Origin: an uncultured Clostridia bacterium | Lineage (GTDB): Bacteria > Bacillota > Clostridia > Lachnospirales > CAG-274 | Direction of reading: 5' to 3' | Assembly (NCBI GenBank): GCA_947591605.1 | Contig: CANQDF010000004.1 | Span: 1 to 64,000 of the forward strand | DNA: 64,000 nucleotides | Shown here: positions 1-64,000 of the stretch, one piece after another | Layout: each line of letters begins with the position of its first letter | How positions within the stretch are numbered: position 1 is the stretch's first letter | Program-made: the position numbers and the translations under genes | The notes under the pieces: generated by a model | Database searches by the model: none | Told to the model about the DNA's origin: nothing | Seen by the model: the letters and a program-made list of their open reading frames with translations, nothing else

Positions 1-216
1 TTTGTAGTTGTCCTTGAAATCGGGTTCTCTGTACCAATCGAATATTTCAAATTCATATGTATACGGCTTAAATTCTGTAGCAATCTTTTTTAAGTCATCA
101 ACTGCCATATGTCCATTGGGTGAATGTCCTACCCAACAATGTCTGCAGCGGTTTGGACAACCATACATATCCAATGCCAAGGTAAGTTTTTTAAATTTAA
201 CTTCTATGATAATCAC
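1..216 (-). CDS. Radical SAM domain protein, N-terminal part (runs off the window)
   Basis: The reverse strand is open from a GTG at its right end to the window edge, giving 72 residues. About 20 residues in, it reads YGCPNRCRHCW, a CX3CX2C cluster-binding motif, so this is the start of a radical S-adenosylmethionine enzyme with the [4Fe-4S] site near its N-terminus. An AAAGAAG sequence precedes the GTG; a start at a downstream TTG or ATG is also possible. The rest of the protein, and so its substrate, lies outside the window. It is separated from the next gene by a terminator hairpin. Confidence 0.75.
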   Translation of the reverse strand, partial: MIIIEVKFKKLTLALDMYGCPNRCRHCWVGHSPNGHMAVDDLKKIATEFKPYTYEFEIFDWYREPDFKDNYK

Positions 217-310
217 CTACTTCTTTACATAAAACTAATTGCATACTGAAGTCAAAGAAATGCTTTTATCTTTAAAAATTTGGGGAATAGGATTTTTATT
301 GCACTTGCTT

Positions 311-344
311 AAAAGGAACGCAGTGTTTTTTCTGCGTTCCTTTT
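311..344 (-). terminator. Hairpin terminator after the DUF378 gene
   Basis: A perfect 13-bp inverted repeat (AAAAGGAACGCAG and its complement) encloses an 8-nt loop. It lies about 30 bp beyond the stop of the DUF378 gene and ahead of the radical SAM gene. The A/T ends of the arms supply a T-run in both directions, so it may work both ways. Confidence 0.75.
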
Positions 345-375
345 AGATATTTATGCAATCTACAAAAATATTGCT

Positions 376-600
376 CTACCTGGATTTAGCCATACTTCTG
401 TCCTGAAGCTTTGAATACATTGTAAGCATATAAAGACCCGCAATACCTACAAGCGCATAAATTATCCTTGCTATAAAGGATGTACCGCCGCCTGTAAGCA
501 TGCCTACAAGGTTAAAGTTGAAAAATCCCACTAAACCCCAGTTTACGGCACCTATTATAACAACCGTAAGTGCAGCGATATTAAGAGCCTTACTGTCCAT
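376..600 (-). CDS. DUF378 family small membrane protein
   Basis: This 74-residue protein has two hydrophobic segments (about residues 8-30 and 42-62) joined by a Gly-rich loop, with the NWGLVGFF signature typical of DUF378 (YuzA-like) proteins. The function of the family is unknown; it is predicted to sit in the cytoplasmic membrane. The start is well supported by an AAGGAGGG ribosome site. It appears to be a single-gene unit with its own terminator and a 120-bp upstream gap in which no clear promoter was seen. Confidence 0.85.
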   Translation of the reverse strand: MDSKALNIAALTVVIIGAVNWGLVGFFNFNLVGMLTGGGTSFIARIIYALVGIAGLYMLTMYSKLQDRSMAKSR

Positions 601-721
601 AAATCATCCCTCCTTTTAAAAGTGGTTACATACTTATTCTCTCTAAAGAGGGACAAAAAAAACAAGGCAAATTATGCAAAAGCAATATAAATATTTTATG
701 GAAAATTTTATTTTACAGGCA

Positions 722-1483
722 TTATCTGGCAAGCCAGCCTCCGTCTACCGCAACGGTAAAACCGTTTACATAGCTTGACGCCTCGGAGCATAAAAATACC
801 ACTGCGCCCATCATATCCTCGGGTGTTCCCCAACGTCCTGCGGGGATCCTTTCAAGTATCTCATTTGAGCGCTGCTCATCGCTCCTCAATTGATTTGTAT
901 TATTTGTTGCCATATAGCCCGGAGCAATTGCATTTACATTTATGCCATAGCTTGCCCATTCATTGGCAAGAGCTCTTGTAAGCCCCAGCACAGCAGATTT
1001 GCTGGCAGTATACGAAGGTACCCTTATACCGCCCTGATATGAAAGCATTGAAGCAACATTAACTATTTTACCGCCGCTGCCCTGCTTTATATATTGCCTT
1101 GCAAATGCCTGACAGAGAAAAAATACTGCCTTTTGATTGGTCATTATGACCTTATCCCAGCTTTCCTCGGCATAATCAATGGCATCCTCTCTTATAATTA
1201 TACCTGCATTGTTCACAAGTATATCTACGCTGCCAAACTTTTCCACTGCCTCGTTTACAATTCTGTCAATCGGCTCAATTGATGACAGATCCGCAATTAT
1301 TTCAAGAAATTCTCCTCCGTTTTCCTCTATCATGAGCCTTGTCTGCTCACAGCTTCTCCTTGCAACGCCTGCCACTGCGGCGCCTGCCTGTGAAAGAGCA
1401 ACGCACATGCCCTGTCCAAGACCTGTGTTTGCACCCGTTACCACCGCTGTTTTGCCCTTTAAGCTGAATTTATCAAGTATCAT
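722..1483 (-). CDS. kduD: SDR oxidoreductase, KduD-like (2-dehydro-3-deoxy-D-gluconate 5-dehydrogenase type)
   Basis: A 253-residue classical short-chain dehydrogenase. It has the cofactor motif TGANTGLG (16-23), NNAG (91-94), catalytic Ser145 and the YTASK pair Tyr158/Lys162, and ends in the usual VDGGW. Length and overall sequence fit the KduD branch, which interconverts keto-deoxy sugar acids in pectin/uronate breakdown using NAD(H). No other uronate genes are nearby, so the substrate is inferred from similarity only; a gluconate 5-dehydrogenase role is an alternative. GGAGG precedes the ATG. It lies 17 bp after the thiN stop and may be co-transcribed. Confidence 0.75.
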   Translation of the reverse strand: MILDKFSLKGKTAVVTGANTGLGQGMCVALSQAGAAVAGVARRSCEQTRLMIEENGGEFLEIIADLSSIEPIDRIVNEAVEKFGSVDILVNNAGIIIREDAIDYAEESWDKVIMTNQKAVFFLCQAFARQYIKQGSGGKIVNVASMLSYQGGIRVPSYTASKSAVLGLTRALANEWASYGINVNAIAPGYMATNNTNQLRSDEQRSNEILERIPAGRWGTPEDMMGAVVFLCSEASSYVNGFTVAVDGGWLAR

Positions 1484-1500
1484 TATTATTCCTCCGTTTC

Positions 1501-2136
1501 TTAATCATGTGCTATTATGCTCATAATAACACCTTTTTTTATGATTAAATATGCTGTATCCGATATTATGACATTGCTTACCGTGCGTGAAGAGCCCTTT
1601 GTAATTTTGTCGTTTTCAAGCGGATATTCAAGTCCATACGATGTAACACCCTCAACCGTATCGCTTAACGGCAAAAGCGAGATATAAGCACCCTTGCACC
1701 CCTTGACCTCAAGCCTGTTATCGACAAGCTCCACAAGGTTATTATCATCTGCCAAACGTGCTCTTATGCCCTTTTTAAGCAGAGGCAGCAGCAAATGTAT
1801 ATTTGCTGCCGTATGGTCGAGCCTGCTGCCCGACGCCGCAAGCAGCACAATGTCATCCGCACCCTTTTCCTCGGCAGCCATTATACCAAGCTCTGTATCG
1901 GTATGATCCTTTTTTGCGGGGTAAGAGCGTATATCCGCAGCCTTATTCCTGTAAAAATTCAATACGGACGGGTCGGCGGAATCAAAATCACCCAAAATTA
2001 TATCCGGTACAAGCTTTTCGGCATATGTATATTCGATACCCTTGTCGCAGGCAATAAGTATGCTGTTATCCTCAATATACCTGCGTATAATAGAGGTATT
2101 CGGCATAGCGCCGCCCGACACTATTATCGCCCTCAT
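1501..2136 (-). CDS. thiN: Thiamine pyrophosphokinase
   Basis: A 211-residue protein that makes thiamine diphosphate from thiamine and ATP. The family motifs GDFDS (49-53) and KKDHTDTE (75-82) form the Mg-ATP site, and a C-terminal beta-rich region binds thiamine. Its ATG overlaps the rpe stop as ATGA, so the two are translationally coupled. The order prpC-prkC-rsgA-rpe-thiN is a common arrangement in Clostridia and Bacilli. It is the last gene of the translation/signalling operon, unless the SDR gene is also read through. Confidence 0.92.
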   Translation of the reverse strand: MRAIIVSGGAMPNTSIIRRYIEDNSILIACDKGIEYTYAEKLVPDIILGDFDSADPSVLNFYRNKAADIRSYPAKKDHTDTELGIMAAEEKGADDIVLLAASGSRLDHTAANIHLLLPLLKKGIRARLADDNNLVELVDNRLEVKGCKGAYISLLPLSDTVEGVTSYGLEYPLENDKITKGSSRTVSNVIISDTAYLIIKKGVIMSIIAHD

Positions 2137-2798
2137 AGCTGCCTGTTATCCGTAAGGGACAGGAAAAGCTCCGTGCGCTCCGCAAGATTGTCCGACGAAA
2201 ATACCGACGAACCCGCAACAACAATATCGACCCCGGCATCGACAACCGTACCGACATTGTTTTCGTTTATGCCGCCGTCGATCTCGATATCGAAATCAAG
2301 CATATTTTTTTTGCGATACTCGGCAAGTCCCTTTACATTTTCAAGCGTTGACTCAATAAAGCTCTGTCCACCAAAGCCCGGCTCAACACTCATAACAAGC
2401 ACCATATCAACATATTCCAAAAAAGGTATTATTTTTCTCCAATCCGTTTTTGGCTTTATGGTAATTGCAGGCGTTTTGCCAAGCTCCCTTATACTCTTTA
2501 AGGTCTGCTCGGGTACGGAAGTTGCCTCATAATGTATATTTATTATATCCGCACCTGCTTTTGCAAATGCCTCAACATATCTTTCCGGCTCGGTTATCAT
2601 AAGATGTACGTCCAGTACCTGATCGGTTATACGCCTTACACATTCCAGCACAGGTATGCCTATTGAGATATTGGGCACAAAAACACCGTCCATTACATCA
2701 AAATGCAAATATTTTACACCCTTTTGCTTAAGTACCTCGATCTGTTCCCCAAGTACGGCAAAATCGGCAGACAACAACGACGGAGCAAGTATAGCCAT
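2133..2798 (-). CDS. rpe: Ribulose-phosphate 3-epimerase
   Basis: This 221-residue TIM-barrel enzyme interconverts ribulose 5-phosphate and xylulose 5-phosphate in the pentose phosphate pathway. Visible motifs are HFDVMDG (32-38), HLMI at His65, VEPGFGGQSF (138-147) and EIDGGI (172-177), which together carry the metal ligands and phosphate loop. Length is normal for the family. An AGGAG site precedes the start, and its end overlaps thiN by four bases. Confidence 0.95.
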   Translation of the reverse strand: MAILAPSLLSADFAVLGEQIEVLKQKGVKYLHFDVMDGVFVPNISIGIPVLECVRRITDQVLDVHLMITEPERYVEAFAKAGADIINIHYEATSVPEQTLKSIRELGKTPAITIKPKTDWRKIIPFLEYVDMVLVMSVEPGFGGQSFIESTLENVKGLAEYRKKNMLDFDIEIDGGINENNVGTVVDAGVDIVVAGSSVFSSDNLAERTELFLSLTDNRQL

Positions 2799-2830
2799 AA
2801 TTATTTCTCCTTTATATACTAAAACAAAGC

Positions 2831-3694
2831 TTATTTTTGCGTAAGCTCATTATACAGATCTACAAACCTTTCGTATCTCTCGGGCGGTATCTCTTTACCG
2901 ACATGCTCCTTTAAAACACAGCCCGGCTCGGCTATATGTCTGCAGTCATTAAAAAAACAGCCTTCAAGATAGGGAGCAAACTCCCTGAAATGCAGCTTAA
3001 GCTCATCAGCCTTTAAAAAATCAAGGCTTAAGGACGTAAATCCCGGGGAATCAGCAATAAATGTATTTTTATTATATTCAAGCAGCTCAACCTCCCTGGT
3101 TGTATGCTTGCCTCGCTGTATTTTTTTGCTCAATTCACCCGTTTTACGCAGCACATCGGGTATAATTGCATTAATTATACTGGATTTGCCGACTCCCGAC
3201 GGCCCTGCAAACACGGTTACCTTGTCAATAAGCTTATCTCTGAGCACATCAATACCCGTATTTTCGGCAGCAGATGTAAATATAACGTCATATGCGGAAT
3301 ATACCCTGCTTATATATGCCTCCGTATCCGCACTCATAAGATCGCTTTTGTTTATGCAGATAACAACGCTGTCAATACATTTAACGGAAGCAAGTATAAG
3401 AAACCTGTCCAAAAGCTCATAATTTATATCGGGCTGTGCCGCAGCAAACTGTACGACCGCACAATCCACATTTGCCACTCTGGGCCTTACAAGCAGATTT
3501 TTTCTTTCACAGATATGTTCTATAGTGCCTTTGCAGCCGTTATCTCCGACAGGCAATATCTCAACGTAGTCGCCAACCGTCGGGGTAAGCCCCGACCTCC
3601 TGAATTTGCCCCTTGCGCTGCATTCATATACCAAAGACGGAGCGGCAACATAATACAAGCCGCCCACACCTTTTATTATTCTGCCCTTTATCAT
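2831..3694 (-). CDS. rsgA: Ribosome small-subunit GTPase RsgA
   Basis: A 287-residue circularly permuted GTPase that helps mature the 30S subunit. It has an N-terminal OB fold, then the G motifs in permuted order: NKSD (115-118), GPSGVGKSS (164-172), DSPG (215-218). A C-terminal zinc site uses Cys246, Cys251, His253 and Cys259. I place the start at the ATG one base after the prkC stop, where GGAAGAG is correctly spaced; an in-frame extension into prkC lacks a ribosome site. It is co-transcribed with prkC and rpe. Confidence 0.95.
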   Translation of the reverse strand: MIKGRIIKGVGGLYYVAAPSLVYECSARGKFRRSGLTPTVGDYVEILPVGDNGCKGTIEHICERKNLLVRPRVANVDCAVVQFAAAQPDINYELLDRFLILASVKCIDSVVICINKSDLMSADTEAYISRVYSAYDVIFTSAAENTGIDVLRDKLIDKVTVFAGPSGVGKSSIINAIIPDVLRKTGELSKKIQRGKHTTREVELLEYNKNTFIADSPGFTSLSLDFLKADELKLHFREFAPYLEGCFFNDCRHIAEPGCVLKEHVGKEIPPERYERFVDLYNELTQK

Positions 3695-3695
3695 A

Positions 3696-5762
3696 TCAAT
3701 ATTTCTCTTCCACACTGTTTATAAGGACATTGTTGAAATAGATCTCATATGTTGTGTCCTCGTCAATTTTATCGTTTACGGTAAAAGGAAATTCATTGGT
3801 ATAATAGGTATTTTCTATTACAGTCCTGCTGCCGCCGTCTGTTTTGGCAGTAACCTTTACCGATACGGCAGGTATTTCCTCGTCGCCGAGATCGACATTG
3901 TCAAAATCGGCCATTACTGGTATACTTACCGCCTTTTTCTGTTTAACGGGCGCAGATGTGACCTGCTGTGCGGTAGTGGGCTGTACGGGCGCCTCGGTCA
4001 CTGCATTGGGATCCTTGCCCTTGCTGACCGTTATCGTAACAATATATCCTCTTGGCACCGAAGAACCCGGCTGAACACCTTGGCTGGTAGTTTTTCCCGC
4101 CTCATAGCTTTCGCTGTAATCCTCTATTATTTTTGCCTCAAGAGCCTCCTGCTTAAGCATTTCAACGGCAGCGTCCTTGTCTATATAGCGTACATCGGGC
4201 ACCACTACCGTACCCGATTCGGGGCCCGTGCTTACATAAATATCGACCACGGTACCCGGTGCAACGGGAGTACCCTTTGTTATGCTCTGCTTGATCACGG
4301 CACCGACTATTACATCGTCACTTGGCTGGCGTATCACCTCTCCGACTCCAAGGCCGCTCTGTTCAAGGCTTAGCTGTGCGTCCTCCTCGCTGAGGTCTTT
4401 AAGGTCGGGAACCTCAACCATTTCACTGCCGAGGCTGATAACTATGGTTACCCTTTTGTCACGGGGTATTTTTTCGTTTTCCGCAACACTTTGCGAAATA
4501 ACAATACCCTCTGCCACCTGCTCGTTGTGCTCCGACTCCTCCGTGAGGTTTACAAGGCTTTCGGCAGCCAGTTTTTCCGCCTCCTCGGCGCTTAAGCCCT
4601 CAAACAGGGGCACCTTTACCGTAGGATTTTTAATTTCGTTTATAACGTATGCACCTACAACGGTAAGTATTGCAATAAGTACTATTGAGGTAAGCACTGC
4701 GGCAATTACCGCCTTACGCTCTTTATTTTTATCGTAGCTTGCATCCCCCGGATTGTAATCGTTGTCGATATCGTTGTATATATCGGCATTTTCGCCTATA
4801 ACGGGTACATCCATCTTATTTTCGGATTCGGCGCCGCTGCGTATCTTTTTTATTTCCTCTGGGGATACTTTTATTGTCTGGCCGTCCGAGCCTGCCGTAT
4901 CCTCCTTTTCCGTAACAAAGCTGCCGCTGTCGTCATTTAAAGCCTTTTTTAGATCCGATATAAGCTCTCCTGCGGTCTGATACCTTGCATACGGACGCTT
5001 TTGAGTTGCCTTTTTTATTATTTCAACAAGGCTCTTGGAAGCATTTGGGTTAAGCTTTGATATATCCGGGAGCGGCTCCTTAATGTGTTTCATTGCAAGT
5101 GCAACGGGGCTGTCCCCCTCAAAGGGCAGCGTACCGGTTATCATCTCAAACATCATTATACCCAGGGAATATATATCGCTTTTGGCATCAACATAGCCTC
5201 CCTGCGCCTGCTCGGGCGAAAAATAATGCACCGAGCCCATAGCCTCGCCCGTCTGAGTGGTGCTTGACGCCGCTCTGGCTATGCCGAAATCCGTAACCTT
5301 TACCGAGCCTGCATTTTTGCCTGCACCCGAAACAAGTATATTTTGAGGTTTTATATCCCTGTGGACAATGCCGTTTAAATGCGCATGCGCAAGCGCAGAA
5401 GCGACCTGCAGGGAAATACTTATGACCTCCTTGTTGCCAAAGGGAGCCTTTCTGTTTATAAGCTCCTTAAGCGTACATCCGTCAACAAACTCCATTACTA
5501 TAAAGTAAATATCCCCGTCATTGCCTACATCATATACACTTACTATATTCTGGTGAGAAAGGCTTGCCGCAGCCCTTGCCTCAACATTAAACCTTTTTAT
5601 AAATTCGTTATCGGACAGATGCTCCTCCTTTAACACCTTAAAGGTAACATCCCTGTCCAGCTTTTGGTCCTTGGCTCTGTAAACATTTGCCATGCCTCCG
5701 CAGCCTATCTGCTCAATTATATAATATCTGTCATTAACAAGTGTGCCGGGCGTAAGCTTCAT
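3696..5762 (-). CDS. prkC: Membrane Ser/Thr protein kinase with PASTA repeats
   Basis: A 688-residue receptor-like kinase that senses cell-wall fragments and phosphorylates division, wall and translation proteins. The kinase domain (about 10-275) has GCGGMANVY, Lys42, HRDIKPQN (catalytic Asp136) and DFG (158-160). A charged linker leads to one transmembrane helix (351-374) and three outside PASTA repeats (about 382-585). After a Pro/Thr/Gln linker there is an extra C-terminal domain of about 80 residues that is not PASTA-like and may be a beta-sandwich. The ATG overlaps the prpC stop as ATGA, pairing it with its phosphatase. Confidence 0.95.
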   Translation of the reverse strand: MKLTPGTLVNDRYYIIEQIGCGGMANVYRAKDQKLDRDVTFKVLKEEHLSDNEFIKRFNVEARAAASLSHQNIVSVYDVGNDGDIYFIVMEFVDGCTLKELINRKAPFGNKEVISISLQVASALAHAHLNGIVHRDIKPQNILVSGAGKNAGSVKVTDFGIARAASSTTQTGEAMGSVHYFSPEQAQGGYVDAKSDIYSLGIMMFEMITGTLPFEGDSPVALAMKHIKEPLPDISKLNPNASKSLVEIIKKATQKRPYARYQTAGELISDLKKALNDDSGSFVTEKEDTAGSDGQTIKVSPEEIKKIRSGAESENKMDVPVIGENADIYNDIDNDYNPGDASYDKNKERKAVIAAVLTSIVLIAILTVVGAYVINEIKNPTVKVPLFEGLSAEEAEKLAAESLVNLTEESEHNEQVAEGIVISQSVAENEKIPRDKRVTIVISLGSEMVEVPDLKDLSEEDAQLSLEQSGLGVGEVIRQPSDDVIVGAVIKQSITKGTPVAPGTVVDIYVSTGPESGTVVVPDVRYIDKDAAVEMLKQEALEAKIIEDYSESYEAGKTTSQGVQPGSSVPRGYIVTITVSKGKDPNAVTEAPVQPTTAQQVTSAPVKQKKAVSIPVMADFDNVDLGDEEIPAVSVKVTAKTDGGSRTVIENTYYTNEFPFTVNDKIDEDTTYEIYFNNVLINSVEEKY

Positions 5763-6505
5763 AACTTGTCCACCTCCCCAAGGTCAATAAGTATTGCGGA
5801 TATGTTGTCTTTACCGCCTTTTTCGTTTGCAGCATCAATAAGCATATCAAGCCTCTGTTCAAGCGTTGATCCGTCCCTGCGTACTATCGACAATATCTCG
5901 TCATTTTTCAGCATCGTATTAAGCCCGTCACTGCACAAAAGCAAAATATCGTCATCCTTTAAATTTATCACAAGTCCGTCTGCCTCTACGGAAGCATTTG
6001 TCCCAAGAGCCCTTGTTATGATATTTCGGTCGGGATGGTTTTCAGCCTCTTCCGGGGTGAGCTTACCTGCCCGCACCATTTCCCCCACATATGAATGGTC
6101 GGTGGTAATTTGCTCTATGCTGTCCGTCCCTATCCTGTATAGCCTGCTGTCCCCTACATGAGCTATGTACGCCGTACTGCCGTCTACGCAGCAGCCTACA
6201 AAGGTGGTACCCATGTTGGAACAGTCGGTATTTTCGGCGGCATAATTAAAAACCGTCACATTGGCTGCTCTGACTGCATCTATAAGCGTATCAAGTATCT
6301 CCTCGCCCGACGCATCATAAATAAGATTATCGCAGCAGGCTGTTATGGCAAGATTGCTTGCAACCTCGCCTGCCTTGTGACCGCCCATGCCGTCTGCCAC
6401 AATATAAAGATTCGGCAGCATACCCACCGGCTCGTTTTTGACCAGAACAGAGTCCTCGTTGTTTGACCTGACCCTGCCGATATCCGTTTTGCCAATACCT
6501 ATCAT
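5759..6505 (-). CDS. prpC: PP2C-type protein phosphatase (partner of PrkC)
   Basis: A 248-residue soluble PPM-family phosphatase. The metal-binding motifs are intact: RSNNED (13-18), VADGMGGH around Asp38-Gly39, HVGDSR (116-121) and a downstream LLCSDGL. It removes phosphates added by PrkC. The start codon abuts the rlmN stop, with an AGAGGTG ribosome site inside rlmN, and its end overlaps prkC by four bases. It acts in the cytoplasm. Confidence 0.95.
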   Translation of the reverse strand: MIGIGKTDIGRVRSNNEDSVLVKNEPVGMLPNLYIVADGMGGHKAGEVASNLAITACCDNLIYDASGEEILDTLIDAVRAANVTVFNYAAENTDCSNMGTTFVGCCVDGSTAYIAHVGDSRLYRIGTDSIEQITTDHSYVGEMVRAGKLTPEEAENHPDRNIITRALGTNASVEADGLVINLKDDDILLLCSDGLNTMLKNDEILSIVRRDGSTLEQRLDMLIDAANEKGGKDNISAILIDLGEVDKL

Positions 6506-7549
6506 TTAAACACCTCTGTTATCCTTATATCTCTTACGCAGCTGACCGCACGCTGCATTAATATCGCTGCCAAGCCTGCGTCTTACGGTGACCTCAATAC
6601 CGTTATCATCAAGCACCGAGGCAAAGGCTTTTATATTTTCCTCGCTGCTGCGTATATAATTATTTTCCTTTACGTCGTTTACCGGTATGAGATTTACATG
6701 ACACATTGAACCGTGCAGCCTGCCTGCAAGCTCAACGGCATTTTCCCTGCTGTCATTAACGCCCCGTATAAGCGCATATTCATAGGTAACACGCCTTTTT
6801 GTTACATCGGCGTATTTTTTTGCCGCACAAATCAGTTCGTCTATCGGATACCGATTTGCAACAGGCATAATACTGCGCCTTATATCGTCATTTGGCGCAT
6901 GCAGCGAAATGGCAAGGGTAATTTGCAGCCTAAGCTCCATAAGCTTGTATATTTTATCCACAATACCGCAGGTTGAAAGCGTTATATGGCGCATACCTAT
7001 CCCCATGCCCTTATCGCTGTTTATTATTTTTATAAAATTCAGTACGTTATCGTAATTATCAAGCGGTTCACCGCTGCCCATAATAACTACGTTAGATATT
7101 CTCTTGCCTGTATCGCTTTGTATCTGATATACCTGACCTGCAATTTCACCCGCAAGCAGGTTCCTTTCCAGCCCGTCCACGGTTGAAGCGCAAAAGGAGC
7201 ATCCCATCCTGCAGCCCGCCTGTGATGAAACACATACCGAATTTCCGTAATTGTACGGCATAAACACGCTTTCTATTATCGTATTTCCGCCGATGTCAAA
7301 CAGATACTTTACGGTGCCGTCTTTATGAGAGGACAGCTTTTGCAGTATGTACGGAGAGCTTATATAAAATTTGTTATCAAGCTTTTCCCTTAAAGCCTTT
7401 GAAATATTGGTCATTTCGTCAAAGCTCGACACCTGCTTTGCATGCAGCCATTCAAATATCTGCACCGCTCTGAATGTCTTTTCTCCGAGGGCGGAAAGCT
7501 CCTCAGCGATCTCATCGGCTGTAAGGCTTTTTATATCTGTCTTATCCAT
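6506..7549 (-). CDS. rlmN: 23S rRNA (A2503-C2)/tRNA (A37-C2) methyltransferase RlmN
   Basis: A 347-residue radical SAM methyltransferase. The cluster cysteines are Cys113, Cys117 and Cys120 (CRMGCSFC), followed by GSGEPLDNYDN. The resolving cysteine of the family is Cys334 in AACGQLRKRY, near the C-terminus. I chose the ATG that overlaps the rsmB stop as TGATG; the reading frame stays open 31 codons further into rsmB, but that part is rsmB sequence read out of frame. The protein modifies the peptidyl-transferase region and some tRNAs. Confidence 0.95.
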   Translation of the reverse strand: MDKTDIKSLTADEIAEELSALGEKTFRAVQIFEWLHAKQVSSFDEMTNISKALREKLDNKFYISSPYILQKLSSHKDGTVKYLFDIGGNTIIESVFMPYNYGNSVCVSSQAGCRMGCSFCASTVDGLERNLLAGEIAGQVYQIQSDTGKRISNVVIMGSGEPLDNYDNVLNFIKIINSDKGMGIGMRHITLSTCGIVDKIYKLMELRLQITLAISLHAPNDDIRRSIMPVANRYPIDELICAAKKYADVTKRRVTYEYALIRGVNDSRENAVELAGRLHGSMCHVNLIPVNDVKENNYIRSSEENIKAFASVLDDNGIEVTVRRRLGSDINAACGQLRKRYKDNRGV

Positions 7550-8892
7550 CAGCTTTTCCTCACAAACTTTGCTATAAAAAATCCGTCGGTGCCAAAGCTG
7601 CCGGGCAGTATCTGTATATATCCCTCCCGTGCTGTATTGCATCTAAGAGCATCCGGGAGATATTCGGTTATGTCCTCTGTTTCAAAATCAAAATTATCTA
7701 TAAACCATTTTACGTTTTCCTCATTTTCCTTTGCGGAAATCGTACAGGTAGAATACAGCAAAACACCGCCTTTTTTCACACATGCGGCAGATGCCTTTAA
7801 AATTTCCTTTTGCAATGCGGAAAGGCTTATTATATCGTCATAAGTTTTATTGTATTTTATATCGGGCTTTTTTTTCACAAGCCCAAGTCCCGAGCACGGA
7901 GCATCCACAAGTACACGATCCGCCGCAGCCTCATATTGCTTATCAAAGGCAGCCGCATCTCTTAACACAGGCTTTACAATATCAAGCCCTAGCCTTTTTG
8001 CTCCCTCGTTAAGCAGCTTTATTTTATGTTCGTATATATCCCCAGAGATAATGCTGCCCTTGTTGCCCATGAGGTACCCGCAGTAGAAGCTTTTGCCTCC
8101 CGGCGCCGCACATACATCAATTACGGTATCGCCTTTTTGAGGATCCATAATTTTTACGGCAAGCATCGAGCTTTCGTCCATAATATGAAACATACCCATC
8201 TTGTATGCCTTTGATTTTGATATATCCTTGGTTTTTGAGATATAAAAGCTGTCACCCTTAAGCGCACCGTCTGTAACGGCGATATTATCTCCCGCCAGCA
8301 CCTCTTTAAGGTATGGCCCCGTTGCCCTGTTTTTATTGATACAGGCACATATGCGAGGCGGCGCAAGGTTTTCCGAACAGATCCCGCAAACGCTCTCAAA
8401 GCTGAGCTCCTCCAGCCAATAATCTATTATCCACCTTGGGTAGGAATATCTGACCGATAAATATTCCACAGGGGTTTTGTCCTTATCCGGATATTTTATT
8501 GAACCCTTATACCTTGCAATATTGCGCAGAACACCGTTTACAAAGCCCGACAGCTGCATAAAGCCCTTTTTCTTTATAAGCGCCACAGCCTCGTTGCATG
8601 CCGCACTGTCGGGTATTTTATCCATAAAAACTATCTGGTAGACCGCAATGCGCAGCGTGTTTAAAACAAGCGGCTTCATTTTGGGAACCGGTGTTTTTGA
8701 AAATTGGTCAATAATATAATCAATGTTTATAAGGTTCCTCAATGTTCCGTTTACCAGCTCCGTAACAAAGCTGCGCTGTACAACGGAGAGGCGGCTGTTT
8801 TTTGCAAGCTCCTTTCTCAGGACTATATTGTTATAGCCCTTTTCACTGAGGATATCCGTAACGGCATAAAGCGCAATTTCTCTTTCTTTCAT
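7549..8892 (-). CDS. rsmB: 16S rRNA (cytosine967-C5)-methyltransferase RsmB
   Basis: A 447-residue protein with an N-terminal NusB-like RNA-binding domain (about 1-135) and a C-terminal SAM-dependent methyltransferase. The SAM loop is DVCAAPGGKS (259-268) and the two catalytic cysteines lie in PCSG (332-335) and STC (381-383). AGAGGTT is correctly placed for the ATG; a TTG two codons upstream would leave no spacer. It is translationally coupled to rlmN. Confidence 0.95.
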   Translation of the reverse strand: MKEREIALYAVTDILSEKGYNNIVLRKELAKNSRLSVVQRSFVTELVNGTLRNLINIDYIIDQFSKTPVPKMKPLVLNTLRIAVYQIVFMDKIPDSAACNEAVALIKKKGFMQLSGFVNGVLRNIARYKGSIKYPDKDKTPVEYLSVRYSYPRWIIDYWLEELSFESVCGICSENLAPPRICACINKNRATGPYLKEVLAGDNIAVTDGALKGDSFYISKTKDISKSKAYKMGMFHIMDESSMLAVKIMDPQKGDTVIDVCAAPGGKSFYCGYLMGNKGSIISGDIYEHKIKLLNEGAKRLGLDIVKPVLRDAAAFDKQYEAAADRVLVDAPCSGLGLVKKKPDIKYNKTYDDIISLSALQKEILKASAACVKKGGVLLYSTCTISAKENEENVKWFIDNFDFETEDITEYLPDALRCNTAREGYIQILPGSFGTDGFFIAKFVRKS

Positions 8893-8944
8893 AGGCAACC
8901 TCTGACAGGCGAAAAACCGCCCTGCATACTTAAATTATAAAATA

Positions 8945-9358
8945 TCAAAAACCGCTCAAAAAGTTTTTCTTTTTGTTGGGCTCCTCGTTAGGCTTTGCCT
9001 TTTCGGGGAACTCAAGCATACTTCCGCTGTCATTTACGGCATCTGCAATATATTTTTTTATAACCGGGAATATGTACTTGCAGTTTTTCATAAACTCGTT
9101 ATTGCCGTCGGCAAATCTCATCTTGCTGAAATACATCGGAAATACGCTTGCAAACTCGACATAATCGACCTCGATGGGTTCCTCTATAGGCTCAAAGCCC
9201 AGTACGCCCGGGATACTTGTAAAAACAAGCCTGTCGACCTCAAACTTGGCAAAAAAGCTTTTTTGTATCTCGTTAAGCTTGTTTGAGCCCGTCTTAAGCT
9301 CTGCCTTTTCCTTGGATAAAGCCTTCATGACCTGTAACCATGCTTCATTGGGTAACAT
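8945..9358 (-). CDS. Hypothetical protein, 137 aa
   Basis: I do not recognise this protein. It is soluble by composition, with a charged N-terminal helix (about 8-35), a central hydrophobic and acidic stretch around VLGFEPIEEPIEVDYVEF, and a low-complexity charged tail ending NKKKNFLSGF. No signal peptide or membrane helix is seen. A GGGAGG site supports the start, and it lies about 50 bp upstream of rsmB in the same direction, so it is probably the first gene of that operon. A possible TTGTTT-16-TACAAT promoter lies in front. Confidence 0.7.
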   Translation of the reverse strand: MLPNEAWLQVMKALSKEKAELKTGSNKLNEIQKSFFAKFEVDRLVFTSIPGVLGFEPIEEPIEVDYVEFASVFPMYFSKMRFADGNNEFMKNCKYIFPVIKKYIADAVNDSGSMLEFPEKAKPNEEPNKKKNFLSGF

Positions 9359-9403
9359 AAAAAAACCTCCCGTTAAAAAAAGTCTTTATTTTTTGGCTTT
9401 TTG

Positions 9404-9479
9404 ATTGTATACTGTAAAGTATAGAAAACAATTTCTGCCTATTGAGCTATTGTTTTCATATTTTATATTATTATAACAC
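9404..9479. promoter_or_regulatory. Possible divergent promoters for the rsmB operon and plsC
   Basis: On the minus strand TTGTTT (9431-9426) is 16 bp from TACAAT (9409-9404), facing the 137-aa gene. On the plus strand TTGTTT (9452-9457) is 16 bp from TATAAC (9474-9479), facing plsC. Both are weak matches in an AT-rich gap, so they are tentative. Confidence 0.35.
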
Positions 9480-9526
9480 ACTTTTCACATTATAAAAAGT
9501 TTTTTTTGCATGGGAGGCATATTTTT

Positions 9527-10258
9527 ATGATAAAAACCTTTTTATGGATATTTCAGCTGTTTGCATTTTTGCTGGTAAGCGAGCCTAAAATCCATGTTGC
9601 GATAAAAATGCGCAAGGAAGGCAAAACGGAAGAGCACATGTGGTATTCATACAAAACCGTAAGATGGTGGGGAGGCAAGGTGCTTAGCTCCCTCAAAGCC
9701 GATATAACCGTACACGGTACGGAAAACCTGCCCAAATCGGGTGCAATGCTGTTTGTGTCAAACCATCAGAGCAACTTTGATATACCCCTTCTGCTTTCGG
9801 AAATAGATATACCCAAGGGGTTTATTGCAAAAAAGGAGCTTGAAAAGGTACCGTTTATAGGCAGATGGATGAAGGAGATAAACTGCCTGTTTATGGACAG
9901 AGATGATATGAAGCAGTCGGCACGCATAATAGTTGACGGCATAAAGCTGCTTAAAGGCGGCTACTCAATGGTCGTTTTTCCCGAGGGCACACGCAGCAAG
10001 GGCGGAGCTATGGGAGAATTTAAGGCAGGCAGCTTTAAGCTTGCAACAAAATCAGGCGTACCCATAGTGCCCTTGACAATTGACGGCACAAGCAGACTGC
10101 TTGAGGGCAACAAAGGCCGCATAAGCAAGGGAGAAAAAATTGACCTCTATATACACAAGCCGATAGACGTCAAGTCCTTAAGCAAGGAGGAGATCGCAAA
10201 CCTCCATAACGATGTAAAAAACATAATAGCATCCAAGCTGCCCAATACAGGACAATAA
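9527..10258 (+). CDS. plsC: 1-acyl-sn-glycerol-3-phosphate acyltransferase
   Basis: A 243-residue membrane-associated acyltransferase that adds the second acyl chain to make phosphatidic acid. It has an N-terminal hydrophobic segment (about 4-18), the HX4D motif NHQSNFD with His80 and Asp85, and FPEGTRS (151-157), which binds the glycerol phosphate. GGGAGG lies eight bases before the chosen ATG; an upstream in-frame TTG would contain the ribosome site. It is a single gene on the plus strand, closed by a strong terminator. Confidence 0.92.
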   Translation: MIKTFLWIFQLFAFLLVSEPKIHVAIKMRKEGKTEEHMWYSYKTVRWWGGKVLSSLKADITVHGTENLPKSGAMLFVSNHQSNFDIPLLLSEIDIPKGFIAKKELEKVPFIGRWMKEINCLFMDRDDMKQSARIIVDGIKLLKGGYSMVVFPEGTRSKGGAMGEFKAGSFKLATKSGVPIVPLTIDGTSRLLEGNKGRISKGEKIDLYIHKPIDVKSLSKEEIANLHNDVKNIIASKLPNTGQ

Positions 10259-10270
10259 TTATTTACGGTA

Positions 10271-10306
10271 AAAAGCCCGCTGCGGCAAAAATCACAGCGG
10301 GCTTTT
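10271..10306. terminator. Bidirectional terminator between plsC and the Spo0A-domain gene
   Basis: A perfect 12-bp stem (AAAAGCCCGCTG and its complement) encloses a 12-nt loop, with T-runs reading out on both strands. It lies between two genes whose 3' ends face each other. Confidence 0.9.
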
Positions 10307-10308
10307 TG

Positions 10309-10767
10309 TTATTTTTGTTTTTGTACATTCCACAGCATCATGCTTAGATAGCTCTCCAGTATGAAAATAAGCTCTCCGCAGGCAGGCTTGCGATTGTCCT
10401 CTATATAAAGGCAGTTAGTCCTGTTATAAAGGTTTTTGCATTTATTGCCTTTCCATGCCGCATTAATTACGGTACGCATATTTTTTTCAACGCTTATAAC
10501 CGTTACGCCGTTCTTTTCGGCAAGATACGGATAAAGCACCTTTGACATACGTCTGAGCATACTTTTATCCAGATAGCATGCAACAGTACCCTGTATTATG
10601 TATTTATACCCTGTAAGGAAAGGATTAAAGCCGCATTCCCCCAGCAAGCGGTTTAAAATATCCTCCATATATTCGGTGCTGCTCCTGTATTCGTTGTCAT
10701 TTTCGCTTTTCTTCCTAAGTTCCTCTATAATTTTCTCATCCGGTTCTTTTGCTCTTCTCACGGTCAT
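10309..10767 (-). CDS. Stand-alone Spo0A C-terminal DNA-binding domain protein
   Basis: A 152-residue protein without a receiver domain. Residues about 50-150 match the Spo0A effector domain: GYKYIIQG, SKVLYPYLAEK, then VEKNMRTVINAAW in the recognition-helix region, and a final GELIFILESYL. The first 45 residues are charged and unlike a receiver. Such proteins occur in Clostridia but their role is not established; binding to 0A boxes is inferred. The start is at an ATG preceded directly by AAAAGGGGTG; a GTG two codons on has better spacing. A perfect 0A box lies about 100 bp upstream. Confidence 0.75.
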   Translation of the reverse strand: MTVRRAKEPDEKIIEELRKKSENDNEYRSSTEYMEDILNRLLGECGFNPFLTGYKYIIQGTVACYLDKSMLRRMSKVLYPYLAEKNGVTVISVEKNMRTVINAAWKGNKCKNLYNRTNCLYIEDNRKPACGELIFILESYLSMMLWNVQKQK

Positions 10768-10837
10768 CACCCCTTTTAATATATAGTATATAAATGTTAT
10801 TATAAACCAAAACTGCATAATTTCAATTACAAATAGT

Positions 10838-10869
10838 ATTATATGTATATTTTTTTGCCGTTTTCGACA
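10838..10869 (-). promoter_or_regulatory. Candidate Spo0A-type promoter: 0A box and TATAAT
   Basis: Reading leftwards, TGTCGAA (10869-10863) matches the Spo0A box exactly and is followed 19 bp later by TATAAT (10843-10838). No good -35 hexamer occurs at 17 bp; the TTGTCG overlapping the box is 21 bp from the -10. This resembles Spo0A-activated sigma-A promoters of the spoIIG kind, where the box overlaps a displaced -35. It points at the Spo0A-domain gene itself. Confidence 0.55.
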
Positions 10870-10900
10870 ATTTCCCCTCCTGCGAACGGCTGTATTTTAC

Positions 10901-10934
10901 TACCTTTTGATATATTTGACATATACAAAAGGTA
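10901..10934. repeat. 34-nt inverted repeat, possible operator
   Basis: Arms TACCTTTTG and CAAAAGGTA are perfect complements around a 16-nt AT-rich centre. It lies between the nadA terminator and the Spo0A-domain promoter. It has no T-run, so an operator is more likely than a terminator. Confidence 0.5.
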
Positions 10935-10983
10935 TTGCATTTTTTATGTGAATACATTTATTGTATCACACATAACAATAAAA

Positions 10984-11014
10984 AAGCGGCGTTAGCTGTT
11001 GCTTAACGCCGCTT
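10984..11014 (-). terminator. Terminator of the HD-hydE-nadA operon
   Basis: An 11-bp perfect stem (AAGCGGCGTTA and complement) with a 9-nt loop is followed on the minus strand by TTTTTT. It lies about 70 bp beyond the nadA stop. Confidence 0.85.
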
Positions 11015-11084
11015 GTGAGGCTTTGTGCAATTATAAATCGGTTGTACATAAAATAATATATACCGACTCTTTAGCCTTTTTTAT

Positions 11085-11999
11085 TTATCCCAATTCGATC
11101 ATCTTGTCAATACATTTTCTTGCCTGCTCAATAGTTTCCTTATCCATAATTATTTCGGCACCGCCGCAGCCCTTTACCGTATTATATACGTCAACAAGCG
11201 AGGTAGCCTTCATATTGGGGCATATGAGATCCTTTGAAAGGGGGTAAAACCTCTTTTCGGGATTTTGATACGAAAGATGCTGTGCAATACTTATCTCCGT
11301 ACCTATTATGTACTCGTCATAACCGCTGTCGGCTGCATAATCCATAATAGCCGAGGTAGAGCCTACAAAATCGGCAAGCTTAAGTACATCGGGCTTACAC
11401 TCGGGATGTACGAGCACCTTTGCATCCGGGTGGAGCTCCTTTGCTTTTTCTACATCCTTTGCCGATACCCTTGCATGTATAGGGCAGCCTCCCTGCAAAA
11501 GCTTGATATTTTTTTCCGGCACCTGCTCGGCAACATAAGCGCCCAAATTGCAGTCGGGTATGAAAAGTATATTGTCATTTTCTATTTTTTTGACTATCTT
11601 AACGGCAGAAGATGAGGTAACGCATACATCACATACGGTTTTAAGCTCCGAGGTGGTATTGATATATGCGACCACTGTATAATCGGGATAATGTTTTTTT
11701 ACCTCGGATATCATATCCCTATCCATTTGCTCCGCCATGGGACAGCCCGCAATACCGTTTGCAAGATATACCGTTTTATCCGGAGAGAGCATTTTAACGG
11801 TTTCCGCCATAAAGCGTACACCGCACATGATAACCGTCTTCTGGGGTGCCTTTTCCGCCATGACGCTGAGCTGATACGAGTCACCTGTAAAATCGGCAAT
11901 TTCGGTTATCTCCCGTGTCTGGTAGCTGTGTGCAAGTATACATATATCCTTTTCCTTTTTTAATTTTAAAATTTCCTGCTGTAATTGTTGTATTGTCAT
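11085..11999 (-). CDS. nadA: Quinolinate synthase A
   Basis: A 304-residue [4Fe-4S] enzyme that condenses iminoaspartate with dihydroxyacetone phosphate to quinolinate, the first ring intermediate of de novo NAD synthesis. The three cluster cysteines of the family are seen as Cys86 (GIAGCPM), Cys172 (GGCPIHA) and Cys260 (LICPNM). nadB and nadC are not nearby, which is unusual. It follows hydE by only a few bases with AAGGAG before its ATG, so it belongs to the HD-hydE-nadA operon, whose promoter carries a possible NrtR site. Confidence 0.95.
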   Translation of the reverse strand: MTIQQLQQEILKLKKEKDICILAHSYQTREITEIADFTGDSYQLSVMAEKAPQKTVIMCGVRFMAETVKMLSPDKTVYLANGIAGCPMAEQMDRDMISEVKKHYPDYTVVAYINTTSELKTVCDVCVTSSSAVKIVKKIENDNILFIPDCNLGAYVAEQVPEKNIKLLQGGCPIHARVSAKDVEKAKELHPDAKVLVHPECKPDVLKLADFVGSTSAIMDYAADSGYDEYIIGTEISIAQHLSYQNPEKRFYPLSKDLICPNMKATSLVDVYNTVKGCGGAEIIMDKETIEQARKCIDKMIELG

Positions 12000-12003
12000 T
12001 AGC

Positions 12004-13050
12004 TTATCTCCTTTTTACATCGCCTTTTGATATTACAATACCATAGCCTGCACTGTTGACCCTGTTTTGCAGACAGCCTATACATTGTGCCGCCTCTTCT
12101 CCCGTACATATTTTATTTTCATACAGCTGATACAGCTTTCTCACCCCGACGGGGGAGAGATTTGGCATAACCACATTTGCTCCTGCCTTAAGACCCATTT
12201 CACGTCCCTGCGGATGTATCGTGCCAAGTGCCGTTGTAGAAGGTATAAGCGCATACGGAAACATAAGCCTGAGCACAGACAGCAGCCTGAGAGTCAGCTC
12301 CAACGACCCGTTTTTACACTGTGCAAACGGTGTATCCTTATGACTGATGTAAGGGCCTATGCCTATCATATCGGGCTTAAGCTCCCGCAAAAAGCGCAGA
12401 TCCTCAATAATATTTTCCGTTGTCTGGTACGGTGAGCCAACCATAAAACCTGCTCCTACCTGATAGCCTATTTCCTTAAGGTCAAAAAGGCATCTCTTTC
12501 TGTTTTTAAGACTCATGCTTTTGGGGTGAAGACAGGTATAATGCTCCTCCGACGCCGTTTCGTGCCTTAAAAGATACCTGTCTGCGCCTGCGTCAAAGTA
12601 AGCCTTGTAGCTCTCCTTTGGTTTTTCCCCTATGGAAAGCGTAACGGCGCAGTCCGGATAGTGCAATTTTATGTTACTTACTATGCCGCAGACAATTTCG
12701 TCCGTGTAATATCCGTCCTCACCGCCCTGCAGCACAAAGGTACGAAAGCCAAGCTCATAGCCCTCGCTGCAGCATTGCATTATCTGCTCCTCTGTAAGCC
12801 TGTAGCGCCGAGCATTTTTATTATCCCTGCGTATACCGCAGTAGTAGCAGTTGTTCCTGCAGTAATTGGTAAACTCGATAAGCCCCCGTATATATACATC
12901 GGTGCCGTAAATGCTGCGCCTTACCTTGTCCGCCTCACTCCTCAGCGTATCACCTATAGCCATGCTTTCCGCTTCAAGCAGTATCTTAAACTCTTCATCC
13001 GATAAATTACCGTCTGCGGCAAGCTTTTTTATAATGTCATACACTTTCAT
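12004..13050 (-). CDS. hydE: [FeFe]-hydrogenase H-cluster maturase HydE
   Basis: A 348-residue radical SAM enzyme of the BioB-like fold that helps build the diiron subcluster of [FeFe] hydrogenase. The cluster motif is YCRNNCYYCGIR (Cys64, Cys68, Cys71). A second cysteine set near the end, Cys315-x7-Cys323-x2-Cys326, has the spacing of the auxiliary cluster in Thermotoga HydE. IPSTTALGTI and MPNLSP also fit. I use the ATG with GAGG six bases upstream; a GTG four codons earlier lacks a site. It overlaps the HD gene by 14 bp. hydF, hydG and the hydrogenase itself are not in the window. Confidence 0.9.
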   Translation of the reverse strand: MKVYDIIKKLAADGNLSDEEFKILLEAESMAIGDTLRSEADKVRRSIYGTDVYIRGLIEFTNYCRNNCYYCGIRRDNKNARRYRLTEEQIMQCCSEGYELGFRTFVLQGGEDGYYTDEIVCGIVSNIKLHYPDCAVTLSIGEKPKESYKAYFDAGADRYLLRHETASEEHYTCLHPKSMSLKNRKRCLFDLKEIGYQVGAGFMVGSPYQTTENIIEDLRFLRELKPDMIGIGPYISHKDTPFAQCKNGSLELTLRLLSVLRLMFPYALIPSTTALGTIHPQGREMGLKAGANVVMPNLSPVGVRKLYQLYENKICTGEEAAQCIGCLQNRVNSAGYGIVISKGDVKRR

Positions 13051-13609
13051 AGGCTGCCTCACAGCTCCTCATTGCCAATATAGTTTCACTTATCAGCTTA
13101 TCAAGATCCCATCCAAGCATATCGGCGCCTCTTTGTATTACCTCTCTCGAACAGCCTGCGGCAAAGTTTGCGGTTTTATACTTCTTTTTGACGGATTTAA
13201 GCTCCAGATCCGAAACACTTTTTGAGGGACGCATAATTGCGACAGCGCCGATAAGCCCCGTAAGCTCATCCGTTGCATAGAGCACCTTTTCCATCTCGTG
13301 CTCCGGCTTTATATCAACGGTAATTGCATAGCCGTGACTTGCAACCGCATGTATAATATCCTCCGATATGCCTCTGCTGCTCATGATCTCACGGCACTTT
13401 ATACAGTGCTCATCGGGATAGAGCTCAAAGTCAAGGTCATGCAAAAGCCCCACTATGCCCCAGAAGTCTGCCTCGTCACCGTAGCCCAGCTTTTCTGCAA
13501 AATAGCGCATAACTCCCTCAACGGTAACAGCATGCCTCAAATGAAACCTGTCCTTATTATATTCGTTTAAAAGCTCCCATGCCTGTTCTCTTGTAATATT
13601 TGAAGTCAT
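13037..13609 (-). CDS. HD-domain phosphohydrolase
   Basis: A 190-residue protein of the HDIG type. His26 (HLRHAV), the His57-Asp58 pair in GLLHDLDF and His92 (ASHGYAI) are the likely metal ligands, so hydrolysis of a phosphomonoester or nucleotide is expected; the substrate cannot be read from sequence. It is the first gene of the operon with hydE and nadA, behind a clear sigma-A promoter. It may be a housekeeping nucleotidase. Confidence 0.8.
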   Translation of the reverse strand: MTSNITREQAWELLNEYNKDRFHLRHAVTVEGVMRYFAEKLGYGDEADFWGIVGLLHDLDFELYPDEHCIKCREIMSSRGISEDIIHAVASHGYAITVDIKPEHEMEKVLYATDELTGLIGAVAIMRPSKSVSDLELKSVKKKYKTANFAAGCSREVIQRGADMLGWDLDKLISETILAMRSCEAAYESV

Positions 13610-13633
13610 AATATACCGCCCTTCTTTATTTTG

Positions 13634-13650
13634 CCTACTGTTTTACTAGG
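13634..13650. promoter_or_regulatory. Imperfect palindrome resembling the nrtR operator
   Basis: CCTACTGTTTTACTAGG is a partial palindrome directly downstream of the -10 of the HD-hydE-nadA promoter. Read on the minus strand, its central 15 bases match the perfect palindrome at the nrtR promoter at 10 of 15 positions. NrtR control of nadA would make sense but is an inference. Confidence 0.35.
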
Positions 13651-13653
13651 AAT

Positions 13654-13682
13654 ATGATAACTCTTTTTAAGGAAGGTGTCAA
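13654..13682 (-). promoter_or_regulatory. Sigma-A promoter of HD-hydE-nadA
   Basis: TTGACA (13682-13677), a 17-bp spacer and TATCAT (13659-13654), with the HD gene start about 45 bp downstream. Confidence 0.8.
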
Positions 13683-13730
13683 TACAAAAAAGTTGTTTTT
13701 TTGCAAATAACACATTAAGCGGGCTTTAGC

Positions 13731-14861
13731 TTATTTTTTATCAAAAACACTTGCGCAGTCCTTAAGGTAATTAATTGCCTTAAGCTGCTGCGGACATGCT
13801 CTTTCACACTGTCCGCATGCAATACAGTCCGATGCCGAGCCTGCATTTTCAACCGACGCTTTATATTCGGCAAAGCCCTCGTCAAGTTTGCCCCAAATAA
13901 GCTGCTTATTTCTTGTGGCAAAAATCTCCGGTATAGGTATATGCTTGGGGCAGCCGTCCGTACAGTAATGACAAGCCGTACAAGGTATTGACTTGATACC
14001 GTTTATTGCCTCCTGTGCCTTGCGTATAGCCGTCTGCTCCTCGGCGTCAAGCGGCTTAAAGTTTTTCATATACGAGAGATTATCCTTCATCTGGTCAATA
14101 TTTGACATTCCCGAAAGCACCGTTATTATACCCTCAAGCGATGCCGCATAGCGAATAGCCCATGAGGCATAGGACGCCGATTTGTCCGCTGCGTCAAATA
14201 TCGCCTGTACCTCCTTTGGAGGAGCCGCAAGCGCTCCGCCCTTTACAGGCTCCATAACAACAATGGATTTGCCGTGCTTCCTTGCCACCTCGTAATTGCG
14301 CCTTGACGTTACATCGGGATTTTCCCAGTCCGCATAATTAAGCTGAAGCTGTACAAACTCGGCATCGGGATGAGCCGAAAGTATCTCGTCAAGTATTTCC
14401 GGAGTGGCATGAAACGAAAAGCCCCAGTGCTTTATAAGCCCTTTTTCCTTTTGTTCCTTTACAAAGTCCCATATATGGTATCTGTCGTAGGTTTTGTAAT
14501 TGCCTGCCTGCAGTGCATGCAGCAAATAATAATCAAAATATCCCGCACCCGTTCTCTCGAGGCTGGTATAGAACTGCTGCTTTGCGCTTTTTTCATCATT
14601 TGCACCCATCCATGCGCAAAGCTTTGTTGCAAGCGTGTAGCTCTCCCTGGGATAACGGTCTACAAGTGCCGCCTTTGCTGCCTTTTCGGACTCGCCGCCG
14701 TCATACACATATGCCGTATCAAAGTATGTAAGACCTGCCTCCATAAACAGGTCGACCATTTTTTTGGTATGCTCTATGTCGATTTTGCCTGCCGGATCCT
14801 TTGGCAGCCTCATAAGACCAAAGCCAAGCTTTGGCACACTTTCCCCAAAATATTTTTCCAT
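13731..14861 (-). CDS. Aldo/keto reductase fused to a 2x[4Fe-4S] ferredoxin domain
   Basis: A 376-residue protein. Residues about 1-280 form an aldo/keto reductase barrel (FDTAYVYDGGESE, LLHAL, QLNYADWENP). The C-terminal part carries two cysteine clusters, CTACHYCTDGCP (294-305) and CIACGQCERACP (346-357). This fusion is common in anaerobes and suggests electron exchange between NAD(P)H and iron-sulfur partners; the carbonyl substrate is unknown. AAGGAG precedes the ATG. It follows the DUF362 gene by 24 bp, and the two probably form an operon. Confidence 0.88.
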   Translation of the reverse strand: MEKYFGESVPKLGFGLMRLPKDPAGKIDIEHTKKMVDLFMEAGLTYFDTAYVYDGGESEKAAKAALVDRYPRESYTLATKLCAWMGANDEKSAKQQFYTSLERTGAGYFDYYLLHALQAGNYKTYDRYHIWDFVKEQKEKGLIKHWGFSFHATPEILDEILSAHPDAEFVQLQLNYADWENPDVTSRRNYEVARKHGKSIVVMEPVKGGALAAPPKEVQAIFDAADKSASYASWAIRYAASLEGIITVLSGMSNIDQMKDNLSYMKNFKPLDAEEQTAIRKAQEAINGIKSIPCTACHYCTDGCPKHIPIPEIFATRNKQLIWGKLDEGFAEYKASVENAGSASDCIACGQCERACPQQLKAINYLKDCASVFDKK

Positions 14862-14885
14862 AAAATCACTCCTTGAATATGTCGG

Positions 14886-15752
14886 TCAAACAGTTACAAG
14901 CTCATAGTCCGTGGTGCCGCAGCCAAGTTTTTCCGCACTGTCTATTATATGCACGCCGTTGCGGCTTTCTATCCTCTCCAGCATATGCTTTTGTCCCGGA
15001 TCGTCCTTGGCAGCATACACAAGGTCAATGCACGCCTTGTCAAGTGCAACGGGGTCAAGCGAAGCCAATATGCCCATATCCCTCATACAGGGATCCTCCG
15101 CAACCGCACAGCAGTCACAGTCCACCGACATATTTTTCATTACATTTATATAGGCGGCGTTGCCCTTGAAATACTCTATAACCGATGCAGCCGCATCTGC
15201 CATTGCCTCAATAAAGTTGTCGCCCGGTGTATCCCAGAACTTATCCGGGTTTCCCGCTCCGTGTATATAGCCCTTGCCGTATGAGGACGCTATGCCTATG
15301 GAAAGCTGCTTGAGTGCGCCGCCAAAACCGCCCATTGGGTGACCCTTAAAATGTGACAGCACTAGCAGCGAATCATAATTTGCAAGATTTTTGCCCACAT
15401 AGTTTTTCTTTATCCTCTTTCCGGCAGGGAAGTCAAGCACCATATCGGGGCCCTCCGCATCAAGCAGATCAACCTTGAATATTTTGCTCCAGCCGTGTTC
15501 GCTCAAAGTTTTTAAATGCTTTTCGGTAGTGTTGCGCTCACCCTCGTAGGCTGTATTGCACTCTGTAACCGTGCCGCCCGTAAGCTCTACAATATCCCTC
15601 CAAAATTCGGGCCTTAAAAAATTTTGGTTTCCTGCCTCGCCCGAATGCACCTTGACGGCTATCCTGCCTTTAAGCTCCTTGCCGAGAGCCTTGTACATCT
15701 CCACTGTTTTTTCAGGTGTAATTGTTTTTGTAAAATAAACCTTTGCTGCCAT
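14886..15752 (-). CDS. DUF362 domain protein
   Basis: A 288-residue protein matching the DUF362 family, with KVHSGEAGN, LSHFKGHPMGGFGGALKQLS and a Cys-rich VDCDCCAVAEDPC segment, which may bind metal. Unlike many relatives it has no C-terminal ferredoxin domain; that module is present in the next gene, so the two may work together in electron transfer. No signal peptide. AAAGGAGG gives the start. Its function is not known. Confidence 0.82.
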   Translation of the reverse strand: MAAKVYFTKTITPEKTVEMYKALGKELKGRIAVKVHSGEAGNQNFLRPEFWRDIVELTGGTVTECNTAYEGERNTTEKHLKTLSEHGWSKIFKVDLLDAEGPDMVLDFPAGKRIKKNYVGKNLANYDSLLVLSHFKGHPMGGFGGALKQLSIGIASSYGKGYIHGAGNPDKFWDTPGDNFIEAMADAAASVIEYFKGNAAYINVMKNMSVDCDCCAVAEDPCMRDMGILASLDPVALDKACIDLVYAAKDDPGQKHMLERIESRNGVHIIDSAEKLGCGTTDYELVTV

Positions 15753-15846
15753 AATTATCCTCCTTTGATAAATAAATTACTGTATTTTTATGCTTACGGA
15801 TTATACCGTTATTTATATTGTATAATATATCCGAAAATAACAATGC

Positions 15847-18774
15847 TTATTTAAGCCATTTTTTTATAGCCTCCTTAAGCTTTGATATTTCTATCGGCTT
15901 TGAAACATGGTCATTCATACCCGACTCTATTGAGCGGTAAATATCGTCCGAAAAGGCATCCGCACTCATAGCTATTATAGGTATGTTTTTAAGATCCTCA
16001 CGGTCTGATGAGCGTATTTCTCTCGCAGCCTCATATCCGTTTTTGTTTGGCATTTGTATATCCATAAAGATGAGGTCATAATATCCCGCAGGCTTTTCGT
16101 TTACAGTATCAACGGCTATCTGACCGTCAAATGCCTCTTCAACCTCAATACCCATCATACCAAGCAGCTCGCTTGCCACCTCACGGTTAAGCTCGTTGTC
16201 CTCAACAAGCAGTATCCTTTTGCCGCTGTAATCATCCAACGCAAAATCGTCAATGACATCCGCTGCGGTATGCTTATGCTCCTCCATAAGCGATGAGAGA
16301 ACGTATATCAGCCTGGAACGGAAAAGCGGCTTTGCGATAAAGGCATTTACGCCTGCGTCCCTTGCCTCCTGCTCCACATCCGCCCAGTCATATGCGGAGA
16401 GGATTATAATGGGTACATCGCTGCCGATTTTTTGGCGTATCTCCCTTGCGGTATCAACGCCGCTTTTGCCCGGCATTTTCCAGTCCAGAATAACTGCCGC
16501 ATAGTCATCGCTGCGGTTATGGCTGTCTACGACACGTTCCACAGCCTCGTCACCGCTCAATACCCATGAGGCGTCCACACCGATACTCTTAAGTATCTCA
16601 CCCGTATTTTCCGCCGCATCCTTTTCGTCATCGGCAACGAGTATTTTAAGGTTTTCAAGGTACCTTGTATCGCTCTCGGAAACATTTTGTATCGTAAGGT
16701 AAACTACCACGGTAAAAACAGAGCCCTCTCCAAGCTTGCTCTTTACCTTGATATTGCCGTCCATCATACGCACAATGTTTCTGGCAATGGGCATACCCAG
16801 ACCCGTGCCCTCTATCTTGCGTGATACGGAGTTGTTTGAGCGTGCAAACGGCTCAAATATCTCGTCAATAAACTCCTCCTCCATACCTATCCCGTTATCC
16901 TTAAACTCAAACTCAAAGCACGCCTTACCCTTGATATGCGATTTTATCTCCCTTATATCAAGAGATATGCTGCCGCCCTCGGGGGTAAACTTTACGGCAT
17001 TGCCCATAATATTTACAAATACCTGTCTGAGCCTCAGCGTATCGCCTATTACATCCTCATGCACAATATTGGAACTGTTCATGCTTATATTCTGATTTTT
17101 TGCCTTTATCTGAGGGTGCATAATAGTGAGCAGGCTCTCTGTCATCTCCGCAATGTTGAACGGCTCCTCCGAAAGGGTAACTTTGCCGCTTTCTATCTTT
17201 GACATATCAAGTATATCGTTTATAAGCGCAAGCAGATGCTTGCTTGAGGTATTTATTTTGTTAAGGCAGTCTGTAAGCCTTTCCTTATCGTCAAGATTCA
17301 TTGCCGCAACGGCAGTCATACCCATAACGGCATTCATAGGGGTGCGTATATCATGCGACATTCTTGACAGGAAATCGCTTTTTGCACGGTTTGCCGCCTC
17401 CGCAGCCTCAAAGGCATTTTTAAGCGCAGCCTTTGATTTAAGCTCTGCCTGTTTAAGCTGTGTAACGTCCTGTATTGCATAAAGCACGGAAACAGGCACG
17501 CCCTTTTCCCGTTTAAGGCATATTATGGCAGCATGCTCCCATCTGTCATTACCGCTGCGGTTTATATGATATTCATACTGTACATACTGCTTGTCGCCGC
17601 TGAGGTTTTTGCGTATGTTTTCCGCCGAGATCATTTCCTTTATGGAATAGGTATCCTCCTCATCAACATAAAACTTGTTTACATATTCCACAAGGTCGGA
17701 ATATTTGCCGTTTACGGGCATTCCGTCGGTTTTTTCAAGGTATGTATAGGTATTGTTTTTAAGGTCGATAAGTGCAAAGCGTATAAAAATATTGGTAACG
17801 CTTTTTATTATCTGCGATATTTCGTCGTTTTCGTTCATAAGGCGGCGTGCCTGCCTCTGCTTCATGACAACAAGAAAAATTATAAAGGCAATAAACGCAG
17901 CAATAACACTGCACACAAGCATTATACCCAATTTATTGGATCTGTTTATCATAATGTTTGTGACCTTTACCGGAAATACCTGTATATACATCCAGTCCGT
18001 ACCTTCAATTGGAGAAGCACAGGCATTGCCCACACCCTTGCCTGTGGAATATCGGTAGCTGTAGGAGGTATGCCCCTTAAATGCCTGCACAAGCTCGTTA
18101 TGCGTTTTACTGTCCATGCCGTTGTAATCCGAAAGGGTGCTCAGGATGTTTTCAAAATCATTGCTGCTTGTGGAAATAAGCACTTTGCCCGTATCGTCAC
18201 AGATAAACGAGGATGCGGGTTCATTAAAAAAGCTGGCGGAAATAAACCTCTCAAGCGTGGAAGATGTATAAATACCGTTAAGTACGCCTATGATCCTGCC
18301 CGAGCCGTAAACGGGCGCATAAAATACAAATATAGGTTCGTCAAATATTTGCGGTTCGTCTATAACTTCCACTCCTGAGTTTCCGTCCATAGCGTCCCGA
18401 AAATACGCTCTTTCGGATATATTGACATTTTTGTTTTCATCCACAGCGCATTCACCGTTTTCGTCTGCGTATATGATACGGTCAAAAGGAGTACGGTCTG
18501 CCACATCCTTAAAATTTTCCTCATAAAAGTCGTTGTCCTCAAAAACACTGCCCTGAAAATACGACAGCATGTACATATTTTTGTGAGCAGTCGATATTAC
18601 ATCCGAAATATGATGCGACGACTGTCTTGTGGCGTCCGAAACATACTCTATATTATTTTGCACTATCTGTTTGTCATTTGCTCGGATAAAAATAAAAAGT
18701 GATACCGTAATAAATATTATTATTAATATTGTAAACAAAAGCTGATATATAAAATCTTTTTTGTTATCACGCAT
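15847..18774 (-). CDS. Hybrid sensor histidine kinase with double CACHE sensor, PAS and two receiver domains
   Basis: A 975-residue membrane sensor. A transmembrane helix (about 10-32) is followed by an outside dCACHE domain (to about 275), a second helix (about 282-304), a PAS-like region (about 325-445), and HisKA with SHDIRTPMN (His474). The HATPase has KFTPEGG and GTGLGMPIA, and two receiver domains follow (ILDWKMPG and IFMDIQMPN). The chosen ATG has AAAGGAG 11 bases upstream; an in-frame GTG further up overlaps that site. No cognate regulator gene or histidine phosphotransferase is adjacent. A strong promoter lies 130 bp upstream. Confidence 0.92.
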   Translation of the reverse strand: MRDNKKDFIYQLLFTILIIIFITVSLFIFIRANDKQIVQNNIEYVSDATRQSSHHISDVISTAHKNMYMLSYFQGSVFEDNDFYEENFKDVADRTPFDRIIYADENGECAVDENKNVNISERAYFRDAMDGNSGVEVIDEPQIFDEPIFVFYAPVYGSGRIIGVLNGIYTSSTLERFISASFFNEPASSFICDDTGKVLISTSSNDFENILSTLSDYNGMDSKTHNELVQAFKGHTSYSYRYSTGKGVGNACASPIEGTDWMYIQVFPVKVTNIMINRSNKLGIMLVCSVIAAFIAFIIFLVVMKQRQARRLMNENDEISQIIKSVTNIFIRFALIDLKNNTYTYLEKTDGMPVNGKYSDLVEYVNKFYVDEEDTYSIKEMISAENIRKNLSGDKQYVQYEYHINRSGNDRWEHAAIICLKREKGVPVSVLYAIQDVTQLKQAELKSKAALKNAFEAAEAANRAKSDFLSRMSHDIRTPMNAVMGMTAVAAMNLDDKERLTDCLNKINTSSKHLLALINDILDMSKIESGKVTLSEEPFNIAEMTESLLTIMHPQIKAKNQNISMNSSNIVHEDVIGDTLRLRQVFVNIMGNAVKFTPEGGSISLDIREIKSHIKGKACFEFEFKDNGIGMEEEFIDEIFEPFARSNNSVSRKIEGTGLGMPIARNIVRMMDGNIKVKSKLGEGSVFTVVVYLTIQNVSESDTRYLENLKILVADDEKDAAENTGEILKSIGVDASWVLSGDEAVERVVDSHNRSDDYAAVILDWKMPGKSGVDTAREIRQKIGSDVPIIILSAYDWADVEQEARDAGVNAFIAKPLFRSRLIYVLSSLMEEHKHTAADVIDDFALDDYSGKRILLVEDNELNREVASELLGMMGIEVEEAFDGQIAVDTVNEKPAGYYDLIFMDIQMPNKNGYEAAREIRSSDREDLKNIPIIAMSADAFSDDIYRSIESGMNDHVSKPIEISKLKEAIKKWLK

Positions 18775-18904
18775 AATAATTGACGCTCCTTTTGCCGCAG
18801 CCACACAATATTGTCAATGATATTTGTACCACGCATATGCTGCATACTCACAACATTAAGCACTCAGCGCCTAAGAGGCGTAAGGCTTACTTGGTTTATA
18901 AATT

Positions 18905-18933
18905 ATTATATCATATTGCATAAACAAGGTCAA
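18905..18933 (-). promoter_or_regulatory. Sigma-A promoter of the hybrid kinase gene
   Basis: TTGACC (18933-18928), 17-bp spacer, TATAAT (18910-18905). It leaves a leader of about 125 nt that contains a short CGCCT-CTT-AGGCG hairpin; I do not recognise a riboswitch in it. Confidence 0.8.
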
Positions 18934-18965
18934 TAACGGTACTCCGCCGAAAATGTATTGTTATG

Positions 18966-19673
18966 CTATTTTACGCTTATGCTCAGGCACAGCACATATA
19001 CCTCGGCGGCGCCTGCCCTTTTAAGCACCTTTGCGCATTCGTCCGCAGTGCTGCCCGTTGTAAATATATCGTCTATTATAAGCACACTGCTGTCCTTTAA
19101 ATCCACGGTATCGTTACTTAATGCAAAGGCATTTTTAACGTTTTTGATACGTTCTTTTCTTTTAAGCTCATTTTGCGGCTTTGTCTTTTTTATCCTTACA
19201 AGTGCATTAATGCAAACCTGTCTGCGCTCCCTGCAATATACATCGGCAAGCAGCTCGCACTGGTTATATCCTCTCCTGCGCCGTCTTTCATCCGAAATAG
19301 GTACAGGCACTACATAGTCAACATAGGGTACCTCTTCAAGGTCAGCAAAATGTGCCATCTCCGTACCGAAAAATTTCGCATAGCCGCCCTTGCCCCTATA
19401 TTTGAAGCGGTGTATTGCCTCCCTTATCCTGTCCTCGTATCTGTATACGGCAAAGGCCTCGTCAAAATGCCTTTTGGTATTTCTGCAATGCCTGCACATA
19501 CCGGGATAGTCTATGGGCATACCGCACTTTTCGCATACATTGCCGCTTATGTACTCCGTCGCTTTCTCGCAATCACTGCAGAGGTATTTGTCGCTTTCTA
19601 TACCGATAAGCTCACTGCACAGGACGCAGCGCCTCGGATAGACAAAACGTATAAGCACATCCTTAAGCCTCAT
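18966..19673 (-). CDS. comF: ComF family phosphoribosyltransferase-like protein
   Basis: A 235-residue protein with an N-terminal zinc ribbon of four CXXC pairs (Cys16/19, 32/35, 47/50, 60/63) and a C-terminal PRTase domain whose phosphate loop is VLIIDDIFTTGSTA (197-210). This is the architecture of ComFC/GntX proteins, linked to DNA uptake in competent bacteria; its biochemical role is unsettled. AGGTGG fixes the start at this ATG rather than 12 codons upstream. No other competence genes are nearby. Confidence 0.88.
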   Translation of the reverse strand: MRLKDVLIRFVYPRRCVLCSELIGIESDKYLCSDCEKATEYISGNVCEKCGMPIDYPGMCRHCRNTKRHFDEAFAVYRYEDRIREAIHRFKYRGKGGYAKFFGTEMAHFADLEEVPYVDYVVPVPISDERRRRRGYNQCELLADVYCRERRQVCINALVRIKKTKPQNELKRKERIKNVKNAFALSNDTVDLKDSSVLIIDDIFTTGSTADECAKVLKRAGAAEVYVLCLSISVK

Positions 19674-19689
19674 TAGATCCACCTGTTTT

Positions 19690-19723
19690 AAAAGGTCTCC
19701 GGAAATCAATCCAAAGACCTTTT
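19690..19723 (-). terminator. Terminator after trpS
   Basis: A 9-bp stem AAAAGGTCT / AGACCTTTT with a 16-nt loop lies 28 bp after the trpS stop and just in front of comF. Confidence 0.65.
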
Positions 19724-19750
19724 TATTATGTTTTATAAAATGTATTTGCT

Positions 19751-20752
19751 TCAGACCGGAAAACCAACCTTCCTCTGAACCTTTCTTAAGGTTTTGTTTG
19801 CTATATAGGCTGCCTTTTCGGCGCCATCCTTTATGACCTTATCAATATATGCCTTATCCGAGCTAAGCTCCTTAAACCTTTCCTGTATAGGCCTAAGCTC
19901 CTCAATAACGGCATCGGCAACGCATTTTTTAAACTCGCCGTAGCCGCAACCGACAAACTCGCCCTCCGCCTCCTCGGCAGATTTGCCCGTTACCGCAGCA
20001 TAGATATTCAAAAGGTTTGATATGCCGGGCTTATCGGGGCTTAAGCGCACCTCATTGTCGGAATCGGTAACGGCTCTTTTTATCTTGTTTGCTGCCCTGC
20101 CAAGGTCGTCAAGCATATATATAACGTTATTGTCGTTATCCGACTCGGATTTGCTCATCTTCCTTTCCGGCTCCTGAAGACCCATTATCCTGGCGCCTAC
20201 CTTTGGTATATATCCGTCCGGCACCGTAAATACATCCCCGTAAATATTATTGAACCTTTCGGCTATATCCCTTGTTATTTCAAGGTGCTGCCTCTGATCC
20301 TCACCTACGGGCACAAGGTCGGCATTATACAAAAGTATATCTGCTGCCATAAGCACGGGATAGGTAAAAAGGCCTGCATTTATATTGTCCGCATGCTTTG
20401 CCGATTTATCCTTAAACTGCGTCATACGGCTCAGCTCACCCATATAGGTAAAGCAGTTGAGCACCCACGCAAGCTCCGCATGAGCCTTTACATCCGATTG
20501 TACATATAGTATATTTTTTTCCGGGTCAATACCTATTGCCATAAACAATGTGAGCAGATCCCTTGTTTTTTTACGCAGCTCGGTGGGATCCTGACGTACT
20601 GTTATGGCGTGCATATTTGCTATGGCATATATGCAGTTATATTCGTTTTGAAGATTCTTCCAGTTTTTGAGCGCTCCCAAGTAGTTGCCCAATGATGGTA
20701 TGCCCGAAGGCTGCATTGCACTGTATATTATCTTTTTGTTTTCTTCACTCAT
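19751..20752 (-). CDS. trpS: Tryptophanyl-tRNA synthetase
   Basis: A 333-residue class I aminoacyl-tRNA synthetase that charges tRNA(Trp). The HIGH-like motif is [12 protein letters not shown] (15-26), where the His is Ser as in some TrpRS, and KMSKS is at 198-202. Length is normal for the bacterial enzyme. It overlaps argF by four bases (ATGA), an unusual pairing. No T-box is seen ahead of the operon. Confidence 0.95.
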
Positions 20753-21747
20753 AATTGATCCATGAGGGTAGCATACATAACAGCCTTAATTGTGTGCATA
20801 CGGTTTTCCGCCTCGTCAAACACAACAGACTGCGCCGATTCAAACACCTCGTCTGTAACCTCCATTTCCGATATTCCGAATTTTTCGTTTATTTGTCTGC
20901 CTATGGTAGTTTTTAAATCATGAAAGGCGGGCAGACAGTGCATAAACACAGCATTTTCGCCTGCATTTTTCATTACATCGGCGGTGACCTGATAAGGCGA
21001 AAGCTTTTCAATACGCTCCTGCCAGACCTCGTCAGGCTCACCCATTGATACCCAGACATCGGTATAAACAACATCTACGCCCTTTACGGCGTCAATATCC
21101 TCGCTGAGGGTAAGCGTACAGCCGTTTTCCTCCGCTGTCGCACGGCACTTGTCAACAAGCTCCTTATCCGGGAAAAACTCTTTGTTTGTGCATATGGTAA
21201 AATCGATACCCATTTTTGCACATGCAACCATAAGCGAATTGCCCATATTGTACCTTGCATCACCCATATAGGCAAATTTTATGCCTTTCAGCCTGCCAAA
21301 GTGCTCACGCACGGTAAGCAGATCCGCAAGTATCTGTGTTGGGTGCGACTCGTTTGTAAGCCCGTTCCATACGGGTACGCCCGCATACCTTGCTATTTCC
21401 TCAACTATGGACTGTTCAAAACCACGGTATTCAATACCGTCATACATCCTGCCGAGCACCCTTGCCGTGTCGGCAATGCTCTCCTTTTTGCCTATCTGCG
21501 AACCCGTTGGGTCAAGATAGGTAACGTTCATACCCATATCATGTGCCGCCACCTCAAACGAGCAGCGTGTCCTTGTGCTTGTTTTTTCAAATATAAGGGC
21601 AATGTTTTTGCCCGTAAGACAGGGATCGTATATGCCGTTTTTCTTTTTATTTTTAAGCTCCGCAGCCAAATCCAGCAGATATTGTATCTCCTCGGATGTA
21701 AAATCCAGCATTTTTAAAAAATGTCTGCCCTTTAAATTAACACTCAT
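20749..21747 (-). CDS. argF: Ornithine carbamoyltransferase
   Basis: A 332-residue enzyme that makes citrulline from ornithine and carbamoyl phosphate, or runs in reverse in arginine breakdown. It has STRTR (57-61), HPTQ (135-138), DVWVSMGE (230-237) and HCLP (270-273). Length and sequence fit both anabolic ArgF and catabolic ArcB; no arcA, arcC or other arg genes are in the window to decide. GGAGG eight bases upstream supports this ATG. It is the first gene of an argF-trpS operon. Confidence 0.92.
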
Positions 21748-21785
21748 TAAAGCAACCTCCAAACAAATCTTTAGTTATAGCTTAC

Positions 21786-21814
21786 ATTATACACCATAAC
21801 AGACAATTATTCAA
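21786..21814 (-). promoter_or_regulatory. Sigma-A promoter of argF-trpS
   Basis: TTGAAT (21814-21809), 17-bp spacer, TATAAT (21791-21786), about 40 bp ahead of the argF start. The -35 box touches the 3' end of the MATE gene. Confidence 0.8.
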
Positions 21815-21820
21815 GGTGAA

Positions 21821-23173
21821 TTAACAACTTTGCATGGCAGCCCTTTCCTTTTTTCTTACAAGGTAAAAGCATACCGCAAAAAATATTATGCCGTACACCG
21901 TAGTTATAGGGGTAGCCATGCCTACCCACATAAGCGACGCACCCGGCACCCTTGACATAAGGACGGAAACCGGTATGCGTACAAAAAATGCCGAGGTAAT
22001 GCCCTGCAGCATTACGGGCATACTTCTGCCGCTGCCGTTAAAATAACCTATACTGCTGAAGAGTACACAGGTAAGTATACAGTCGGCACAAAAGCCCTTA
22101 AGGTATGCACTGCTCTGCACAATTACCTCACTGTCGTCCGTAAAGAATGAAGAAAGGAATCCCCCTCCCAAAAAACCCAACAAAAAGATAAACACACCCA
22201 CGGTACAGCCCGCAGCTATGGCTGTGATAAAGCCCCGTTTGGCTCTTTCGGGCTTTGCCGCACCTATATTTTGCGCAACAAAAGCCGAAACGCTTTGCAT
22301 TATGGATGACGGAACAAGCATGATAAAGCTGACTATTTTCTGTGCCACACCGTACCCCGCCGAGGGCATAAGCCCCATATGGTTTATAATGGTATTGACC
22401 ACAAGAAACGATATTTGAACCATGGTTTCCTGCAAAGCAATCGGCACTCCTATATTTAATATATGCTTAAGCTCCTTATTGTCTATCCTGCACATTGATC
22501 TGTCAAAGCTTATGGGCAGGCTTTGGTGCTTAAGCACAAACACAGACACAAGCACGGATATGAGCTGTGCCAACACGGTAGCTATCGCAGCACCGGCAAC
22601 ATCCATGCCAAATGCGCCCACAAGCACAAAATCGCCTATTATATTTACGGCACACGCAACACACACAAATATAAACGGCAGGTTTGCATTGCCCACACCC
22701 CTTAAAACGGAGCTTATAACATTATATGCTATAATTATGAGTATGCCGCCCGAGCATATGCGTATGTAGGTCACCGCCTTGGCTGCCGATTCCTGCGGTA
22801 CCTGCATAATACTTACTATATTTACCGCAAACAGCTCCAGCAGGGCCGTTAAAATTATACCGATCACAACAAAAAGTATTATTGTTGTACCGACAGTCCT
22901 GCCTGCCGATTTTTTGTCGTTTTCTCCTATATGCTGACCTATTACAACAGTCGCTCCCATCGCAAGACCCGTTATTATAAAGGTCACCATCTGCATAAAA
23001 GCACTGCCTGTGCCTACAGCGGATATGCTTGACGCCTCACCGTATCTGCCTACTACAAGCAGATCCACCGCACCATATGCAGCCTGCAGCACCAATGCCC
23101 CCAGAACGGGCAGAGTAAAGCGCACAAGGGAACCAAATATAGAGCCCTCCACAAACGGATTTTTATTTTCCAA
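21821..23173 (-). CDS. MATE family efflux transporter
   Basis: A 450-residue membrane protein with twelve predicted helices in two homologous halves, typical of MATE exporters (FTLPVLGALVLQAAYGAVDLLVVGR near the start, in the DinF/NorM-like branch). It would export drugs or metabolites by Na+ or H+ antiport; the substrate is unknown. GGAGG precedes the start. It lies downstream of the ABC operon but is separated from it by a mobile repeat with its duplicated hairpin. Confidence 0.9.
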   Translation of the reverse strand: MENKNPFVEGSIFGSLVRFTLPVLGALVLQAAYGAVDLLVVGRYGEASSISAVGTGSAFMQMVTFIITGLAMGATVVIGQHIGENDKKSAGRTVGTTIILFVVIGIILTALLELFAVNIVSIMQVPQESAAKAVTYIRICSGGILIIIAYNVISSVLRGVGNANLPFIFVCVACAVNIIGDFVLVGAFGMDVAGAAIATVLAQLISVLVSVFVLKHQSLPISFDRSMCRIDNKELKHILNIGVPIALQETMVQISFLVVNTIINHMGLMPSAGYGVAQKIVSFIMLVPSSIMQSVSAFVAQNIGAAKPERAKRGFITAIAAGCTVGVFIFLLGFLGGGFLSSFFTDDSEVIVQSSAYLKGFCADCILTCVLFSSIGYFNGSGRSMPVMLQGITSAFFVRIPVSVLMSRVPGASLMWVGMATPITTVYGIIFFAVCFYLVRKKERAAMQSC

Positions 23174-23276
23174 ATAAACACCTCCGTATTATGCACGTAG
23201 TCTATGGCTTTAATCTTTTAAAGACAAGCCGTTTTTGGCAATACCACGGGACAGCCCTCACCGCCTATATGCCGAA

Positions 23277-23294
23277 AGCTGCCTTGCGACAGCT
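23277..23294. repeat. Direct repeat (outer copy) flanking repeat A: hairpin palindrome
   Basis: AGCTGCCTTGCGACAGCT: a 7-bp inverted repeat around TTGC, with one mismatch in the right arm. It duplicates the hairpin at 23535-23552 with a single base change. Confidence 0.8.
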
Positions 23295-23534
23295 CAGACT
23301 GTCAAAAAGCCTAAAATCAGATTCAAAAAATGATTTTTTAAGAGTTTAAACTTACAAAAGCACTTCAAGGTAATTTAAGCGCCGCAGGCTAAAATCCGCA
23401 GGACGAGCTTTGCCCGTCCGAGGAAAAGAGGGAGTGTCGAGCGATAGCGAGGCGCGAATCTCTTTGTACTCTGTGAAAAAAATGCAGGAAATGTGTGCAT
23501 TTCCTGCAAGCGTGTCGACTTTTTCGACACGCAG
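23295..23534 (-). mobile_element. Small non-autonomous repeat element, copy A (240 bp)
   Basis: This is the same element as at 36.2 and 56.5 kb, in opposite orientation. It has imperfect terminal inverted repeats; the right-hand terminus reads CTGCGTGTCGAAAAAG on the minus strand and the left-hand terminus CAGACTGTCAAAAAG on the plus strand. Inside, in element order, are a GTGTCGA/TCGACAC hairpin, a GCAGGAAATG/CATTTCCTGC hairpin followed by a T-run, and the hairpin GGACGGGCAAAGCTCGTCC. No open reading frame of its own is convincing. It sits between the ABC ATPase and MATE genes, flanked by 18-bp duplications that are themselves hairpins. Confidence 0.8.
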
Positions 23535-23552
23535 AGCTGCCTTGCGGCAGCT
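23535..23552 (-). terminator. Hairpin after the ABC ATPase gene; inner direct repeat of repeat A
   Basis: AGCTGCCTTGCGGCAGCT is a perfect 7-bp hairpin starting two bases after the stop codon of the ATPase gene. It was probably the operon's terminator hairpin before the repeat inserted; the T-run that should follow is now replaced by the element. Confidence 0.6.
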
Positions 23553-23554
23553 TT

Positions 23555-24349
23555 TTAATCAAGCAGCATTCTGTCATTTTCCATCTTTTCACCGCTTGCC
23601 TTTTCAAACATATTAAGCAAATCGGGAACATCAAGCCCCTTTTTCTCCTCGGCATTTATATTAAGTATACAGTTGCCCTTATTCATCATTATGAGTCTGT
23701 TGCCTACCCTGAGAGCGTCACGCATATTATGTGTGACCATCATTGCGGTAAGCTTGTTTTCACCCACTATTTTTACCGTAAGCTCAAGCACCTTTGCTGC
23801 CGTTTTTGGGTCGAGCGCTGCCGTATGCTCGTCAAGCAGCAGTATCTTTGGATGATGGAAGGACGCCATAAGCAGCGTAAGCGCCTGCCTCTGTCCTCCC
23901 GAAAGAAAACGTGTCTTGTCCTTAAGGCGGTTTTCAAGCCCAAGGTCAAGCTGTGAGAGCACCTCTCTGAAATAGTCCCTCTCCTTGTTGGTTATGCCCC
24001 ACTTCAATGTCCTGGGCTTACCCCTTCTGTAAGCAATTGCAAGGTTCTCCTCAATAGTCATATCGGTAGCGGTACCCATGCGGGGGTCCTGAAACACTCT
24101 GCCTATATGCTTTGCCCTTTTATATACGGGCATCCTTGTAACATCCGTATTGTCTATCTCTATTTTACCGGAGGTAATCACAAAATTGCCTGCAATTGCA
24201 TTTAACATAGTGGATTTGCCTGCTCCGTTACCTCCTATTATGGTTATAAAATCACCCTGTTCAACATCCAGGTCTATTCCCTTTAAGACATGCTTTTCGT
24301 TAATGGTGCCCTGTTCAAATATCTGATGTACTTCACTGAGCTTAAGCAT
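23555..24349 (-). CDS. ABC transporter ATP-binding protein (ABC_sub_bind-type importer)
   Basis: A 264-residue ATPase with Walker A GGNGAGKST (39-47), signature LSGGQ (149-153) and Walker B LLLDE (170-174). It energises uptake together with the permease and lipoprotein encoded just upstream. The start overlaps the permease by eight bases with GGGGAGG in front. Importers of this family in streptococci have been tied to tryptophan uptake, but the ligand here is not known. Confidence 0.9.
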   Translation of the reverse strand: MLKLSEVHQIFEQGTINEKHVLKGIDLDVEQGDFITIIGGNGAGKSTMLNAIAGNFVITSGKIEIDNTDVTRMPVYKRAKHIGRVFQDPRMGTATDMTIEENLAIAYRRGKPRTLKWGITNKERDYFREVLSQLDLGLENRLKDKTRFLSGGQRQALTLLMASFHHPKILLLDEHTAALDPKTAAKVLELTVKIVGENKLTAMMVTHNMRDALRVGNRLIMMNKGNCILNINAEEKKGLDVPDLLNMFEKASGEKMENDRMLLD

Positions 24350-25247
24350 TTTGGCTGCCTCCCCTCTTTACGCTGTTTTTAAGGTTTTTGGTTACCATAT
24401 CCCTTACACCCGGGAAGCAAAGGGCAATTACCAGCATTACGGCGCTTATAAGCTTCATATCGTCCGCACGCAGACCAAGCTTGAGCACTATCGCTATTAT
24501 TATCCTGTAAAGCACGGAGCCGAGTGCCACCGCTATAAGCGAGTGCAGTATATTTCTTTTGCCGAATACGACCTCGCCTATGATGACCGAGGCAAGACCT
24601 ATAACTATTGTACCTATACCCATACTGATGTCGGCAAAGCTGTTGTACTGTGCAACAAGCGATGCGGAAAGCGCTATAAGGCCGTTGCCGAGCATAACAC
24701 CTATTATTATGGTCTTGTTTGTATCCACGCCCTGAGCGCTTATCATATTTTTATTGTCACCGGTAGCACGGATAACATATCCTGTTTCCGTATTGAAAAA
24801 CCACCACAAAAAAGCAATAACAAGCACTGTAAGTATAAGGCCTGCCACTATTGCGGCAACGTCCTTTTCAAGCCCCATATCCGATAGCATTGTAAGCAGG
24901 GTGCCCTTTTTGAGCAGCGGTATGTTTGATTTACCCATCACTCGGAGGTTTACCGACCAAAGCGCCGTCATTGTAAGTATACCCGCAAGCAAAGCGGGGA
25001 TCTTGAATTTTGTATGCAGCACGCCCGTTACAAGCCCTGCCACAAGCCCTGCACCGAGCGCAGCCACGGTTGAAACAAGCGGAGATACGCCGCCCGTTAT
25101 AAGCCTGCAGGTGACCGCCGCACCAAGCGTAAAGCAGCCCTCTGCCGTAAGGTCGGCAATATCAAGTATCCTGTAGGTTATGTACACGCCTATTGCCATA
25201 ACCGCCCACAGCAAGCCCTGTGCACCCGCATTAATAAACAAACTCAT
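24342..25247 (-). CDS. ABC transporter permease (branched-chain amino-acid permease-like)
   Basis: A 301-residue integral membrane protein with about eight to nine hydrophobic helices and the ADLTAEGCFTLGAAV and VLGNGLIALSASL features of permeases that pair with ABC_sub_bind lipoproteins. It forms the channel of the importer. AAGGAG gives the start. A stem-loop separates it from the binding-protein gene, which may let the binding protein be made in excess. Confidence 0.9.
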   Translation of the reverse strand: MSLFINAGAQGLLWAVMAIGVYITYRILDIADLTAEGCFTLGAAVTCRLITGGVSPLVSTVAALGAGLVAGLVTGVLHTKFKIPALLAGILTMTALWSVNLRVMGKSNIPLLKKGTLLTMLSDMGLEKDVAAIVAGLILTVLVIAFLWWFFNTETGYVIRATGDNKNMISAQGVDTNKTIIIGVMLGNGLIALSASLVAQYNSFADISMGIGTIVIGLASVIIGEVVFGKRNILHSLIAVALGSVLYRIIIAIVLKLGLRADDMKLISAVMLVIALCFPGVRDMVTKNLKNSVKRGGSQNA

Positions 25248-25277
25248 TATAATTCTCCTTTAACTGTAGTATTTTAT

Positions 25278-25306
25278 GTCTGCCTTAAAATAAGATAAGG
25301 GCAGAC
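25278..25306 (-). promoter_or_regulatory. Intercistronic stem-loop between binding protein and permease
   Basis: GTCTGCC and GGCAGAC form a 7-bp stem with a 15-nt loop in the 117-bp gap. No T-run follows, so it may stabilise or process the upstream mRNA instead of stopping transcription fully. Confidence 0.5.
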
Positions 25307-25364
25307 ACTATCATCTACCCTTTTAATCTTAGGAGTTTACGGTATTTAATACTGCTTAAAAAAT

Positions 25365-26396
25365 TTACTGCTCTACTGTGCTTACCTTTTCTGCCTTATT
25401 GAGTATATCCTCGGGTATGGTTATATTAAGCTCCTCGGCAGCAGTAGGATTGATAATAAGCTGTGGATTTTCCGTATAGCCTATAGGCATGGCTGCAGGG
25501 TCTGCACCGTTTACAAGTATATCGACAGCCATCTTGCCGGTCATCTCGCCAAGGTCTGTGTAGTTTACGGCTACGGATGCAAGTCCGCCGCCCTCTATCA
25601 TACCCTGCTCACCTACTATAAGAGGCAGGCCTGCGGGGTTGGTTATGCTTGATACAAGAGGCATTGAGGATGCAAGTGTATTATCGGTAGGTATATATAC
25701 CGCATCAAAATTGCCTAACAGTGAAGAAGTTACCTGAGCAACATCGTTTGTGTTGGTTACAGTCTTTCTCTCCGTGGTTATACCGAGCTCGGTAGCTGCT
25801 TCAACAGCCATATCAGCCTGTATAACGGAGTTCTGCTCGCCCGAATTGTACATTATGGCAACATTTTTTGCATCGGGGAGTATCTGATGAAGCAGCTCTA
25901 TCTGCTCCTTTATCGGTGTAAGGTCGGATGTACCGGTAACATTGCCCCCGGGAGCCTCGTTTGATTCGCAAAGCTCCGATGCGGCAGGGTCGGTAACAGC
26001 CGTAATAAGTATAGGTATATCTGTGGTTTCCGCTGCCATGGACTGAGCCGCAGGCGTTGCTATGGCAAGCACCAGATCCTTTTTGTCGGAAACAAACTTC
26101 TGAGCCATTGTCTTAAGGTTGGACTGGTCGTTCTGCGCATTTTGCACATCTATGGTAACATTTTGTCCCTCAACAAGTCCGTTGTCTGCAAGAGCCTTTA
26201 CAAAGCCCTCTCTTGCGGCATCAAGTGCGGGGTGCTCCGTAAGCTGAAGTATGCCTATATCGTAGCTTTCACCCGACGCAGCCTGCTGCTGCTCGGACTC
26301 GGGTGCGCTCTCACCCTGCTGTGAAGCGGAACAACCCGAAAGAACACAGCTGCTCATAAGAACAACCGCCGCCAGGGAACATAAAAGTTTTTTCAT
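25365..26396 (-). CDS. ABC transporter substrate-binding lipoprotein (ABC_sub_bind family)
   Basis: A 343-residue secreted lipoprotein. The signal peptide ends in the lipobox LSGC with Cys22 as lipid anchor, followed by a Ser/Gln/Glu-rich linker. The rest is a two-lobed periplasmic-binding fold (YDIGILQLTEHPALDAAREG, LAIATPAAQS, VPTDNTLASS-like segments). This family is related to TrpX/YtrX; tryptophan or another small amino-acid-like ligand is possible. AAGGAGG supports the start, and a clear sigma-A promoter lies 70 bp upstream. Confidence 0.9.
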   Translation of the reverse strand: MKKLLCSLAAVVLMSSCVLSGCSASQQGESAPESEQQQAASGESYDIGILQLTEHPALDAAREGFVKALADNGLVEGQNVTIDVQNAQNDQSNLKTMAQKFVSDKKDLVLAIATPAAQSMAAETTDIPILITAVTDPAASELCESNEAPGGNVTGTSDLTPIKEQIELLHQILPDAKNVAIMYNSGEQNSVIQADMAVEAATELGITTERKTVTNTNDVAQVTSSLLGNFDAVYIPTDNTLASSMPLVSSITNPAGLPLIVGEQGMIEGGGLASVAVNYTDLGEMTGKMAVDILVNGADPAAMPIGYTENPQLIINPTAAEELNITIPEDILNKAEKVSTVEQ

Positions 26397-26467
26397 ACTA
26401 AAAATCCTCCTTATTATAATTTTTACACCGATAATTTTATCCGTATATGTAAATTTTCATTAACAAT

Positions 26468-26496
26468 ATTTTAAATTATTTATGCAAATTTGTCAA
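26468..26496 (-). promoter_or_regulatory. Sigma-A promoter of the ABC importer operon
   Basis: TTGACA (26496-26491), 17-bp spacer, TAAAAT (26473-26468). The leader is about 65 nt and AT-rich; I see no T-box or riboswitch in it. Confidence 0.8.
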
Positions 26497-26514
26497 CATA
26501 TAATATTATTAATG

Positions 26515-27795
26515 CTATTCTTCTTCGTTTTTCAAAAGTATTTCGGATGTTTTAAGGTCTATTTCCTCCACGCTTTTAAGCTTTCTGTTTATAGCTCTTG
26601 TCCTTGTACCGACAAGCTCGTCAAGCTCCTTTGAGGTTTCGTCAAGCTTTTTCTGCGTTTTGTCAAGCACCTGCGCAAACTTTGCAAACTCCGTCTTTAC
26701 CGCACCGAGAACCTGCCACACCTCACCGCTGTAACGCTGTACGGCTGCATTTTTAAAGCACATGCGCATACTGCAAAGCATGGCAGCCATTGTGCTGGGG
26801 CCTGCCACCGTTATATGATATTTACGCTGCAGCTCCTCGGGCATACCTCTGTTTACCACCTCTGCATAAAGGCCCTCAAACGGCAGAAACATTATTGCAA
26901 AATCCGTTGTTTCGGGCGGATAGATATACTTTGAGCTTATATCCTTTGCCTCCTGCATTATCCTGGATGCAAGCAGCTTTGCCGCAGCGTCCATCTCTGC
27001 TTTGGCGCCGCTGTCATAGGCGTCAAGCAGGGCGTTGTAGGTATCCCCGGGAAACTTTGAGTCTATAGGCAGATATACATATCCATCGTCCGAAAAGGGT
27101 ATTTTTACGGCAAACTCCACAACACTGTCGCTGCCCTTTTTCACCCTGCAGTTTTTTTCATACTGTTCGGGAGAAAGTATGTCCTCCAGTATTGCTCCAA
27201 GCTGTATCTCGCCTACAATACCCCTTGTTTTTACGTTTGTAAGCGCCTTTTTTAGGTCACCCACGCCAACGGCAAGGCTCTGCATTTCTCCAAGGCCTTT
27301 ATATACCTGTTCAAGCCTGTCGTTTACCGTTTTAAAGCTTTCGGTCATCTTTCGGTCTATTGTGCTTTGCAGCTTTTCGTCAACCGTTTTGCGCATATCC
27401 TCAAGCTTTAAATTATTTTCCTCCTGTATGCCTCTTAAACGATGCTCCAGCATGGTTCTTATGTTTTCAAGCTTCTGCTCCGTTTCGGACGCAAAGGTTT
27501 TAAACCGTTCCTCGTTTCTTATATCCGAGCCCTCCAGTGCCTTTGAAAACAGCTCCTGCCGCTCACGCATACCGCTTGACATAAGCTCTATCCTCTGTGA
27601 TACCAGCTCGTTTATACTGTCCTGCTTTTGCATAAGCCTTTGCTCAAGCTGAGCCGACAGAGCCTTGTTCTGCTCGGATAAGGCATCAAGCTGCTCGGAT
27701 ATATCCTTCTTGGGTTTTCTTAAAAATATAAAAGCAACTCCCGCAAGCAAAAAAACGGACAGCAGCACCGTTATAATTATCTCACCAGTACTCAT
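26515..27795 (-). CDS. rmuC: DNA recombination protein RmuC homologue
   Basis: A 426-residue protein with an N-terminal membrane helix (about 5-25), a long coiled coil (about 35-185), then the RmuC core (TRGIVGEIQLGAILEDIL, IPIDSKFPGDTYN-like, ILFLPFEGLYAEV-like segments), which is related to restriction-enzyme nucleases. RmuC limits inversions at short inverted repeats in E. coli. Its start abuts the deoC stop and the ribosome site is weak, suggesting coupling. It is the last gene of the polysaccharide operon. Confidence 0.9.
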   Translation of the reverse strand: MSTGEIIITVLLSVFLLAGVAFIFLRKPKKDISEQLDALSEQNKALSAQLEQRLMQKQDSINELVSQRIELMSSGMRERQELFSKALEGSDIRNEERFKTFASETEQKLENIRTMLEHRLRGIQEENNLKLEDMRKTVDEKLQSTIDRKMTESFKTVNDRLEQVYKGLGEMQSLAVGVGDLKKALTNVKTRGIVGEIQLGAILEDILSPEQYEKNCRVKKGSDSVVEFAVKIPFSDDGYVYLPIDSKFPGDTYNALLDAYDSGAKAEMDAAAKLLASRIMQEAKDISSKYIYPPETTDFAIMFLPFEGLYAEVVNRGMPEELQRKYHITVAGPSTMAAMLCSMRMCFKNAAVQRYSGEVWQVLGAVKTEFAKFAQVLDKTQKKLDETSKELDELVGTRTRAINRKLKSVEEIDLKTSEILLKNEEE

Positions 27796-28452
27796 TTACA
27801 GCCCCGCTTCCTTTGCAAGGCGCACAATACGGCTTGTACCAAGCCTGTCCGCACCGAGTTCAATAAATTTTTCGGCATCAGAAACGGTGGAGATACCTCC
27901 CGCTGCCTTTATCCTTACGTTATCCCCGATATATTTTTTAAAAAGAACGATGTCCTCAAAAACAGCGCCTTTGCTGCCAAAGCCCGTGCTTGTTTTTATA
28001 AAATCCGCACCGGCACGGGTAACTATATCGCACATTATTATCTTTTCCTCCTCGGTAAGCATGCAGGTTTCTATTATGACCTTAAGCACCCTGTCACCGC
28101 ATACAGCCTTTAATGCCCTTATCTCGTCAAGCAGAGCGTCATACATGCCTGCCTTAAGCATGCCTATGTTGATGACCGTATCCAGCTCATCGGCTCCGTC
28201 CTCAACAGCCTGCCGAGCCTCAAAGCACTTTACCTCGGTTTTGTTGTATCCGTTGGGAAAGCCTATGACCGTGCATATCCTAAGCCTGTCCCCGACATAC
28301 GCCTTTGCCTCCTTAACAAAGCACGGCGGTATACACACACTTGCCGTACCGTAATCAATGCCCTCATCACATAAAATTTTTATCTGCTCAATATTTGCCG
28401 CAGGGCTGAGCAGCGTATGATCTACCCTCTTAAGTATATCCTTTATATCCAT
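27796..28452 (-). CDS. deoC: Deoxyribose-phosphate aldolase
   Basis: A 218-residue class I aldolase that splits 2-deoxyribose 5-phosphate into glyceraldehyde 3-phosphate and acetaldehyde. The Schiff-base lysine is Lys153 in FIKTSTGF and the partner Lys182 lies in IKAAGG. GGAGG seven bases upstream supports this ATG; an in-frame GTG or ATG further up overlaps that site. It lies inside the polysaccharide operon without other deo genes. Confidence 0.93.
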   Translation of the reverse strand: MDIKDILKRVDHTLLSPAANIEQIKILCDEGIDYGTASVCIPPCFVKEAKAYVGDRLRICTVIGFPNGYNKTEVKCFEARQAVEDGADELDTVINIGMLKAGMYDALLDEIRALKAVCGDRVLKVIIETCMLTEEEKIIMCDIVTRAGADFIKTSTGFGSKGAVFEDIVLFKKYIGDNVRIKAAGGISTVSDAEKFIELGADRLGTSRIVRLAKEAGL

Positions 28453-28477
28453 TGTATCTCCTCCGTGCAATTATTTG

Positions 28478-29290
28478 CTAGACAGACCTTTTTACTGCCT
28501 CCTCAAAGCTTACCCTGCCGCAGCCCATAGCGATGTCTTTATCGTAATACAGGCTTGCAAACACCTTTTTGAACGGGCCCGGCAGCATGGCGGCAAGCCG
28601 ACCGACAAACGGCACAAGCTGCACCCTTTTGCCCCTGCTTGCGGCTATTTTGCACACCATATCCGACGTACTCACATATTCGGCGTCGGACGGCATAACA
28701 ATACCGTAAATACCGTTTTTAAGTATATTGTAAAGTGCGTATGTAAGGTTTTCGATATATATCATACTGCGCTTGTTTTCGGTTTTGGGGAAGACGGGCG
28801 TTTTAAGCGCAAAGCGTTTAAGAGATGCAAAATTGCCCGGACAGTCCCTGCCGTACACCATTGGCGGCCTTACTATACACACCCCAAAGTGCTCGTCCGC
28901 AAGGGATAATATCTCCTCCTCGGCGGCAAACTTGCTTATGCCGTAGAGGGTACGGGGATCGCAGGGCGTGTTTTGGTCTATCCTGCCGCTTTTAAGCCCG
29001 TATACGCTCATGGTGCTCATAAAGACAAAGTGCTTCACTCCCGCCTGCTTTGCACGCAGCGCAAGCTTTACCGCTTCAACGTGGTTTACCCTATCGTAAA
29101 GATCCCTAAAATCCTTTTCCCTTTTGTGTACGATTGCCGCAAGGTGTACCACCGCATCTGAACCGCCTAGGCCGACACCGTCGGCACCCTGCCTAAAGGA
29201 TACGCAAACAGGCTCCTCGCCGTTTTCGGACAAATAGGCATACAGATTTTTTGCTATATATCCGTTTTCACCCGTTATTGTTATCTTCAT
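28478..29290 (-). CDS. NAD-dependent sugar epimerase/dehydratase
   Basis: A 270-residue extended-SDR protein with the nucleotide loop GENGYIAKN (7-15) and the active-site YGISK. It is shorter than GalE, and resembles small epimerases of polysaccharide clusters that act on a UDP-sugar or an undecaprenyl-linked sugar. It overlaps the sugar-transferase gene by 23 bp. GGGAG precedes the start. Its exact sugar is not predictable. Confidence 0.82.
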   Translation of the reverse strand: MKITITGENGYIAKNLYAYLSENGEEPVCVSFRQGADGVGLGGSDAVVHLAAIVHKREKDFRDLYDRVNHVEAVKLALRAKQAGVKHFVFMSTMSVYGLKSGRIDQNTPCDPRTLYGISKFAAEEEILSLADEHFGVCIVRPPMVYGRDCPGNFASLKRFALKTPVFPKTENKRSMIYIENLTYALYNILKNGIYGIVMPSDAEYVSTSDMVCKIAASRGKRVQLVPFVGRLAAMLPGPFKKVFASLYYDKDIAMGCGRVSFEEAVKRSV

Positions 29291-29873
29291 CCGAGGCTCC
29301 CTCTCTTACTCCGTCTGCCCTGAATACGGATACGACAGTTTTAAGCAGTATTTTAAGGTCGGTAAAAAGGCTCATATTTTTTACGTATTCACCGTCATAT
29401 GCAGCCTTTACCTCTATGGGCAGCTCGTCCCGTCCGTTTACCTGCGCAAGGCCCGTAAGCCCCGGCATGACCGAGTTGGCGCCCAGCTTATCCCTCGCGG
29501 CAATAAGATCGTACTGATTGTAAAGCGCAGGCCTTGGACCCACAAAGCTCATATCGCCCTTTAAAATATTAAATATCTGGGGCAGCTCGTCAAGGCTTGA
29601 CCGCCTTAAAAATCTGCCTACCCTTGTTATATACGCATCGGGGTCATGCAAAAGGTGGGTAGGCACATCCTTGGGCGTATCCGTGCGCATTGTCCTGAAC
29701 TTATATATTAAAAACTCCCTTTTATTTATGCCTGTACGCCTTTGCTTAAACAGTACACTGCCGCCGTCCTCCAGCTTTACAAGCAGGGCGATAACGGCAA
29801 GCAGCCACCAGAAAAGCACTATAAACAAAAAAGCAGCCGCAATATCCAGCGATCTTTTTACAGCACGGTACAT
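29268..29873 (-). CDS. Initiating sugar-phosphate transferase (WcaJ/PglC-like)
   Basis: A 201-residue membrane enzyme that moves a sugar-1-phosphate from UDP-sugar to undecaprenyl phosphate, starting a surface glycan. It has one N-terminal re-entrant helix (about 8-33), then FKQRRTG, YKFRTM, SLDELPQ, FVGPRP and PGLTGLAQVNGR, the hallmark motifs. It is short, like PglC, with no upstream membrane domain. Start by GGAAGG; adjacent to the CapD-like gene. Together with it, the likely product is an amino- or deoxy-sugar-capped lipid. Confidence 0.92.
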   Translation of the reverse strand: MYRAVKRSLDIAAAFLFIVLFWWLLAVIALLVKLEDGGSVLFKQRRTGINKREFLIYKFRTMRTDTPKDVPTHLLHDPDAYITRVGRFLRRSSLDELPQIFNILKGDMSFVGPRPALYNQYDLIAARDKLGANSVMPGLTGLAQVNGRDELPIEVKAAYDGEYVKNMSLFTDLKILLKTVVSVFRADGVREGASDEDNNNG

Positions 29874-31793
29874 TTACCTTCCTCCCAGTTTGCTGTTTGG
29901 CACTATTTCCCTTATTATATCGGTGACCCTGTCGGGGTCATTGTATGCTGCGTCATACAGCCTGTCAAGCTGCTTTTCAAAAGCATCAAAGTCCATATCC
30001 ACAGGCTTTGCAACAAATATCTTGTTTTTGTACACCATTTTAAGGCTTTCACGTTCTTCATCCATTATAAGCTCCTCATAGAGCTTTTCTCCGGGTCTTA
30101 AGCCCGTATATACTATCTGTATATCCTTATCCGGTATAAAGCCGGAGAGCCTAATAAGGTTTCTGGCAAGGTCGTCTATCCTTACGGGTTCGCCCATATC
30201 CAGCACAAATATGCTGCCGCTTTTGCCAAGCCCCGCAGCCTGAAGCACAAGCCTGCTTGCCTCGGGTATGGTCATAAAAAACCTTATCATATTTTTGTCG
30301 GTTACGGTAACGGGGCCCCCCTCCGATATCTGCCTTCTAAAAAGCGGTATAACGCTGCCGTTGCTGCCGAGCACGTTGCCGAAACGCACCGCCATAAACT
30401 TGGTATCGCTTGTTGCCGCCATTTTTTGTATTATAAGCTCCGTTATCCTCTTTGTGGCGCCCATAATGCTTGTGGGATTGACCGCTTTATCCGTAGAGAG
30501 CAGCACAAACCTTTCGGTGCCGTATCTGTCGGCACATACCGCCACATTGAGCGTACCGAAAACATTGTTTTTTACAGCCTCCTCGGGCACATCCTCCATA
30601 AGAGGCACATGCTTATGCGCAGCCGCATGGAACACTACCTCAGGTCTGATATGCTCAAAGGCTCTCTCCATACACAACTTATCCCTTACTGAGCCTATAT
30701 ATACCTCTACAACGGTATCTCCTCCGTATCTGTTTTTAAGGTCGTTCATAAGCTCATAGGCATTATTTTCGTACACATCAAAAATAACCAATCTTTTGGG
30801 AGCAAACTGTATTATCTGCCTGCAAAGCTCCGAGCCTATGGAGCCGCCGCCGCCCGTAACAAGCACGGTTTTGCCCTGCAGATAGCCCGAAATACTTTTA
30901 ACATCCAGCTTTATCTCATCTCTTGAGAGAAGATCGGTTATATCCACGTCCCTAAGCATTCTGTAGCCGCCGTCGGATATATCGCTCATAGGCGGTATCA
31001 TTTTAAGCTGACAATCGGTATGTGTACAAAAGTCCATTATGCGCTTAAGCTGCGCATTGCTTGCCGAGGGGACGGCAATTATGATCTCCTCAATTTCGTA
31101 ATCCTTTACGAGCCTCTCTATATTGGCGGTATTATAGGTAACCCTTATACCCATTATATTTGTATTGTTTTTGGATTCGTCATCGTCGAGTATAATGACA
31201 GGCGTGCGGTTTTCATAGCCTCTTTCCGCATTTAAAATGCTCCTTATCACATTATAGCCCGCATATCCTGCGCCGACCACAAGCACACGCCTGCAGCCTG
31301 CCTTTTTTGTTATGATATGTTCAAGCGAAATAAAAAACCTCTTAACTATCCTGTAGCCCGAGCGTGAAAACAGAAAAAGAACCACATCTATAAACCACGC
31401 CACCATAAGCAGCCTTTTTGGCAGGTCATAGTCAACATAATTTTTAAGTACTGTACAATGTATGCAAAAAAGCAGCGCAAATATTACGGAATCGGCAATA
31501 ACTATCTTGTATATGTCCTCAATGGCAGCATACTTCCACAAATTGGAGTAAAACCTGAACATACCGTAAACCGCTATACATAACGGGGTGAGCACAGGCG
31601 CAGCGTACGCATACCAGTGCCATACTCCGCCCTCTATCACAGTGCTGTGGCCTCCGGGCAGACCCGGTATATTACCTCCGTACCACAGACATACAGCCGC
31701 CAGAAGCGAAAAATTAACTATAACAATATCCAGCAGCACAAAAATGCCTATTTTCTTTTTCTGCTCGGAGGTATAGCTCTTAATCCTTTCCAT
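29874..31793 (-). CDS. CapD/PglF-like UDP-sugar 4,6-dehydratase (membrane)
   Basis: A 639-residue protein with four N-terminal membrane helices (to about 145), a first Rossmann domain with VVGAGYAGYN (172-181), and a second catalytic SDR domain with TGGGGSIGS (313-321). In the active site the usual Tyr is Met in SIMGATK, as in PglF/FlaA1-type C4,C6 dehydratases. It probably converts UDP-GlcNAc to the 4-keto-6-deoxy sugar. GGAGG precedes the start, which overlaps the ligase-like gene by 14 bp. Confidence 0.92.
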   Translation of the reverse strand: MERIKSYTSEQKKKIGIFVLLDIVIVNFSLLAAVCLWYGGNIPGLPGGHSTVIEGGVWHWYAYAAPVLTPLCIAVYGMFRFYSNLWKYAAIEDIYKIVIADSVIFALLFCIHCTVLKNYVDYDLPKRLLMVAWFIDVVLFLFSRSGYRIVKRFFISLEHIITKKAGCRRVLVVGAGYAGYNVIRSILNAERGYENRTPVIILDDDESKNNTNIMGIRVTYNTANIERLVKDYEIEEIIIAVPSASNAQLKRIMDFCTHTDCQLKMIPPMSDISDGGYRMLRDVDITDLLSRDEIKLDVKSISGYLQGKTVLVTGGGGSIGSELCRQIIQFAPKRLVIFDVYENNAYELMNDLKNRYGGDTVVEVYIGSVRDKLCMERAFEHIRPEVVFHAAAHKHVPLMEDVPEEAVKNNVFGTLNVAVCADRYGTERFVLLSTDKAVNPTSIMGATKRITELIIQKMAATSDTKFMAVRFGNVLGSNGSVIPLFRRQISEGGPVTVTDKNMIRFFMTIPEASRLVLQAAGLGKSGSIFVLDMGEPVRIDDLARNLIRLSGFIPDKDIQIVYTGLRPGEKLYEELIMDEERESLKMVYKNKIFVAKPVDMDFDAFEKQLDRLYDAAYNDPDRVTDIIREIVPNSKLGGR

Positions 31794-33633
31794 TTTTATC
31801 CTCCGTAGACATCATAATAACCGTACCGTAGCCGGTACCCAGCATTACCCAGAAAACAGGCGCTACCGAAACGGCGCTGTCCGTGGTAAGCCCTGCCGTC
31901 ATATATGCGATAACACCTGCGGCGCAGGCAAGGGCAGTAACGGCATAAGCGGACATTTTGCCCTGCCGCACCACACAGAGAGCCGTTTTTGCAATAAATA
32001 TAAGCACAAGCGCCGCTATTGCAATTACCGATAAAACACCCGTATTTACCGCACTTTGCAGATAAATATTATGGGGCTTGTCCACAATTATATACGGATT
32101 GCCGAGATACTTCAGCTTGGCAACTATATCGTGCTGAGGGAACTCCAATGCAAAGCTGTCGGGGCCCTTGCCTATTATAATGTTTTTTAATGCAATGGGT
32201 ATGCTCCTCGACCATATATAGCCTCTTCCCGAGCCGAGCCTTTCTATGCCCTCAAAGCCTGCCGAGGCAACATTTTCATCAATATTTATGTCATTGCCGA
32301 ATTTATCCAGAGGTATAATACCGTTTTCCGTCCTTCTCATAAGGAAGTTAGTCCTGTTATCCTGTTCGTCGCAGCCTATAAATATAAGCTTGTCGTCATA
32401 CACCTGCAGTATACCCTCTGCCAATCCGTCTATATCATAGGTGTATTCATGTCCGCCGTCGGTATCGGGCATAGCCTTTGTGCTTTTTATCTCTCTTACG
32501 ATGCCGTTCTGCTCCACCACAGGCTCGCCGTCCGCTGCCGTAATGTTTATGGTGCCTGCCTTTGTAGCTATCGAGGCGGTATCGGCATCAAACGCAAAAT
32601 CCTCGTAGAAGTATGGGCTTTCGTCCTCGATGCCGCCCGATACTCCGCTTACTATTATCTTTGCCTTTTGTACAATGACCGCATTTGCGGACGAAAGCAC
32701 GGCAGGTATTATAATTGCCGCTGCAGCCGCCGCAGCGCATCCCACAATGTAAAGCCGATTTTTGTAAAGCCTTTTTTTAATAAAGCAAACCGCACCTATA
32801 AGCAGAACAAATACACAGGCAAGGGCAAAGCCCATAAGACCGCCTACCGAATCACTGCCGAGCATGCTTATAACGGCAAGCACAAAAAGCAGTATAAACA
32901 AATACTTTCTTTTGCTTTTAACGGGCGAAAGCACTGCAGGCACAAGCATAAACGACGACATCATACCGGCATACATGCCAAGACAATTGGGGTTATAGAG
33001 CGTACCGTATGCGGAATCGAATTTAAGAGAGAGTGTTTCGCCCCCGTAATATTGTCCGAGCACAAGCTTGGACCCCGTTTCGGTGGCAAATATATCAAAG
33101 CCGAAGGTCTGCATTGCAGCAATCGTACCTATAATAAGCACCGACAGGGAAAATATCAGCAGCATACAATTTGCGGATCTCTCGCTCGTTACAAAGCTCA
33201 TTGCCAGTATAAAAAACACGGCATAGCCAAGCAGCACAAAAAATCCCTCGTATCTCTCGCTTATACCCCAAAAGGCAATGCTCGTGTATTTTGAAAACAC
33301 GGACGAGATAAGGCACAGACCTATATAACCGTACATTATATATGACGGCAGCGCCTTAAGCCTGAGTTTAACACGTTTCTCCTCAAGTACAATGCCTATT
33401 GCAAAATAAATTGCAATAACAAGCGCATCAATACATACGGCAACCGCCTTATTGTATGAAAACATATCGTTTATACTGCTGCTTGCACGTATTATGCCGT
33501 ACTCGTATACGCCTACGGGCACTATTCTTATCCTGACGATAAGAGGTATTGCAACCACAGCGATCATCAGCAGAAGAGCCGCTGTTTTATCAAAAAAACC
33601 GTTATTTTCGCCTTTAAATTTAATATCCGACAT
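31780..33633 (-). CDS. O-antigen ligase/polymerase family membrane protein
   Basis: A 617-residue multi-spanning protein. About ten helices are interrupted by a long outside region (about 335-500) between the Wzy_C-type part and the last helices; IPIALKNIIIGKGPDSFALEFP and DKPHNIYLQ are the conserved ligase-like segments. It would join or polymerise lipid-linked glycans outside the membrane. I use the ATG preceded by AGGTG; 12 further in-frame codons upstream lack a site. It is the first gene of the polysaccharide operon; no flippase gene is seen here. Confidence 0.85.
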   Translation of the reverse strand: MSDIKFKGENNGFFDKTAALLLMIAVVAIPLIVRIRIVPVGVYEYGIIRASSSINDMFSYNKAVAVCIDALVIAIYFAIGIVLEEKRVKLRLKALPSYIMYGYIGLCLISSVFSKYTSIAFWGISERYEGFFVLLGYAVFFILAMSFVTSERSANCMLLIFSLSVLIIGTIAAMQTFGFDIFATETGSKLVLGQYYGGETLSLKFDSAYGTLYNPNCLGMYAGMMSSFMLVPAVLSPVKSKRKYLFILLFVLAVISMLGSDSVGGLMGFALACVFVLLIGAVCFIKKRLYKNRLYIVGCAAAAAAAIIIPAVLSSANAVIVQKAKIIVSGVSGGIEDESPYFYEDFAFDADTASIATKAGTINITAADGEPVVEQNGIVREIKSTKAMPDTDGGHEYTYDIDGLAEGILQVYDDKLIFIGCDEQDNRTNFLMRRTENGIIPLDKFGNDINIDENVASAGFEGIERLGSGRGYIWSRSIPIALKNIIIGKGPDSFALEFPQHDIVAKLKYLGNPYIIVDKPHNIYLQSAVNTGVLSVIAIAALVLIFIAKTALCVVRQGKMSAYAVTALACAAGVIAYMTAGLTTDSAVSVAPVFWVMLGTGYGTVIMMSTEDKNGKD

Positions 33634-33725
33634 ACAAACACCTCGATACATAAGCTCTGAGGCAGACACACTGCCTGCAATCCGTCCCGATATTTTAAAA
33701 ATGCCTGCTCGGGCAATTTTTAGTA

Positions 33726-33754
33726 ATTATAACACAAATACAAACAATATACAA
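33726..33754 (-). promoter_or_regulatory. Sigma-A promoter of the polysaccharide-deoC-rmuC operon
   Basis: TTGTAT (33754-33749), 17-bp spacer, TATAAT (33731-33726). The 90-nt leader contains an AGGCAG/CTGCCT hairpin. Confidence 0.65.
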
Positions 33755-33830
33755 GTGTTTTGACCCTCTGCATATATTCTGTACCTTTTTAAAATTTTAT
33801 TACATTTGCGTAAGGCAGGCAAGTACTGTA

Positions 33831-33859
33831 TTGACAACAAAACGCATATATATTATAAT
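33831..33859 (+). promoter_or_regulatory. Consensus sigma-A promoter of the CNNM gene
   Basis: TTGACA, 17-bp spacer and TATAAT, an exact match to consensus, 45 bp ahead of the ATG. Confidence 0.9.
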
Positions 33860-33903
33860 TTGCTTTGAATAATCATTTTAAGGAGCTGACATAAAAACAA
33901 ATT

Positions 33904-35148
33904 ATGGACGACAATTTACCTCTGATTATCGTTATAGCATTTTTGATACTGTGTTCGGGTTATTTTTCGGCTACGGAAACCGCATTTACAAAGTTTAACC
34001 GCATCAAGATGAAAAACGAGGCGGCAAACGGAAACAAGCGTGCCGAGCTTGTAATGAAAATGGCAGATAATTTTGAAAGCGTTTTATCCACCATACTGAT
34101 AGGCAACAATATAGTAAACATATTGTCTACCTCGCTTGCAACATTACTTTTTACAAATCTGTTCGGTCAGTCCGGCGTGACAATAGCAACTGCGGTAATG
34201 ACGGTGCTGGTGCTTATATTCGGTGAGATAACTCCCAAAAGTATCGCAAATGATATATCCATGAGCACAGCAAAGTTTTCGGTGCCTTTTTTACACTTTT
34301 TATCGGTGCTGCTTACACCCGTAAACTTTGTATTTTCACTCTGGAAAAAATTTATAAGCCGACTTTTTCATATAAGCGGCGCCGAGGAGATAACCGAGGA
34401 GGAAATAGTTTCCATAGTTGAGGAGGCTACTCAGGACGGCAACATTGACGAGCAGTCCGGCGACCTTATAATAAATGCCATTGAGTTTGACGATGTATAT
34501 GTAAGAGAAATATGCACTCCTCGTCCCAATGTTGTGGCAATAAAGGATACCGCCTCCGTTGAGGATATAATAAAGACCTTTGATTCGTGCGGATACTCCC
34601 GTCTGCCTGTATACCACAGGACGATAGACGATGTATCGGGCTTTATAAATCAGAAGGATTTTTACCGTTATATGGTCAACTCCGACAAATCTCTTAAGGA
34701 CATCACACACCCGCTCCTGCTTGCGGCGCCTACCATGAGCATTTCACGTATGCTTGCCGAGTTCCAGAAAAAGCGCACACACATAGCCTTTATTTTTGAT
34801 GAGTTCGGCGGCTTTGTAGGTCTTGTTACCCTTGAGGATATACTTGAGGAGCTGGTAGGAGAGATATGGGACGAGCATGACAGGGTGGTACCCGATATAA
34901 AAAAGATCGGCAATGACGAATATACCGTACTCGGCACCGCAAACCTCTCCAGAGTACTGGAGGAGTTCGGTATTGAGGAGGACGATACAACACACGTTTC
35001 AATCAACGGTTTTGTTGCCGGGCAGATAGGCAGCATACCAAAAACAAACGATACCGTTACCTACCGCAACCTGCTTATTACGGTAACCAAAGCCAACAAA
35101 AGGCGGGCTATTGAGGTAAAAATAAAACTCTTGAATGACAGTCAATGA
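33904..35148 (+). CDS. CNNM/HlyC-CorC family membrane protein
   Basis: A 414-residue protein with an N-terminal DUF21/CNNM membrane domain (about 1-185, with GYFSATETAF and LIGNNIVNI), a pair of CBS domains (about 200-320; IKDTASVEDI, FGGFVGLVTLEDIL) and a C-terminal CorC_HlyC domain. The family is linked to Mg2+ or Co2+ efflux. The AAGGAG sequence lies 18 bases from this ATG, much further than normal, and a stop codon in frame prevents any closer upstream start except an ATT codon, so initiation may be inefficient or unusual. Confidence 0.9.
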   Translation: MDDNLPLIIVIAFLILCSGYFSATETAFTKFNRIKMKNEAANGNKRAELVMKMADNFESVLSTILIGNNIVNILSTSLATLLFTNLFGQSGVTIATAVMTVLVLIFGEITPKSIANDISMSTAKFSVPFLHFLSVLLTPVNFVFSLWKKFISRLFHISGAEEITEEEIVSIVEEATQDGNIDEQSGDLIINAIEFDDVYVREICTPRPNVVAIKDTASVEDIIKTFDSCGYSRLPVYHRTIDDVSGFINQKDFYRYMVNSDKSLKDITHPLLLAAPTMSISRMLAEFQKKRTHIAFIFDEFGGFVGLVTLEDILEELVGEIWDEHDRVVPDIKKIGNDEYTVLGTANLSRVLEEFGIEEDDTTHVSINGFVAGQIGSIPKTNDTVTYRNLLITVTKANKRRAIEVKIKLLNDSQ

Positions 35149-35285
35149 TATTTGCTCCGCATACGCTGCGCAGCTGTAACGGCGGCTTATAACGCAGCAG
35201 CAAGCATACGCCGCCTAAGATACGGGGCTTGATCAGCAGATAAATTAACCGAAAAAACAATGATCAAAATAATGGGAGTGTTAAA

Positions 35286-36125
35286 ATGAAAAAAATATTT
35301 TTTGCATGCCTTACGGCAGGTATTATGTTGTTTTCCGCCGCAAATGTTTTTGCGGGAAACACTTTGTCGGTACAGCTCGACGGTCAGAGCGTTGCATTTA
35401 ACGGTCAGCAGCCCGTAATAGTCGACGGCAGAACACTTATACCCTTAAGAGGCGTATTTGAAAAGATGGGTTACAATGTAAGCTGGGAGGCAAACACAAA
35501 AACAGCCGTGCTGGAATCAGGCAGCTCCGAGGTGCGTGTTACCGCAAACAGCAGCACCTTTGATGTAAACGGCACTCCAACCGGGCTTGATGTACCCGCA
35601 CAGATAATGAACGGATCAATGATGCTCCCCTTGCGTGCAATAGGCGAGGCGGCAGGAGCAAAAGTAAGCTGGGACGCACCCACAAAAACGGTAATTATAG
35701 ATACCTCATCATTAAATGCGGATGATGTTGTAAAAGCAAGTGATTATCAGCTTGCCTATACCAAGGCTGTAAGCCCCGTAGACAGCATTTCAAAGCTTTT
35801 TGACGAGTTCAATTCGCTTGACGGGGATATATCCGCAGAGGCGCTTGCGGAATACCGTTCAAGGCTTTTTGAGGCAAACAACACAGTTTTGTCGGTAAAA
35901 TCCGCCGTTATGGCTCTCAATGTGCCTGAAAGCATGCAGGAGCTTCATGCGGTAAGGCTTGAGGCACTGGATAAATTGAGCGAAACAATAAGCGTGCTTA
36001 TAGACTACTGCGACGGAAATATGTCCGACAGCGATGTGGATACCAAAACAAACGAGATCGCCGCTCAGGTAGACGATATATACAAGAGAAACAGCCGTAT
36101 ACTGGAAGGCATTGAATTAAAATAA
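35286..36125 (+). CDS. Secreted stalk-domain protein (copper amine oxidase N-terminal-like)
   Basis: A 279-residue exported protein: signal peptide (about 1-22, ending NVFA), then a stalk domain of two repeats (about 26-135) with PVIVDGRTLIPLRGVFEKMGY-like and MLPLRAIGEA signatures, then a helical C-terminal region (about 145-279) that I do not recognise. Stalk domains are common on surface and wall-linked proteins of Clostridia. GGGAG gives the start. It resembles the two stalk proteins at 58-60 kb in layout. Confidence 0.82.
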   Translation: MKKIFFACLTAGIMLFSAANVFAGNTLSVQLDGQSVAFNGQQPVIVDGRTLIPLRGVFEKMGYNVSWEANTKTAVLESGSSEVRVTANSSTFDVNGTPTGLDVPAQIMNGSMMLPLRAIGEAAGAKVSWDAPTKTVIIDTSSLNADDVVKASDYQLAYTKAVSPVDSISKLFDEFNSLDGDISAEALAEYRSRLFEANNTVLSVKSAVMALNVPESMQELHAVRLEALDKLSETISVLIDYCDGNMSDSDVDTKTNEIAAQVDDIYKRNSRILEGIELK

Positions 36126-36136
36126 TACAAACAAGA

Positions 36137-36162
36137 AAGGGGCGTTGCAAAACAACGCCCCT
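36137..36162. repeat. Left direct repeat of repeat B: terminator hairpin without T-run
   Basis: A 26-bp sequence made of AGGGGCGTTG, CAAAA and CAACGCCCCT with one extra A. It lies 12 bp after the stalk gene. It is an exact copy of 36402-36427 but is followed by the element and not by T residues. Confidence 0.85.
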
Positions 36163-36401
36163 CAGCGTGTCGAAAAAGTCGACACGCTTGCAGGAAATGC
36201 TTACATTTCCTGCATTTTTTTACAGAGTATAAAGAGATTCGCGCCTCGCTATCGCTCGACACTCCCTCTTTTCCTCGGACGGGCAAAGCTCGTCCTGCGG
36301 ATTTTAGCCTGCGGCGCTTAAATTACCTTAAAGTGTTTTTGCAAGTTTGAATTCTTTAAAAATCATTTTTTGGATCTGATTTTAGGTTTTTCGACAGTCT
36401 G
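36163..36401 (+). mobile_element. Small non-autonomous repeat element, copy B (239 bp)
   Basis: Starts CAGCGTGTCGAAAAAG and ends in the complement of CAGACTGTCGAAAAAC, giving imperfect terminal inverted repeats of about 16 bp. Internal hairpins are GCGTGTCGA/TCGACACGC, GCAGGAAATG/CATTTCCTGC (followed by a T-run) and GGACGGGCAAAGCTCGTCC at 36277-36295. Both ends contain TGTCGAAAAA. It is inserted into the terminator of the stalk gene, with the whole terminator hairpin duplicated on either side. Confidence 0.85.
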
Positions 36402-36433
36402 AAGGGGCGTTGCAAAACAACGCCCCTTTTTTA
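36402..36433 (+). terminator. Right direct repeat of repeat B: terminator hairpin with T-run
   Basis: An exact duplicate of the hairpin at 36137-36162 (10-bp stem AGGGGCGTTG/CAACGCCCCT), here followed by TTTTTT. It is the original 3' end of the stalk gene's terminator. Confidence 0.85.
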
Positions 36434-36464
36434 TTGCCGTTTTTTTGACATAGTTATACTGTGG

Positions 36465-37934
36465 TTACAGAGTGTTTTTAGGCAGTACATTTTTATACTC
36501 ATTCAAATAATCAAGTATTTCGGAAATATACGGTTCGGATCTTTCCCGGTATTCTTTCATACCATCATCTACGGACATATCACCGCAAACTGTTTTTTCA
36601 AGTATTTCCGCCTTTATGATCATCAGATACATAATATTTTCATTGTATATTTCCGAATCGTTATAAATTGTAGAATATATACCGCTGCTGTTTGCATAGA
36701 ATACATCAAGCGAATCATGCTCTTTATCATCCGATTTAACGGGATCATCAAAATCCGTAATGGTTTTAAGCGGATCATAAAAGGCATAGCGGCAATAACT
36801 ATCGCCGACAGGCATTATATTTGCCTCTCCTTTTTCGTTAAGCTCATACGTCACATTTTCCACGCCTCTTGAAAAAAGCATCTCACCCTCGCCGCCGTCA
36901 TGTGAATATTCTATAAAATATTTGAATATCGCTTCGGGATCGCTTGCCTTACTGCTTATAACAAGGATATAAGGAGTGTGCTCCATATATTTTTCCCCAT
37001 CAATAGGAGGTATCGCTATGAACTCTCCTGTGGGGTCGGTCTTTTTGACCATATCATCCAATCTTTCGTTCCAATAGCCTGCCCAACAGTTAAGAGCGCC
37101 CACTTGTCCCGCTTCCACCTTTTCATAGCAGGTACTGTTATGGTTGTCGAGTATGTCGTGATCGATAAGTCCTTCGGCATAGGCATATTTCAGCCTTTGT
37201 ATTGCCGCATACATTTCGGGAGTTGTAAAGCCGTCATAATACTCTCCCTTTTCCTCATCATACAGTATACCCGGATCGGCATCCTGATAAAACTTGCTTA
37301 AATACATGCTGCAGGGCTGTTCAGTCCATAATAACCCCGCTGCCGTATACGGGACAATATCCTCTCCCCTTGCCTTGAATGCACGCAGTACATCCAAAAA
37401 TTCGTCATAGCTTGCAGGTATATCAAGTCCTGCCTCGTCAAGCCAATCTTTGCGTAAATAGGTAACTGTTCCGGGATATTTCTCCATAGGGAAACCGTAT
37501 AATCTGCCGTTGATACTTAGTGCATCAATATATTTTTTGTCTATTTTGTCACGAAGCGGCGACTTTTCCCACGCATCGGTCATATCCCAAAGCAGACCTT
37601 TGTTTGCATACTCGGTATAGTGTTCGGGATCAATTTGGACAACATCCGTATCGCCGTCTTCAAGCATTGATTTTTCAAATGCCGTATAATTTCCGTACTC
37701 GTTTCTTTTGACTTCAAGCCTGACGCCTGTATTTTTGTAATATTCATCACAAAAGTCGTTCAAGGCTAAATCGTAAATATATCCTCTGTTTATACAGGCT
37801 GTTATTTTTTCGGGCTTATTTATTTCTTCTTTCACATCAACAGGCTCATTCCAAAGCCTTGCCGTGTTGAGGCACAGGCTTGAAAAAATTGTTATGCCTG
37901 AACATAGAGCTATTGCAACATTTTCCTTTTTCAT
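36465..37934 (-). CDS. Extracellular solute-binding protein (family 1), orphan
   Basis: A 489-residue exported sugar-binding-type protein: an N-terminal hydrophobic segment (about 5-24; SSLCLNTA is not a good lipobox), then a two-lobed fold (NYTAFEKSMLEDGDTDVVQID, ALNCWAGYWNERL). Family members bind oligosaccharides for ABC import. No permease or ATPase genes are adjacent, so it must either work with a distant system or act as a sensor. The gene lies alone between the stalk/repeat region and the helicase. GGGGTGAAGGG precedes the ATG. Confidence 0.82.
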   Translation of the reverse strand: MKKENVAIALCSGITIFSSLCLNTARLWNEPVDVKEEINKPEKITACINRGYIYDLALNDFCDEYYKNTGVRLEVKRNEYGNYTAFEKSMLEDGDTDVVQIDPEHYTEYANKGLLWDMTDAWEKSPLRDKIDKKYIDALSINGRLYGFPMEKYPGTVTYLRKDWLDEAGLDIPASYDEFLDVLRAFKARGEDIVPYTAAGLLWTEQPCSMYLSKFYQDADPGILYDEEKGEYYDGFTTPEMYAAIQRLKYAYAEGLIDHDILDNHNSTCYEKVEAGQVGALNCWAGYWNERLDDMVKKTDPTGEFIAIPPIDGEKYMEHTPYILVISSKASDPEAIFKYFIEYSHDGGEGEMLFSRGVENVTYELNEKGEANIMPVGDSYCRYAFYDPLKTITDFDDPVKSDDKEHDSLDVFYANSSGIYSTIYNDSEIYNENIMYLMIIKAEILEKTVCGDMSVDDGMKEYRERSEPYISEILDYLNEYKNVLPKNTL

Positions 37935-38003
37935 CCCTTCACCCCATCTTTTTTATAATGCCTAAATAATTTAAAAATGCAAAATAGGGCTTATTTTTTA
38001 AAC

Positions 38004-40805
38004 TTAACCCTGCTTTATTTCCTTATTTTCTGCTTTATTTATATTTCTGGTAAATCTGCACCCCGTTGTATAGTAGTTTTCGCAGCCAAAAAACTCACCA
38101 TATTTTCCGTTGCGCTTGATAAGTCTTCCTCCGCATATAGGGCATGAAAATCCTTCTCTTTTTATTTCATCCGCATAGTCTGCCTCAAGCTCCTTTAAAA
38201 AAGAGGATTCTCTGCCTTGCACCGCAACAAGAAAAACCTTTTTCACGGCTCTTGTCATGGCTACATAAAATAATCGTCTTTCTTCCGCAAAAGGATATGT
38301 ATCATAATTATGCAAAAGTATATCCATTATAGAAGAGTCCTGTATCTCGCTCGGGAAACCCATTTTGCCCTTAAAATTATTTATGATAAAGACATAATCG
38401 GCTTGCAGACCCTTTGATCTGTGTGCTGTTATAAATCGCATTTTAAGGTCCTGCCGTTTATTGTATTTTACATCAACCATACGGTCACGATTATTATACC
38501 TAATCGAAAATCTATCATCCGTTTTCAGCATTTTAATATCAAATGTATATCTGCCTATAAAAAAGACAGAACTGTTTTGCGGCAGCTCGTTAAGTTTATC
38601 CGCAAGAAAACTGACGGCGCATTTATCGTTATAGCCCTTTATAACACCCAATACATACTCGTCACTTAAAAAACCCCTTAAATTTTTCTTTATTTGCATC
38701 GGATTTTTCATTATAAAATTGCCGCTTATATTGACCAATTTCTGATTAAATCTATATGTGTTTTCAATATAGCTTACATCGGAATATCCCCAATATTTTG
38801 AAAACTCCTGAATATAGCTTATATCGCTGCCGGCAAATCTGTATATGCTCTGCCAATCATCACCGACACAAAACAGCTCATAATCATTACTTGCCCTCAA
38901 AGCAGACAGCAAATTAAACCTTGCTTTTGAAATATCCTGATACTCATCCACAATTACCATTTTATACGGATTTATATAATTTTTCTCATTTATTTCATCA
39001 ACTGCATTATTTATCATGTCATTGAAATCTATTTCGTCATTCTCCTTAAGCAGTTCATTGTACTTATTCCAGAACGGCTCCACAGCATCCAACAAGCTGA
39101 GTTCGGCTTTTGCTGTCGGTCTTTCGGCACACAGCTTTTTCATATAAGCCATATCAAAACGATTGCTTTTCATAAGGTTTATGATAGTTTCAAAAAGTCG
39201 TGAAAGGCTCTCTCTGTAGCCATAATGATTTCGTTCCACTTCATTCCATATCTGAAATGCGGACAAGGGCTTAAAACATACATCATACTCCTTAAGCTTA
39301 TCCCTTAAATTAGGTATAAGGCTTCCGTCCAAGCATTCATATGAATAGCATTCTATCATTACTGTATTATTGGACTTGTGCAGCGCCCTTTTCCATTCCA
39401 TAGACTCGATATAATCATTCCGGAAGTATGCAGGAGGCTTGCCGTTTTTATCTATTCCAAAATGTTCTATGTAAATATCACTTTCGGGAAGGTAAAAATC
39501 CGGATGATACTGACCGAATTTTTCGGTTCTTGTATCTATTTTATATGGAGCTTCATATTCATACTCTATACCGTTTTCATATAAAAAATTAGCTATCGAA
39601 AGCTCTCCGTTGCTTTTGACCTGTTCACCCTTATACGTTAACGGCGGATTTGACTGAAGGTATGCCTCGTACTCACTTTGGCTTTGAAATTCATTTTCAT
39701 TTTTTATTTTTGAGCTGTTGATATGGTAGGCGAGCAGCCGTCTGAGATATACTTCGCTGTTACGCAGTTCAAGCATATGCGATCCTATAAGCTTTCTTAA
39801 ATCAATCCCTGAAATCAGCGGCTTTATTCCCCTTGCCTTTGATATGATATTCATTCCCAGCTTATGAAATGTCATTACATCAAGCGATACACCAATTTCC
39901 CTTTTTATCCTTTCTTCCATCTCGTTAGCCGACGCATTTGTAAAGGAAAGCAGCAAAATTTCCTCCGGCTTGTATGCTTCTGTTCTTATAAGATACTTTA
40001 CCTTGCCTACAACAGTTGTTGTTTTGCCCGAACCCGCACCCGCTATAACAAGATGATTATGGCTTTTTTTGTAAATGCACATAAGCTGCCTGCTGTCCAA
40101 TGCACGCCCCTCAACATCGCCTATTATGCCGTATACCTTTTTTGCAATAAACTTTTCAGCCTGTTTGTTATGTATATTTACTGCATTTATCGGATCATTA
40201 AAGTTACGATCCAATCTTTTTATCTCGTCAATTATCGATTCATACTTATTGCCTTTTTTTAAATAATTGATATGTAAGTCCCTTATAAGAAAGTTCTCAA
40301 TCGAATACTTTAAAATACCGTATCTGTCCAAAAGCGATTGAAGAGTATTTTGCGAAATAAAAAATTCCTCATCGGAAAACATATTTTCAACATCGGTATT
40401 AAGTAATTTGATATTAAAGTACAGCTCATCGTATAACGAATTGCCGATAACGGTATTATTTATTTGCTCATTATGCCCTTTAAAATTTTTCTCTATTAAA
40501 TTTGAATTTTCATTAAATTTATTTATTTCGGAAATAAGACGGTAATAATGTATGGCTCTTTTTAATTTTTTTATATTGCTTTTTTTTATTTTATCCCTTA
40601 TAAAATCGCCTTTAATATAAAATAAGTTCAGTGGCTCGTCCGAATTTGTCTGCCCTGAAATAATTTTATCCATTTCTCTGTTAACGGCTGTTATGCAAGC
40701 AATCAGTTCATTACAACTGCGATTTGCTTTTTCACTGTTCTTTTTGGAAATGATTAATGCGATGCCAATAACAAAAGATATTAAAATAATACCGGTATAA
40801 TTCAT
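38004..40805 (-). CDS. UvrD/Rep-type helicase with inserted nuclease-like domain, membrane helix and zinc ribbon
   Basis: A 933-residue superfamily 1 helicase. It starts with a membrane helix (about 3-20), then a helical region. Helicase motifs are AGAGSGKT (255-262), DEYQD (620-624), GDDWQSIYR (from about 648), TAHRSKGLQADYV and VAMTRA. Between motifs I and II lies a PD-(D/E)XK-like insert: Glu401, HPDFYLP (Asp436) and YIEHFG (Glu447), though the usual Lys is not at the third position. It ends in a topoisomerase-type zinc ribbon (CPICGGRL, FFGCENYYTTGC). GAGG eight bases upstream marks the ATG. A role in DNA repair or defence is plausible; neighbours do not decide. Confidence 0.88.
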   Translation of the reverse strand: MNYTGIILISFVIGIALIISKKNSEKANRSCNELIACITAVNREMDKIISGQTNSDEPLNLFYIKGDFIRDKIKKSNIKKLKRAIHYYRLISEINKFNENSNLIEKNFKGHNEQINNTVIGNSLYDELYFNIKLLNTDVENMFSDEEFFISQNTLQSLLDRYGILKYSIENFLIRDLHINYLKKGNKYESIIDEIKRLDRNFNDPINAVNIHNKQAEKFIAKKVYGIIGDVEGRALDSRQLMCIYKKSHNHLVIAGAGSGKTTTVVGKVKYLIRTEAYKPEEILLLSFTNASANEMEERIKREIGVSLDVMTFHKLGMNIISKARGIKPLISGIDLRKLIGSHMLELRNSEVYLRRLLAYHINSSKIKNENEFQSQSEYEAYLQSNPPLTYKGEQVKSNGELSIANFLYENGIEYEYEAPYKIDTRTEKFGQYHPDFYLPESDIYIEHFGIDKNGKPPAYFRNDYIESMEWKRALHKSNNTVMIECYSYECLDGSLIPNLRDKLKEYDVCFKPLSAFQIWNEVERNHYGYRESLSRLFETIINLMKSNRFDMAYMKKLCAERPTAKAELSLLDAVEPFWNKYNELLKENDEIDFNDMINNAVDEINEKNYINPYKMVIVDEYQDISKARFNLLSALRASNDYELFCVGDDWQSIYRFAGSDISYIQEFSKYWGYSDVSYIENTYRFNQKLVNISGNFIMKNPMQIKKNLRGFLSDEYVLGVIKGYNDKCAVSFLADKLNELPQNSSVFFIGRYTFDIKMLKTDDRFSIRYNNRDRMVDVKYNKRQDLKMRFITAHRSKGLQADYVFIINNFKGKMGFPSEIQDSSIMDILLHNYDTYPFAEERRLFYVAMTRAVKKVFLVAVQGRESSFLKELEADYADEIKREGFSCPICGGRLIKRNGKYGEFFGCENYYTTGCRFTRNINKAENKEIKQG

Positions 40806-40847
40806 ATAATTTTCCTCACCATGCAGCATTTTATAAAAAATTTTTAA

Positions 40848-40881
40848 TTTTGGGGCAGACTAATATCTGTCTGTCCCAAAA
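40848..40881 (-). terminator. Terminator of the nrtR-pncA-pncB operon
   Basis: Arms TTTTGGGGCAGAC and GTCTGTCCCAAAA pair with one G-U-type position around an 8-nt loop, 24 bp beyond the pncB stop. A T-rich stretch follows on the minus strand. Confidence 0.65.
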
Positions 40882-40904
40882 AAGCAAAATACCAAAACAT
40901 CAAA

Positions 40905-42368
40905 TTATCCGTTCTTGCGGGAATCGTTGAGCAGCTCCATCTTCATCTCGTAGTAATCCGGCGTCATATCCATATAATGTGTATGGGGGTTTTCAAAGCG
41001 TTGTTCCTCATCCCATATTTCCTCGGAGAGCTGTTTTTTGACGTAAGCAGCTATTTCCTCAACGCTCCTTTTTTCATACACAGCCTCGCCGTTTATGATA
41101 ACGGGTATTTGCAGCTCCTTTGCGGTAAAGCCCTCAAAATAGCGGTTTTTCCACGGCTTTTGGGGGTCAACGTAGCGGAAGGGAACGCTCATATCCACCT
41201 TTTCGTCAGCCTTTGCTATAAGGTCTGCCACAGCCTTATTATCCTTATCGTAAATACGGTACACCTTTTTAAGCCCCGGCTCGGTTATTTTTTCCACATT
41301 TTCGGAGATCTTGATGCGAGGTACAAACACACCGTCCTCCTCCACGGCGGTTATCTTATATACCGCACCGAATACAGGCTCGGAGCGTGCGGTAATAAGC
41401 CTTTCACCGACACCAAAGCTGTCAACTGCAGCCCCCTGACTTATAAGAGATGATATTGTAAACTCGTCAAGGCTGTTGGATATGATAATTTTACAGTCGT
41501 CAAGCCCCTCCTCATCCAGCATCTTTCTTGCCTTTTTACTCAGATATGCAAGGTCACCGCTGTCTATCCTTATACCCTTAAGCCTTTTGCCCATAGGCGC
41601 AAGCACTTCCTTTGCCACCCTTATGGCATTGGGTACACCGCTGCCTAAAACATCGTATGTATCCACAAGCAGTACGGTGTTGTCGGGATATATCTCGGCA
41701 TATTTTTTAAATGCCTCAAACTCATCCTTGTAAAACATTATCCAGCTGTGTGCCATAGTCCCGCTTACGGGTATACCGAACATTTTGCCTGCAAGCACAG
41801 TAGCCGTTGACGATGCGCCGCCTATGTATGCCGCCCTTGCTCCGTATACCGCAGCATCCATATTATGGGCACGCCTTGCGCCGAAGTCCGATACAGCCCT
41901 GCCCCGAGCCGCCTTTACTATACGCCTTGCCTTGGTTGCAATAAGCGACTGGTGATTTACCTGCAAAAGCAGGGCAGTTTCTACAAGCTGGGCATCAACA
42001 AGCGGCGCAACAACGGTAATAACAGGCTCATTGGGATACATTACCGTACCCTCTTCAAAGGCATATACATCTCCGCTGAATTTAAAGCCCTCAAGATACT
42101 GCAAAAATTCCTCGGAAAATATCCCGCAGCTTCTGAAAAAATCTATATCGCTTTTTTCAAAATGCAGGTTTGTTATATAGTCCACTATTTGCTCAAGCCC
42201 CGCAAATATAGCAAAGCCGCCCCCGTCGGGATTCTTTCTGTAAAATACGTCAAACGCCACCCTTACGGACTTGTTATGCTCCTTAAAGTAGCCGTTGCTC
42301 ATTGTCATTTCATAAAAATCCATAACCATTGTAAGGTTGCGTGCCATATCCTGTGTCAAATTATTCAT
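40905..42368 (-). CDS. pncB: Nicotinate phosphoribosyltransferase
   Basis: A 487-residue enzyme that joins nicotinate to phosphoribosyl pyrophosphate to give nicotinate mononucleotide, using ATP. It has the family's N-terminal DFYEMTMSNGYF, SDFGARRAH and GTMAHSWIMF segments, and length fits the Firmicutes form. Its start overlaps the pncA stop by eight bases, with GAGGG in front. It is the last step of the salvage operon controlled by the NrtR-like regulator. Confidence 0.95.
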   Translation of the reverse strand: MNNLTQDMARNLTMVMDFYEMTMSNGYFKEHNKSVRVAFDVFYRKNPDGGGFAIFAGLEQIVDYITNLHFEKSDIDFFRSCGIFSEEFLQYLEGFKFSGDVYAFEEGTVMYPNEPVITVVAPLVDAQLVETALLLQVNHQSLIATKARRIVKAARGRAVSDFGARRAHNMDAAVYGARAAYIGGASSTATVLAGKMFGIPVSGTMAHSWIMFYKDEFEAFKKYAEIYPDNTVLLVDTYDVLGSGVPNAIRVAKEVLAPMGKRLKGIRIDSGDLAYLSKKARKMLDEEGLDDCKIIISNSLDEFTISSLISQGAAVDSFGVGERLITARSEPVFGAVYKITAVEEDGVFVPRIKISENVEKITEPGLKKVYRIYDKDNKAVADLIAKADEKVDMSVPFRYVDPQKPWKNRYFEGFTAKELQIPVIINGEAVYEKRSVEEIAAYVKKQLSEEIWDEEQRFENPHTHYMDMTPDYYEMKMELLNDSRKNG

Positions 42369-42888
42369 TTTTATCCCTCACTATTTCAATTTGTGCAGTT
42401 TCCATAGCCTTTAATGCCGCATTATGACTCTCCTCACCGACGCAGGCGCAAAGGTCTGCCCTTACCGATATTTCCGCCTCGGGCAAAAACGCCTTTAAAA
42501 GCATTGCGTTGCTTATTACGCATATGGACGTACACACACCCACAAGCTCCACTTTTTCTATCCTTTCGGTTTTGTTTTCCTCATAAAGCCTTTGTGCAAG
42601 CTCTATACTGCCAAAGGTAGGCTTTATAACACAGTCTGCGGCAAACTCCCTTAACGGCTCAACTATATTCCAGCCGTCGGTACCCTTTATGCAGTGCGGT
42701 ACAGGCAGCTTTTTGCCCTCCTGTGTAGATAAATAATTATCATAATGCGTGTCCATGGTAAATACCGTTTTCCCGTCAAATGCCTTTATCTCATCCGCAA
42801 TACCGTTTACAATTGCCCTTGCGGCATCACTGCCGAGGCAGCCGTTTACAAAATCCTCCTGCATATCAACTATAATAAGATATTTCAA
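42361..42888 (-). CDS. pncA: Nicotinamidase
   Basis: A 175-residue isochorismatase-fold amidase that turns nicotinamide into nicotinate. The catalytic triad is Asp8 (VDMQEDF), Lys89 (VIKPTFGS) and Cys123 (TSICVISNA); Asp46 and His48 (DTHYD) are metal ligands. The start is a TTG with AGGAG seven bases upstream; there is no ATG nearby. It sits between nrtR and pncB, which supplies its role. Confidence 0.93.
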   Translation of the reverse strand: MKYLIIVDMQEDFVNGCLGSDAARAIVNGIADEIKAFDGKTVFTMDTHYDNYLSTQEGKKLPVPHCIKGTDGWNIVEPLREFAADCVIKPTFGSIELAQRLYEENKTERIEKVELVGVCTSICVISNAMLLKAFLPEAEISVRADLCACVGEESHNAALKAMETAQIEIVRDKNE

Positions 42889-42915
42889 AACAATTCTCCT
42901 TTCACAGCGCTGCGA

Positions 42916-43734
42916 CTATTTTCTTTTATATCTGTAAAGCTCGGGTGTCCTGCCCATTCCGGAATTTATCCTCTTGCGTCCCGTAGCCTCAACAAAGGGT
43001 GCTATCTTGTTTCTGAAATTTGTTTTGTAAAGCTTTTTCCCGAGCACCGTTTCGTAGAGGCGCTGAAGCTCCGGCAGGGTAAACTCCTCATCGGTAAGCC
43101 CAAACAATATCGGGCTGTACTCCGCCTTGTTTCTCAGCCTTAAAAGACCCGTGTGTATAAGCTGTGCATGGTCAAATGCAAGCCCCGTTTCCCCGTCTAT
43201 CACATGCTGGATATTCTGGCTGACAATACCGTTTTCCACAGTTTCCTCCCTGTAGCTGTAGGTAAGCACCTCATCGGCATTTGTAAGGCTTACTTTACCC
43301 TGTACCTCCTGCGATATTTCAAACCACCCGGCGTCATCGGCATCATCACCTGCGACAGGCTCGGCATCACTTTGCTTTATAAGCGCAAGATATGCCACGG
43401 ATATTACCCTCATACGGGGATCCCTGTCGGGGTCGCTTACGGTACAGAGCTGCTCAAGATAGATGTTTTCAAGCCCCGTTTCCTCCTTAAGCTCTCTTTT
43501 GGCAGCCTCCTCACAGGATTCGTCTATGCGGACAAAGCCTCCCGGCAGCGCCCTGCAATTGATATATGGGTGGTTTTTTCTTTTAATAAGCAGTATTTTA
43601 AGCTTATCCAGCTCATCATTTACCGCAAACACCAGTATATCCGCCGTAACGGACGGACGTGGATAATCCTTTGGTCTGTAAGAAGCAAGAAATTCTCTCT
43701 CCGTAAGACCGTCGCTGTTTTTTTGTTCGTACAT
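42916..43734 (-). CDS. nrtR: NrtR-like Nudix transcriptional regulator of NAD salvage
   Basis: A 272-residue protein with an N-terminal Nudix domain and a C-terminal winged helix-turn-helix (about 175-272). The Nudix box is complete: Gly66, Glu72, Arg80-Glu81-Leu82, Glu84-Glu85 and Gly87, so ADP-ribose hydrolysis may be retained; in many NrtR proteins this box is degraded. It is encoded first in an operon with pncA and pncB and has a perfect palindrome over its promoter, supporting autoregulation. A plain Nudix hydrolase is the alternative. AGAGG precedes the ATG. Confidence 0.85.
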   Translation of the reverse strand: MYEQKNSDGLTEREFLASYRPKDYPRPSVTADILVFAVNDELDKLKILLIKRKNHPYINCRALPGGFVRIDESCEEAAKRELKEETGLENIYLEQLCTVSDPDRDPRMRVISVAYLALIKQSDAEPVAGDDADDAGWFEISQEVQGKVSLTNADEVLTYSYREETVENGIVSQNIQHVIDGETGLAFDHAQLIHTGLLRLRNKAEYSPILFGLTDEEFTLPELQRLYETVLGKKLYKTNFRNKIAPFVEATGRKRINSGMGRTPELYRYKRK

Positions 43735-43771
43735 AATATACCTCTTAGTATCGTATTGCTACTTTATTTTT

Positions 43772-43786
43772 GTAGTATTATACTAC
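43772..43786. promoter_or_regulatory. Perfect 15-bp palindrome, probable NrtR operator
   Basis: GTAGTATTATACTAC is a perfect inverted repeat about a single T. It overlaps the -10 box of the nrtR promoter, an ideal place for repression. Assignment to NrtR is by position. Confidence 0.75.
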
Positions 43787-43805
43787 CAATCTATCCGTAT
43801 GTCAA
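43777..43805 (-). promoter_or_regulatory. Consensus sigma-A promoter of nrtR-pncA-pncB
   Basis: TTGACA (43805-43800), 17-bp spacer, TATAAT (43782-43777): an exact consensus, about 45 bp ahead of the nrtR ATG. Confidence 0.9.
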
Positions 43806-43831
43806 TACTCTTATACTGTTTTTATTGCAAA

Positions 43832-43895
43832 AAAACACCCAAAGCTCCGCCGTGCCATGTATATGCAGTACATACAAGACGGGTTTGGGTGTTTT
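43832..43895 (-). terminator. Terminator of the MoxR-DUF58-transglutaminase operon
   Basis: Arms AAAACACCCAAA and TTTGGGTGTTTT are perfect complements with a 40-nt loop; on the minus strand a seven-T run follows. It lies 8 bp after the transglutaminase gene. Confidence 0.75.
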
Positions 43896-43903
43896 AATAT
43901 AAT

Positions 43904-46195
43904 TTATTGACCTACAGGCTTTCCGCCAGTGCGGTTTTTTCGCCTGCTGCTTTTTTTATATTCCTTTATGGCATCCTTAAGTTTAAAATAGCTTTCCGTG
44001 GCATCGGCCTTATCGGCATCATTGGCATTGCCGCCGCCGTATATCACATTTTCAGCCTTAAAGACAAGCGAATATATTTCACAGCCCATAACGGCAGCTA
44101 TCCTCTGTGCCAGTTCATACGGAGTAAGCACGGATGCATCGGGTATAAGCCCTTTTACCGTCCTTTGGGCTATCCTGCCGTAAAGCATTTTTACGGCTGC
44201 CGCAGGAGATGCCCTGCGTATACGGCGCACAAAAAGCTTTTCATCGGCAAACGGTATGACAACAAGGTATATAAACGCTGCGGCAAAAATGATAAACGCC
44301 GCAAATGTAACTGCCAACATAAGCTTATAATCCATATCAAGAGCCATAAGATCAAACCAAAGGTTGCCCCGCCTTTTTGCAAAGCCGTTATATGCCGAGG
44401 CAACGGTAGGCTCGTACACGATCCAGCCCATATTGGGTATAAATACCTCGGGGTAGGCATGGGCATTGCTGTCCATTATGGCGTAAACTCCTACACGCCC
44501 CGTTTCCTCGGCGGTAAAGCCCTCCGCATACCGTACATTCATGCCAAGCGAGCGTGCCATAAGCACATATGCCGATGCAAAATCCGAGCAGGTGCCTCTG
44601 TGGCTTTTGAAGAGGAAGTACTCGGGCGAGGTATCCTTTGCGGTATACTCCAGATCATAAATAAAGCCCGAATCGGCAAAATATTTTTGCAGCGCCTCCG
44701 CCTTTTGCCAGTCATAGGTGCAGCCCTGTGTTATTTCAAGAGCAAGGTTTTTTACCTCATCGCTTATTTTTTTATTGTTATCGGCATATAGGCTCCTGTA
44801 ATACTCCGCATCCTTAAGCTCCTGCAAAAACAGGAATGATGTCCAATAAAATTCGTCATCATTATTCCTGAGTATGTCCCTGAGCTCCGTAAGCATATCC
44901 ATTGAGCGCTCCGCACTGAAATTTGCTCCGCCGCCCGCTATCCAGCTTTGCCTTGAAACAAACTCGTTATAATATGTGACCTGGTACATCGTATTTAACG
45001 GGTGTTTATTGCTTCTGTTTCTGAAACAGCCCGTAGACGTTACATAAATAGGGTCGCTGTTGTTTCTGAGCAAGATCTCTAAAGTCCTTTCGGGGGCAAG
45101 ATAATATACTGCGCCGAAGTTATGCGATTGTATATACATATTATTTACGGGATCGTGTATAACGCTTCCGTTTGCTATGTTCTCCAGCCCGTATTTTGCC
45201 GAAAAACCGGGCTCATACATATCCGCATGCTTTATTGCCGACTGCAAAGCAGTCATATTGAGCATAAAATGTTCGCTTTTCCACAGCTCCGCAGGATACA
45301 GCTGAGGGTCCTTTTCGTAAGGATACCAGCGATCCTCCTCAAAATCGTAATAATCAAAATTCTGACGTTTAAGGTAAGGTATATTACTGCCGTAAACGGT
45401 ATACATCCTTCGGTTGGAAAAGTCCTCATAGTTATCGGCATTGCCCGAGGTATCGTTAAGCTCGGAATAATTTTCGCCCAACTCAAGGCTTGTATTTATA
45501 TTCATAAATAGGCGCTGAAAGCTGCTGAAATACTTTGCCTCATTCTTTTTGGGCACAGCCGAGGCAATAAGCATTATTACAAACATAAAACATACGGACG
45601 AGAGTATATAGCTCCTTAAGCCTACTATCCTTGCTCCGCCACCTCTTGCCTCATAGATGTGCTGTATACATATTGCCATATTAAGCATAGCTATCAGCAC
45701 AAGATAAAAATTGTTGATCTCCGCAACTACTTTAACATACACAATACAAGGTATAAGGCTTAAAAGCACAAGGTATCCCATACGGTACAGCACTCTTGTA
45801 AAATAATATATCGTCATCCCAAAAAAAACAGGGAAAAACACCAAAAGCGTCAACAAAAAGCCTATACGAAAGCCTGCCGAAACGGACGCCGTAAAGAACC
45901 ACTCCATAAAAGCCTGTCTGGAGCTGCCGGATATCATCCTTAAAAACAGCATTACATCCGCAACAACAAAAAGCGTAATATAAAGCTTGCCTCTGCTGCC
46001 CAAGCCTACGCAATAATCGCAGAATTTAAAAACGGACAGGCACAAAACCGTTATAAGCACGCTCCATGCCGAAAATACCGATATACCGTATACGGCAAAT
46101 ATTGCAGACGATAAAACCGAGGCAAGTGCGGCAGGCAAAACAAGCGAAAGATTTTTGTTGAAAAAAGCGGTAATTTTATCCTTCAAGCCTGTCAC
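43904..46195 (-). CDS. Membrane-anchored transglutaminase-like protein (TgpA type)
   Basis: A 763-residue protein with about six N-terminal membrane helices (to about 215), an outside region ending in a transglutaminase-like core (catalytic Cys in RGTCSDFASAYVLMARSLG, His in NAHAYPEVF, and MGWIVYEPT), a final helix, and a cytoplasmic tail. Proteins of this kind occur with MoxR and DUF58 partners, as here. Substrate unknown. The start is a GTG that overlaps the DUF58 gene, with only a weak AAAGGCGG site. Confidence 0.88.
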   Translation of the reverse strand: MTGLKDKITAFFNKNLSLVLPAALASVLSSAIFAVYGISVFSAWSVLITVLCLSVFKFCDYCVGLGSRGKLYITLFVVADVMLFLRMISGSSRQAFMEWFFTASVSAGFRIGFLLTLLVFFPVFFGMTIYYFTRVLYRMGYLVLLSLIPCIVYVKVVAEINNFYLVLIAMLNMAICIQHIYEARGGGARIVGLRSYILSSVCFMFVIMLIASAVPKKNEAKYFSSFQRLFMNINTSLELGENYSELNDTSGNADNYEDFSNRRMYTVYGSNIPYLKRQNFDYYDFEEDRWYPYEKDPQLYPAELWKSEHFMLNMTALQSAIKHADMYEPGFSAKYGLENIANGSVIHDPVNNMYIQSHNFGAVYYLAPERTLEILLRNNSDPIYVTSTGCFRNRSNKHPLNTMYQVTYYNEFVSRQSWIAGGGANFSAERSMDMLTELRDILRNNDDEFYWTSFLFLQELKDAEYYRSLYADNNKKISDEVKNLALEITQGCTYDWQKAEALQKYFADSGFIYDLEYTAKDTSPEYFLFKSHRGTCSDFASAYVLMARSLGMNVRYAEGFTAEETGRVGVYAIMDSNAHAYPEVFIPNMGWIVYEPTVASAYNGFAKRRGNLWFDLMALDMDYKLMLAVTFAAFIIFAAAFIYLVVIPFADEKLFVRRIRRASPAAAVKMLYGRIAQRTVKGLIPDASVLTPYELAQRIAAVMGCEIYSLVFKAENVIYGGGNANDADKADATESYFKLKDAIKEYKKSSRRKNRTGGKPVGQ

Positions 46196-47384
46196 CGCCT
46201 TTACTTACAACAGAATAAACCAAGGTATTCATATTGTTTTTGCCGCCCAAAAGAGCCTGTGTGCCGCCTATGGAGTCATCCCCAATAAACGGCGTGCAAA
46301 ATACCGATACGCTGCCCTTCTGCTCCGCCATTTTATAGTACGGGAAGCGTTCGGTACCGTCCGTATCCGCAAAAGCAAAGCCTGCCATCGCTATCCTGAG
46401 AGAAACCATATCTCCCTCGGAGGCAACGTTATATAATTCCCAATCCGTTTCTCCCCTGTAAAAATAACTTACGGTATAGCCGCTTAAAACAAGGGCACGG
46501 GTAATACCCAGTGACATCTCTATACTGCGCTGTGCAGCCAGCGGCGCAAGCTCATCTTTGTCAGCCGTTTTGCCGAAAACAGCCCTCAGCTCCTCCTCCG
46601 TAACGCTGTCCTTTAAAAAACTGCTGTCAAGCACAACGGATACGGTAAGCCCCGGAACCTCGTCGTCCAGCCTTACAAGCAGCTTACTGCGTTTTGCCGA
46701 CAGCTTCCAGTTAATGCGCTTAAGAGGATCTCCGGGTACATACTCACGGCTGTCATATCCGGGAAAGCCTCCCCGCACAAATCCCGTGGACTCCGTTGTA
46801 TCCTCGCTGTCGTCCGCATCGGCAGACGCTTCGTTTATTTTGCTTATAACGGCACTGTTTACGGGTATATCGGGCACATCGGGTATTACACATACGCTTC
46901 CCCTAAGTGTGCCGAGATCGACATTTTTAAGCTTAAAGGAAAATAAGCCCAAATAATCCGTAACTCTTACGGAGCTTACGCCTATTTCGCTTTTGCCGCA
47001 TATTTTTGCATGCCAGCTTATTTCAAAATTTTCCTTGAAAAACGGTATCACGGAAACATATATATTTTTTTCTCCACATTGCATATAAGGGTTATCCGTC
47101 ATTTTAAAAACAACAGGCGGCGAGGGAACAAAAAAACCGTTTGTTATGCTTATCTTCATACGAACAGTATCGCCCTTATTTATTATGCCGGTTTCCGCAC
47201 TGCCCTCTACACGCATGCTTTTAACAAAAAACAGAGTTATTGCAGGCGAGAGCACGGGTGCAAGCAGCATTACAAGTATAAGGAACCAGCCGACCCTGCC
47301 GCTTAAAAACAAAGCAAAAACAACCGCAAGCCCCAATGACGCCGCATACCCCGTAAAACCTCTTATTACAGCTTTAATATCCAT
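46176..47384 (-). CDS. DUF58 domain protein
   Basis: A 402-residue protein: two N-terminal membrane helices (about 10-55), a beta-rich region, then the DUF58 part with RGGFPGYDSREYVPGDPL and RINWKLSAKRSKLLVRLDD and a von Willebrand A-like tail. It works with the MoxR ATPase, probably as a metal-dependent adaptor. I use the second ATG, nine bases after AAGGA. It overlaps the transglutaminase gene. Confidence 0.9.
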   Translation of the reverse strand: MDIKAVIRGFTGYAASLGLAVVFALFLSGRVGWFLILVMLLAPVLSPAITLFFVKSMRVEGSAETGIINKGDTVRMKISITNGFFVPSPPVVFKMTDNPYMQCGEKNIYVSVIPFFKENFEISWHAKICGKSEIGVSSVRVTDYLGLFSFKLKNVDLGTLRGSVCVIPDVPDIPVNSAVISKINEASADADDSEDTTESTGFVRGGFPGYDSREYVPGDPLKRINWKLSAKRSKLLVRLDDEVPGLTVSVVLDSSFLKDSVTEEELRAVFGKTADKDELAPLAAQRSIEMSLGITRALVLSGYTVSYFYRGETDWELYNVASEGDMVSLRIAMAGFAFADTDGTERFPYYKMAEQKGSVSVFCTPFIGDDSIGGTQALLGGKNNMNTLVYSVVSKGGDRLEG

Positions 47385-47396
47385 AAGCATACATCC

Positions 47397-48347
47397 TTAA
47401 TTTATGGGTACCCTGACGGCCTCCAGTATTTTTGCAACGGCGTTGGCATTGCTGCCCACCGATGTTTTGCCCTTTGGCGTAAGTATTATCCTATGGGCAA
47501 GCACATAGGGCGCCACAAGCTTTATATCATCGGGTATAACATAATCCCTGCCCGATATCATGGCATAAGCTCTGGCGGTTTTGTGCATGGCTATGCTTGC
47601 ACGGGGGCTTGCGCCAAGCCTGATAAAATCCGCATTTCTGGTAGCCTCGGTAATATCGACTATATACTCCTCAAGAGAGGGGCTGCATTTTATGTTTTTT
47701 ACATCGTCTGCAAGCCTCATAATATCCTCACAGGATATTACCTCCGTCAGGCTCTTTGGATCAATGCTGTCCTCACGGCGCAAAATTGCAAGCTCGTTTT
47801 CCCTGCCGGGATAACCCATGCTTATCTTCATAATAAATCTGTCCATCTGCGCCTCAGGCAGATGATATGTACCGTATGTTTCTATAGGGTTTTGTGTGGC
47901 AAGCACCATAAAAGGCTTTGGCAGCGCATATGTAACGCCGTCAATGCTTATCTGCCCCTCCTCCATTACCTCCAGCAGGGCTGACTGCGACTTGGGCGAC
48001 GCCCTGTTTATTTCATCCGCAAGCAGAAAGTTGCAAAATGCCGCACCCTTTCTGAATTCCGTTTCATGCGTAACCGTATTTATCATGGAAAAGCCCGTAA
48101 TATCCGTGGGCATAACATCGGGCGTAAGCTGGAGCCTGCCGAAAACTCCGCCGCACGAACGGGCAAGTGCGGATACCATTTTGGTTTTCCCCACCCCCGG
48201 GACATCCTCAATAAGCACATGTCCTCCCGAAAGCATAGCCGCAACCACAAGCTCGATAGCACGCCTTTTACCTATTATCACCTTTTCAACGCTGTTTATA
48301 AGGGCAGATATTTCGTCCCTTGGACAAGCAGGTCTGGATACATCCAT
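47397..48347 (-). CDS. moxR: MoxR family AAA+ ATPase
   Basis: A 316-residue ATPase with Walker A VPGVGKTK (about 46-53), Walker B FLLADEINRASP and sensor-like ATQNPIE. MoxR proteins act as chaperones that mature a partner, often through a DUF58/vWA protein, as encoded next. AAAGGA lies 10 bases before the ATG used; a GTG three codons upstream is too close to it. It is the first gene of the operon. Confidence 0.93.
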   Translation of the reverse strand: MDVSRPACPRDEISALINSVEKVIIGKRRAIELVVAAMLSGGHVLIEDVPGVGKTKMVSALARSCGGVFGRLQLTPDVMPTDITGFSMINTVTHETEFRKGAAFCNFLLADEINRASPKSQSALLEVMEEGQISIDGVTYALPKPFMVLATQNPIETYGTYHLPEAQMDRFIMKISMGYPGRENELAILRREDSIDPKSLTEVISCEDIMRLADDVKNIKCSPSLEEYIVDITEATRNADFIRLGASPRASIAMHKTARAYAMISGRDYVIPDDIKLVAPYVLAHRIILTPKGKTSVGSNANAVAKILEAVRVPIN

Positions 48348-48465
48348 ACTATACACATCCTTTCTTTAATAACGATTATACAATATTTAATATATTTTAT
48401 CAATTGCAGTTTTTTATCTTAATAAAAAAGTAATTTATTGCCCCGTAAAGCCAAAAGCACAGCAA

Positions 48466-48494
48466 AGCCGCAGCATTTTTGCCATGCTGCGGCT
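48466..48494 (-). terminator. Probable terminator of the YabE-like gene
   Basis: An 11-bp perfect stem (AGCCGCAGCAT and complement) with a 7-nt loop lies 70 bp past the stop. The T-run is broken (CTTTGCTGTGC), so strength is uncertain. Confidence 0.55.
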
Positions 48495-48563
48495 ATTGAT
48501 AAGCAAGACATAAAAAAATGCTGCAAGCACCGATAATAACGGCATTTGCAACATCTCTTTTTA

Positions 48564-49637
48564 TCAATCAAGAATATAAACTTTTACGGGAGTATGACCG
48601 TAACCCGAATGAAGCGCCGAATAATGCGTATTGTAGCAAAGGTCTATCCTGTTGCCCTTTATTGCGCTGCCCGTATCGGCTGCAATACAATATCCGTAGC
48701 CCTCAACATAGAGCTTTGTGCCTAGAGGTATTACTCTTTTATCAACAGCAGCCACACCGTAGCATGCCTTAATACCGCTGGCTGTTATACCGTTTGAATT
48801 GCTGCCGCAGCATGCCGAACAAGGGCAGTATGCGGTTGCGCTCATTGTTATAACACTGCTGTAGCTGAAGCCCTTATCCGATACGGCATCAATTACATCG
48901 GTTTCAGCCTTTATCTCGGGCTCTGGCTCGGGCTTTTTGGTACCGTTTTCCACTATCTTTTCAACAGGCAGCTTAACAACATTGCTGTCTATGGAATAGG
49001 TTTCGGTAAGCTCGCCGCCCACATAGACCGACTTCATTGTGATGACCTTTTCGCCGTCGGAGCCCTCCTGAGCTATATGAGTTTCTCCTATATAGTATTC
49101 GTCACTGTCCACTGTTCTTGTTTCATATGGTATAGTTTCTGTTTTGGTAAAGGTTTTTGCAGTTACCGAAACAAGGTCGACCGTCATACCCGGTTCAAGC
49201 TTTGTTGAAGAGCTTACGCCCTCTGTTGTACGGTAATCCGTATCCTCGTCGTCATTGCGGAGCTGTACTATAAGCTTGCCTATGGTATCCTCATTGGTTT
49301 CTACGCTTTTATACTCGCCCCCGTCAACGGAAACAAGCACTTCAAAAGGTGTATCTATTACTATACGCATACTGCTTGTTATCTCTGCATCCATATCAAC
49401 ATTGATAATATCCTCTTCGGATACCGTAATGTTTTCACCTGCAAGAAACTCGCCTACGGTTTTATCCGTTGTTTCATAATACGTACTCTGACCGTCGATT
49501 ATTACCCTTAAACCCTTAACGCCTGTTTCGGCAGCCTTTGCTGTACTTCCGCTGCACAGTGCCATGAAGGTAAAAGCGATAATTGCTACGACCAATGCAC
49601 GTAAATGCTGTGATGTGTTACATAAATACTTTGACAT
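48564..49637 (-). CDS. YabE/Rpf2-like secreted protein: DUF348, G5 and 3D domains
   Basis: A 357-residue exported cell-wall protein. The signal peptide spans about 1-37 (AVVAIIAFTFMALCSGSTAKA). DUF348-type segments (VKGLRVIIDGQSTYY onward) follow, then a G5 domain (about 150-225; TIPYETRTVDSD) and a C-terminal 3D domain with AATAYCPC-like start and DTGSAIKGNRIDLC. The 3D domain is a lytic-transglycosylase-like fold of resuscitation factors. The chosen ATG has GGAGG; the open frame extends 74 codons further upstream over a terminator and has no ribosome site there. Confidence 0.92.
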   Translation of the reverse strand: MSKYLCNTSQHLRALVVAIIAFTFMALCSGSTAKAAETGVKGLRVIIDGQSTYYETTDKTVGEFLAGENITVSEEDIINVDMDAEITSSMRIVIDTPFEVLVSVDGGEYKSVETNEDTIGKLIVQLRNDDEDTDYRTTEGVSSSTKLEPGMTVDLVSVTAKTFTKTETIPYETRTVDSDEYYIGETHIAQEGSDGEKVITMKSVYVGGELTETYSIDSNVVKLPVEKIVENGTKKPEPEPEIKAETDVIDAVSDKGFSYSSVITMSATAYCPCSACCGSNSNGITASGIKACYGVAAVDKRVIPLGTKLYVEGYGYCIAADTGSAIKGNRIDLCYNTHYSALHSGYGHTPVKVYILD

Positions 49638-49804
49638 AAATATTTCCTCCTTTGGACCTGCGCAACATTTTTGAAACATTTTTAACAATTTCTTAATTTG
49701 CGTGTGTAAACTTTTTTTAATATTTTTTACACAAAGTCCTCTACAGTTGTATTTAATCAACCATATTTTTTTTGTTTTTTCGCAAAAAAGCAAAAATTTA
49801 AGAA

Positions 49805-49824
49805 TGTGCTCTTTTGGGAGCACA
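49805..49824 (-). terminator. Probable terminator of metG-tatD
   Basis: A TGTGCTC/GAGCACA stem with a 6-nt loop, followed on the minus strand by an AT-rich stretch (ATTCTTAAATTTTT). It lies 47 bp after the tatD stop. The remaining 170 bp to the YabE-like gene are AT-rich; no strong promoter was identified there. Confidence 0.6.
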
Positions 49825-49870
49825 CTCTCGTAACTTCCTTGCAATATATACTTTAACACATTCGTAACAT

Positions 49871-50644
49871 TTATGCAACAACTTTTTTTCTGTCGAAAAG
49901 TGATTCTGCAGTTTTTCGGGTTGTTTCGATAACCAAATCGGCACCGATTTGTTTGATTTCACCAATTTTGGCAATAACATATTCCAAATTTTGTGAATTA
50001 TTACATGTACCCCTTACAGGCTCCGGAGATAAATATGGAGAATCTGTTTCCAGCAAAATTTTATCAAGCGGTATATTTTTTACTACCTCCACCAATTTTT
50101 TTGCATTTTTAAAGGTAACTACACCGCCTACGCCTATATAAAACCCCATGTCTATATAAGCCTCTGCCATCTCAACGCCTCCCGAGTACGCATGTATTAC
50201 ACCGCTGCGCACCCCCGAGTCCTTTATTATGTCAAAGGTGTCCCGTGCTGCCTCTCTGGAATGTATTATAACGGGCAGAGCAACCTCCGATGCAAGCTCC
50301 AGCTGACGTCTGAACCAGTAAAGCTGCTCATCCTTATATTCGGCATCGTAATGATAATCCAGCCCTATTTCGCCTATGGCAAGCACCTTGCTGTGTGCGG
50401 AAAGCTGCCTCAATATATCGATATCGTTCTCCGTCATATGCTCGGTATCGTGAGGATGGATCCCCACAGCGGCATATATATAAGGATATTTCTCCGCAAG
50501 CGCAATACTTGCCCTTGACGACGGAATATCGGCGCCGACATTTATCACTCTGCCTATCCCCTTGTCGGGCAGGGAGGACAAAAGCTCCTCCCTGACACCG
50601 TCAAAACGCTCGTCATCGTAATGTGCGTGGGTTTCGTATATCAT
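49871..50644 (-). CDS. tatD: TatD family metal-dependent deoxyribonuclease
   Basis: A 257-residue TIM-barrel hydrolase with the metal motif THAHYDD (His6, His8), GEIGLDYHYD, IHSREA, HAYSGG and ETDSPYLSPEP. Family members are 3'-5' DNA exonucleases. Its ATG overlaps the metG stop as TGATG, the usual metG-tatD pairing, so it is under the same T-box. Confidence 0.93.
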   Translation of the reverse strand: MIYETHAHYDDERFDGVREELLSSLPDKGIGRVINVGADIPSSRASIALAEKYPYIYAAVGIHPHDTEHMTENDIDILRQLSAHSKVLAIGEIGLDYHYDAEYKDEQLYWFRRQLELASEVALPVIIHSREAARDTFDIIKDSGVRSGVIHAYSGGVEMAEAYIDMGFYIGVGGVVTFKNAKKLVEVVKNIPLDKILLETDSPYLSPEPVRGTCNNSQNLEYVIAKIGEIKQIGADLVIETTRKTAESLFDRKKVVA

Positions 50645-52605
50645 CAGCCCACCTCACTGCCGCTCTTTATATCGCCGTCTGTGGTTATGACCTTTAGGTT
50701 TCCCTCATCATCGGAGGCGGCAAGTATCATACCTTCGCTGACTATACCCCTCATCTTGCGTGGAGGCAGGTTTGTTACCACAACAACATTTTTGCCCACC
50801 ATATCCTCGGGGCTGTACCATTTTGCTATGCCTGAAAGTATGGTGCGCACCTCACTGCCTATCTGTATGCGTGACTGCAGCAGCTTATCCGCACCTTCGA
50901 CCTTTTTGCACTCGAGCACCTTGCCTGTTTTAAGCTCTATCTTTGCAAAATCGTCTATTGTAATAGGCTCCGTTTTAGGGGCTGCCGCAGCCTCCTCCGA
51001 CATAGCCTCCTTCATCTGCTGCTCTGCCACCTTGTCGGCATAAGCTTTTACATCCTTCATATCAAGGCGTGCAAAAAGCATTTCGGGCTTTTCGACAACC
51101 TTGGTGCCCGATTTATAAAGACCGAATTTTTCAAGCTCGTCATAGCTCCTGAGCTGTGTATTGAACTGCACAGCTATCTTTGCCGCTGTTTCCGGCATAA
51201 AAGGTTCAAGCAGGCTGGCGCCTATTATAATAGCCTCGGCAAGATTATACAGCACAGTCGAGAGCCTGTCGGCTTTTTCGGGATCCTTGGCAAGCACCCA
51301 TGGCTCCGTTTCGTCAACATATTTATTGCATCTTTTAAATAATGAAAGGATCTCGGTTATGGTATCTGCAACACGCAGCTTATCCATCCTCTCTTCCGCC
51401 TTGGCACGCAGCGATGTGCAAACTGCCTTAAGCTCCTCATCAACGGGTTCGTTTGCGCCCTTGTCGGCAACAATGCCGCCGAAATACTTGTTTGACATTG
51501 ATACGGTACGGTTTACAAGGTTGCCGAGTACATTGGCAAGATCCGAATTGTATCTGTCCGCTATAAGCTCCCACGAGATTATTCCGTCGCTTTCAAAAGG
51601 CATCTCGTGCAGCACAAAATAACGCACCGCATCTATGCCGAATACCTCCGCAAGATCATCGGCATAGATCACGTTGCCCCTTGACTTGCTCATCTTTACT
51701 ATATTTGCGCCGTCGCTCCTAAGCAGCCAGGGATGACCGAACACCTGCTTTGGCAGAGGCACATCTAGCGCCATAAGTATTATAGGCCAATATATTGTAT
51801 GGAAACGAATAATATCCTTACCTATTAAATGCAGGTCTGCGGGCCAGTTGTTTTTAAAACGCTCCGTATGATCGCCGTCACAGTCGTAGCCGATGCCTGT
51901 AATGTAGTTTGTAAGAGCGTCAAGCCATACATAAATTACGTGCTTATCGTCAAAGGTGACCGGTATGCCCCACTTGAATGAGGTACGGGACACACACAGA
52001 TCCTGAAGACCGGGCAGCAAAAAGTTGTTCATCATCTCGTTTTTGCGTGAAACGGGCTGTATAAACTCCGGATGAGTATTGATATATTCTATAAGTCTGT
52101 CGGCATACTTGCTCAGCTTAAGGAAGTATGCCTCCTCCTTTGCGGGATGCACCTCCCTGCCGCAGTCCGGACACTTGCCGTCCACAAGCTGGGATTCCGT
52201 CCAGAACGACTCGCAGGGCGTACAATACATACCCTCGTAGTGTCCCTTATATATATCGCCCTTGTCATAGAGCTTTTTGAATATCTTTTGCACCTGCTGC
52301 TCGTGATCCTTATCCGTGGTGCGTATAAATTTGTCATACGAGGTATTCATAAGATCCCATATACGTTTTATCTCGCCTGCCACGTTATCAACATACTGCT
52401 TTGGTGATATGCCCTCCGCTTTTGCTTTTTCCTCTATCTTTTGACCGTGCTCATCGGTGCCTGTCTGAAAAAATACGTCGTAGCCCTCCATACGCTTGAA
52501 GCGTGCTATGCTGTCTGCCAGCACTATCTCGTATGAATTGCCTATATGCGGCTTGCCCGATGTATAGGCGATAGCTGTTGTAATGTAATACTTGCCTTTG
52601 CTCAT
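50644..52605 (-). CDS. metG: Methionyl-tRNA synthetase
   Basis: A 653-residue class I synthetase charging tRNA(Met). It has KPHIGN (18-23), a zinc knuckle CTPCESF...CPDC, and KMSKSRGN near residue 297. A C-terminal EMAP/Trbp111-like tRNA-binding domain (about 545-653) makes it a dimer. AGGAGG precedes the start. It is controlled by a T-box leader with an AUG specifier, and overlaps tatD. Confidence 0.96.
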   Translation of the reverse strand: MSKGKYYITTAIAYTSGKPHIGNSYEIVLADSIARFKRMEGYDVFFQTGTDEHGQKIEEKAKAEGISPKQYVDNVAGEIKRIWDLMNTSYDKFIRTTDKDHEQQVQKIFKKLYDKGDIYKGHYEGMYCTPCESFWTESQLVDGKCPDCGREVHPAKEEAYFLKLSKYADRLIEYINTHPEFIQPVSRKNEMMNNFLLPGLQDLCVSRTSFKWGIPVTFDDKHVIYVWLDALTNYITGIGYDCDGDHTERFKNNWPADLHLIGKDIIRFHTIYWPIILMALDVPLPKQVFGHPWLLRSDGANIVKMSKSRGNVIYADDLAEVFGIDAVRYFVLHEMPFESDGIISWELIADRYNSDLANVLGNLVNRTVSMSNKYFGGIVADKGANEPVDEELKAVCTSLRAKAEERMDKLRVADTITEILSLFKRCNKYVDETEPWVLAKDPEKADRLSTVLYNLAEAIIIGASLLEPFMPETAAKIAVQFNTQLRSYDELEKFGLYKSGTKVVEKPEMLFARLDMKDVKAYADKVAEQQMKEAMSEEAAAAPKTEPITIDDFAKIELKTGKVLECKKVEGADKLLQSRIQIGSEVRTILSGIAKWYSPEDMVGKNVVVVTNLPPRKMRGIVSEGMILAASDDEGNLKVITTDGDIKSGSEVG

Positions 52606-52625
52606 TTTTTACCTCCTTAAAATAA

Positions 52626-52885
52626 AAAAGCTCCCGTCCGCATAAGGACGGGAGCGATGCTCCGTGATACCACCTTAATTTGCCCGCACCTCACGGTACG
52701 AACCTCCAAGGGTACATAAATACCCCGACGCTTTAACGGGCGCACCCGACCCGGCCTGTGCGCCGATGCGCAGTCGGTGAGTGACTCCAAGGCCATCTTC
52801 GGCGGATCAATCTGCGCCGCCTCCCAGCAACGGCGGCTCTCTGTTGCATATGCTTCCGCTTACTCTCCTTTTCACAGTCTTTAAA
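52626..52885 (-). promoter_or_regulatory. T-box leader (Met) controlling metG-tatD
   Basis: Reading leftwards, the leader starts near AAAGGAGAGTAAGCGG and has an AGAGAGC segment of stem I. The specifier is GAAG-AUG-GCC (AUG at 52796-52794), matching methionine. The T-box sequence is AAGGTGGTATCACGGAG (52675-52659), where UGGU can pair with an ACCA tRNA end. The terminator is GCTCCCGTCC / GGACGGGAGC (52655-52630) followed by TTTTTT. Uncharged tRNA(Met) should favour the antiterminator. Confidence 0.93.
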
Positions 52886-52900
52886 ATATTTATGAAAATT

Positions 52901-52929
52901 ATCATATCACACAGACAGGCTTTTGTCAA
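52901..52929 (-). promoter_or_regulatory. Sigma-A promoter of the metG T-box transcript
   Basis: TTGACA (52929-52924), 17-bp spacer, TATGAT (52906-52901). From here to the hisC terminator (about 52930-53109) I see no gene or recognisable RNA. Confidence 0.85.
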
Positions 52930-53109
52930 GGCGACAAAGCAATAATTTAACGGCTGATGTTACCTTGCTTTTTTTCGTGTTACCTATCTATTGTATCTCA
53001 ACAACGGTAAATTTAAAGGCGTAAACAACTTGTATACATATCGGTTTACATAATCCGTAAGCTTATCCGCATGCACCGTGCAGAATAAAATATACAAAGC
53101 ATATAATAA

Positions 53110-53143
53110 AAAAGGACAGCACCTTGGTTTGAACTGCCCTTTT
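53110..53143 (-). terminator. Terminator of hisC
   Basis: AAAAGG-A-CAG pairs with CTG-C-CCTTTT (one mismatch) around a 14-nt loop, 8 bp after the hisC stop; T-rich on exit. Confidence 0.65.
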
Positions 53144-53151
53144 ATTTTACT

Positions 53152-54201
53152 TTATTTTATATATTCCTCCAAAGCAGCTATAAGAGTACTCATCTCGGCT
53201 CCGGTACCTATGGTTATACGCAGATAATCGGAGATGCGGGGTTTATTGAAATACCTTACATAGATATTTTTGCTTTTAAGGTATTCAAATATATCCTTAG
53301 CCGAATAAGCGGGATGGGTCGAAAAAATAAAATTTGCCGCACTGGGCAAAGTTTTAAAGCCCAGCCTGTCAAGCTCGGATACGGTATAGGCTCTGTTTGC
53401 CTTTATCTCAGAGGTACATTTTTTAAAATATGCCTTATCGGCGGCGGCAGCCGCTGCCGCAGCCTGCGAAACCGTATTTAAGGTGTAGCTGTTAAAGCTG
53501 TTTTTTACTGCCTCAAGCGCTGCATTAAGCTCACTGCACATCATGGCATAGCCTACCCTTATGCCTGCAAGGTTACGGCTTTTTGAATAGGTGTGTACAA
53601 CCACAAGGTTGTTGTATTTATGTATGAGCGGAACAACGCTTTCCCCTCCGAAGTCAACATAAGCTTCGTCTATAATAACAACACTGTCCTTGTTGTATCT
53701 TACGATATACTCGACATCCTCGGACGAGAGCAGTATTCCGGTAGGAGCATTGGGGTTTGCTATGACCACACCTCCGTTTGACCTGCAATAATCTGTTTTG
53801 GATATTGTAAAATCCTCTTTCAGCGGCACCTGCTCATACGGAATGCCGTAAAGCGAACACCATACGGGATAAAACGAATACGTTATATCCGGGAACAATA
53901 CTGCCTTATCGGAGTTAAAAAAGGTCATAAAGCACAGCGCAAGCACCTCGTCTGATCCGTTGCCCAAAAAAATTTCATCTTCCGCAACATCATAATTTTG
54001 CATAATTGCGTTTTTAAGCTCGGTGCAGACAAAGCTGGGGTACTTTCTTAAATTATCGGTATCAATATTCATTATAGCCTTTACGACCTCCGGTGACGGA
54101 GGAAAGGGGCTCTCGTTTGTATTAAGCTTTATTACATCTCCCTGCGGCTGCTCACCCGGCACATACGGTTCCACAATGCGTATATTATCTCTAAGACTCA
54201 T
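53152..54201 (-). CDS. hisC: Histidinol-phosphate aminotransferase-like protein
   Basis: A 349-residue PLP-dependent fold-type I aminotransferase. It has NPNAPTG, DEAYVDF, and the PLP-lysine motif YSKSRNLAGIRVGY. Length and sequence fit HisC, which makes histidinol phosphate; in some species the same enzyme serves aromatic amino acids. No other his genes are nearby, so that reassignment is possible. GAGGAG supports the start. It follows the GGDEF-EAL gene by 6 bp. Confidence 0.88.
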   Translation of the reverse strand: MSLRDNIRIVEPYVPGEQPQGDVIKLNTNESPFPPSPEVVKAIMNIDTDNLRKYPSFVCTELKNAIMQNYDVAEDEIFLGNGSDEVLALCFMTFFNSDKAVLFPDITYSFYPVWCSLYGIPYEQVPLKEDFTISKTDYCRSNGGVVIANPNAPTGILLSSEDVEYIVRYNKDSVVIIDEAYVDFGGESVVPLIHKYNNLVVVHTYSKSRNLAGIRVGYAMMCSELNAALEAVKNSFNSYTLNTVSQAAAAAAAADKAYFKKCTSEIKANRAYTVSELDRLGFKTLPSAANFIFSTHPAYSAKDIFEYLKSKNIYVRYFNKPRISDYLRITIGTGAEMSTLIAALEEYIK

Positions 54202-54207
54202 TTAAAG

Positions 54208-56487
54208 TCACTCCTCGGTTTTGTTGTCATTATTTCTTTTTGCGTTTTCCTTAAAGAGCTTTTCAAACTCCTCATAAGGCATGGGCTTGCCAAAGAGGTA
54301 ACCCTGTATAAGGTCGCAGCCTGCATCCTGCAAAAATTTGAGCTGCTCCTCATTTTCAACGCCCTCGGCTACCGTGCTTATGTTAAGACGGTTTGCCATA
54401 TCTATTACGCTTTTTATTATCTGTTTTGCCTTGTTATTGTTTTCCGTTTCCAAAAAGAACATTCTGTCAAGCTTAAGTATATCTATATCTATATCCTTAA
54501 GTATATTAAGCGAGGATTCCCCCGAGCCGAAATCATCCATTGACACTTTAAAGCCAAGGCTGTGTATATGCTTTACTGCCTCGTCAAGCACGTCACTTGA
54601 GCTTAAGGCAATATTTTCGGTTATCTCCAGCTCAACATAGCGTGCAGGCAGGTTGTACTTGTCAAGAAAATGCCTGAGTGTTTCAATGTAATCACTGTGG
54701 TACAGATGCAGCCTGGACTGGTTTACCGAGATAGGCACCGGCTCATAGCCCTCCGCAAGCCACTTGCTCTGCATGCGGCACACCGTATCGTACACATACA
54801 TATCAATATCGGTTATAACACCGTTTCTCTCAAAAACATCCACAAACTTGTTTGGGGTAAGAAAGCCCTTTGTTTTGTGCTGCCATCTTATAAGCGCCTC
54901 ACCGCCTGCAAGCTCGTGTGTTTTGGCATTGTACTTTGGCTGTATATATACTTTGAAGTCCTTATTTTTAAGAGCCTCGTCAACATCGTTTTCCAGCTCC
55001 GCATCAAAGTGCATACGCTGCTGCAGCTCCTCATCGTAAAAGGCATAAGCGCTGTAATGCTTATCCTTAAGAGAAAGTATGGACATTTTTGCCCTGTCTA
55101 TATACTCCTCCATCTGACCCTCCTGCGGGTCGTCAAGCTTGTATACACCTATATGTACCACTATGTTGAAGTTGGTATTTTCCTCGTCAAACTTACAAAA
55201 GTTTACTCTGTTGATAAAATGCCCTATCCTCTTTTCCATCTTTTCTGCGGATTCCCAGTGCAAAAGGCATATAAAGTCATCGCCTGCGGAACGGCCTGCC
55301 ATCTCGTCTACGCTTATATCCTCCCTTATAAGGTCACCCATATGCTTTAAAATGTTTGAGCCTGTATCATAGCCGAAAAGCTCGTTTATCATACGGAAAT
55401 TATCTATATCCACAAGCACTACCGCATATTTCTTTAAAGGGTTCTGCAAAAATTCGGGCGCTTTAAGCACAAAGCCGTTTTTGCTGTAAAGCCCCGTAAG
55501 GCTGTCAAAATACATATATTTATAAACTTCCTCACGGTTTGACGTTTTAACGTGGTTGAGATATTTTACAAAGGCAACCGCACCCACAAGCGCCACTATA
55601 AGCACAAGCAGGCTTACATACAATGCGGAAACGGCATTTTTAACAATATAGTTATACGGTATAGCCAGCATAAGGTACCAATCGTTAAGGCCTATAGGAT
55701 AATACGATACCCAGTATTTTGCACCCTCCGCATTGGCAGCCAGGAGAGCGCCGCCGTCCTTATGTGCCGATATTGAGGCTTTGATCTGCCCGAGCATCTC
55801 TTCGGTCATATTTATATCCGCAAAAGGAGCATAGTTATCCGCATCGGTATAGCTGCCGTCTATGACCCTCTCCACATCACTGTTTATGATAAAGGAGAAG
55901 GCGTTTCCGTCAAGATAATCCTCCTTTACCACCTCTTCCAGATCCGGGGCATGGCATATGCCCATATTGGCGCCTATTATTTTATCATCCTTTTTTATGG
56001 GCACGGCATATATATTTACGGGCATCCTTGTAACAACGTCTATCCTTGTTTTGGTTATAAAGGTTTCGCCCTCCATTGCACGCCTGAAATAATCCATATC
56101 GGACAGATCAAGGCGGTTTACGGTGCCGTTGTCACGCACGGTAAGGCCGCTGCCGTCATTTTGGGTATAAGATACACGCAGCATTCCCTCTCCGCTCATC
56201 CTGAGTTCGTCACGCAACATATTTACGGCATCCGTATCATCTTTAATTTCGACACTGCTTATATATGCCGCAAAGGACTCCAGATAGTGGATATTTGAGG
56301 AAAGCTTTTTTGCCGTATTGCTTGCGCTGAGCTCGTTGATTTCGCCAACATATGCTTTGGACTCATTAAGAAAGGTGTTGTAGGTGTAAACAACAAAGCA
56401 AACACCTATAACAAGCATAAGCGCAATGACCGTTATTGCATTCATAAGCGGTCTTACTTCAAACTTTTTCTTATTCAAGCCGTCCAT
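54208..56487 (-). CDS. Cyclic-di-GMP enzyme: CACHE sensor, degenerate GGDEF, intact EAL
   Basis: A 759-residue membrane protein. A helix (about 17-38), an outside dCACHE domain (to about 280) and a second helix (about 285-308) precede a GGDEF domain whose motif is AGDDF (in RSAGDDF), so synthesis is uncertain. The EAL domain is complete: EALIRW, ELEITEN, MDDFGSG, KLDRMF, AEGVENEEQ and IQGYLFGKP, so it should hydrolyse c-di-GMP. No clear ribosome site is seen at the ATG; repeat copy C sits 55 bp upstream and may have replaced the native promoter. Confidence 0.9.
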   Translation of the reverse strand: MDGLNKKKFEVRPLMNAITVIALMLVIGVCFVVYTYNTFLNESKAYVGEINELSASNTAKKLSSNIHYLESFAAYISSVEIKDDTDAVNMLRDELRMSGEGMLRVSYTQNDGSGLTVRDNGTVNRLDLSDMDYFRRAMEGETFITKTRIDVVTRMPVNIYAVPIKKDDKIIGANMGICHAPDLEEVVKEDYLDGNAFSFIINSDVERVIDGSYTDADNYAPFADINMTEEMLGQIKASISAHKDGGALLAANAEGAKYWVSYYPIGLNDWYLMLAIPYNYIVKNAVSALYVSLLVLIVALVGAVAFVKYLNHVKTSNREEVYKYMYFDSLTGLYSKNGFVLKAPEFLQNPLKKYAVVLVDIDNFRMINELFGYDTGSNILKHMGDLIREDISVDEMAGRSAGDDFICLLHWESAEKMEKRIGHFINRVNFCKFDEENTNFNIVVHIGVYKLDDPQEGQMEEYIDRAKMSILSLKDKHYSAYAFYDEELQQRMHFDAELENDVDEALKNKDFKVYIQPKYNAKTHELAGGEALIRWQHKTKGFLTPNKFVDVFERNGVITDIDMYVYDTVCRMQSKWLAEGYEPVPISVNQSRLHLYHSDYIETLRHFLDKYNLPARYVELEITENIALSSSDVLDEAVKHIHSLGFKVSMDDFGSGESSLNILKDIDIDILKLDRMFFLETENNNKAKQIIKSVIDMANRLNISTVAEGVENEEQLKFLQDAGCDLIQGYLFGKPMPYEEFEKLFKENAKRNNDNKTEE

Positions 56488-56520
56488 CTCGATTCATTGT
56501 TAATTAAAAAATAAAACACT

Positions 56521-56542
56521 GTATTATTAAATATAATAATAT
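56521..56542. repeat. Left direct repeat of repeat C: AT-rich palindrome
   Basis: A 22-bp sequence consisting of TATTATTA, AATA, TAATAATA plus one flanking base on each side, an 8-bp inverted repeat. It is identical to 56780-56801. Confidence 0.8.
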
Positions 56543-56779
56543 CAGCGTGTCGAAAAAGTCGACACGCTTGCAGGAAATGCTTGCATTTCCTGCATTTTTT
56601 CACAGAGTATAAAGAGATTCGTGCCTCGCTATCGCTCGACACTCCCTCTTTTCCTCGGCGGAAGTGAATTCCGCCTGCGGATTTTAGCCTGCGGCGCTTA
56701 AGTTACCTTAAAGTGTTTGCAAGTCTAGGTTCTAAAAAATTCATTTTTTTGATTTATTTTTAGGTTTTTTGAAAGTCTG
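56543..56779 (+). mobile_element. Small non-autonomous repeat element, copy C (237 bp)
   Basis: It starts CAGCGTGTCGAAAAAG like copy B; the right end is more worn (complement of CAGACTTTCAAAAAACC). The GCAGGAAATG/CATTTCCTGC hairpin is conserved. At the place of the third hairpin of copies A and B this copy has GGCGGAAGTGAATTCCGCC (56657-56675): another sequence of the same length that still pairs. It separates the GGDEF-EAL gene from trmD. Confidence 0.85.
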
Positions 56780-56801
56780 GTATTATTAAATATAATAATA
56801 T
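56780..56801. repeat. Right direct repeat of repeat C
   Basis: An exact copy of the 22-bp palindrome at the left side of the element. The 120 bp that follow up to the trmD terminator are AT-rich with nothing recognisable. Confidence 0.8.
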
Positions 56802-56923
56802 CAATATCTGTTCACTATGTAACATTATACAATATTAGTTAAATATCTGCAATTATTTTTTAAAAAAAATATATATTTATTTGATAGCATCAGGTTGTGG
56901 GCAATATATAAGTTAAAGCAAAA

Positions 56924-56960
56924 AGGCATATCCCGTCCGCAAGCCGCACGGGATACGCCT
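56924..56960 (-). terminator. Terminator of rimM-trmD
   Basis: Arms AGGCATATCCCGT and ACGGGATACGCCT pair with one mismatch around 11 nt, 8 bp after the trmD stop; T/A-rich exit. Confidence 0.75.
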
Positions 56961-56968
56961 ATATTTTG

Positions 56969-57703
56969 TTATATTTCCTTTTTGAGCCTTTTGACCAGTA
57001 TGCGCTCATCCTCGGTAAGCGATGCCTTTTCCAACAGCTCGGGGCGCTTTTTCAGCGTCCTTTCAATAGCCTTTTCCCTGCGCCATTTATCCACAAGGCC
57101 GTGGTTGCCGCCAAGGAGCACATCGGGCACCCTTCTGCCCATAAACTCCGGGGGTCTGGTATATTGAGGATACTCCAGCAGGCTGTCCGAAAAGCTCTCT
57201 TCAATATGGCTCTCCTCCTTGTTGAGCACACCCGGGATAAGCCTTGAAACGGCGTCTATCACCGTCATTGCGGCAAGCTCTCCGCCTGTTAGCACATAAT
57301 CACCCACGGATATTTCGTCTGTAACTATCTCCTCGATAACTCTTTCGTCAATGCCCTCATAATGTCCGCAAAGCAAAACAAGCTCATCCTCCGAGGCTAG
57401 CTCCTCGGCAATGCTCTGTTTAAAGGGTCTGCCCTGCGGAGTCATATACACTACCCGACAGCCGTCCGATATTTTGTCCTTTAAGCTGAGATATGCGTTG
57501 TATACGGGCGGCGCCTGCATCACCATGCCCGCACCGCCTCCGTAGGGATAATCGTCAACGCTGTTATGCTTGTTGCCCGCAAAATCCCTTATATTTACCG
57601 CCGTAAGCTCTATAATGCCCTCTTTGAGCGCCCTGCCTATAACGCTGTGCGCAAGGCCCTCCGTCACCATCTCCGGGAAAAGCGTAAGCACATAAAACCT
57701 CAT
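56969..57703 (-). CDS. trmD: tRNA (guanine37-N1)-methyltransferase
   Basis: A 244-residue SPOUT-fold (knotted) enzyme that methylates G37 of tRNAs and prevents frameshifting. It has YGGGAGMVMQAPPVY, LLCGHYEGIDERV and SVGDYVLTGGELA, the SAM-binding knot. Its ATG overlaps the rimM stop (TAATG), the typical rimM-trmD pair; rpsP and rplS are not adjacent here. Confidence 0.96.
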   Translation of the reverse strand: MRFYVLTLFPEMVTEGLAHSVIGRALKEGIIELTAVNIRDFAGNKHNSVDDYPYGGGAGMVMQAPPVYNAYLSLKDKISDGCRVVYMTPQGRPFKQSIAEELASEDELVLLCGHYEGIDERVIEEIVTDEISVGDYVLTGGELAAMTVIDAVSRLIPGVLNKEESHIEESFSDSLLEYPQYTRPPEFMGRRVPDVLLGGNHGLVDKWRREKAIERTLKKRPELLEKASLTEDERILVKRLKKEI

Positions 57704-58209
57704 TATTCCAGTCCCTCCGGTACCTTTACCGTCATTTTGCCGCCCTGTATATCCACATCAAGTATGCAGGACTTTATCGCAGGCAGCAGGAGATCCTTTT
57801 TGCCCTCTCTGCTTACAGCGTACACATCGTTTGCGCCCGTAAAGAGTATATCTAACAGAGTGCCGATGTGTCCGCCTGCCTCATCAAAAACCTCAAGCCC
57901 GTAAAGATCCCTTATATAATACTCGTCATCTCCGCAGGGCAAAACCTCATCGGCAGGTATTTTTATCTCGCAGCCCTTATATTTTTCCACATCGTTTATA
58001 TTGTCAAAGCCCTTGAACTTTAAAAGCACAAACTGCTTGTGGTACCTTACGGACTGTATCTCCATCTCCTCCATGGCTCCCCGCCGTTGGATAAACACCT
58101 TTTTGAGCAGCTCAAAGCGTGTAATATCGTCCGTTTGCGGTATAACACGCACCTCGCCCTTTATGCCCTGTGTGTTTACTATCTCGCCTACGGTAAAAAA
58201 ATCCTCCAT
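57703..58209 (-). CDS. rimM: 16S rRNA processing protein RimM
   Basis: A 168-residue ribosome maturation factor with an N-terminal RimM barrel (VGEIVNTQGIKGEVRV) and a C-terminal PRC-barrel (YYIRDLYGLEVFD). It helps assemble the 30S head. AAGGTG precedes the ATG. It follows the stalk-protein gene by 9 bp and so may be read from that gene's promoter, an unusual neighbour. Confidence 0.94.
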   Translation of the reverse strand: MEDFFTVGEIVNTQGIKGEVRVIPQTDDITRFELLKKVFIQRRGAMEEMEIQSVRYHKQFVLLKFKGFDNINDVEKYKGCEIKIPADEVLPCGDDEYYIRDLYGLEVFDEAGGHIGTLLDILFTGANDVYAVSREGKKDLLLPAIKSCILDVDIQGGKMTVKVPEGLE

Positions 58210-58218
58210 ACAGTCACC

Positions 58219-59238
58219 TTATTCTTCTTCCGAGTCCATAGCAGCAGATTCCGAGTCTATAACAACAGACAAAATAAGCTTTGCATCCTCTTCGGATAAG
58301 TTTCGCTCTGTAAGGAAGCTGTTTACCGTATTTTCAAATTCAGACTCCCGGGTCTTCATACACACAATATAGGACATCATCAAGCCAAGGCCTATATTGT
58401 TGTTTACATCATCCGTTTCACCCTCAAGCAGGATCAGGTTATCCGCCATATTGGTTGCCAAATCACCTATATCAACATGGAATTCCTCCAAGGTTTTTTC
58501 AAAATCTTTAAGGCTTTCCGGACAGTCGATTTTAGCAATATCCGAGTTTACTCTGCCTATAAATTCATCTACAACAGCTTTTTTCTCCTCATTGGTTGCT
58601 GTGTCGTACTTGTCACTGTAAGTCGAGCTTTCCGCCTCATACGACCTAAGCACATCATTAAGAGCGGCAAAAAAGGCTTTTTCCTCTTCGGTAAGGTTAC
58701 CGACAGGCTTTGTGCTGTCAGGCTTGTACTCCGGTTTTTTATCTGTGAGCAAAGTACCCGACATGCTTTCTATTTCAGCCTTTCTTGCATCAAGCTCGGT
58801 ATAATTGTTATTGTCGATTACCGTAGTGGTTTTTGTGGCTGCGTCCCACTGCAGCTCATAACCGACAGATTCAAGTATCTCCCTTAAGGGCAGCATTGTT
58901 CTGCCGTTTACTATCTGCACGGTGTTTTCAAGCCTGCTTGCCTTTGGAACAAATGTAAGGTCAACAACAAACAGCTTGCTTGTGACCGTAGTAAGCATGA
59001 TGCTGTAGTAGTCGTTTGTAATACTCACTATTTTGGTATCGGCGTCCCATTCCACCTTAAAGCCGAGCTTTTCAAACACGTCCCTTATGGGCACATAGGT
59101 CCTGCTGTCGATAATAACAGGCTGCTGATCCGTGTAGGTCATCTGCTCACCGTTGTAGACAATGCCGTCCGCAAGCACGGACATAGGGCTTGTTAAAAGC
59201 ATTATTCCCGCTAAAGTTAATGCAATAAATTTTTTCAT
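58219..59238 (-). CDS. Secreted stalk-domain protein, paralogue 1
   Basis: A 339-residue exported protein: signal peptide (1-23, ending SVLA), two stalk repeats (about 25-145; PVIIDSRTYVPIRDVFEKLGF, MLPLREILESVGYELQWD-type), then an acidic helical C-terminal region (about 175-339) of unknown function. Its first 60 codons and 5' region are identical to those of the neighbouring paralogue, while the rest has diverged. GGGAGG gives the start. It is followed closely by rimM. Confidence 0.85.
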   Translation of the reverse strand: MKKFIALTLAGIMLLTSPMSVLADGIVYNGEQMTYTDQQPVIIDSRTYVPIRDVFEKLGFKVEWDADTKIVSITNDYYSIMLTTVTSKLFVVDLTFVPKASRLENTVQIVNGRTMLPLREILESVGYELQWDAATKTTTVIDNNNYTELDARKAEIESMSGTLLTDKKPEYKPDSTKPVGNLTEEEKAFFAALNDVLRSYEAESSTYSDKYDTATNEEKKAVVDEFIGRVNSDIAKIDCPESLKDFEKTLEEFHVDIGDLATNMADNLILLEGETDDVNNNIGLGLMMSYIVCMKTRESEFENTVNSFLTERNLSEEDAKLILSVVIDSESAAMDSEEE

Positions 59239-59384
59239 TATTTTACCTCCCTTTATGGCTGTATAAAGATATTATGTACTGTTATTTTCTGTACAGAAAT
59301 ATATCAGTACCCGAATATATTTTAAGTTTATCATAAACAGCCCGATAACGCAAGAAAATGTATAAAAAAACGGCAGATGTAAAA
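59059..59384. repeat. 326-bp duplicated block, copy 1 (stalk gene 5' end and promoter region)
   Basis: It covers the first 60 codons of stalk paralogue 1 and about 145 bp upstream. By eye it is identical to 60207-60532, including silent positions and non-coding DNA. The block ends inside a terminator hairpin, whose second arm lies outside it. Confidence 0.85.
59286..59353 (-). promoter_or_regulatory. Promoter and nested palindromes ahead of stalk paralogue 1
   Basis: A TTGCGT-17-TAAACT promoter candidate (59353 to 59325) is followed by TTTCTGTACAGAAA (59286-59299), a perfect 14-bp palindrome, nested inside a GTACTG/CAGTAC pair. This may be an operator or a leader hairpin. The same sequence precedes paralogue 2. 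Confidence 0.5.
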
Positions 59385-59393
59385 TCATGCCGT
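59370..59393 (-). terminator. Terminator of stalk paralogue 2
   Basis: ACGGCA/TGCCGT stem with a 12-nt loop, followed by T-runs on both strands. Its left arm belongs to the duplicated block; in the other copy the matching arm is missing. Confidence 0.65.
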
Positions 59394-59429
59394 TTTTATT
59401 TTAACTGCCCACAGCTTAAGAAGCGGGGC

Positions 59430-60386
59430 TTAATCGGGCGATATATTATTATATGTATCGTCATTAATATTTCTTTCCACAAAGAAATCCTCGAAAGTAT
59501 TGTTCAATTCATAAGAGCTTATAGCTATTCCGTTTAAAATAAATCTGCTCGCATATTCAAGCAAAATATCCGCCCTGTTTTTTGGCTCATCATCGCAAAG
59601 CTCTATGATATGAGCAAAGTCTACCGCAAGCTCCTTTACCTCCTCCATGTTGGTTCTGAATACAGTATCGCAGGCTTTAAGACTATCGGGGCACGCAACC
59701 CTTTCAAGCTTACTTACAGCCTCTGCCGTCTGCTTGTTATACTCCTCCCTGATCTCATCGGGGGACATGACAGAAAAATCAATAATAAAGTATGTATCCT
59801 CACCCAGTAAAGAGGTGAGATTTTTAAAATACGCAATTTCCTCATCGGTAAGCTCCCCCTCGGGCTTTGAAGGATCAAAGCTGTAATCTTTATCATAGTT
59901 GCCCAATGCTATATTGTTAAACCTTTTGACCTTTTCATCAAGCAGCTTGTAATCATTTTTGTCGTTTATGACTGTCGTCTTTGAAGCGGGATCCCATACA
60001 AGCTCATAGCCCATAGGCTCCAGTATCTCACGCAGCGGCAGCATTGTCCTGCCGTTTACTATACGCACAGGGCTTTCCAGCTTTTTGCCTCTGTCATGGT
60101 AATCCATATCCACCACAAACAGCTTGCTTGTGTCGGCTGTTATATGCGCATAATAATAATCGTTTTCCAGGGTCACTAATTTGTTTGCACTATCCCAGCC
60201 CACCTCAAAGCCGAGCTTTTCAAACACGTCCCTTATGGGCACATAGGTCCTGCTGTCGATAATAACAGGCTGCTGATCCGTGTAGGTCATCTGCTCACCG
60301 TTGTAGACAATGCCGTCCGCAAGCACGGACATAGGGCTTGTTAAAAGCATTATTCCCGCTAAAGTTAATGCAATAAATTTTTTCAT
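59430..60386 (-). CDS. Secreted stalk-domain protein, paralogue 2
   Basis: A 318-residue exported protein with the same layout as paralogue 1: signal peptide (1-23), two stalk repeats, and a helical acidic tail ending NINDDTYNNISPD. The N-terminal 60 residues are the same as in paralogue 1; the C-terminal half shares only scattered residues. This pattern suggests that recent recombination copied one 5' end onto the other. Partner or ligand is unknown. GGGAGG marks the start. Confidence 0.85.
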   Translation of the reverse strand: MKKFIALTLAGIMLLTSPMSVLADGIVYNGEQMTYTDQQPVIIDSRTYVPIRDVFEKLGFEVGWDSANKLVTLENDYYYAHITADTSKLFVVDMDYHDRGKKLESPVRIVNGRTMLPLREILEPMGYELVWDPASKTTVINDKNDYKLLDEKVKRFNNIALGNYDKDYSFDPSKPEGELTDEEIAYFKNLTSLLGEDTYFIIDFSVMSPDEIREEYNKQTAEAVSKLERVACPDSLKACDTVFRTNMEEVKELAVDFAHIIELCDDEPKNRADILLEYASRFILNGIAISSYELNNTFEDFFVERNINDDTYNNISPD

Positions 60387-60532
60387 TATTTTACCTCCCT
60401 TTATGGCTGTATAAAGATATTATGTACTGTTATTTTCTGTACAGAAATATATCAGTACCCGAATATATTTTAAGTTTATCATAAACAGCCCGATAACGCA
60501 AGAAAATGTATAAAAAAACGGCAGATGTAAAA
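60207..60532. repeat. 326-bp duplicated block, copy 2
   Basis: Identical to 59059-59384 at a fixed offset of 1148 bp. It carries the palindrome TTTCTGTACAGAAA again at 60434-60447, and a half-terminator relic at its right end. Confidence 0.85.
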
Positions 60533-60534
60533 AA

Positions 60535-60581
60535 ATCGACCCCCTGCAGTCAGATTTTGGTCTGACTTTTAGGGAGTCGGT
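60535..60581 (-). terminator. Terminator of the 60.6-61.7 kb lipoprotein gene
   Basis: An outer stem (ATCGACCCCCT with AGGGAGTCGGT, some mismatches) encloses an inner GTCAGA/TCTGAC hairpin, and the minus strand exits into a T-run. Confidence 0.7.
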
Positions 60582-60624
60582 ATGCTTTATCCTCAAAGCT
60601 TTTTATGGTCGGTCAAAATATTAT

Positions 60625-61701
60625 TTACGGCTCGTATATGTATTCCACCTTATCAAAATCCTCGCCGTATACACCTATATCGACCACATCGGTAGAATCC
60701 TTGCCGTTCAGATTTTCGGCATAAATATCAATATAACCGGATTCGGAACCTACTATCTTACCGTTTTTATAATAAAGAAGCTTGAATCTTGCAAAATCGG
60801 TCACGGTATCCGCTGTCTGCTTAAGAGTAACATACAAATGATCATCGTTTCTGTTATACTGCACCATTTCTACCGCCTTACGGTCGATAGCGGAATATTC
60901 GTCCGATTCTGTCTGTACATGTGCCTGTATGCTTGCATTGGAAATATCACTGTTAAAGCTATACTCAAAATAATTGTATTGACCTACCGTCAGTACTATA
61001 TCGTCAGAGCTTTTACCGATAACGCTTCCGTCGGGAGCATATGCTATAAGAGTCGCCTCTGCGCTGACGTTCTTTTTTGCAAGCACCTTATGTATTAAAT
61101 ATACAGTGCCTATCGAATTTACATAACTTGCGGTATCAACGACATCATAATACTCGTTTTTTTCGTATGTGTTTTCTGTTGTGGTGACTTCGGTAGTAGT
61201 TTCCGTTACTTTTGCCTCTGTAGTTTGCTCCGTAGTATTCTGTACGCTTTTACCCCTGAAGTATACCGAATAATCGGTTTCCGACGGTACAATTGTATAT
61301 CTCCTTGTTTCTCCCTGAAAGGTTACATCATAGGATATTTTTCCGTTTTTATATGTGAACTCCTTTGTATCATCAGACGAACTGAACAGAGAAACTCTGC
61401 CCTTATCGTTTACGGATTCCCATTTAAAGCTGTTTCTTGCACCGTCCGGCGGCTCATATGTCCCTGCCCAGTACAAATATGCGCTTTTTTCACCGTCTTC
61501 ATTCATTATCCAATATATTTCGATAAAGTCATCGGATATACATGCCGCCTGATACGCAGTTTTTTCTTCGCCGTCCTTTTCGACCCAACTGCCCGTCAGA
61601 TCCGGTGTGCCGTCCTCATTTGTTTTGACCGAAGACGAACAGCCGCAAAACAACACCCCTATAAACATTAATGATAATAAACATAAAATTATTTTCTTCA
61701 T
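60625..61701 (-). CDS. Hypothetical lipoprotein
   Basis: A 358-residue secreted protein with a lipoprotein signal peptide (FCGC, anchor Cys21). The first half looks like a lipocalin-type domain (LTGSWVEKDGEEKTAYQA, CISDDFIEIYW). A Thr-rich linker with repeated TTE units (about 155-180) leads to a second beta-rich domain (about 183-358) resembling FxLYD/secretion-type beta sandwiches. I do not recognise a function. GAAGGTG gives the start. It follows the DUF2752 gene by 25 bp and may be co-transcribed. Confidence 0.75.
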   Translation of the reverse strand: MKKIILCLLSLMFIGVLFCGCSSSVKTNEDGTPDLTGSWVEKDGEEKTAYQAACISDDFIEIYWIMNEDGEKSAYLYWAGTYEPPDGARNSFKWESVNDKGRVSLFSSSDDTKEFTYKNGKISYDVTFQGETRRYTIVPSETDYSVYFRGKSVQNTTEQTTEAKVTETTTEVTTTENTYEKNEYYDVVDTASYVNSIGTVYLIHKVLAKKNVSAEATLIAYAPDGSVIGKSSDDIVLTVGQYNYFEYSFNSDISNASIQAHVQTESDEYSAIDRKAVEMVQYNRNDDHLYVTLKQTADTVTDFARFKLLYYKNGKIVGSESGYIDIYAENLNGKDSTDVVDIGVYGEDFDKVEYIYEP

Positions 61702-61726
61702 TTAAACACCTTCTCTTTACATATTT

Positions 61727-62131
61727 TTACCATGCTATAGTAACAAACGGAAAGATGTTTCGTCCTATAACATAAAATACAACAACAGACAAAACTACCG
61801 CAAGAAAGCAATGGTTTCTTGGGATTAGCCTGATTTTTTTGCCCATACAGCCAAGTATAAGCTCACCATAAAGCATAAGCAAAAAAACCGCTATCCCCGG
61901 CGGCACAATGTTATATTCAAGCGCCTTTAAAAAATGACCGTCCAGCATAGCCAAAATACAGCGTGTATTACCGCAGGCAGGGCACAGATACCCTGTAAGG
62001 CTGTAAAACCTGCAATCGGGAAAATATACCGCTATGTCCGCAGCTGTAAATGAAATAAAAACAACCACCGCTATGGCTGCCGCAGTCAACACAGCAGTAA
62101 AAGCCTTAATCTTTATGTTTTTATCTGTCAT
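61727..62131 (-). CDS. DUF2752 membrane protein
   Basis: A 134-residue protein with three membrane helices (about 10-32, 68-87, 105-125) and the conserved LTGYLCPACGNTRCILAML motif typical of DUF2752, where the cysteines may bind metal. Function is unknown. It starts one base after the stop of the preceding gene (TGATATG), so it is translationally coupled. Confidence 0.85.
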   Translation of the reverse strand: MTDKNIKIKAFTAVLTAAAIAVVVFISFTAADIAVYFPDCRFYSLTGYLCPACGNTRCILAMLDGHFLKALEYNIVPPGIAVFLLMLYGELILGCMGKKIRLIPRNHCFLAVVLSVVVFYVIGRNIFPFVTIAW

Positions 62132-62132
62132 A

Positions 62133-63017
62133 TCAGCTTAATGCAAACCATACATTGTCATCAAAAACTATATAGCCCTGCTCTCCGGGCTTTGCCTCCA
62201 GCAAAACAAAGCCTTCGGCAGTAGAACCCTCGTACAGCTTGCCTTTTAACAGATCCAGATCAAGCGATATATTAAACTGATCCTCCTTTACATACTGGGA
62301 GTCCGCATAATCAAACTGTGTATAATTTACCTCGGTAGGTTCATCGCCGCTTTGATGGCTTTTAACATTGGTCACTTTAAACATGGCAATAACATATTCT
62401 CTCCCGTTGTCCGCCTCCGGAGTAAATTGATTGGCATTAAGAAGCAGCTGATACGCATCATCTCCCCTAACCATATCCGTCATTTGCAGTTCAAGATCCG
62501 CACTGCCGTACATAAAGCTGTTGTATTTGTATGTAACTACATCGTTCATCTTTGCAGGGTTTGTCCTTGAACCTATTACCGCTTCATCCTTAGATGCAGC
62601 CATTTTACTGTTTGTACCCGTATTGCTTGCGCTTGCCTCGGCACGGGTACCCGACTTGATATTGCTTTGATTTGCATCATCCATAGCAATAAGCGAAAGT
62701 CCTGTCAGCAGCATGATAGCACACGCTACAAGGCTCAAAATGCTGAGCACGATGCCTGCGATGCCCATACCGCTGCCTCTGTGCTTCTTGTTTACACTCA
62801 CCAAGCCAAGTATAAGGCTTATAAGTCCGCATGGTATAGTAACATACCAAAAGCAGCAGCCCGTACAAAAGGCGATAATGCCAAGCACCAGAGAGGCAAC
62901 CGAAATACCTACGCCCTTTTTTGGTGTTTCCGTAATAGTAACTCTTTCCGTGACAGTGTTTCCGTCACTGGATACCTCTTTGACAGTTTCCTGTACTACC
63001 TTGTTTTCTTCATCCAT
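62133..63017 (-). CDS. DUF4190/DUF4352 membrane-anchored protein
   Basis: A 294-residue protein. A charged N-terminus leads to two membrane helices (about 32-62 and 80-110) in the DUF4190 pattern (GIAGIVLSILSLVACAIMLL), a low-complexity linker (about 115-150), then a DUF4352 Ig-like domain (about 155-294) on the outside. Family function is unknown; DUF4352 is found on many cell-surface proteins. AAGGAAAAAG precedes the ATG. It is probably the first gene of the run DUF4190-DUF2752-lipoprotein. Confidence 0.82.
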   Translation of the reverse strand: MDEENKVVQETVKEVSSDGNTVTERVTITETPKKGVGISVASLVLGIIAFCTGCCFWYVTIPCGLISLILGLVSVNKKHRGSGMGIAGIVLSILSLVACAIMLLTGLSLIAMDDANQSNIKSGTRAEASASNTGTNSKMAASKDEAVIGSRTNPAKMNDVVTYKYNSFMYGSADLELQMTDMVRGDDAYQLLLNANQFTPEADNGREYVIAMFKVTNVKSHQSGDEPTEVNYTQFDYADSQYVKEDQFNISLDLDLLKGKLYEGSTAEGFVLLEAKPGEQGYIVFDDNVWFALS

Positions 63018-63167
63018 TTTACTTTTTCCTTTTTTTATTGATAAATGAGTCCTTACTCAAATTATCCTATATTTCAGCGGACAATATCCGCTTTTGCCGA
63101 CGGTTTAATTTGATCCCAATCCGTTTTTCATAAGGCATTGCCGTGCTTTGCCTACATCATGCTTATG

Positions 63168-63311
63168 TTATTTTACGGTCGTGTTGTTACCCGTTTTTTT
63201 TGCGTCCTCCAAAGCAATATCCATACCCTTTGCAACAAGAAGCATTATCTTTTTATTGTCAAAGGAAAGCTTATGGAATATCTCCCGCATTTCCTCGGTT
63301 TTGCTTTTCAT
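63168..63311 (-). CDS. Small protein, 47 aa, similar to the tail of the neighbouring XRE regulator
   Basis: A short gene with a good ribosome site (GGGGG seven bases ahead of the ATG) and a near-consensus promoter. The product is one amphipathic helical hairpin (EEMREIFHKLSFDNKKIMLL) and resembles the last 35 residues of the XRE protein encoded on the opposite strand (IFDKLTPALQDYLIKTAK); both keep IF-x-KL and a later AK. It may therefore be a free-standing oligomerisation module. Function is not established. Confidence 0.6.
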   Translation of the reverse strand: MKSKTEEMREIFHKLSFDNKKIMLLVAKGMDIALEDAKKTGNNTTVK

Positions 63312-63356
63312 AAATATACCCCCACAAATATATCTTATATTGATTTTTATAACATA

Positions 63357-63385
63357 ATTTTACATCTATATTTGATAAATGTCAA
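63357..63385 (-). promoter_or_regulatory. Sigma-A promoter of the 47-aa gene
   Basis: TTGACA (63385-63380), 17-bp spacer, TAAAAT (63362-63357), 45 bp ahead of the start. Confidence 0.75.
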
Positions 63386-63399
63386 TATAAAATAAGCAA

Positions 63400-63431
63400 T
63401 CCTTGACTTTTAGACAAATCAAGGATATTAT
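63400..63431 (+). promoter_or_regulatory. Promoter and inverted repeat ahead of the XRE gene
   Basis: TTGACT (63403-63408), 17-bp spacer, TATTAT (63426-63431). A TCCTTGA/TCAAGGA inverted repeat (63400-63406 and 63419-63425) spans the -35 and spacer, with a near-palindrome TTGACTTTTAGACAA inside, a good site for autoregulation. Confidence 0.7.
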
Positions 63432-63451
63432 TATTTCTATGAGGTGATATT

Positions 63452-63781
63452 ATGAACGGTCGTATTCGTGAGCTGAGAAAAGCCCTTAAACTAAGCCAGA
63501 AAAACTTTGCCAAGCAAATAGGCCTTAAGCAAAATTCAATAAGCCATATGGAGGCTCCGGACTCTCCCGTAACAGAACAAAATATCAAGCTTATATGTTC
63601 GCAGTTTGATGTAAACGAAGCTTGGCTGAGGGAAGGCAAGGGCGAAATGTTTACCGAAAACAACAAAAGGCAGAAAGAGTTTTTTGCAATATTTGATAAG
63701 CTCACCCCCGCACTGCAGGATTATCTTATTAAAACCGCAAAAGACCTGTTGGATGCCCAACATAAAATTATCGGCAAATAA
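63452..63781 (+). CDS. XRE-family helix-turn-helix regulator
   Basis: A 109-residue protein with an N-terminal Cro/C1-type HTH (about 3-60; RKALKLSQKNFAKQIGLKQN) and a C-terminal helical part (about 78-105) for dimerisation. It is like repressors found in clostridial phages and mobile elements, but no phage gene is near. GAGGTG precedes the ATG. It is divergent from the 47-aa gene across a shared regulatory gap. Confidence 0.88.
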   Translation: MNGRIRELRKALKLSQKNFAKQIGLKQNSISHMEAPDSPVTEQNIKLICSQFDVNEAWLREGKGEMFTENNKRQKEFFAIFDKLTPALQDYLIKTAKDLLDAQHKIIGK

Positions 63782-63901
63782 CGCCCTTTTTTGCCCGGAT
63801 GCTCCCGTGTGCTTTTATTGCGGCGTATCGATATTTGTATAAATTTTAAGCCTAGTACAAATATGCTGCAGCCGCTGCCGCCTAAACGGCGTAGAAAATA
63901 T

Positions 63902-63950
63902 AAAAGCACCTTTCTACAATGATGATTATATCCTTGCAGAGGGTGCTTTT
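63902..63950. terminator. Hairpin near the right window edge
   Basis: AAAAGCACC and GGTGCTTTT form a 9-bp stem, extended inside by TCTACAA/TTGCAGA with one mismatch. It could end a gene beyond the window or the XRE transcript. The rest of 63782-64000 shows no gene. Confidence 0.55.
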
Positions 63951-64000
63951 GTTATGCTGTCAGCATAAAATATCAAAATAAAACATAAAATTTTTTTGGC

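Follow-up and report, generated by a model that had tools for sequence, protein, structure and literature searches.

The three repeats in the window, a 64,000-nucleotide stretch of an uncultured Clostridia genome, are copies of one element of about 240 bp that lacks a transposase gene, and each is bordered on both sides by a complete DNA hairpin. It belongs to an IS1182-family insertion sequence (IS) as its MITE, and from the ends and target behaviour that the two have in common we infer mobilisation in trans by the DDE transposase of that IS. Attack of this enzyme on the feet of a hairpin, followed by gap repair, very probably explains both the MITE and its hairpin duplications.

Copy B lies between the 3′ ends of two convergent ORFs (35286-36125, plus strand; 36465-37934, minus strand), and copy A directly 3′ of the stop codon of an ORF for an ABC-transporter ATPase (23555-24349, minus strand). 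An earlier, sequence-only reading had described exact 26-bp hairpin repeats around copy B, with a T-run behind the right one only, and unrelated palindromes around copy A (18 bp, one change) and copy C (22 bp, exact); our re-check of the sequence agrees in each case (Table 1). The repeat of copy B consists of a 25-bp hairpin and one additional A and is therefore one base off perfect symmetry. The palindrome of copy C is AT-only and has no T-run, so that it forms a hairpin but no obvious terminator. Insertion into a terminator, as proposed for copy B with its T-run, is not obvious at copy C, and some of the target hairpins are not terminators.

Table 1. Positions of the MITE copies, their target duplications and associated hairpins in the window
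Feature	Position	Strand	Basis
Copy A, right target duplication AGCTGTCGCAAGGCAGCT (minus strand), 18 bp, one mismatch to left copy	23277..23294	-	
Copy A, MITE, 240 bp	23295..23534	-	
Copy A, left target duplication AGCTGCCGCAAGGCAGCT (minus strand), 18 bp	23535..23552	-	
Copy B, left target duplication, complete hairpin AAGGGGCGTTGCAAAACAACGCCCCT lacking T-run	36137..36162	+	exact match to 36402-36427
Copy B, MITE, 239 bp, ends CAGCGTGTCGAAAAA ... GACAGTCTG	36163..36401	+	consensus ends in genome copies; terminal repeat common to IS1182 element
Hairpin on MITE left terminal repeat, AGCGTGTCGA-AAAAG-TCGACACGCT	36164..36188	+	fold
Terminator-like hairpin carried by MITE, TGCAGGAAATG-CTTA-CATTTCCTGCA + T7	36189..36221	+	
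Copy B, right target duplication, same hairpin AAGGGGCGTTGCAAAACAACGCCCCT	36402..36427	+	exact, 26 bp
T-run (TTTTTT) of original terminator, present only behind right hairpin of copy B	36428..36433	+	
Copy C, left target duplication GTATTATTAAATATAATAATAT, AT-only palindrome, 22 bp	56521..56542	+	exact
Copy C, MITE, 237 bp	56543..56779	+	
Copy C, right target duplication GTATTATTAAATATAATAATAT, 22 bp	56780..56801	+	exact

About 40 copies or fragments of the element are present in the window's genome. It has the hallmarks of a MITE, being short, multicopy and devoid of a transposase gene, with a target duplication and with terminal repeats in common with an autonomous IS: the reverse complement of its right end, GACAGTCTG, begins CAGACTGTC, and the terminal repeat CAGACTGTC(A/G)AAAAA is common to the MITE and an IS bearing an IS1182-family transposase gene. 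Folding yields additional hairpins in the interior of the MITE; an Rfam search returned no match near the gathering score. In a sister species (G001) the left hairpin is changed on both arms, from GCGTGTCGA/TCGACACGC to GGCTGTCGA/TCGACAGCC, so that pairing is kept. Hairpin duplication, with unrelated hairpins, is also found at most other MITE copies in the window's genome, and two more species of the genus show it as well.

The MITE copies vary in their hairpins. Three (L025, L032, L038) have a left-end hairpin of the GGGGGTGTTGTAAAACAACACCCCC type in place of GCGTGTCGA..TCGACACGC, and two (L024, L035) carry, within the second hairpin, an extra hairpin unit of ~50-60 bp (CATTTACGAGGAACAAACGAG..GTACCTCGTTTG) that also flanks L014 and is possibly another small palindromic element or a sign of a mosaic MITE. 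One inner hairpin differs wholly between copies B (GGACGGGCAAAGCTCGTCC, near 36275-36300) and C (GGCGGAAGTGAATTCCGCC, near 56655-56680), as if hairpins within the MITE had been swapped.

The partner IS is multicopy in the window's genome. Against the IS1182 model NF033551 (cut-off 270 bits), two full relatives from the same taxonomic family scored 400 and 417 bits, and the longest transposase fragment of the window's genome (279 aa) gave a partial match of 232.5 bits; the transposase domains are PF05598 and PF13751. Assignment to the IS1634 family found no such agreement, with 19.5 bits for one fragment (cut-off 100) and no match for two full proteins among the matches listed. IS1182 elements are defined by a single ORF, a length of about 1.3-1.95 kb and terminal inverted repeats; the full copy of the window's genome is unassembled, and an intact IS in the family member G006 has 1.51 kb, a single 475-aa ORF and CAG repeats, and is flanked by two copies of ACCGCCGCATTTATAATGCGGCGGT. 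D145, D273 and E401 of the G006 protein, invariant in the alignment and assigned by motif, are the likely catalytic residues.

Within the window's genome, eight contigs start or stop about 75 bp inside the right end of the IS, which appears to be a collapsed repeat in the assembly. Five pairs of contig ends rejoin via identical or near-identical hairpins (C20/C6, 21 bp; C1/C11, 32 bp, 31 of them identical; C26/C25, 29 bp; C12/C40, 31 bp; C17/C51, 24 bp). At C12/C40, C42/C15 and C20/C6 (L058, L048, L260, L045, L059, L043) the IS is inserted into hairpins beside or inside MITE-like sequence, and at C20/C6 a single hairpin lies between IS and MITE, indicating that hairpins act as repeated landing sites.

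To see how general the pattern is, we assembled 101 elements with both ends, comprising 47 MITEs from three species of the genus and 54 autonomous IS1182 copies, mostly from other Bacillota. The latter came from a scan of named genomes that gave 80 related loci, 54 of them with both ends found; the hosts are Bacillus, Cytobacillus, Lysinibacillus, Sporosarcina, Domibacillus, Enterococcus, Gemmiger, other Clostridia and one MAG labelled Chloroflexota. Direct repeats that match between the two ends, with a flank-overlap score of at least 12, were obtained for 82 of the 101 elements, a count slightly favoured by the partial use of the overlap score in picking right ends and drawn from copies that are not fully independent within one genome. 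None of 1500 mismatched flank pairs reached this score (maximum 9.0), and the flanking repeats are far beyond chance. The survey that the sequence-only reading had called for, extended here to the recoverable copies of the genome, two sister species and the 54 ISs, thus bore out its expectation, as most copies are flanked by a duplication of a whole hairpin. That the hairpin is part of the element was rejected, as its sequence differs from site to site.

Among the autonomous IS1182 copies, 45 of 54 have a strong duplication, and of the remaining nine, seven carry two complete hairpins, one per side, that differ in sequence, which probably reflects homologous recombination between two IS copies. 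We also considered recombination as the origin of the flanking repeats in general and rejected it, since it would yield unequal hairpins, which are seen in a minority of copies only. Duplications of about 8-9 bp, with no hairpin, occur at about four of 22 MITE copies of the window's own genome (L002, L003, L005, L011), and two ISs have duplications of 6-7 bp; these may represent the default stagger of the enzyme, which is hence able to insert at ordinary targets too, or to act inside a single arm. At L005 the short direct repeat sits within one hairpin arm. Six distant or plasmid-borne IS1182 members (L239-L244) had no hairpin duplication, a result of little weight given that the ends of most are unreliable or lie beyond the record.

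The 77 ungapped duplications are 18-39 bp long and almost always comprise one entire hairpin, centred on its axis. When base i was compared with base t-1-i over seven positions, 6.22 of 7 paired at register 0, compared to 1.5-2.5 at shifts of 1-6, and the hairpin axis coincided with the duplication axis (offset 0) in 67 of 77 cases. The duplication length follows that of the folded span (r = 0.93 over the 77), as had been proposed from the three window copies. That this length varies, and can be predicted from the hairpin at the site, strongly argues for a target perceived as a folded structure. In 68 of 77 duplications the first G:C pair is found 1-3 nt inward of the cut, and stem pairing often runs one or two A:T pairs beyond the cut; the foot therefore does not form a sharp structural boundary.

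It is conceivable that linear sequence or flexibility is read at each cut separately, with long, variable staggers on B-form DNA, and that palindromes are hit merely because both of their strands offer the preferred kind of end, A outside GC. A local end motif does exist, in the position of the first G:C pair and in an outermost A...T pair in 49 of the 77 duplications. However, foot sequences are otherwise unrelated between sites, and two short end motifs would be expected to give neither a full in-register stem nor a length tied to that of the hairpin over the range 18-39 bp. Most DDE transposases, moreover, produce one fixed target-duplication length, and DDE transpososomes normally have a fixed active-site spacing. 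We therefore consider independent cuts quite improbable, and recognition of the whole hairpin, which suggests that the enzyme picks its target by DNA shape and not by sequence, is the reading we follow.

In a related analysis, we turned to empty sites, since the sequence-only reading had named empty sites already containing two hairpins as evidence against it. In plasmid pELF_AA94 (AP026614.1), the enterococcal ISEfa7 is flanked by 25-bp copies of AAACGATGCCTATTTAGCATCGTTT; once its two flanks are joined through a single copy, the sequence aligns to AP026606.1 and AP026602.1 in one piece with 100% identity over 775 bp (775/775). These empty sites hold one hairpin and nothing has been lost, so that insertion makes the second. 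At a site in CP063595.1, an IS1182 element whose transposase is about 79% identical to that of ISEfa7 is flanked by the 22-bp repeat AATAGAGCTTTTCAGCTCTATT; other plasmids have this site empty, and the two that were read hold one hairpin. The joined site is covered to 80% or more by 85 records, the right flank there differing by a 5-bp indel. Every enterococcal plasmid site examined thus has a single hairpin, and two-hairpin empty sites are excluded for both the ISEfa7 and the CP063595.1 site. ISEfa7 sites with unequal or rearranged flanks, several beside other ISs, were left out (L187-L191, L193, L195, L196).

These exact empty sites belong to ISEfa7 and a close relative, not to the MITE of the window, the ISEfa7 transposase being about 50% identical to that of G006. 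For the MITE itself, exact empty sites were not found in sister genomes, where gene synteny is retained only and the hairpin sequence differs; in one sister (G002), the orthologue of the gene end at copy A has one hairpin of different sequence and no element. That tandem hairpins pre-existed, or that a stem-loop was replaced, the flanking repeats being incidental, would have a precedent in IS1272 and TnSha1, which belong to the same family and replace a hairpin (PMC4923244, PMC5678879). Yet the empty ISEfa7 sites already contradict this for ISEfa7, and nearly every copy has exact repeats, of different sequence each. We regard such an origin as extremely improbable, and duplication upon insertion as the reading to be explained.

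Strand transfer normally joins the two 3′ ends to the target at staggered positions, and filling of the gaps leaves a short duplication of fixed length. At hairpin targets, each strand is joined at the 5′ foot of the stem, independently of how long the stem is. We propose that the target is an extruded hairpin or cruciform whose two 5′ feet are attacked by the two ends of the transposon: extrusion would place feet separated by 18-39 bp of sequence next to each other at the junction, at a fixed spacing, and the stem-loop would then be copied whole as the gaps are filled, leaving one complete hairpin on each side and a duplication as long as the hairpin. Physical extrusion at the time of attack, as a cruciform or as hairpins in opened DNA, is what we infer from this geometry.

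Extrusion might instead involve just one strand, with the hairpin forming in DNA made single-stranded behind RNA polymerase or at a replication fork, rather than a double-strand cruciform. Targets are terminator-like in 72 of the 82 strong cases, which have TTTT behind the right copy, AAAA ahead of the left copy or both, and at terminators transcription opens the DNA. A clean direct duplication, however, needs symmetric attack on both strands, and copy C resides in an AT palindrome without a T-run; one-strand extrusion seems to us rather unlikely, if well ahead of the other alternatives, and we favour attack on both feet of the extruded structure, although the data fit a cruciform and single-strand opening alike. 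Whether a large Bacillota clade of IS1182 elements picks extruded hairpins in this way, the hairpin setting a duplication length of 18-39 bp in a mode undocumented before, is in our judgement evenly poised.

Direct-repeat lengths given for IS1182 in IS reviews range widely, from 0 to about 60 bp, and ISfinder curators may have already recorded such repeats. Two members, ISPse1 (PMC3281130) and ISCaa15 (PMC3196728), are listed with 4-bp duplications. Hairpin and terminator targeting by the family is already known (PMC4923244, PMC5678879, PMC3098183): IS1272 and TnSha1 of staphylococci, which likewise use an IS1182-family DDE transposase, target inverted repeats by structure, many of them terminators, with no sequence consensus (PMC4923244, PMC5678879). 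In contrast to IS1272, which removes the stem-loop and leaves no duplication, the element studied here keeps and duplicates it; inverted-repeat targets are common to both, and loss of the stem-loop without duplication disagrees with the 82 of 101 duplicated targets and with the empty sites. For ISCbo5, an IS1182 element of Clostridium botulinum group III and C. novyi, all sites but one are gene-end hairpins taken as transcription stop signals, and hairpin duplication is not mentioned in the main text of that report (PMC3098183). ISEfa7 of Enterococcus, IS1182-like according to its RefSeq annotation, has the terminal repeat CAGACTGTAGACAAA and resembles our element in its whole-hairpin duplication and single-hairpin empty site, but is autonomous, with about 1.54 kb. 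The REP-targeting ISs ISPsy8, ISPpu9 and ISRm22 also insert into palindromes, but each into one fixed repeated REP sequence, with 0-6 bp duplications inside the palindrome (PMC1525189).

The earlier impression that no whole-hairpin duplicator is known stands in so far as our literature search found no paper documenting one; it has to be qualified in that hairpin targeting is known in the family and that such a duplication was drawn, hypothetically, as pathway b in Fig. 13 of Wan et al. 2017, where pathway a, stem-loop loss, was chosen for IS1272 (PMC5678879). What was a speculative branch of the IS1272 model is now a pattern in dozens of independent insertions, and structure-guided integration becomes open to tests in vitro. 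The pattern may further account for how such elements can sit behind genes with little harm, since the target hairpin is retained and the MITE adds a terminator of its own. For annotation, identical terminators on either side of a repeat mark an IS1182 insertion and can serve to rejoin contigs broken at an IS. Separately, the window contains a tandem direct repeat at 58785-60453 with a spacing of 1148 bp, in which 300 nt are 94% and 149 nt are 70% identical.

Follow-up and report, generated by a model that had tools for sequence, protein, structure and literature searches.

A conserved hairpin in a probable IS1182-type miniature element inserted at transcription terminators of an uncultured Clostridia bacterium

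Introduction

IS1272 and TnSha1, elements of the IS1182 family found in staphylococci, target hairpins, often those of transcription terminators, without any sequence consensus (PMC4923244, PMC5678879). According to published reports, the hairpin is replaced or (partly) lost on insertion and no target duplication arises, and the papers on IS1272 describe insertion into hairpin stems as novel (PMC4923244, PMC5678879). Bacterial MITEs are short, non-coding, multicopy sequences with terminal inverted repeats, target duplication, and stable transcript folds (PMC10969869). In Streptococcus pneumoniae the interspersed structured repeats BOX, RUP, and SPRITE cluster and insert into one another, and some of them are terminator-like (PMC3049150, PMC10969869). 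REP/BIME sequences, the system of RAYT, are abundant intergenic palindromes (PMC2817692), and some insertion sequences target them (PMC1525189).

Three copies (A, B, and C) of an interspersed repeat lie in the window, the whole 64,000-nucleotide stretch of DNA from an uncultured Clostridia bacterium that was analyzed. The first-pass annotation of this DNA drew attention to a hairpin inside the repeat, here called P4, that differs in sequence between copies while its arms still pair, and read this as covariation expected of either a structured RNA or a hairpin recognized as DNA. It missed that the repeat lodges in terminators and is probably a transposable element of IS1182 type. We consider it likely that the repeat is a MITE, a non-autonomous transposable element of this type that inserts at terminators, and that P4 belongs to its structured core, whose shape has been conserved. 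No description of the repeat was found in the open-licence literature.

The Element and Its Copies in the Window

The repeat is a non-coding mobile element of approximately 241 bp, and at most copies it begins with TCAGnnTGTCGAAAAA and ends with TTTTTTGACAGTCTGA, which form an inverted repeat. No open reading frame of 80 or more amino acids is present inside copy A (241 bp), and the element has the terminal inverted repeats, target duplication, and lack of an internal transposase gene by which MITEs are recognized. Its features in the window are as follows.

36137..36161 (+), copy A, left duplicated terminator hairpin, AAGGGGCGTTGCAAAACAACGCCCC (from sequence; duplication found by script)
36162..36402 (+), copy A, mobile element with ends TCAGCGTGTCGAAAAA ... 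TTTTTCGACAGTCTGA
36165..36187 (+), copy A, left-end hairpin, GCGTGTCGA-AAAAG-TCGACACGC (sequence and fold)
36189..36214 (+), copy A, P1 hairpin, TGCAGGAAATG-CTTA-CATTTCCTGCA, followed by a T run (terminator-like; sequence and fold)
36231..36271 (+), copy A, P3, outer stem AAAGAG/CTCTTT and an internal loop with CGCGCC ... CGACAC
36277..36295 (+), copy A, P4, the hairpin under study
36296..36317 (+), copy A, conserved linker and P5, TGCGGATTTTAGCCTGCGGCGC
36402..36426 (+), copy A, right duplicated terminator hairpin, T run kept
23294..23535 (-), copy B, element, with P4 at 23401-23419
23536..23552 (-), copy B, left duplicated hairpin, AGCTGCCGCAAGGCAGC; right copy at 23278-23294 with one mismatch
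56542..56780 (+), copy C, element, with P4 at 56657-56675 in its other allele
56521..56541 (+), copy C, left duplicated AT-rich hairpin, GTATTATTAAATATAATAATA; right copy at 56780-56800

The whole element folds much more stably than its dinucleotide shuffles, with z values of -4.6, -4.9, and -4.5 (plus strand of A and C, minus strand of A). In longer copies (L073, L088, L077, L069, L047) the slots of P1 and P4 contain additional nested hairpins; whole branches have thus been gained or lost between copies while the remaining fold is intact. The window also contains a T-box leader, recognized at the Rfam gathering score (52641-52884, minus strand), upstream of the minus-strand gene at 50644-52605.

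The P4 Hairpin and Its Alleles

Exact sequence matching places GGACGGGCAAAGCTCGTCC at 36277-36295 on the plus strand and a second time at 23401-23419 on the minus strand, where no chance matches are expected, and GGCGGAAGTGAATTCCGCC at 56657-56675 in copy C, in agreement with the first-pass annotation. Computed folds bear out that the arms pair in both versions, and the hairpin GAAATG....CATTTC nearby does keep its stem while its loop reads CTTA, CACA, or CTTG in the three copies. The statement that nearly all positions of P4 differ was too strong, however: 11 of the 19 do, and among the seven outer base pairs three have changed on both sides, one has gone from G-T to A-T, and three are unchanged.

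A simple pattern finds the slot 46 times in the genome, filled 36 times by GGACGGGCAAAGCTCGTCC, seven times by GGCGGAAGTGAATTCCGCC, and once each by GGTGGAAGTGAATTCCGCC, GGACGGGCAGAGCTCGTCC, and GGGCGGGCAAAGCTCGCCC. The elements between which two alleles were probably exchanged have identical flanks. The 19-mer of copy C recurs unchanged in another subfamily of the same genome, which has a different P3 (L084, L107, L108), and again in a genome from a different family within the class (G362); the difference between A/B and C therefore probably represents exchange of a whole hairpin between two old alleles rather than step-by-step compensation. Hence the contrast that had suggested covariation is not itself point-by-point covariation, but covariation is seen in P3 and P4 when many copies are compared. 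True compensated changes occur as well, in the pairs GGACGGGC/GCTCGTCC, GGGCGGGC/GCTCGCCC, GAACGGGC/GCCCGTTC, GGTCGGGC/GCTCGACC, and GGGTGGGC/GCTCACCC.

Insertion at Terminator Hairpins

In the window's genome and related genomes, 72 elements had both ends recognized, and 49 of these are flanked by a recognizable target duplication of 16-38 bp (median 22). Of these duplications, 44 fold below -5 kcal/mol, compared with 15% of shuffles, and their length tracks that of the hairpin (r=0.96). The hairpin is flush with the 3' side of the duplication in 43/48 cases, with two extra bases on the 5' side in 29/48, and its right-hand copy retains the T run. Because the duplications fold, match the hairpin in length, and end flush at the 3' side, the element is seen to land where the hairpin of an intrinsic terminator has its foot, duplicating the hairpin whole. 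The terminators that house the copies are intergenic.

Among elements on the same strand as the upstream gene, 32 of 39 start 5-88 nt downstream of its stop codon. A strict orientation with respect to that gene was considered and set aside: 39 elements share its direction and 11 oppose it, but the ratio is just 20:10 where both neighbors are co-directional. At two loci (L069, at the start of C20, and L261) the IS1182-type insertion sequence discussed below lies within a duplicated terminator hairpin that flanks an element, and duplicated hairpins therefore serve as new landing sites.

Relationship to IS1182

The ends of the element match those of an IS1182-family insertion sequence in the same genome (TTTTTTGACAGTCTGA and TTGTTTGACAGTCTGA). 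A transposase gene bordered by the same end matches NF033551, the NCBI model for IS1182, with an E value of 9.3e-69; the match falls short of the cut-off since the contig stops partway through the gene, leaving a fragment, which also matches Pfam DUF772 and DDE_Tnp_1. Assembly contigs break within this IS1182-type insertion sequence. Pairing of contig ends revealed seven sites (L062/L069, L063/L072, L065/L077, L052/L085, L064/L076, L066/L070, and L068/L039) at which the insertion sequence is bordered on either side by the same hairpin, in reverse complement. A related genome encodes a complete IS1182 transposase of 475 aa (E 1e-124), in the order hairpin, complete IS1182, hairpin, element, hairpin, such that one terminator hairpin occurs three times in a row. 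The element and IS1182 thus share both their ends and their target rule, the duplication of terminator hairpins; we infer that the IS1182 transposase moves the element.

In many core-bearing genomes IS1182 was not detected, although repeats of this kind are points at which draft assemblies break. A REP element moved by RAYT was also considered and was rejected, an intact Y1 transposase being absent from the genus: PF01797 had no match in genomes G000 and G001, and only a broken copy in G002.

The following course of events would be consistent with these arrangements. A transposase of the IS1182 family would act on the ends TCAGnnTGTCGAAAAA ... TTTTTTGACAGTCTGA, recognize a terminator hairpin by its shape, and cut at both of its feet, with repair yielding two hairpins. 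As the right-hand hairpin would keep its T run, the upstream gene would still be terminated, so that insertion would be mild, and the element would become part of the 3' untranslated region. Inside the element P1, P3, P4, and P5 are kept as shapes: their stems change through compensated substitutions, and entire hairpins are exchanged or lost, but the linkers CCTC and TGCGGATTWWAG stay fixed.

Spread of the Core

The conserved core reads CCTC-[P4]-TGCGGATTWWAGYCTGCGRCGC, the stretch after P4 being nearly fixed. Searched with a covariance model of the core, the window's 2.37-Mb genome yields 83 copies. Within the window's family, a P4-P5 model detects the core in 10 of 11 genera (33 of 48 genomes). 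Samples from higher ranks gave 67 of 295 genomes for the order (25 of 129 genera; families f1, f4, f90, and f99) and six of 391 for the class. When the right-hand core was written as a degenerate pattern that allows any P4, at least 93 stretches in public genomes matched, mostly from uncultured Clostridia and from Chakrabartyella piscis, a member of Lachnospirales according to NCBI, in which the core lies in a complete genome; the pattern with full window-type flanks had no matches in the public genomes scanned. At two loci (L140, L145), the core is bounded, as judged by eye, by other terminal repeats, GGGnTGTCGCATTAAG; mobile elements of more than one kind may thus carry it.

A known Rfam RNA was rejected as an identity for the element: at the gathering score Rfam gave no match over it in the window, and with E values up to 1 the sole match at seven loci bearing the element or a module was a tRNA outside the element.

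Diverged copies in a genome of another family (G207; L243, L249, L252, L255, L258) keep P1, P3, P4, and a larger P5, with compensated stems, and several of them begin directly after a stop codon. A separate cloverleaf-like module of approximately 60 nt, GCAC-[TTTTGC..GCAAAA]-GCC..GGC-TCCGCA-TTACTTTTT-TGCGG-TGC, occurs solo or in tandem at L123, L129, and L135 and nested at L132, L138, L137, L116, and L088, occupying different slots of the element in both orientations. Its third stem varies (CCGCA/TGCGG, CCGAA/TTCGG, CCGGA/TCCGG) over a fixed loop, and a simple-pattern search finds 11 copies.

Covariation and Conservation of Structure

Across 32 distinct sequences, standard pairs fill 96.3% of the cells of P4 and P5, against 79.6% in shuffled alignments and 37-50% after sliding by 1-3 columns. 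There are 60 double-change cells compared with 16.8 in shuffles, so the absence of covarying pairs among many copies, which the first-pass annotation had named as grounds for abandoning its reading, did not occur. The covariation score for P4 and P5 is 0.535 versus 0.208 when shuffled, and at the third pair of P4 A-U, C-G, G-C, and U-A are all found. A second, independent alignment, with 11 sequences drawn from two families, has changes on both sides at 12 of the 19 pairs in P3 and P4, compared with 6.2 in shuffled and 0-4 in slid alignments.

Kinship among copies was allowed for with a self-written, R-scape-like null based on a FastTree phylogeny and Fitch reconstruction, with two schemes for redistributing the substitutions. 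Both schemes leave one pair in P4 and one in P5 at E<=0.0025; a second P4 pair is borderline (0.055 and 0.185), and one non-structural column pair upstream of CCTC passes too. This supports covariation without settling the case, since few structural pairs pass and a non-structural one does as well.

Divergence is lower in paired than in unpaired columns in the window's subfamily (0.015 vs 0.054) and in a second large group (0.016 vs 0.133), but hardly different in the smallest, comprising six copies (0.075 vs 0.093). Across two families the linkers CCTC and TGCGGA(TT) show little or no variation, in contrast to the stems. In P3, the internal loop takes two alternative forms, GTTCC...GAAAC and GTGCC...GACAC, and most rows hold a C-A mismatch (columns 20/43 of alignment A4). 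P5 is ambiguous: Y-R covariation backs GYC-TGC-GRC, whereas consensus folds of two groups prefer GCGGA/TCTGC. A further pairing from the consensus fold of the window's subfamily, between GCGCC in P3 and GGCGC after P5, fails in other subfamilies and was rejected.

Selection on Transcript, on DNA, or on Neither

The sequence patterns make selection on structure likely; it could act on the transcript or on hairpin DNA, or be mimicked by template switching. That the two P4 hairpins are simply unrelated sequences within a repeat, similar by chance and without covariation, might be entertained from three copies in the window with differing loops, but the genome holds 46 to 83 copies, and two alignments show more covariation than any of their shuffles, which refutes this very improbable explanation. 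Template switching in DNA replication would need no selection on structure at all: by copying one arm from the other it would keep palindromes perfect, recombination would shuffle them among copies, and the linkers would reflect common descent. It is a documented source of multi-base compensatory changes (PMC8794818), and both the whole-hairpin exchange between A/B and C, with the same 19-mer in another subfamily and another family, and the gain and loss of entire nested hairpins between copies fit it. Yet the two linkers stay nearly fixed across two families despite the change in the stems, in the two larger groups the divergence of unpaired columns exceeds that of paired ones by factors of 3.6 to 8, and the copying of arms leaves unexplained why most rows keep the C-A mismatch of P3. 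We regard template switching as the sole cause as rather unlikely.

The original proposal had allowed for a conserved shape of RNA or of DNA; selection on structure stands as likely, whichever of the two it acts on. Among distinct P4 states, on the strand read, there are seven G-T and 14 A-C mismatches and hence no excess of G-T; within subfamilies the counts are 5/1, 2/3, and 1/2. The strand test does not favor RNA of the strand read. Extruded or single-stranded arms might instead be recognized by the transposase or a host protein. The same transposase family does target hairpins, and both the lack of strand asymmetry among mismatches and the equal folding of the two strands agree with such recognition; the insertion sequences, however, are matched by the ends of the element and not by its core, and the loci at which the core sits within other terminal repeats (GGGnTGTCGCATTAAG) indicate that it is not tied to one transposase. 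Selection on hairpin DNA appears unlikely to us. RNA is ranked first on account of conservation, which is stronger in the linkers and in the internal loop of P3 than in the stems, and selection on the structured core of the element would then act mainly on the transcript. It is conceivable, if doubtful, that P3-P4-P5 constitutes an undescribed class of structured RNA, old and common to several families of one order, which is carried on mobile elements with different ends and serves either the element or its host, for example by shaping the 3' ends of host transcripts or by guiding or regulating transposition.

Significance and Comparison With Known Systems

The element links transposases that recognize terminators by shape with repeats that are preserved inside by shape, two subjects usually studied apart, and duplication of the whole hairpin predicts staggered cuts at its two feet. 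Neither this hairpin-duplicating mode in the group nor a covarying core spanning families was found described in the open-licence literature. Across an order of gut and fermentative bacteria the core recurs, at up to 83 copies per genome; as it is widespread, lies mostly just after stop codons, and is absent from Rfam, many 3' untranslated regions may contain it as an unannotated component.

As in IS1272 and TnSha1, the associated insertion sequence encodes a DDE transposase of the IS1182 family and the targets are terminator hairpins, but here the hairpin is duplicated whole and the repeat has no transposase. Bacterial MITEs resemble the element in being short, non-coding, and numerous, with terminal inverted repeats, target duplication, and predicted stable folds; they differ in that its inside does not resemble a deleted insertion sequence but holds a core with covarying stems conserved across families, and in its hairpin-shaped duplications of 16-38 bp. 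REP/BIME sequences are likewise abundant intergenic palindromes, whereas the ends and duplications seen here are of the DDE-element type and no gene of the Y1 transposase family was found in the window's genome. BOX repeats are built of modules, and with RUP and SPRITE they share with the present element the character of interspersed structured repeats that insert into one another and are in some cases terminator-like. Going by their descriptions, the element is set apart from these in its sequence and host, its hairpin slots with alternative alleles, and its duplication of the terminator.
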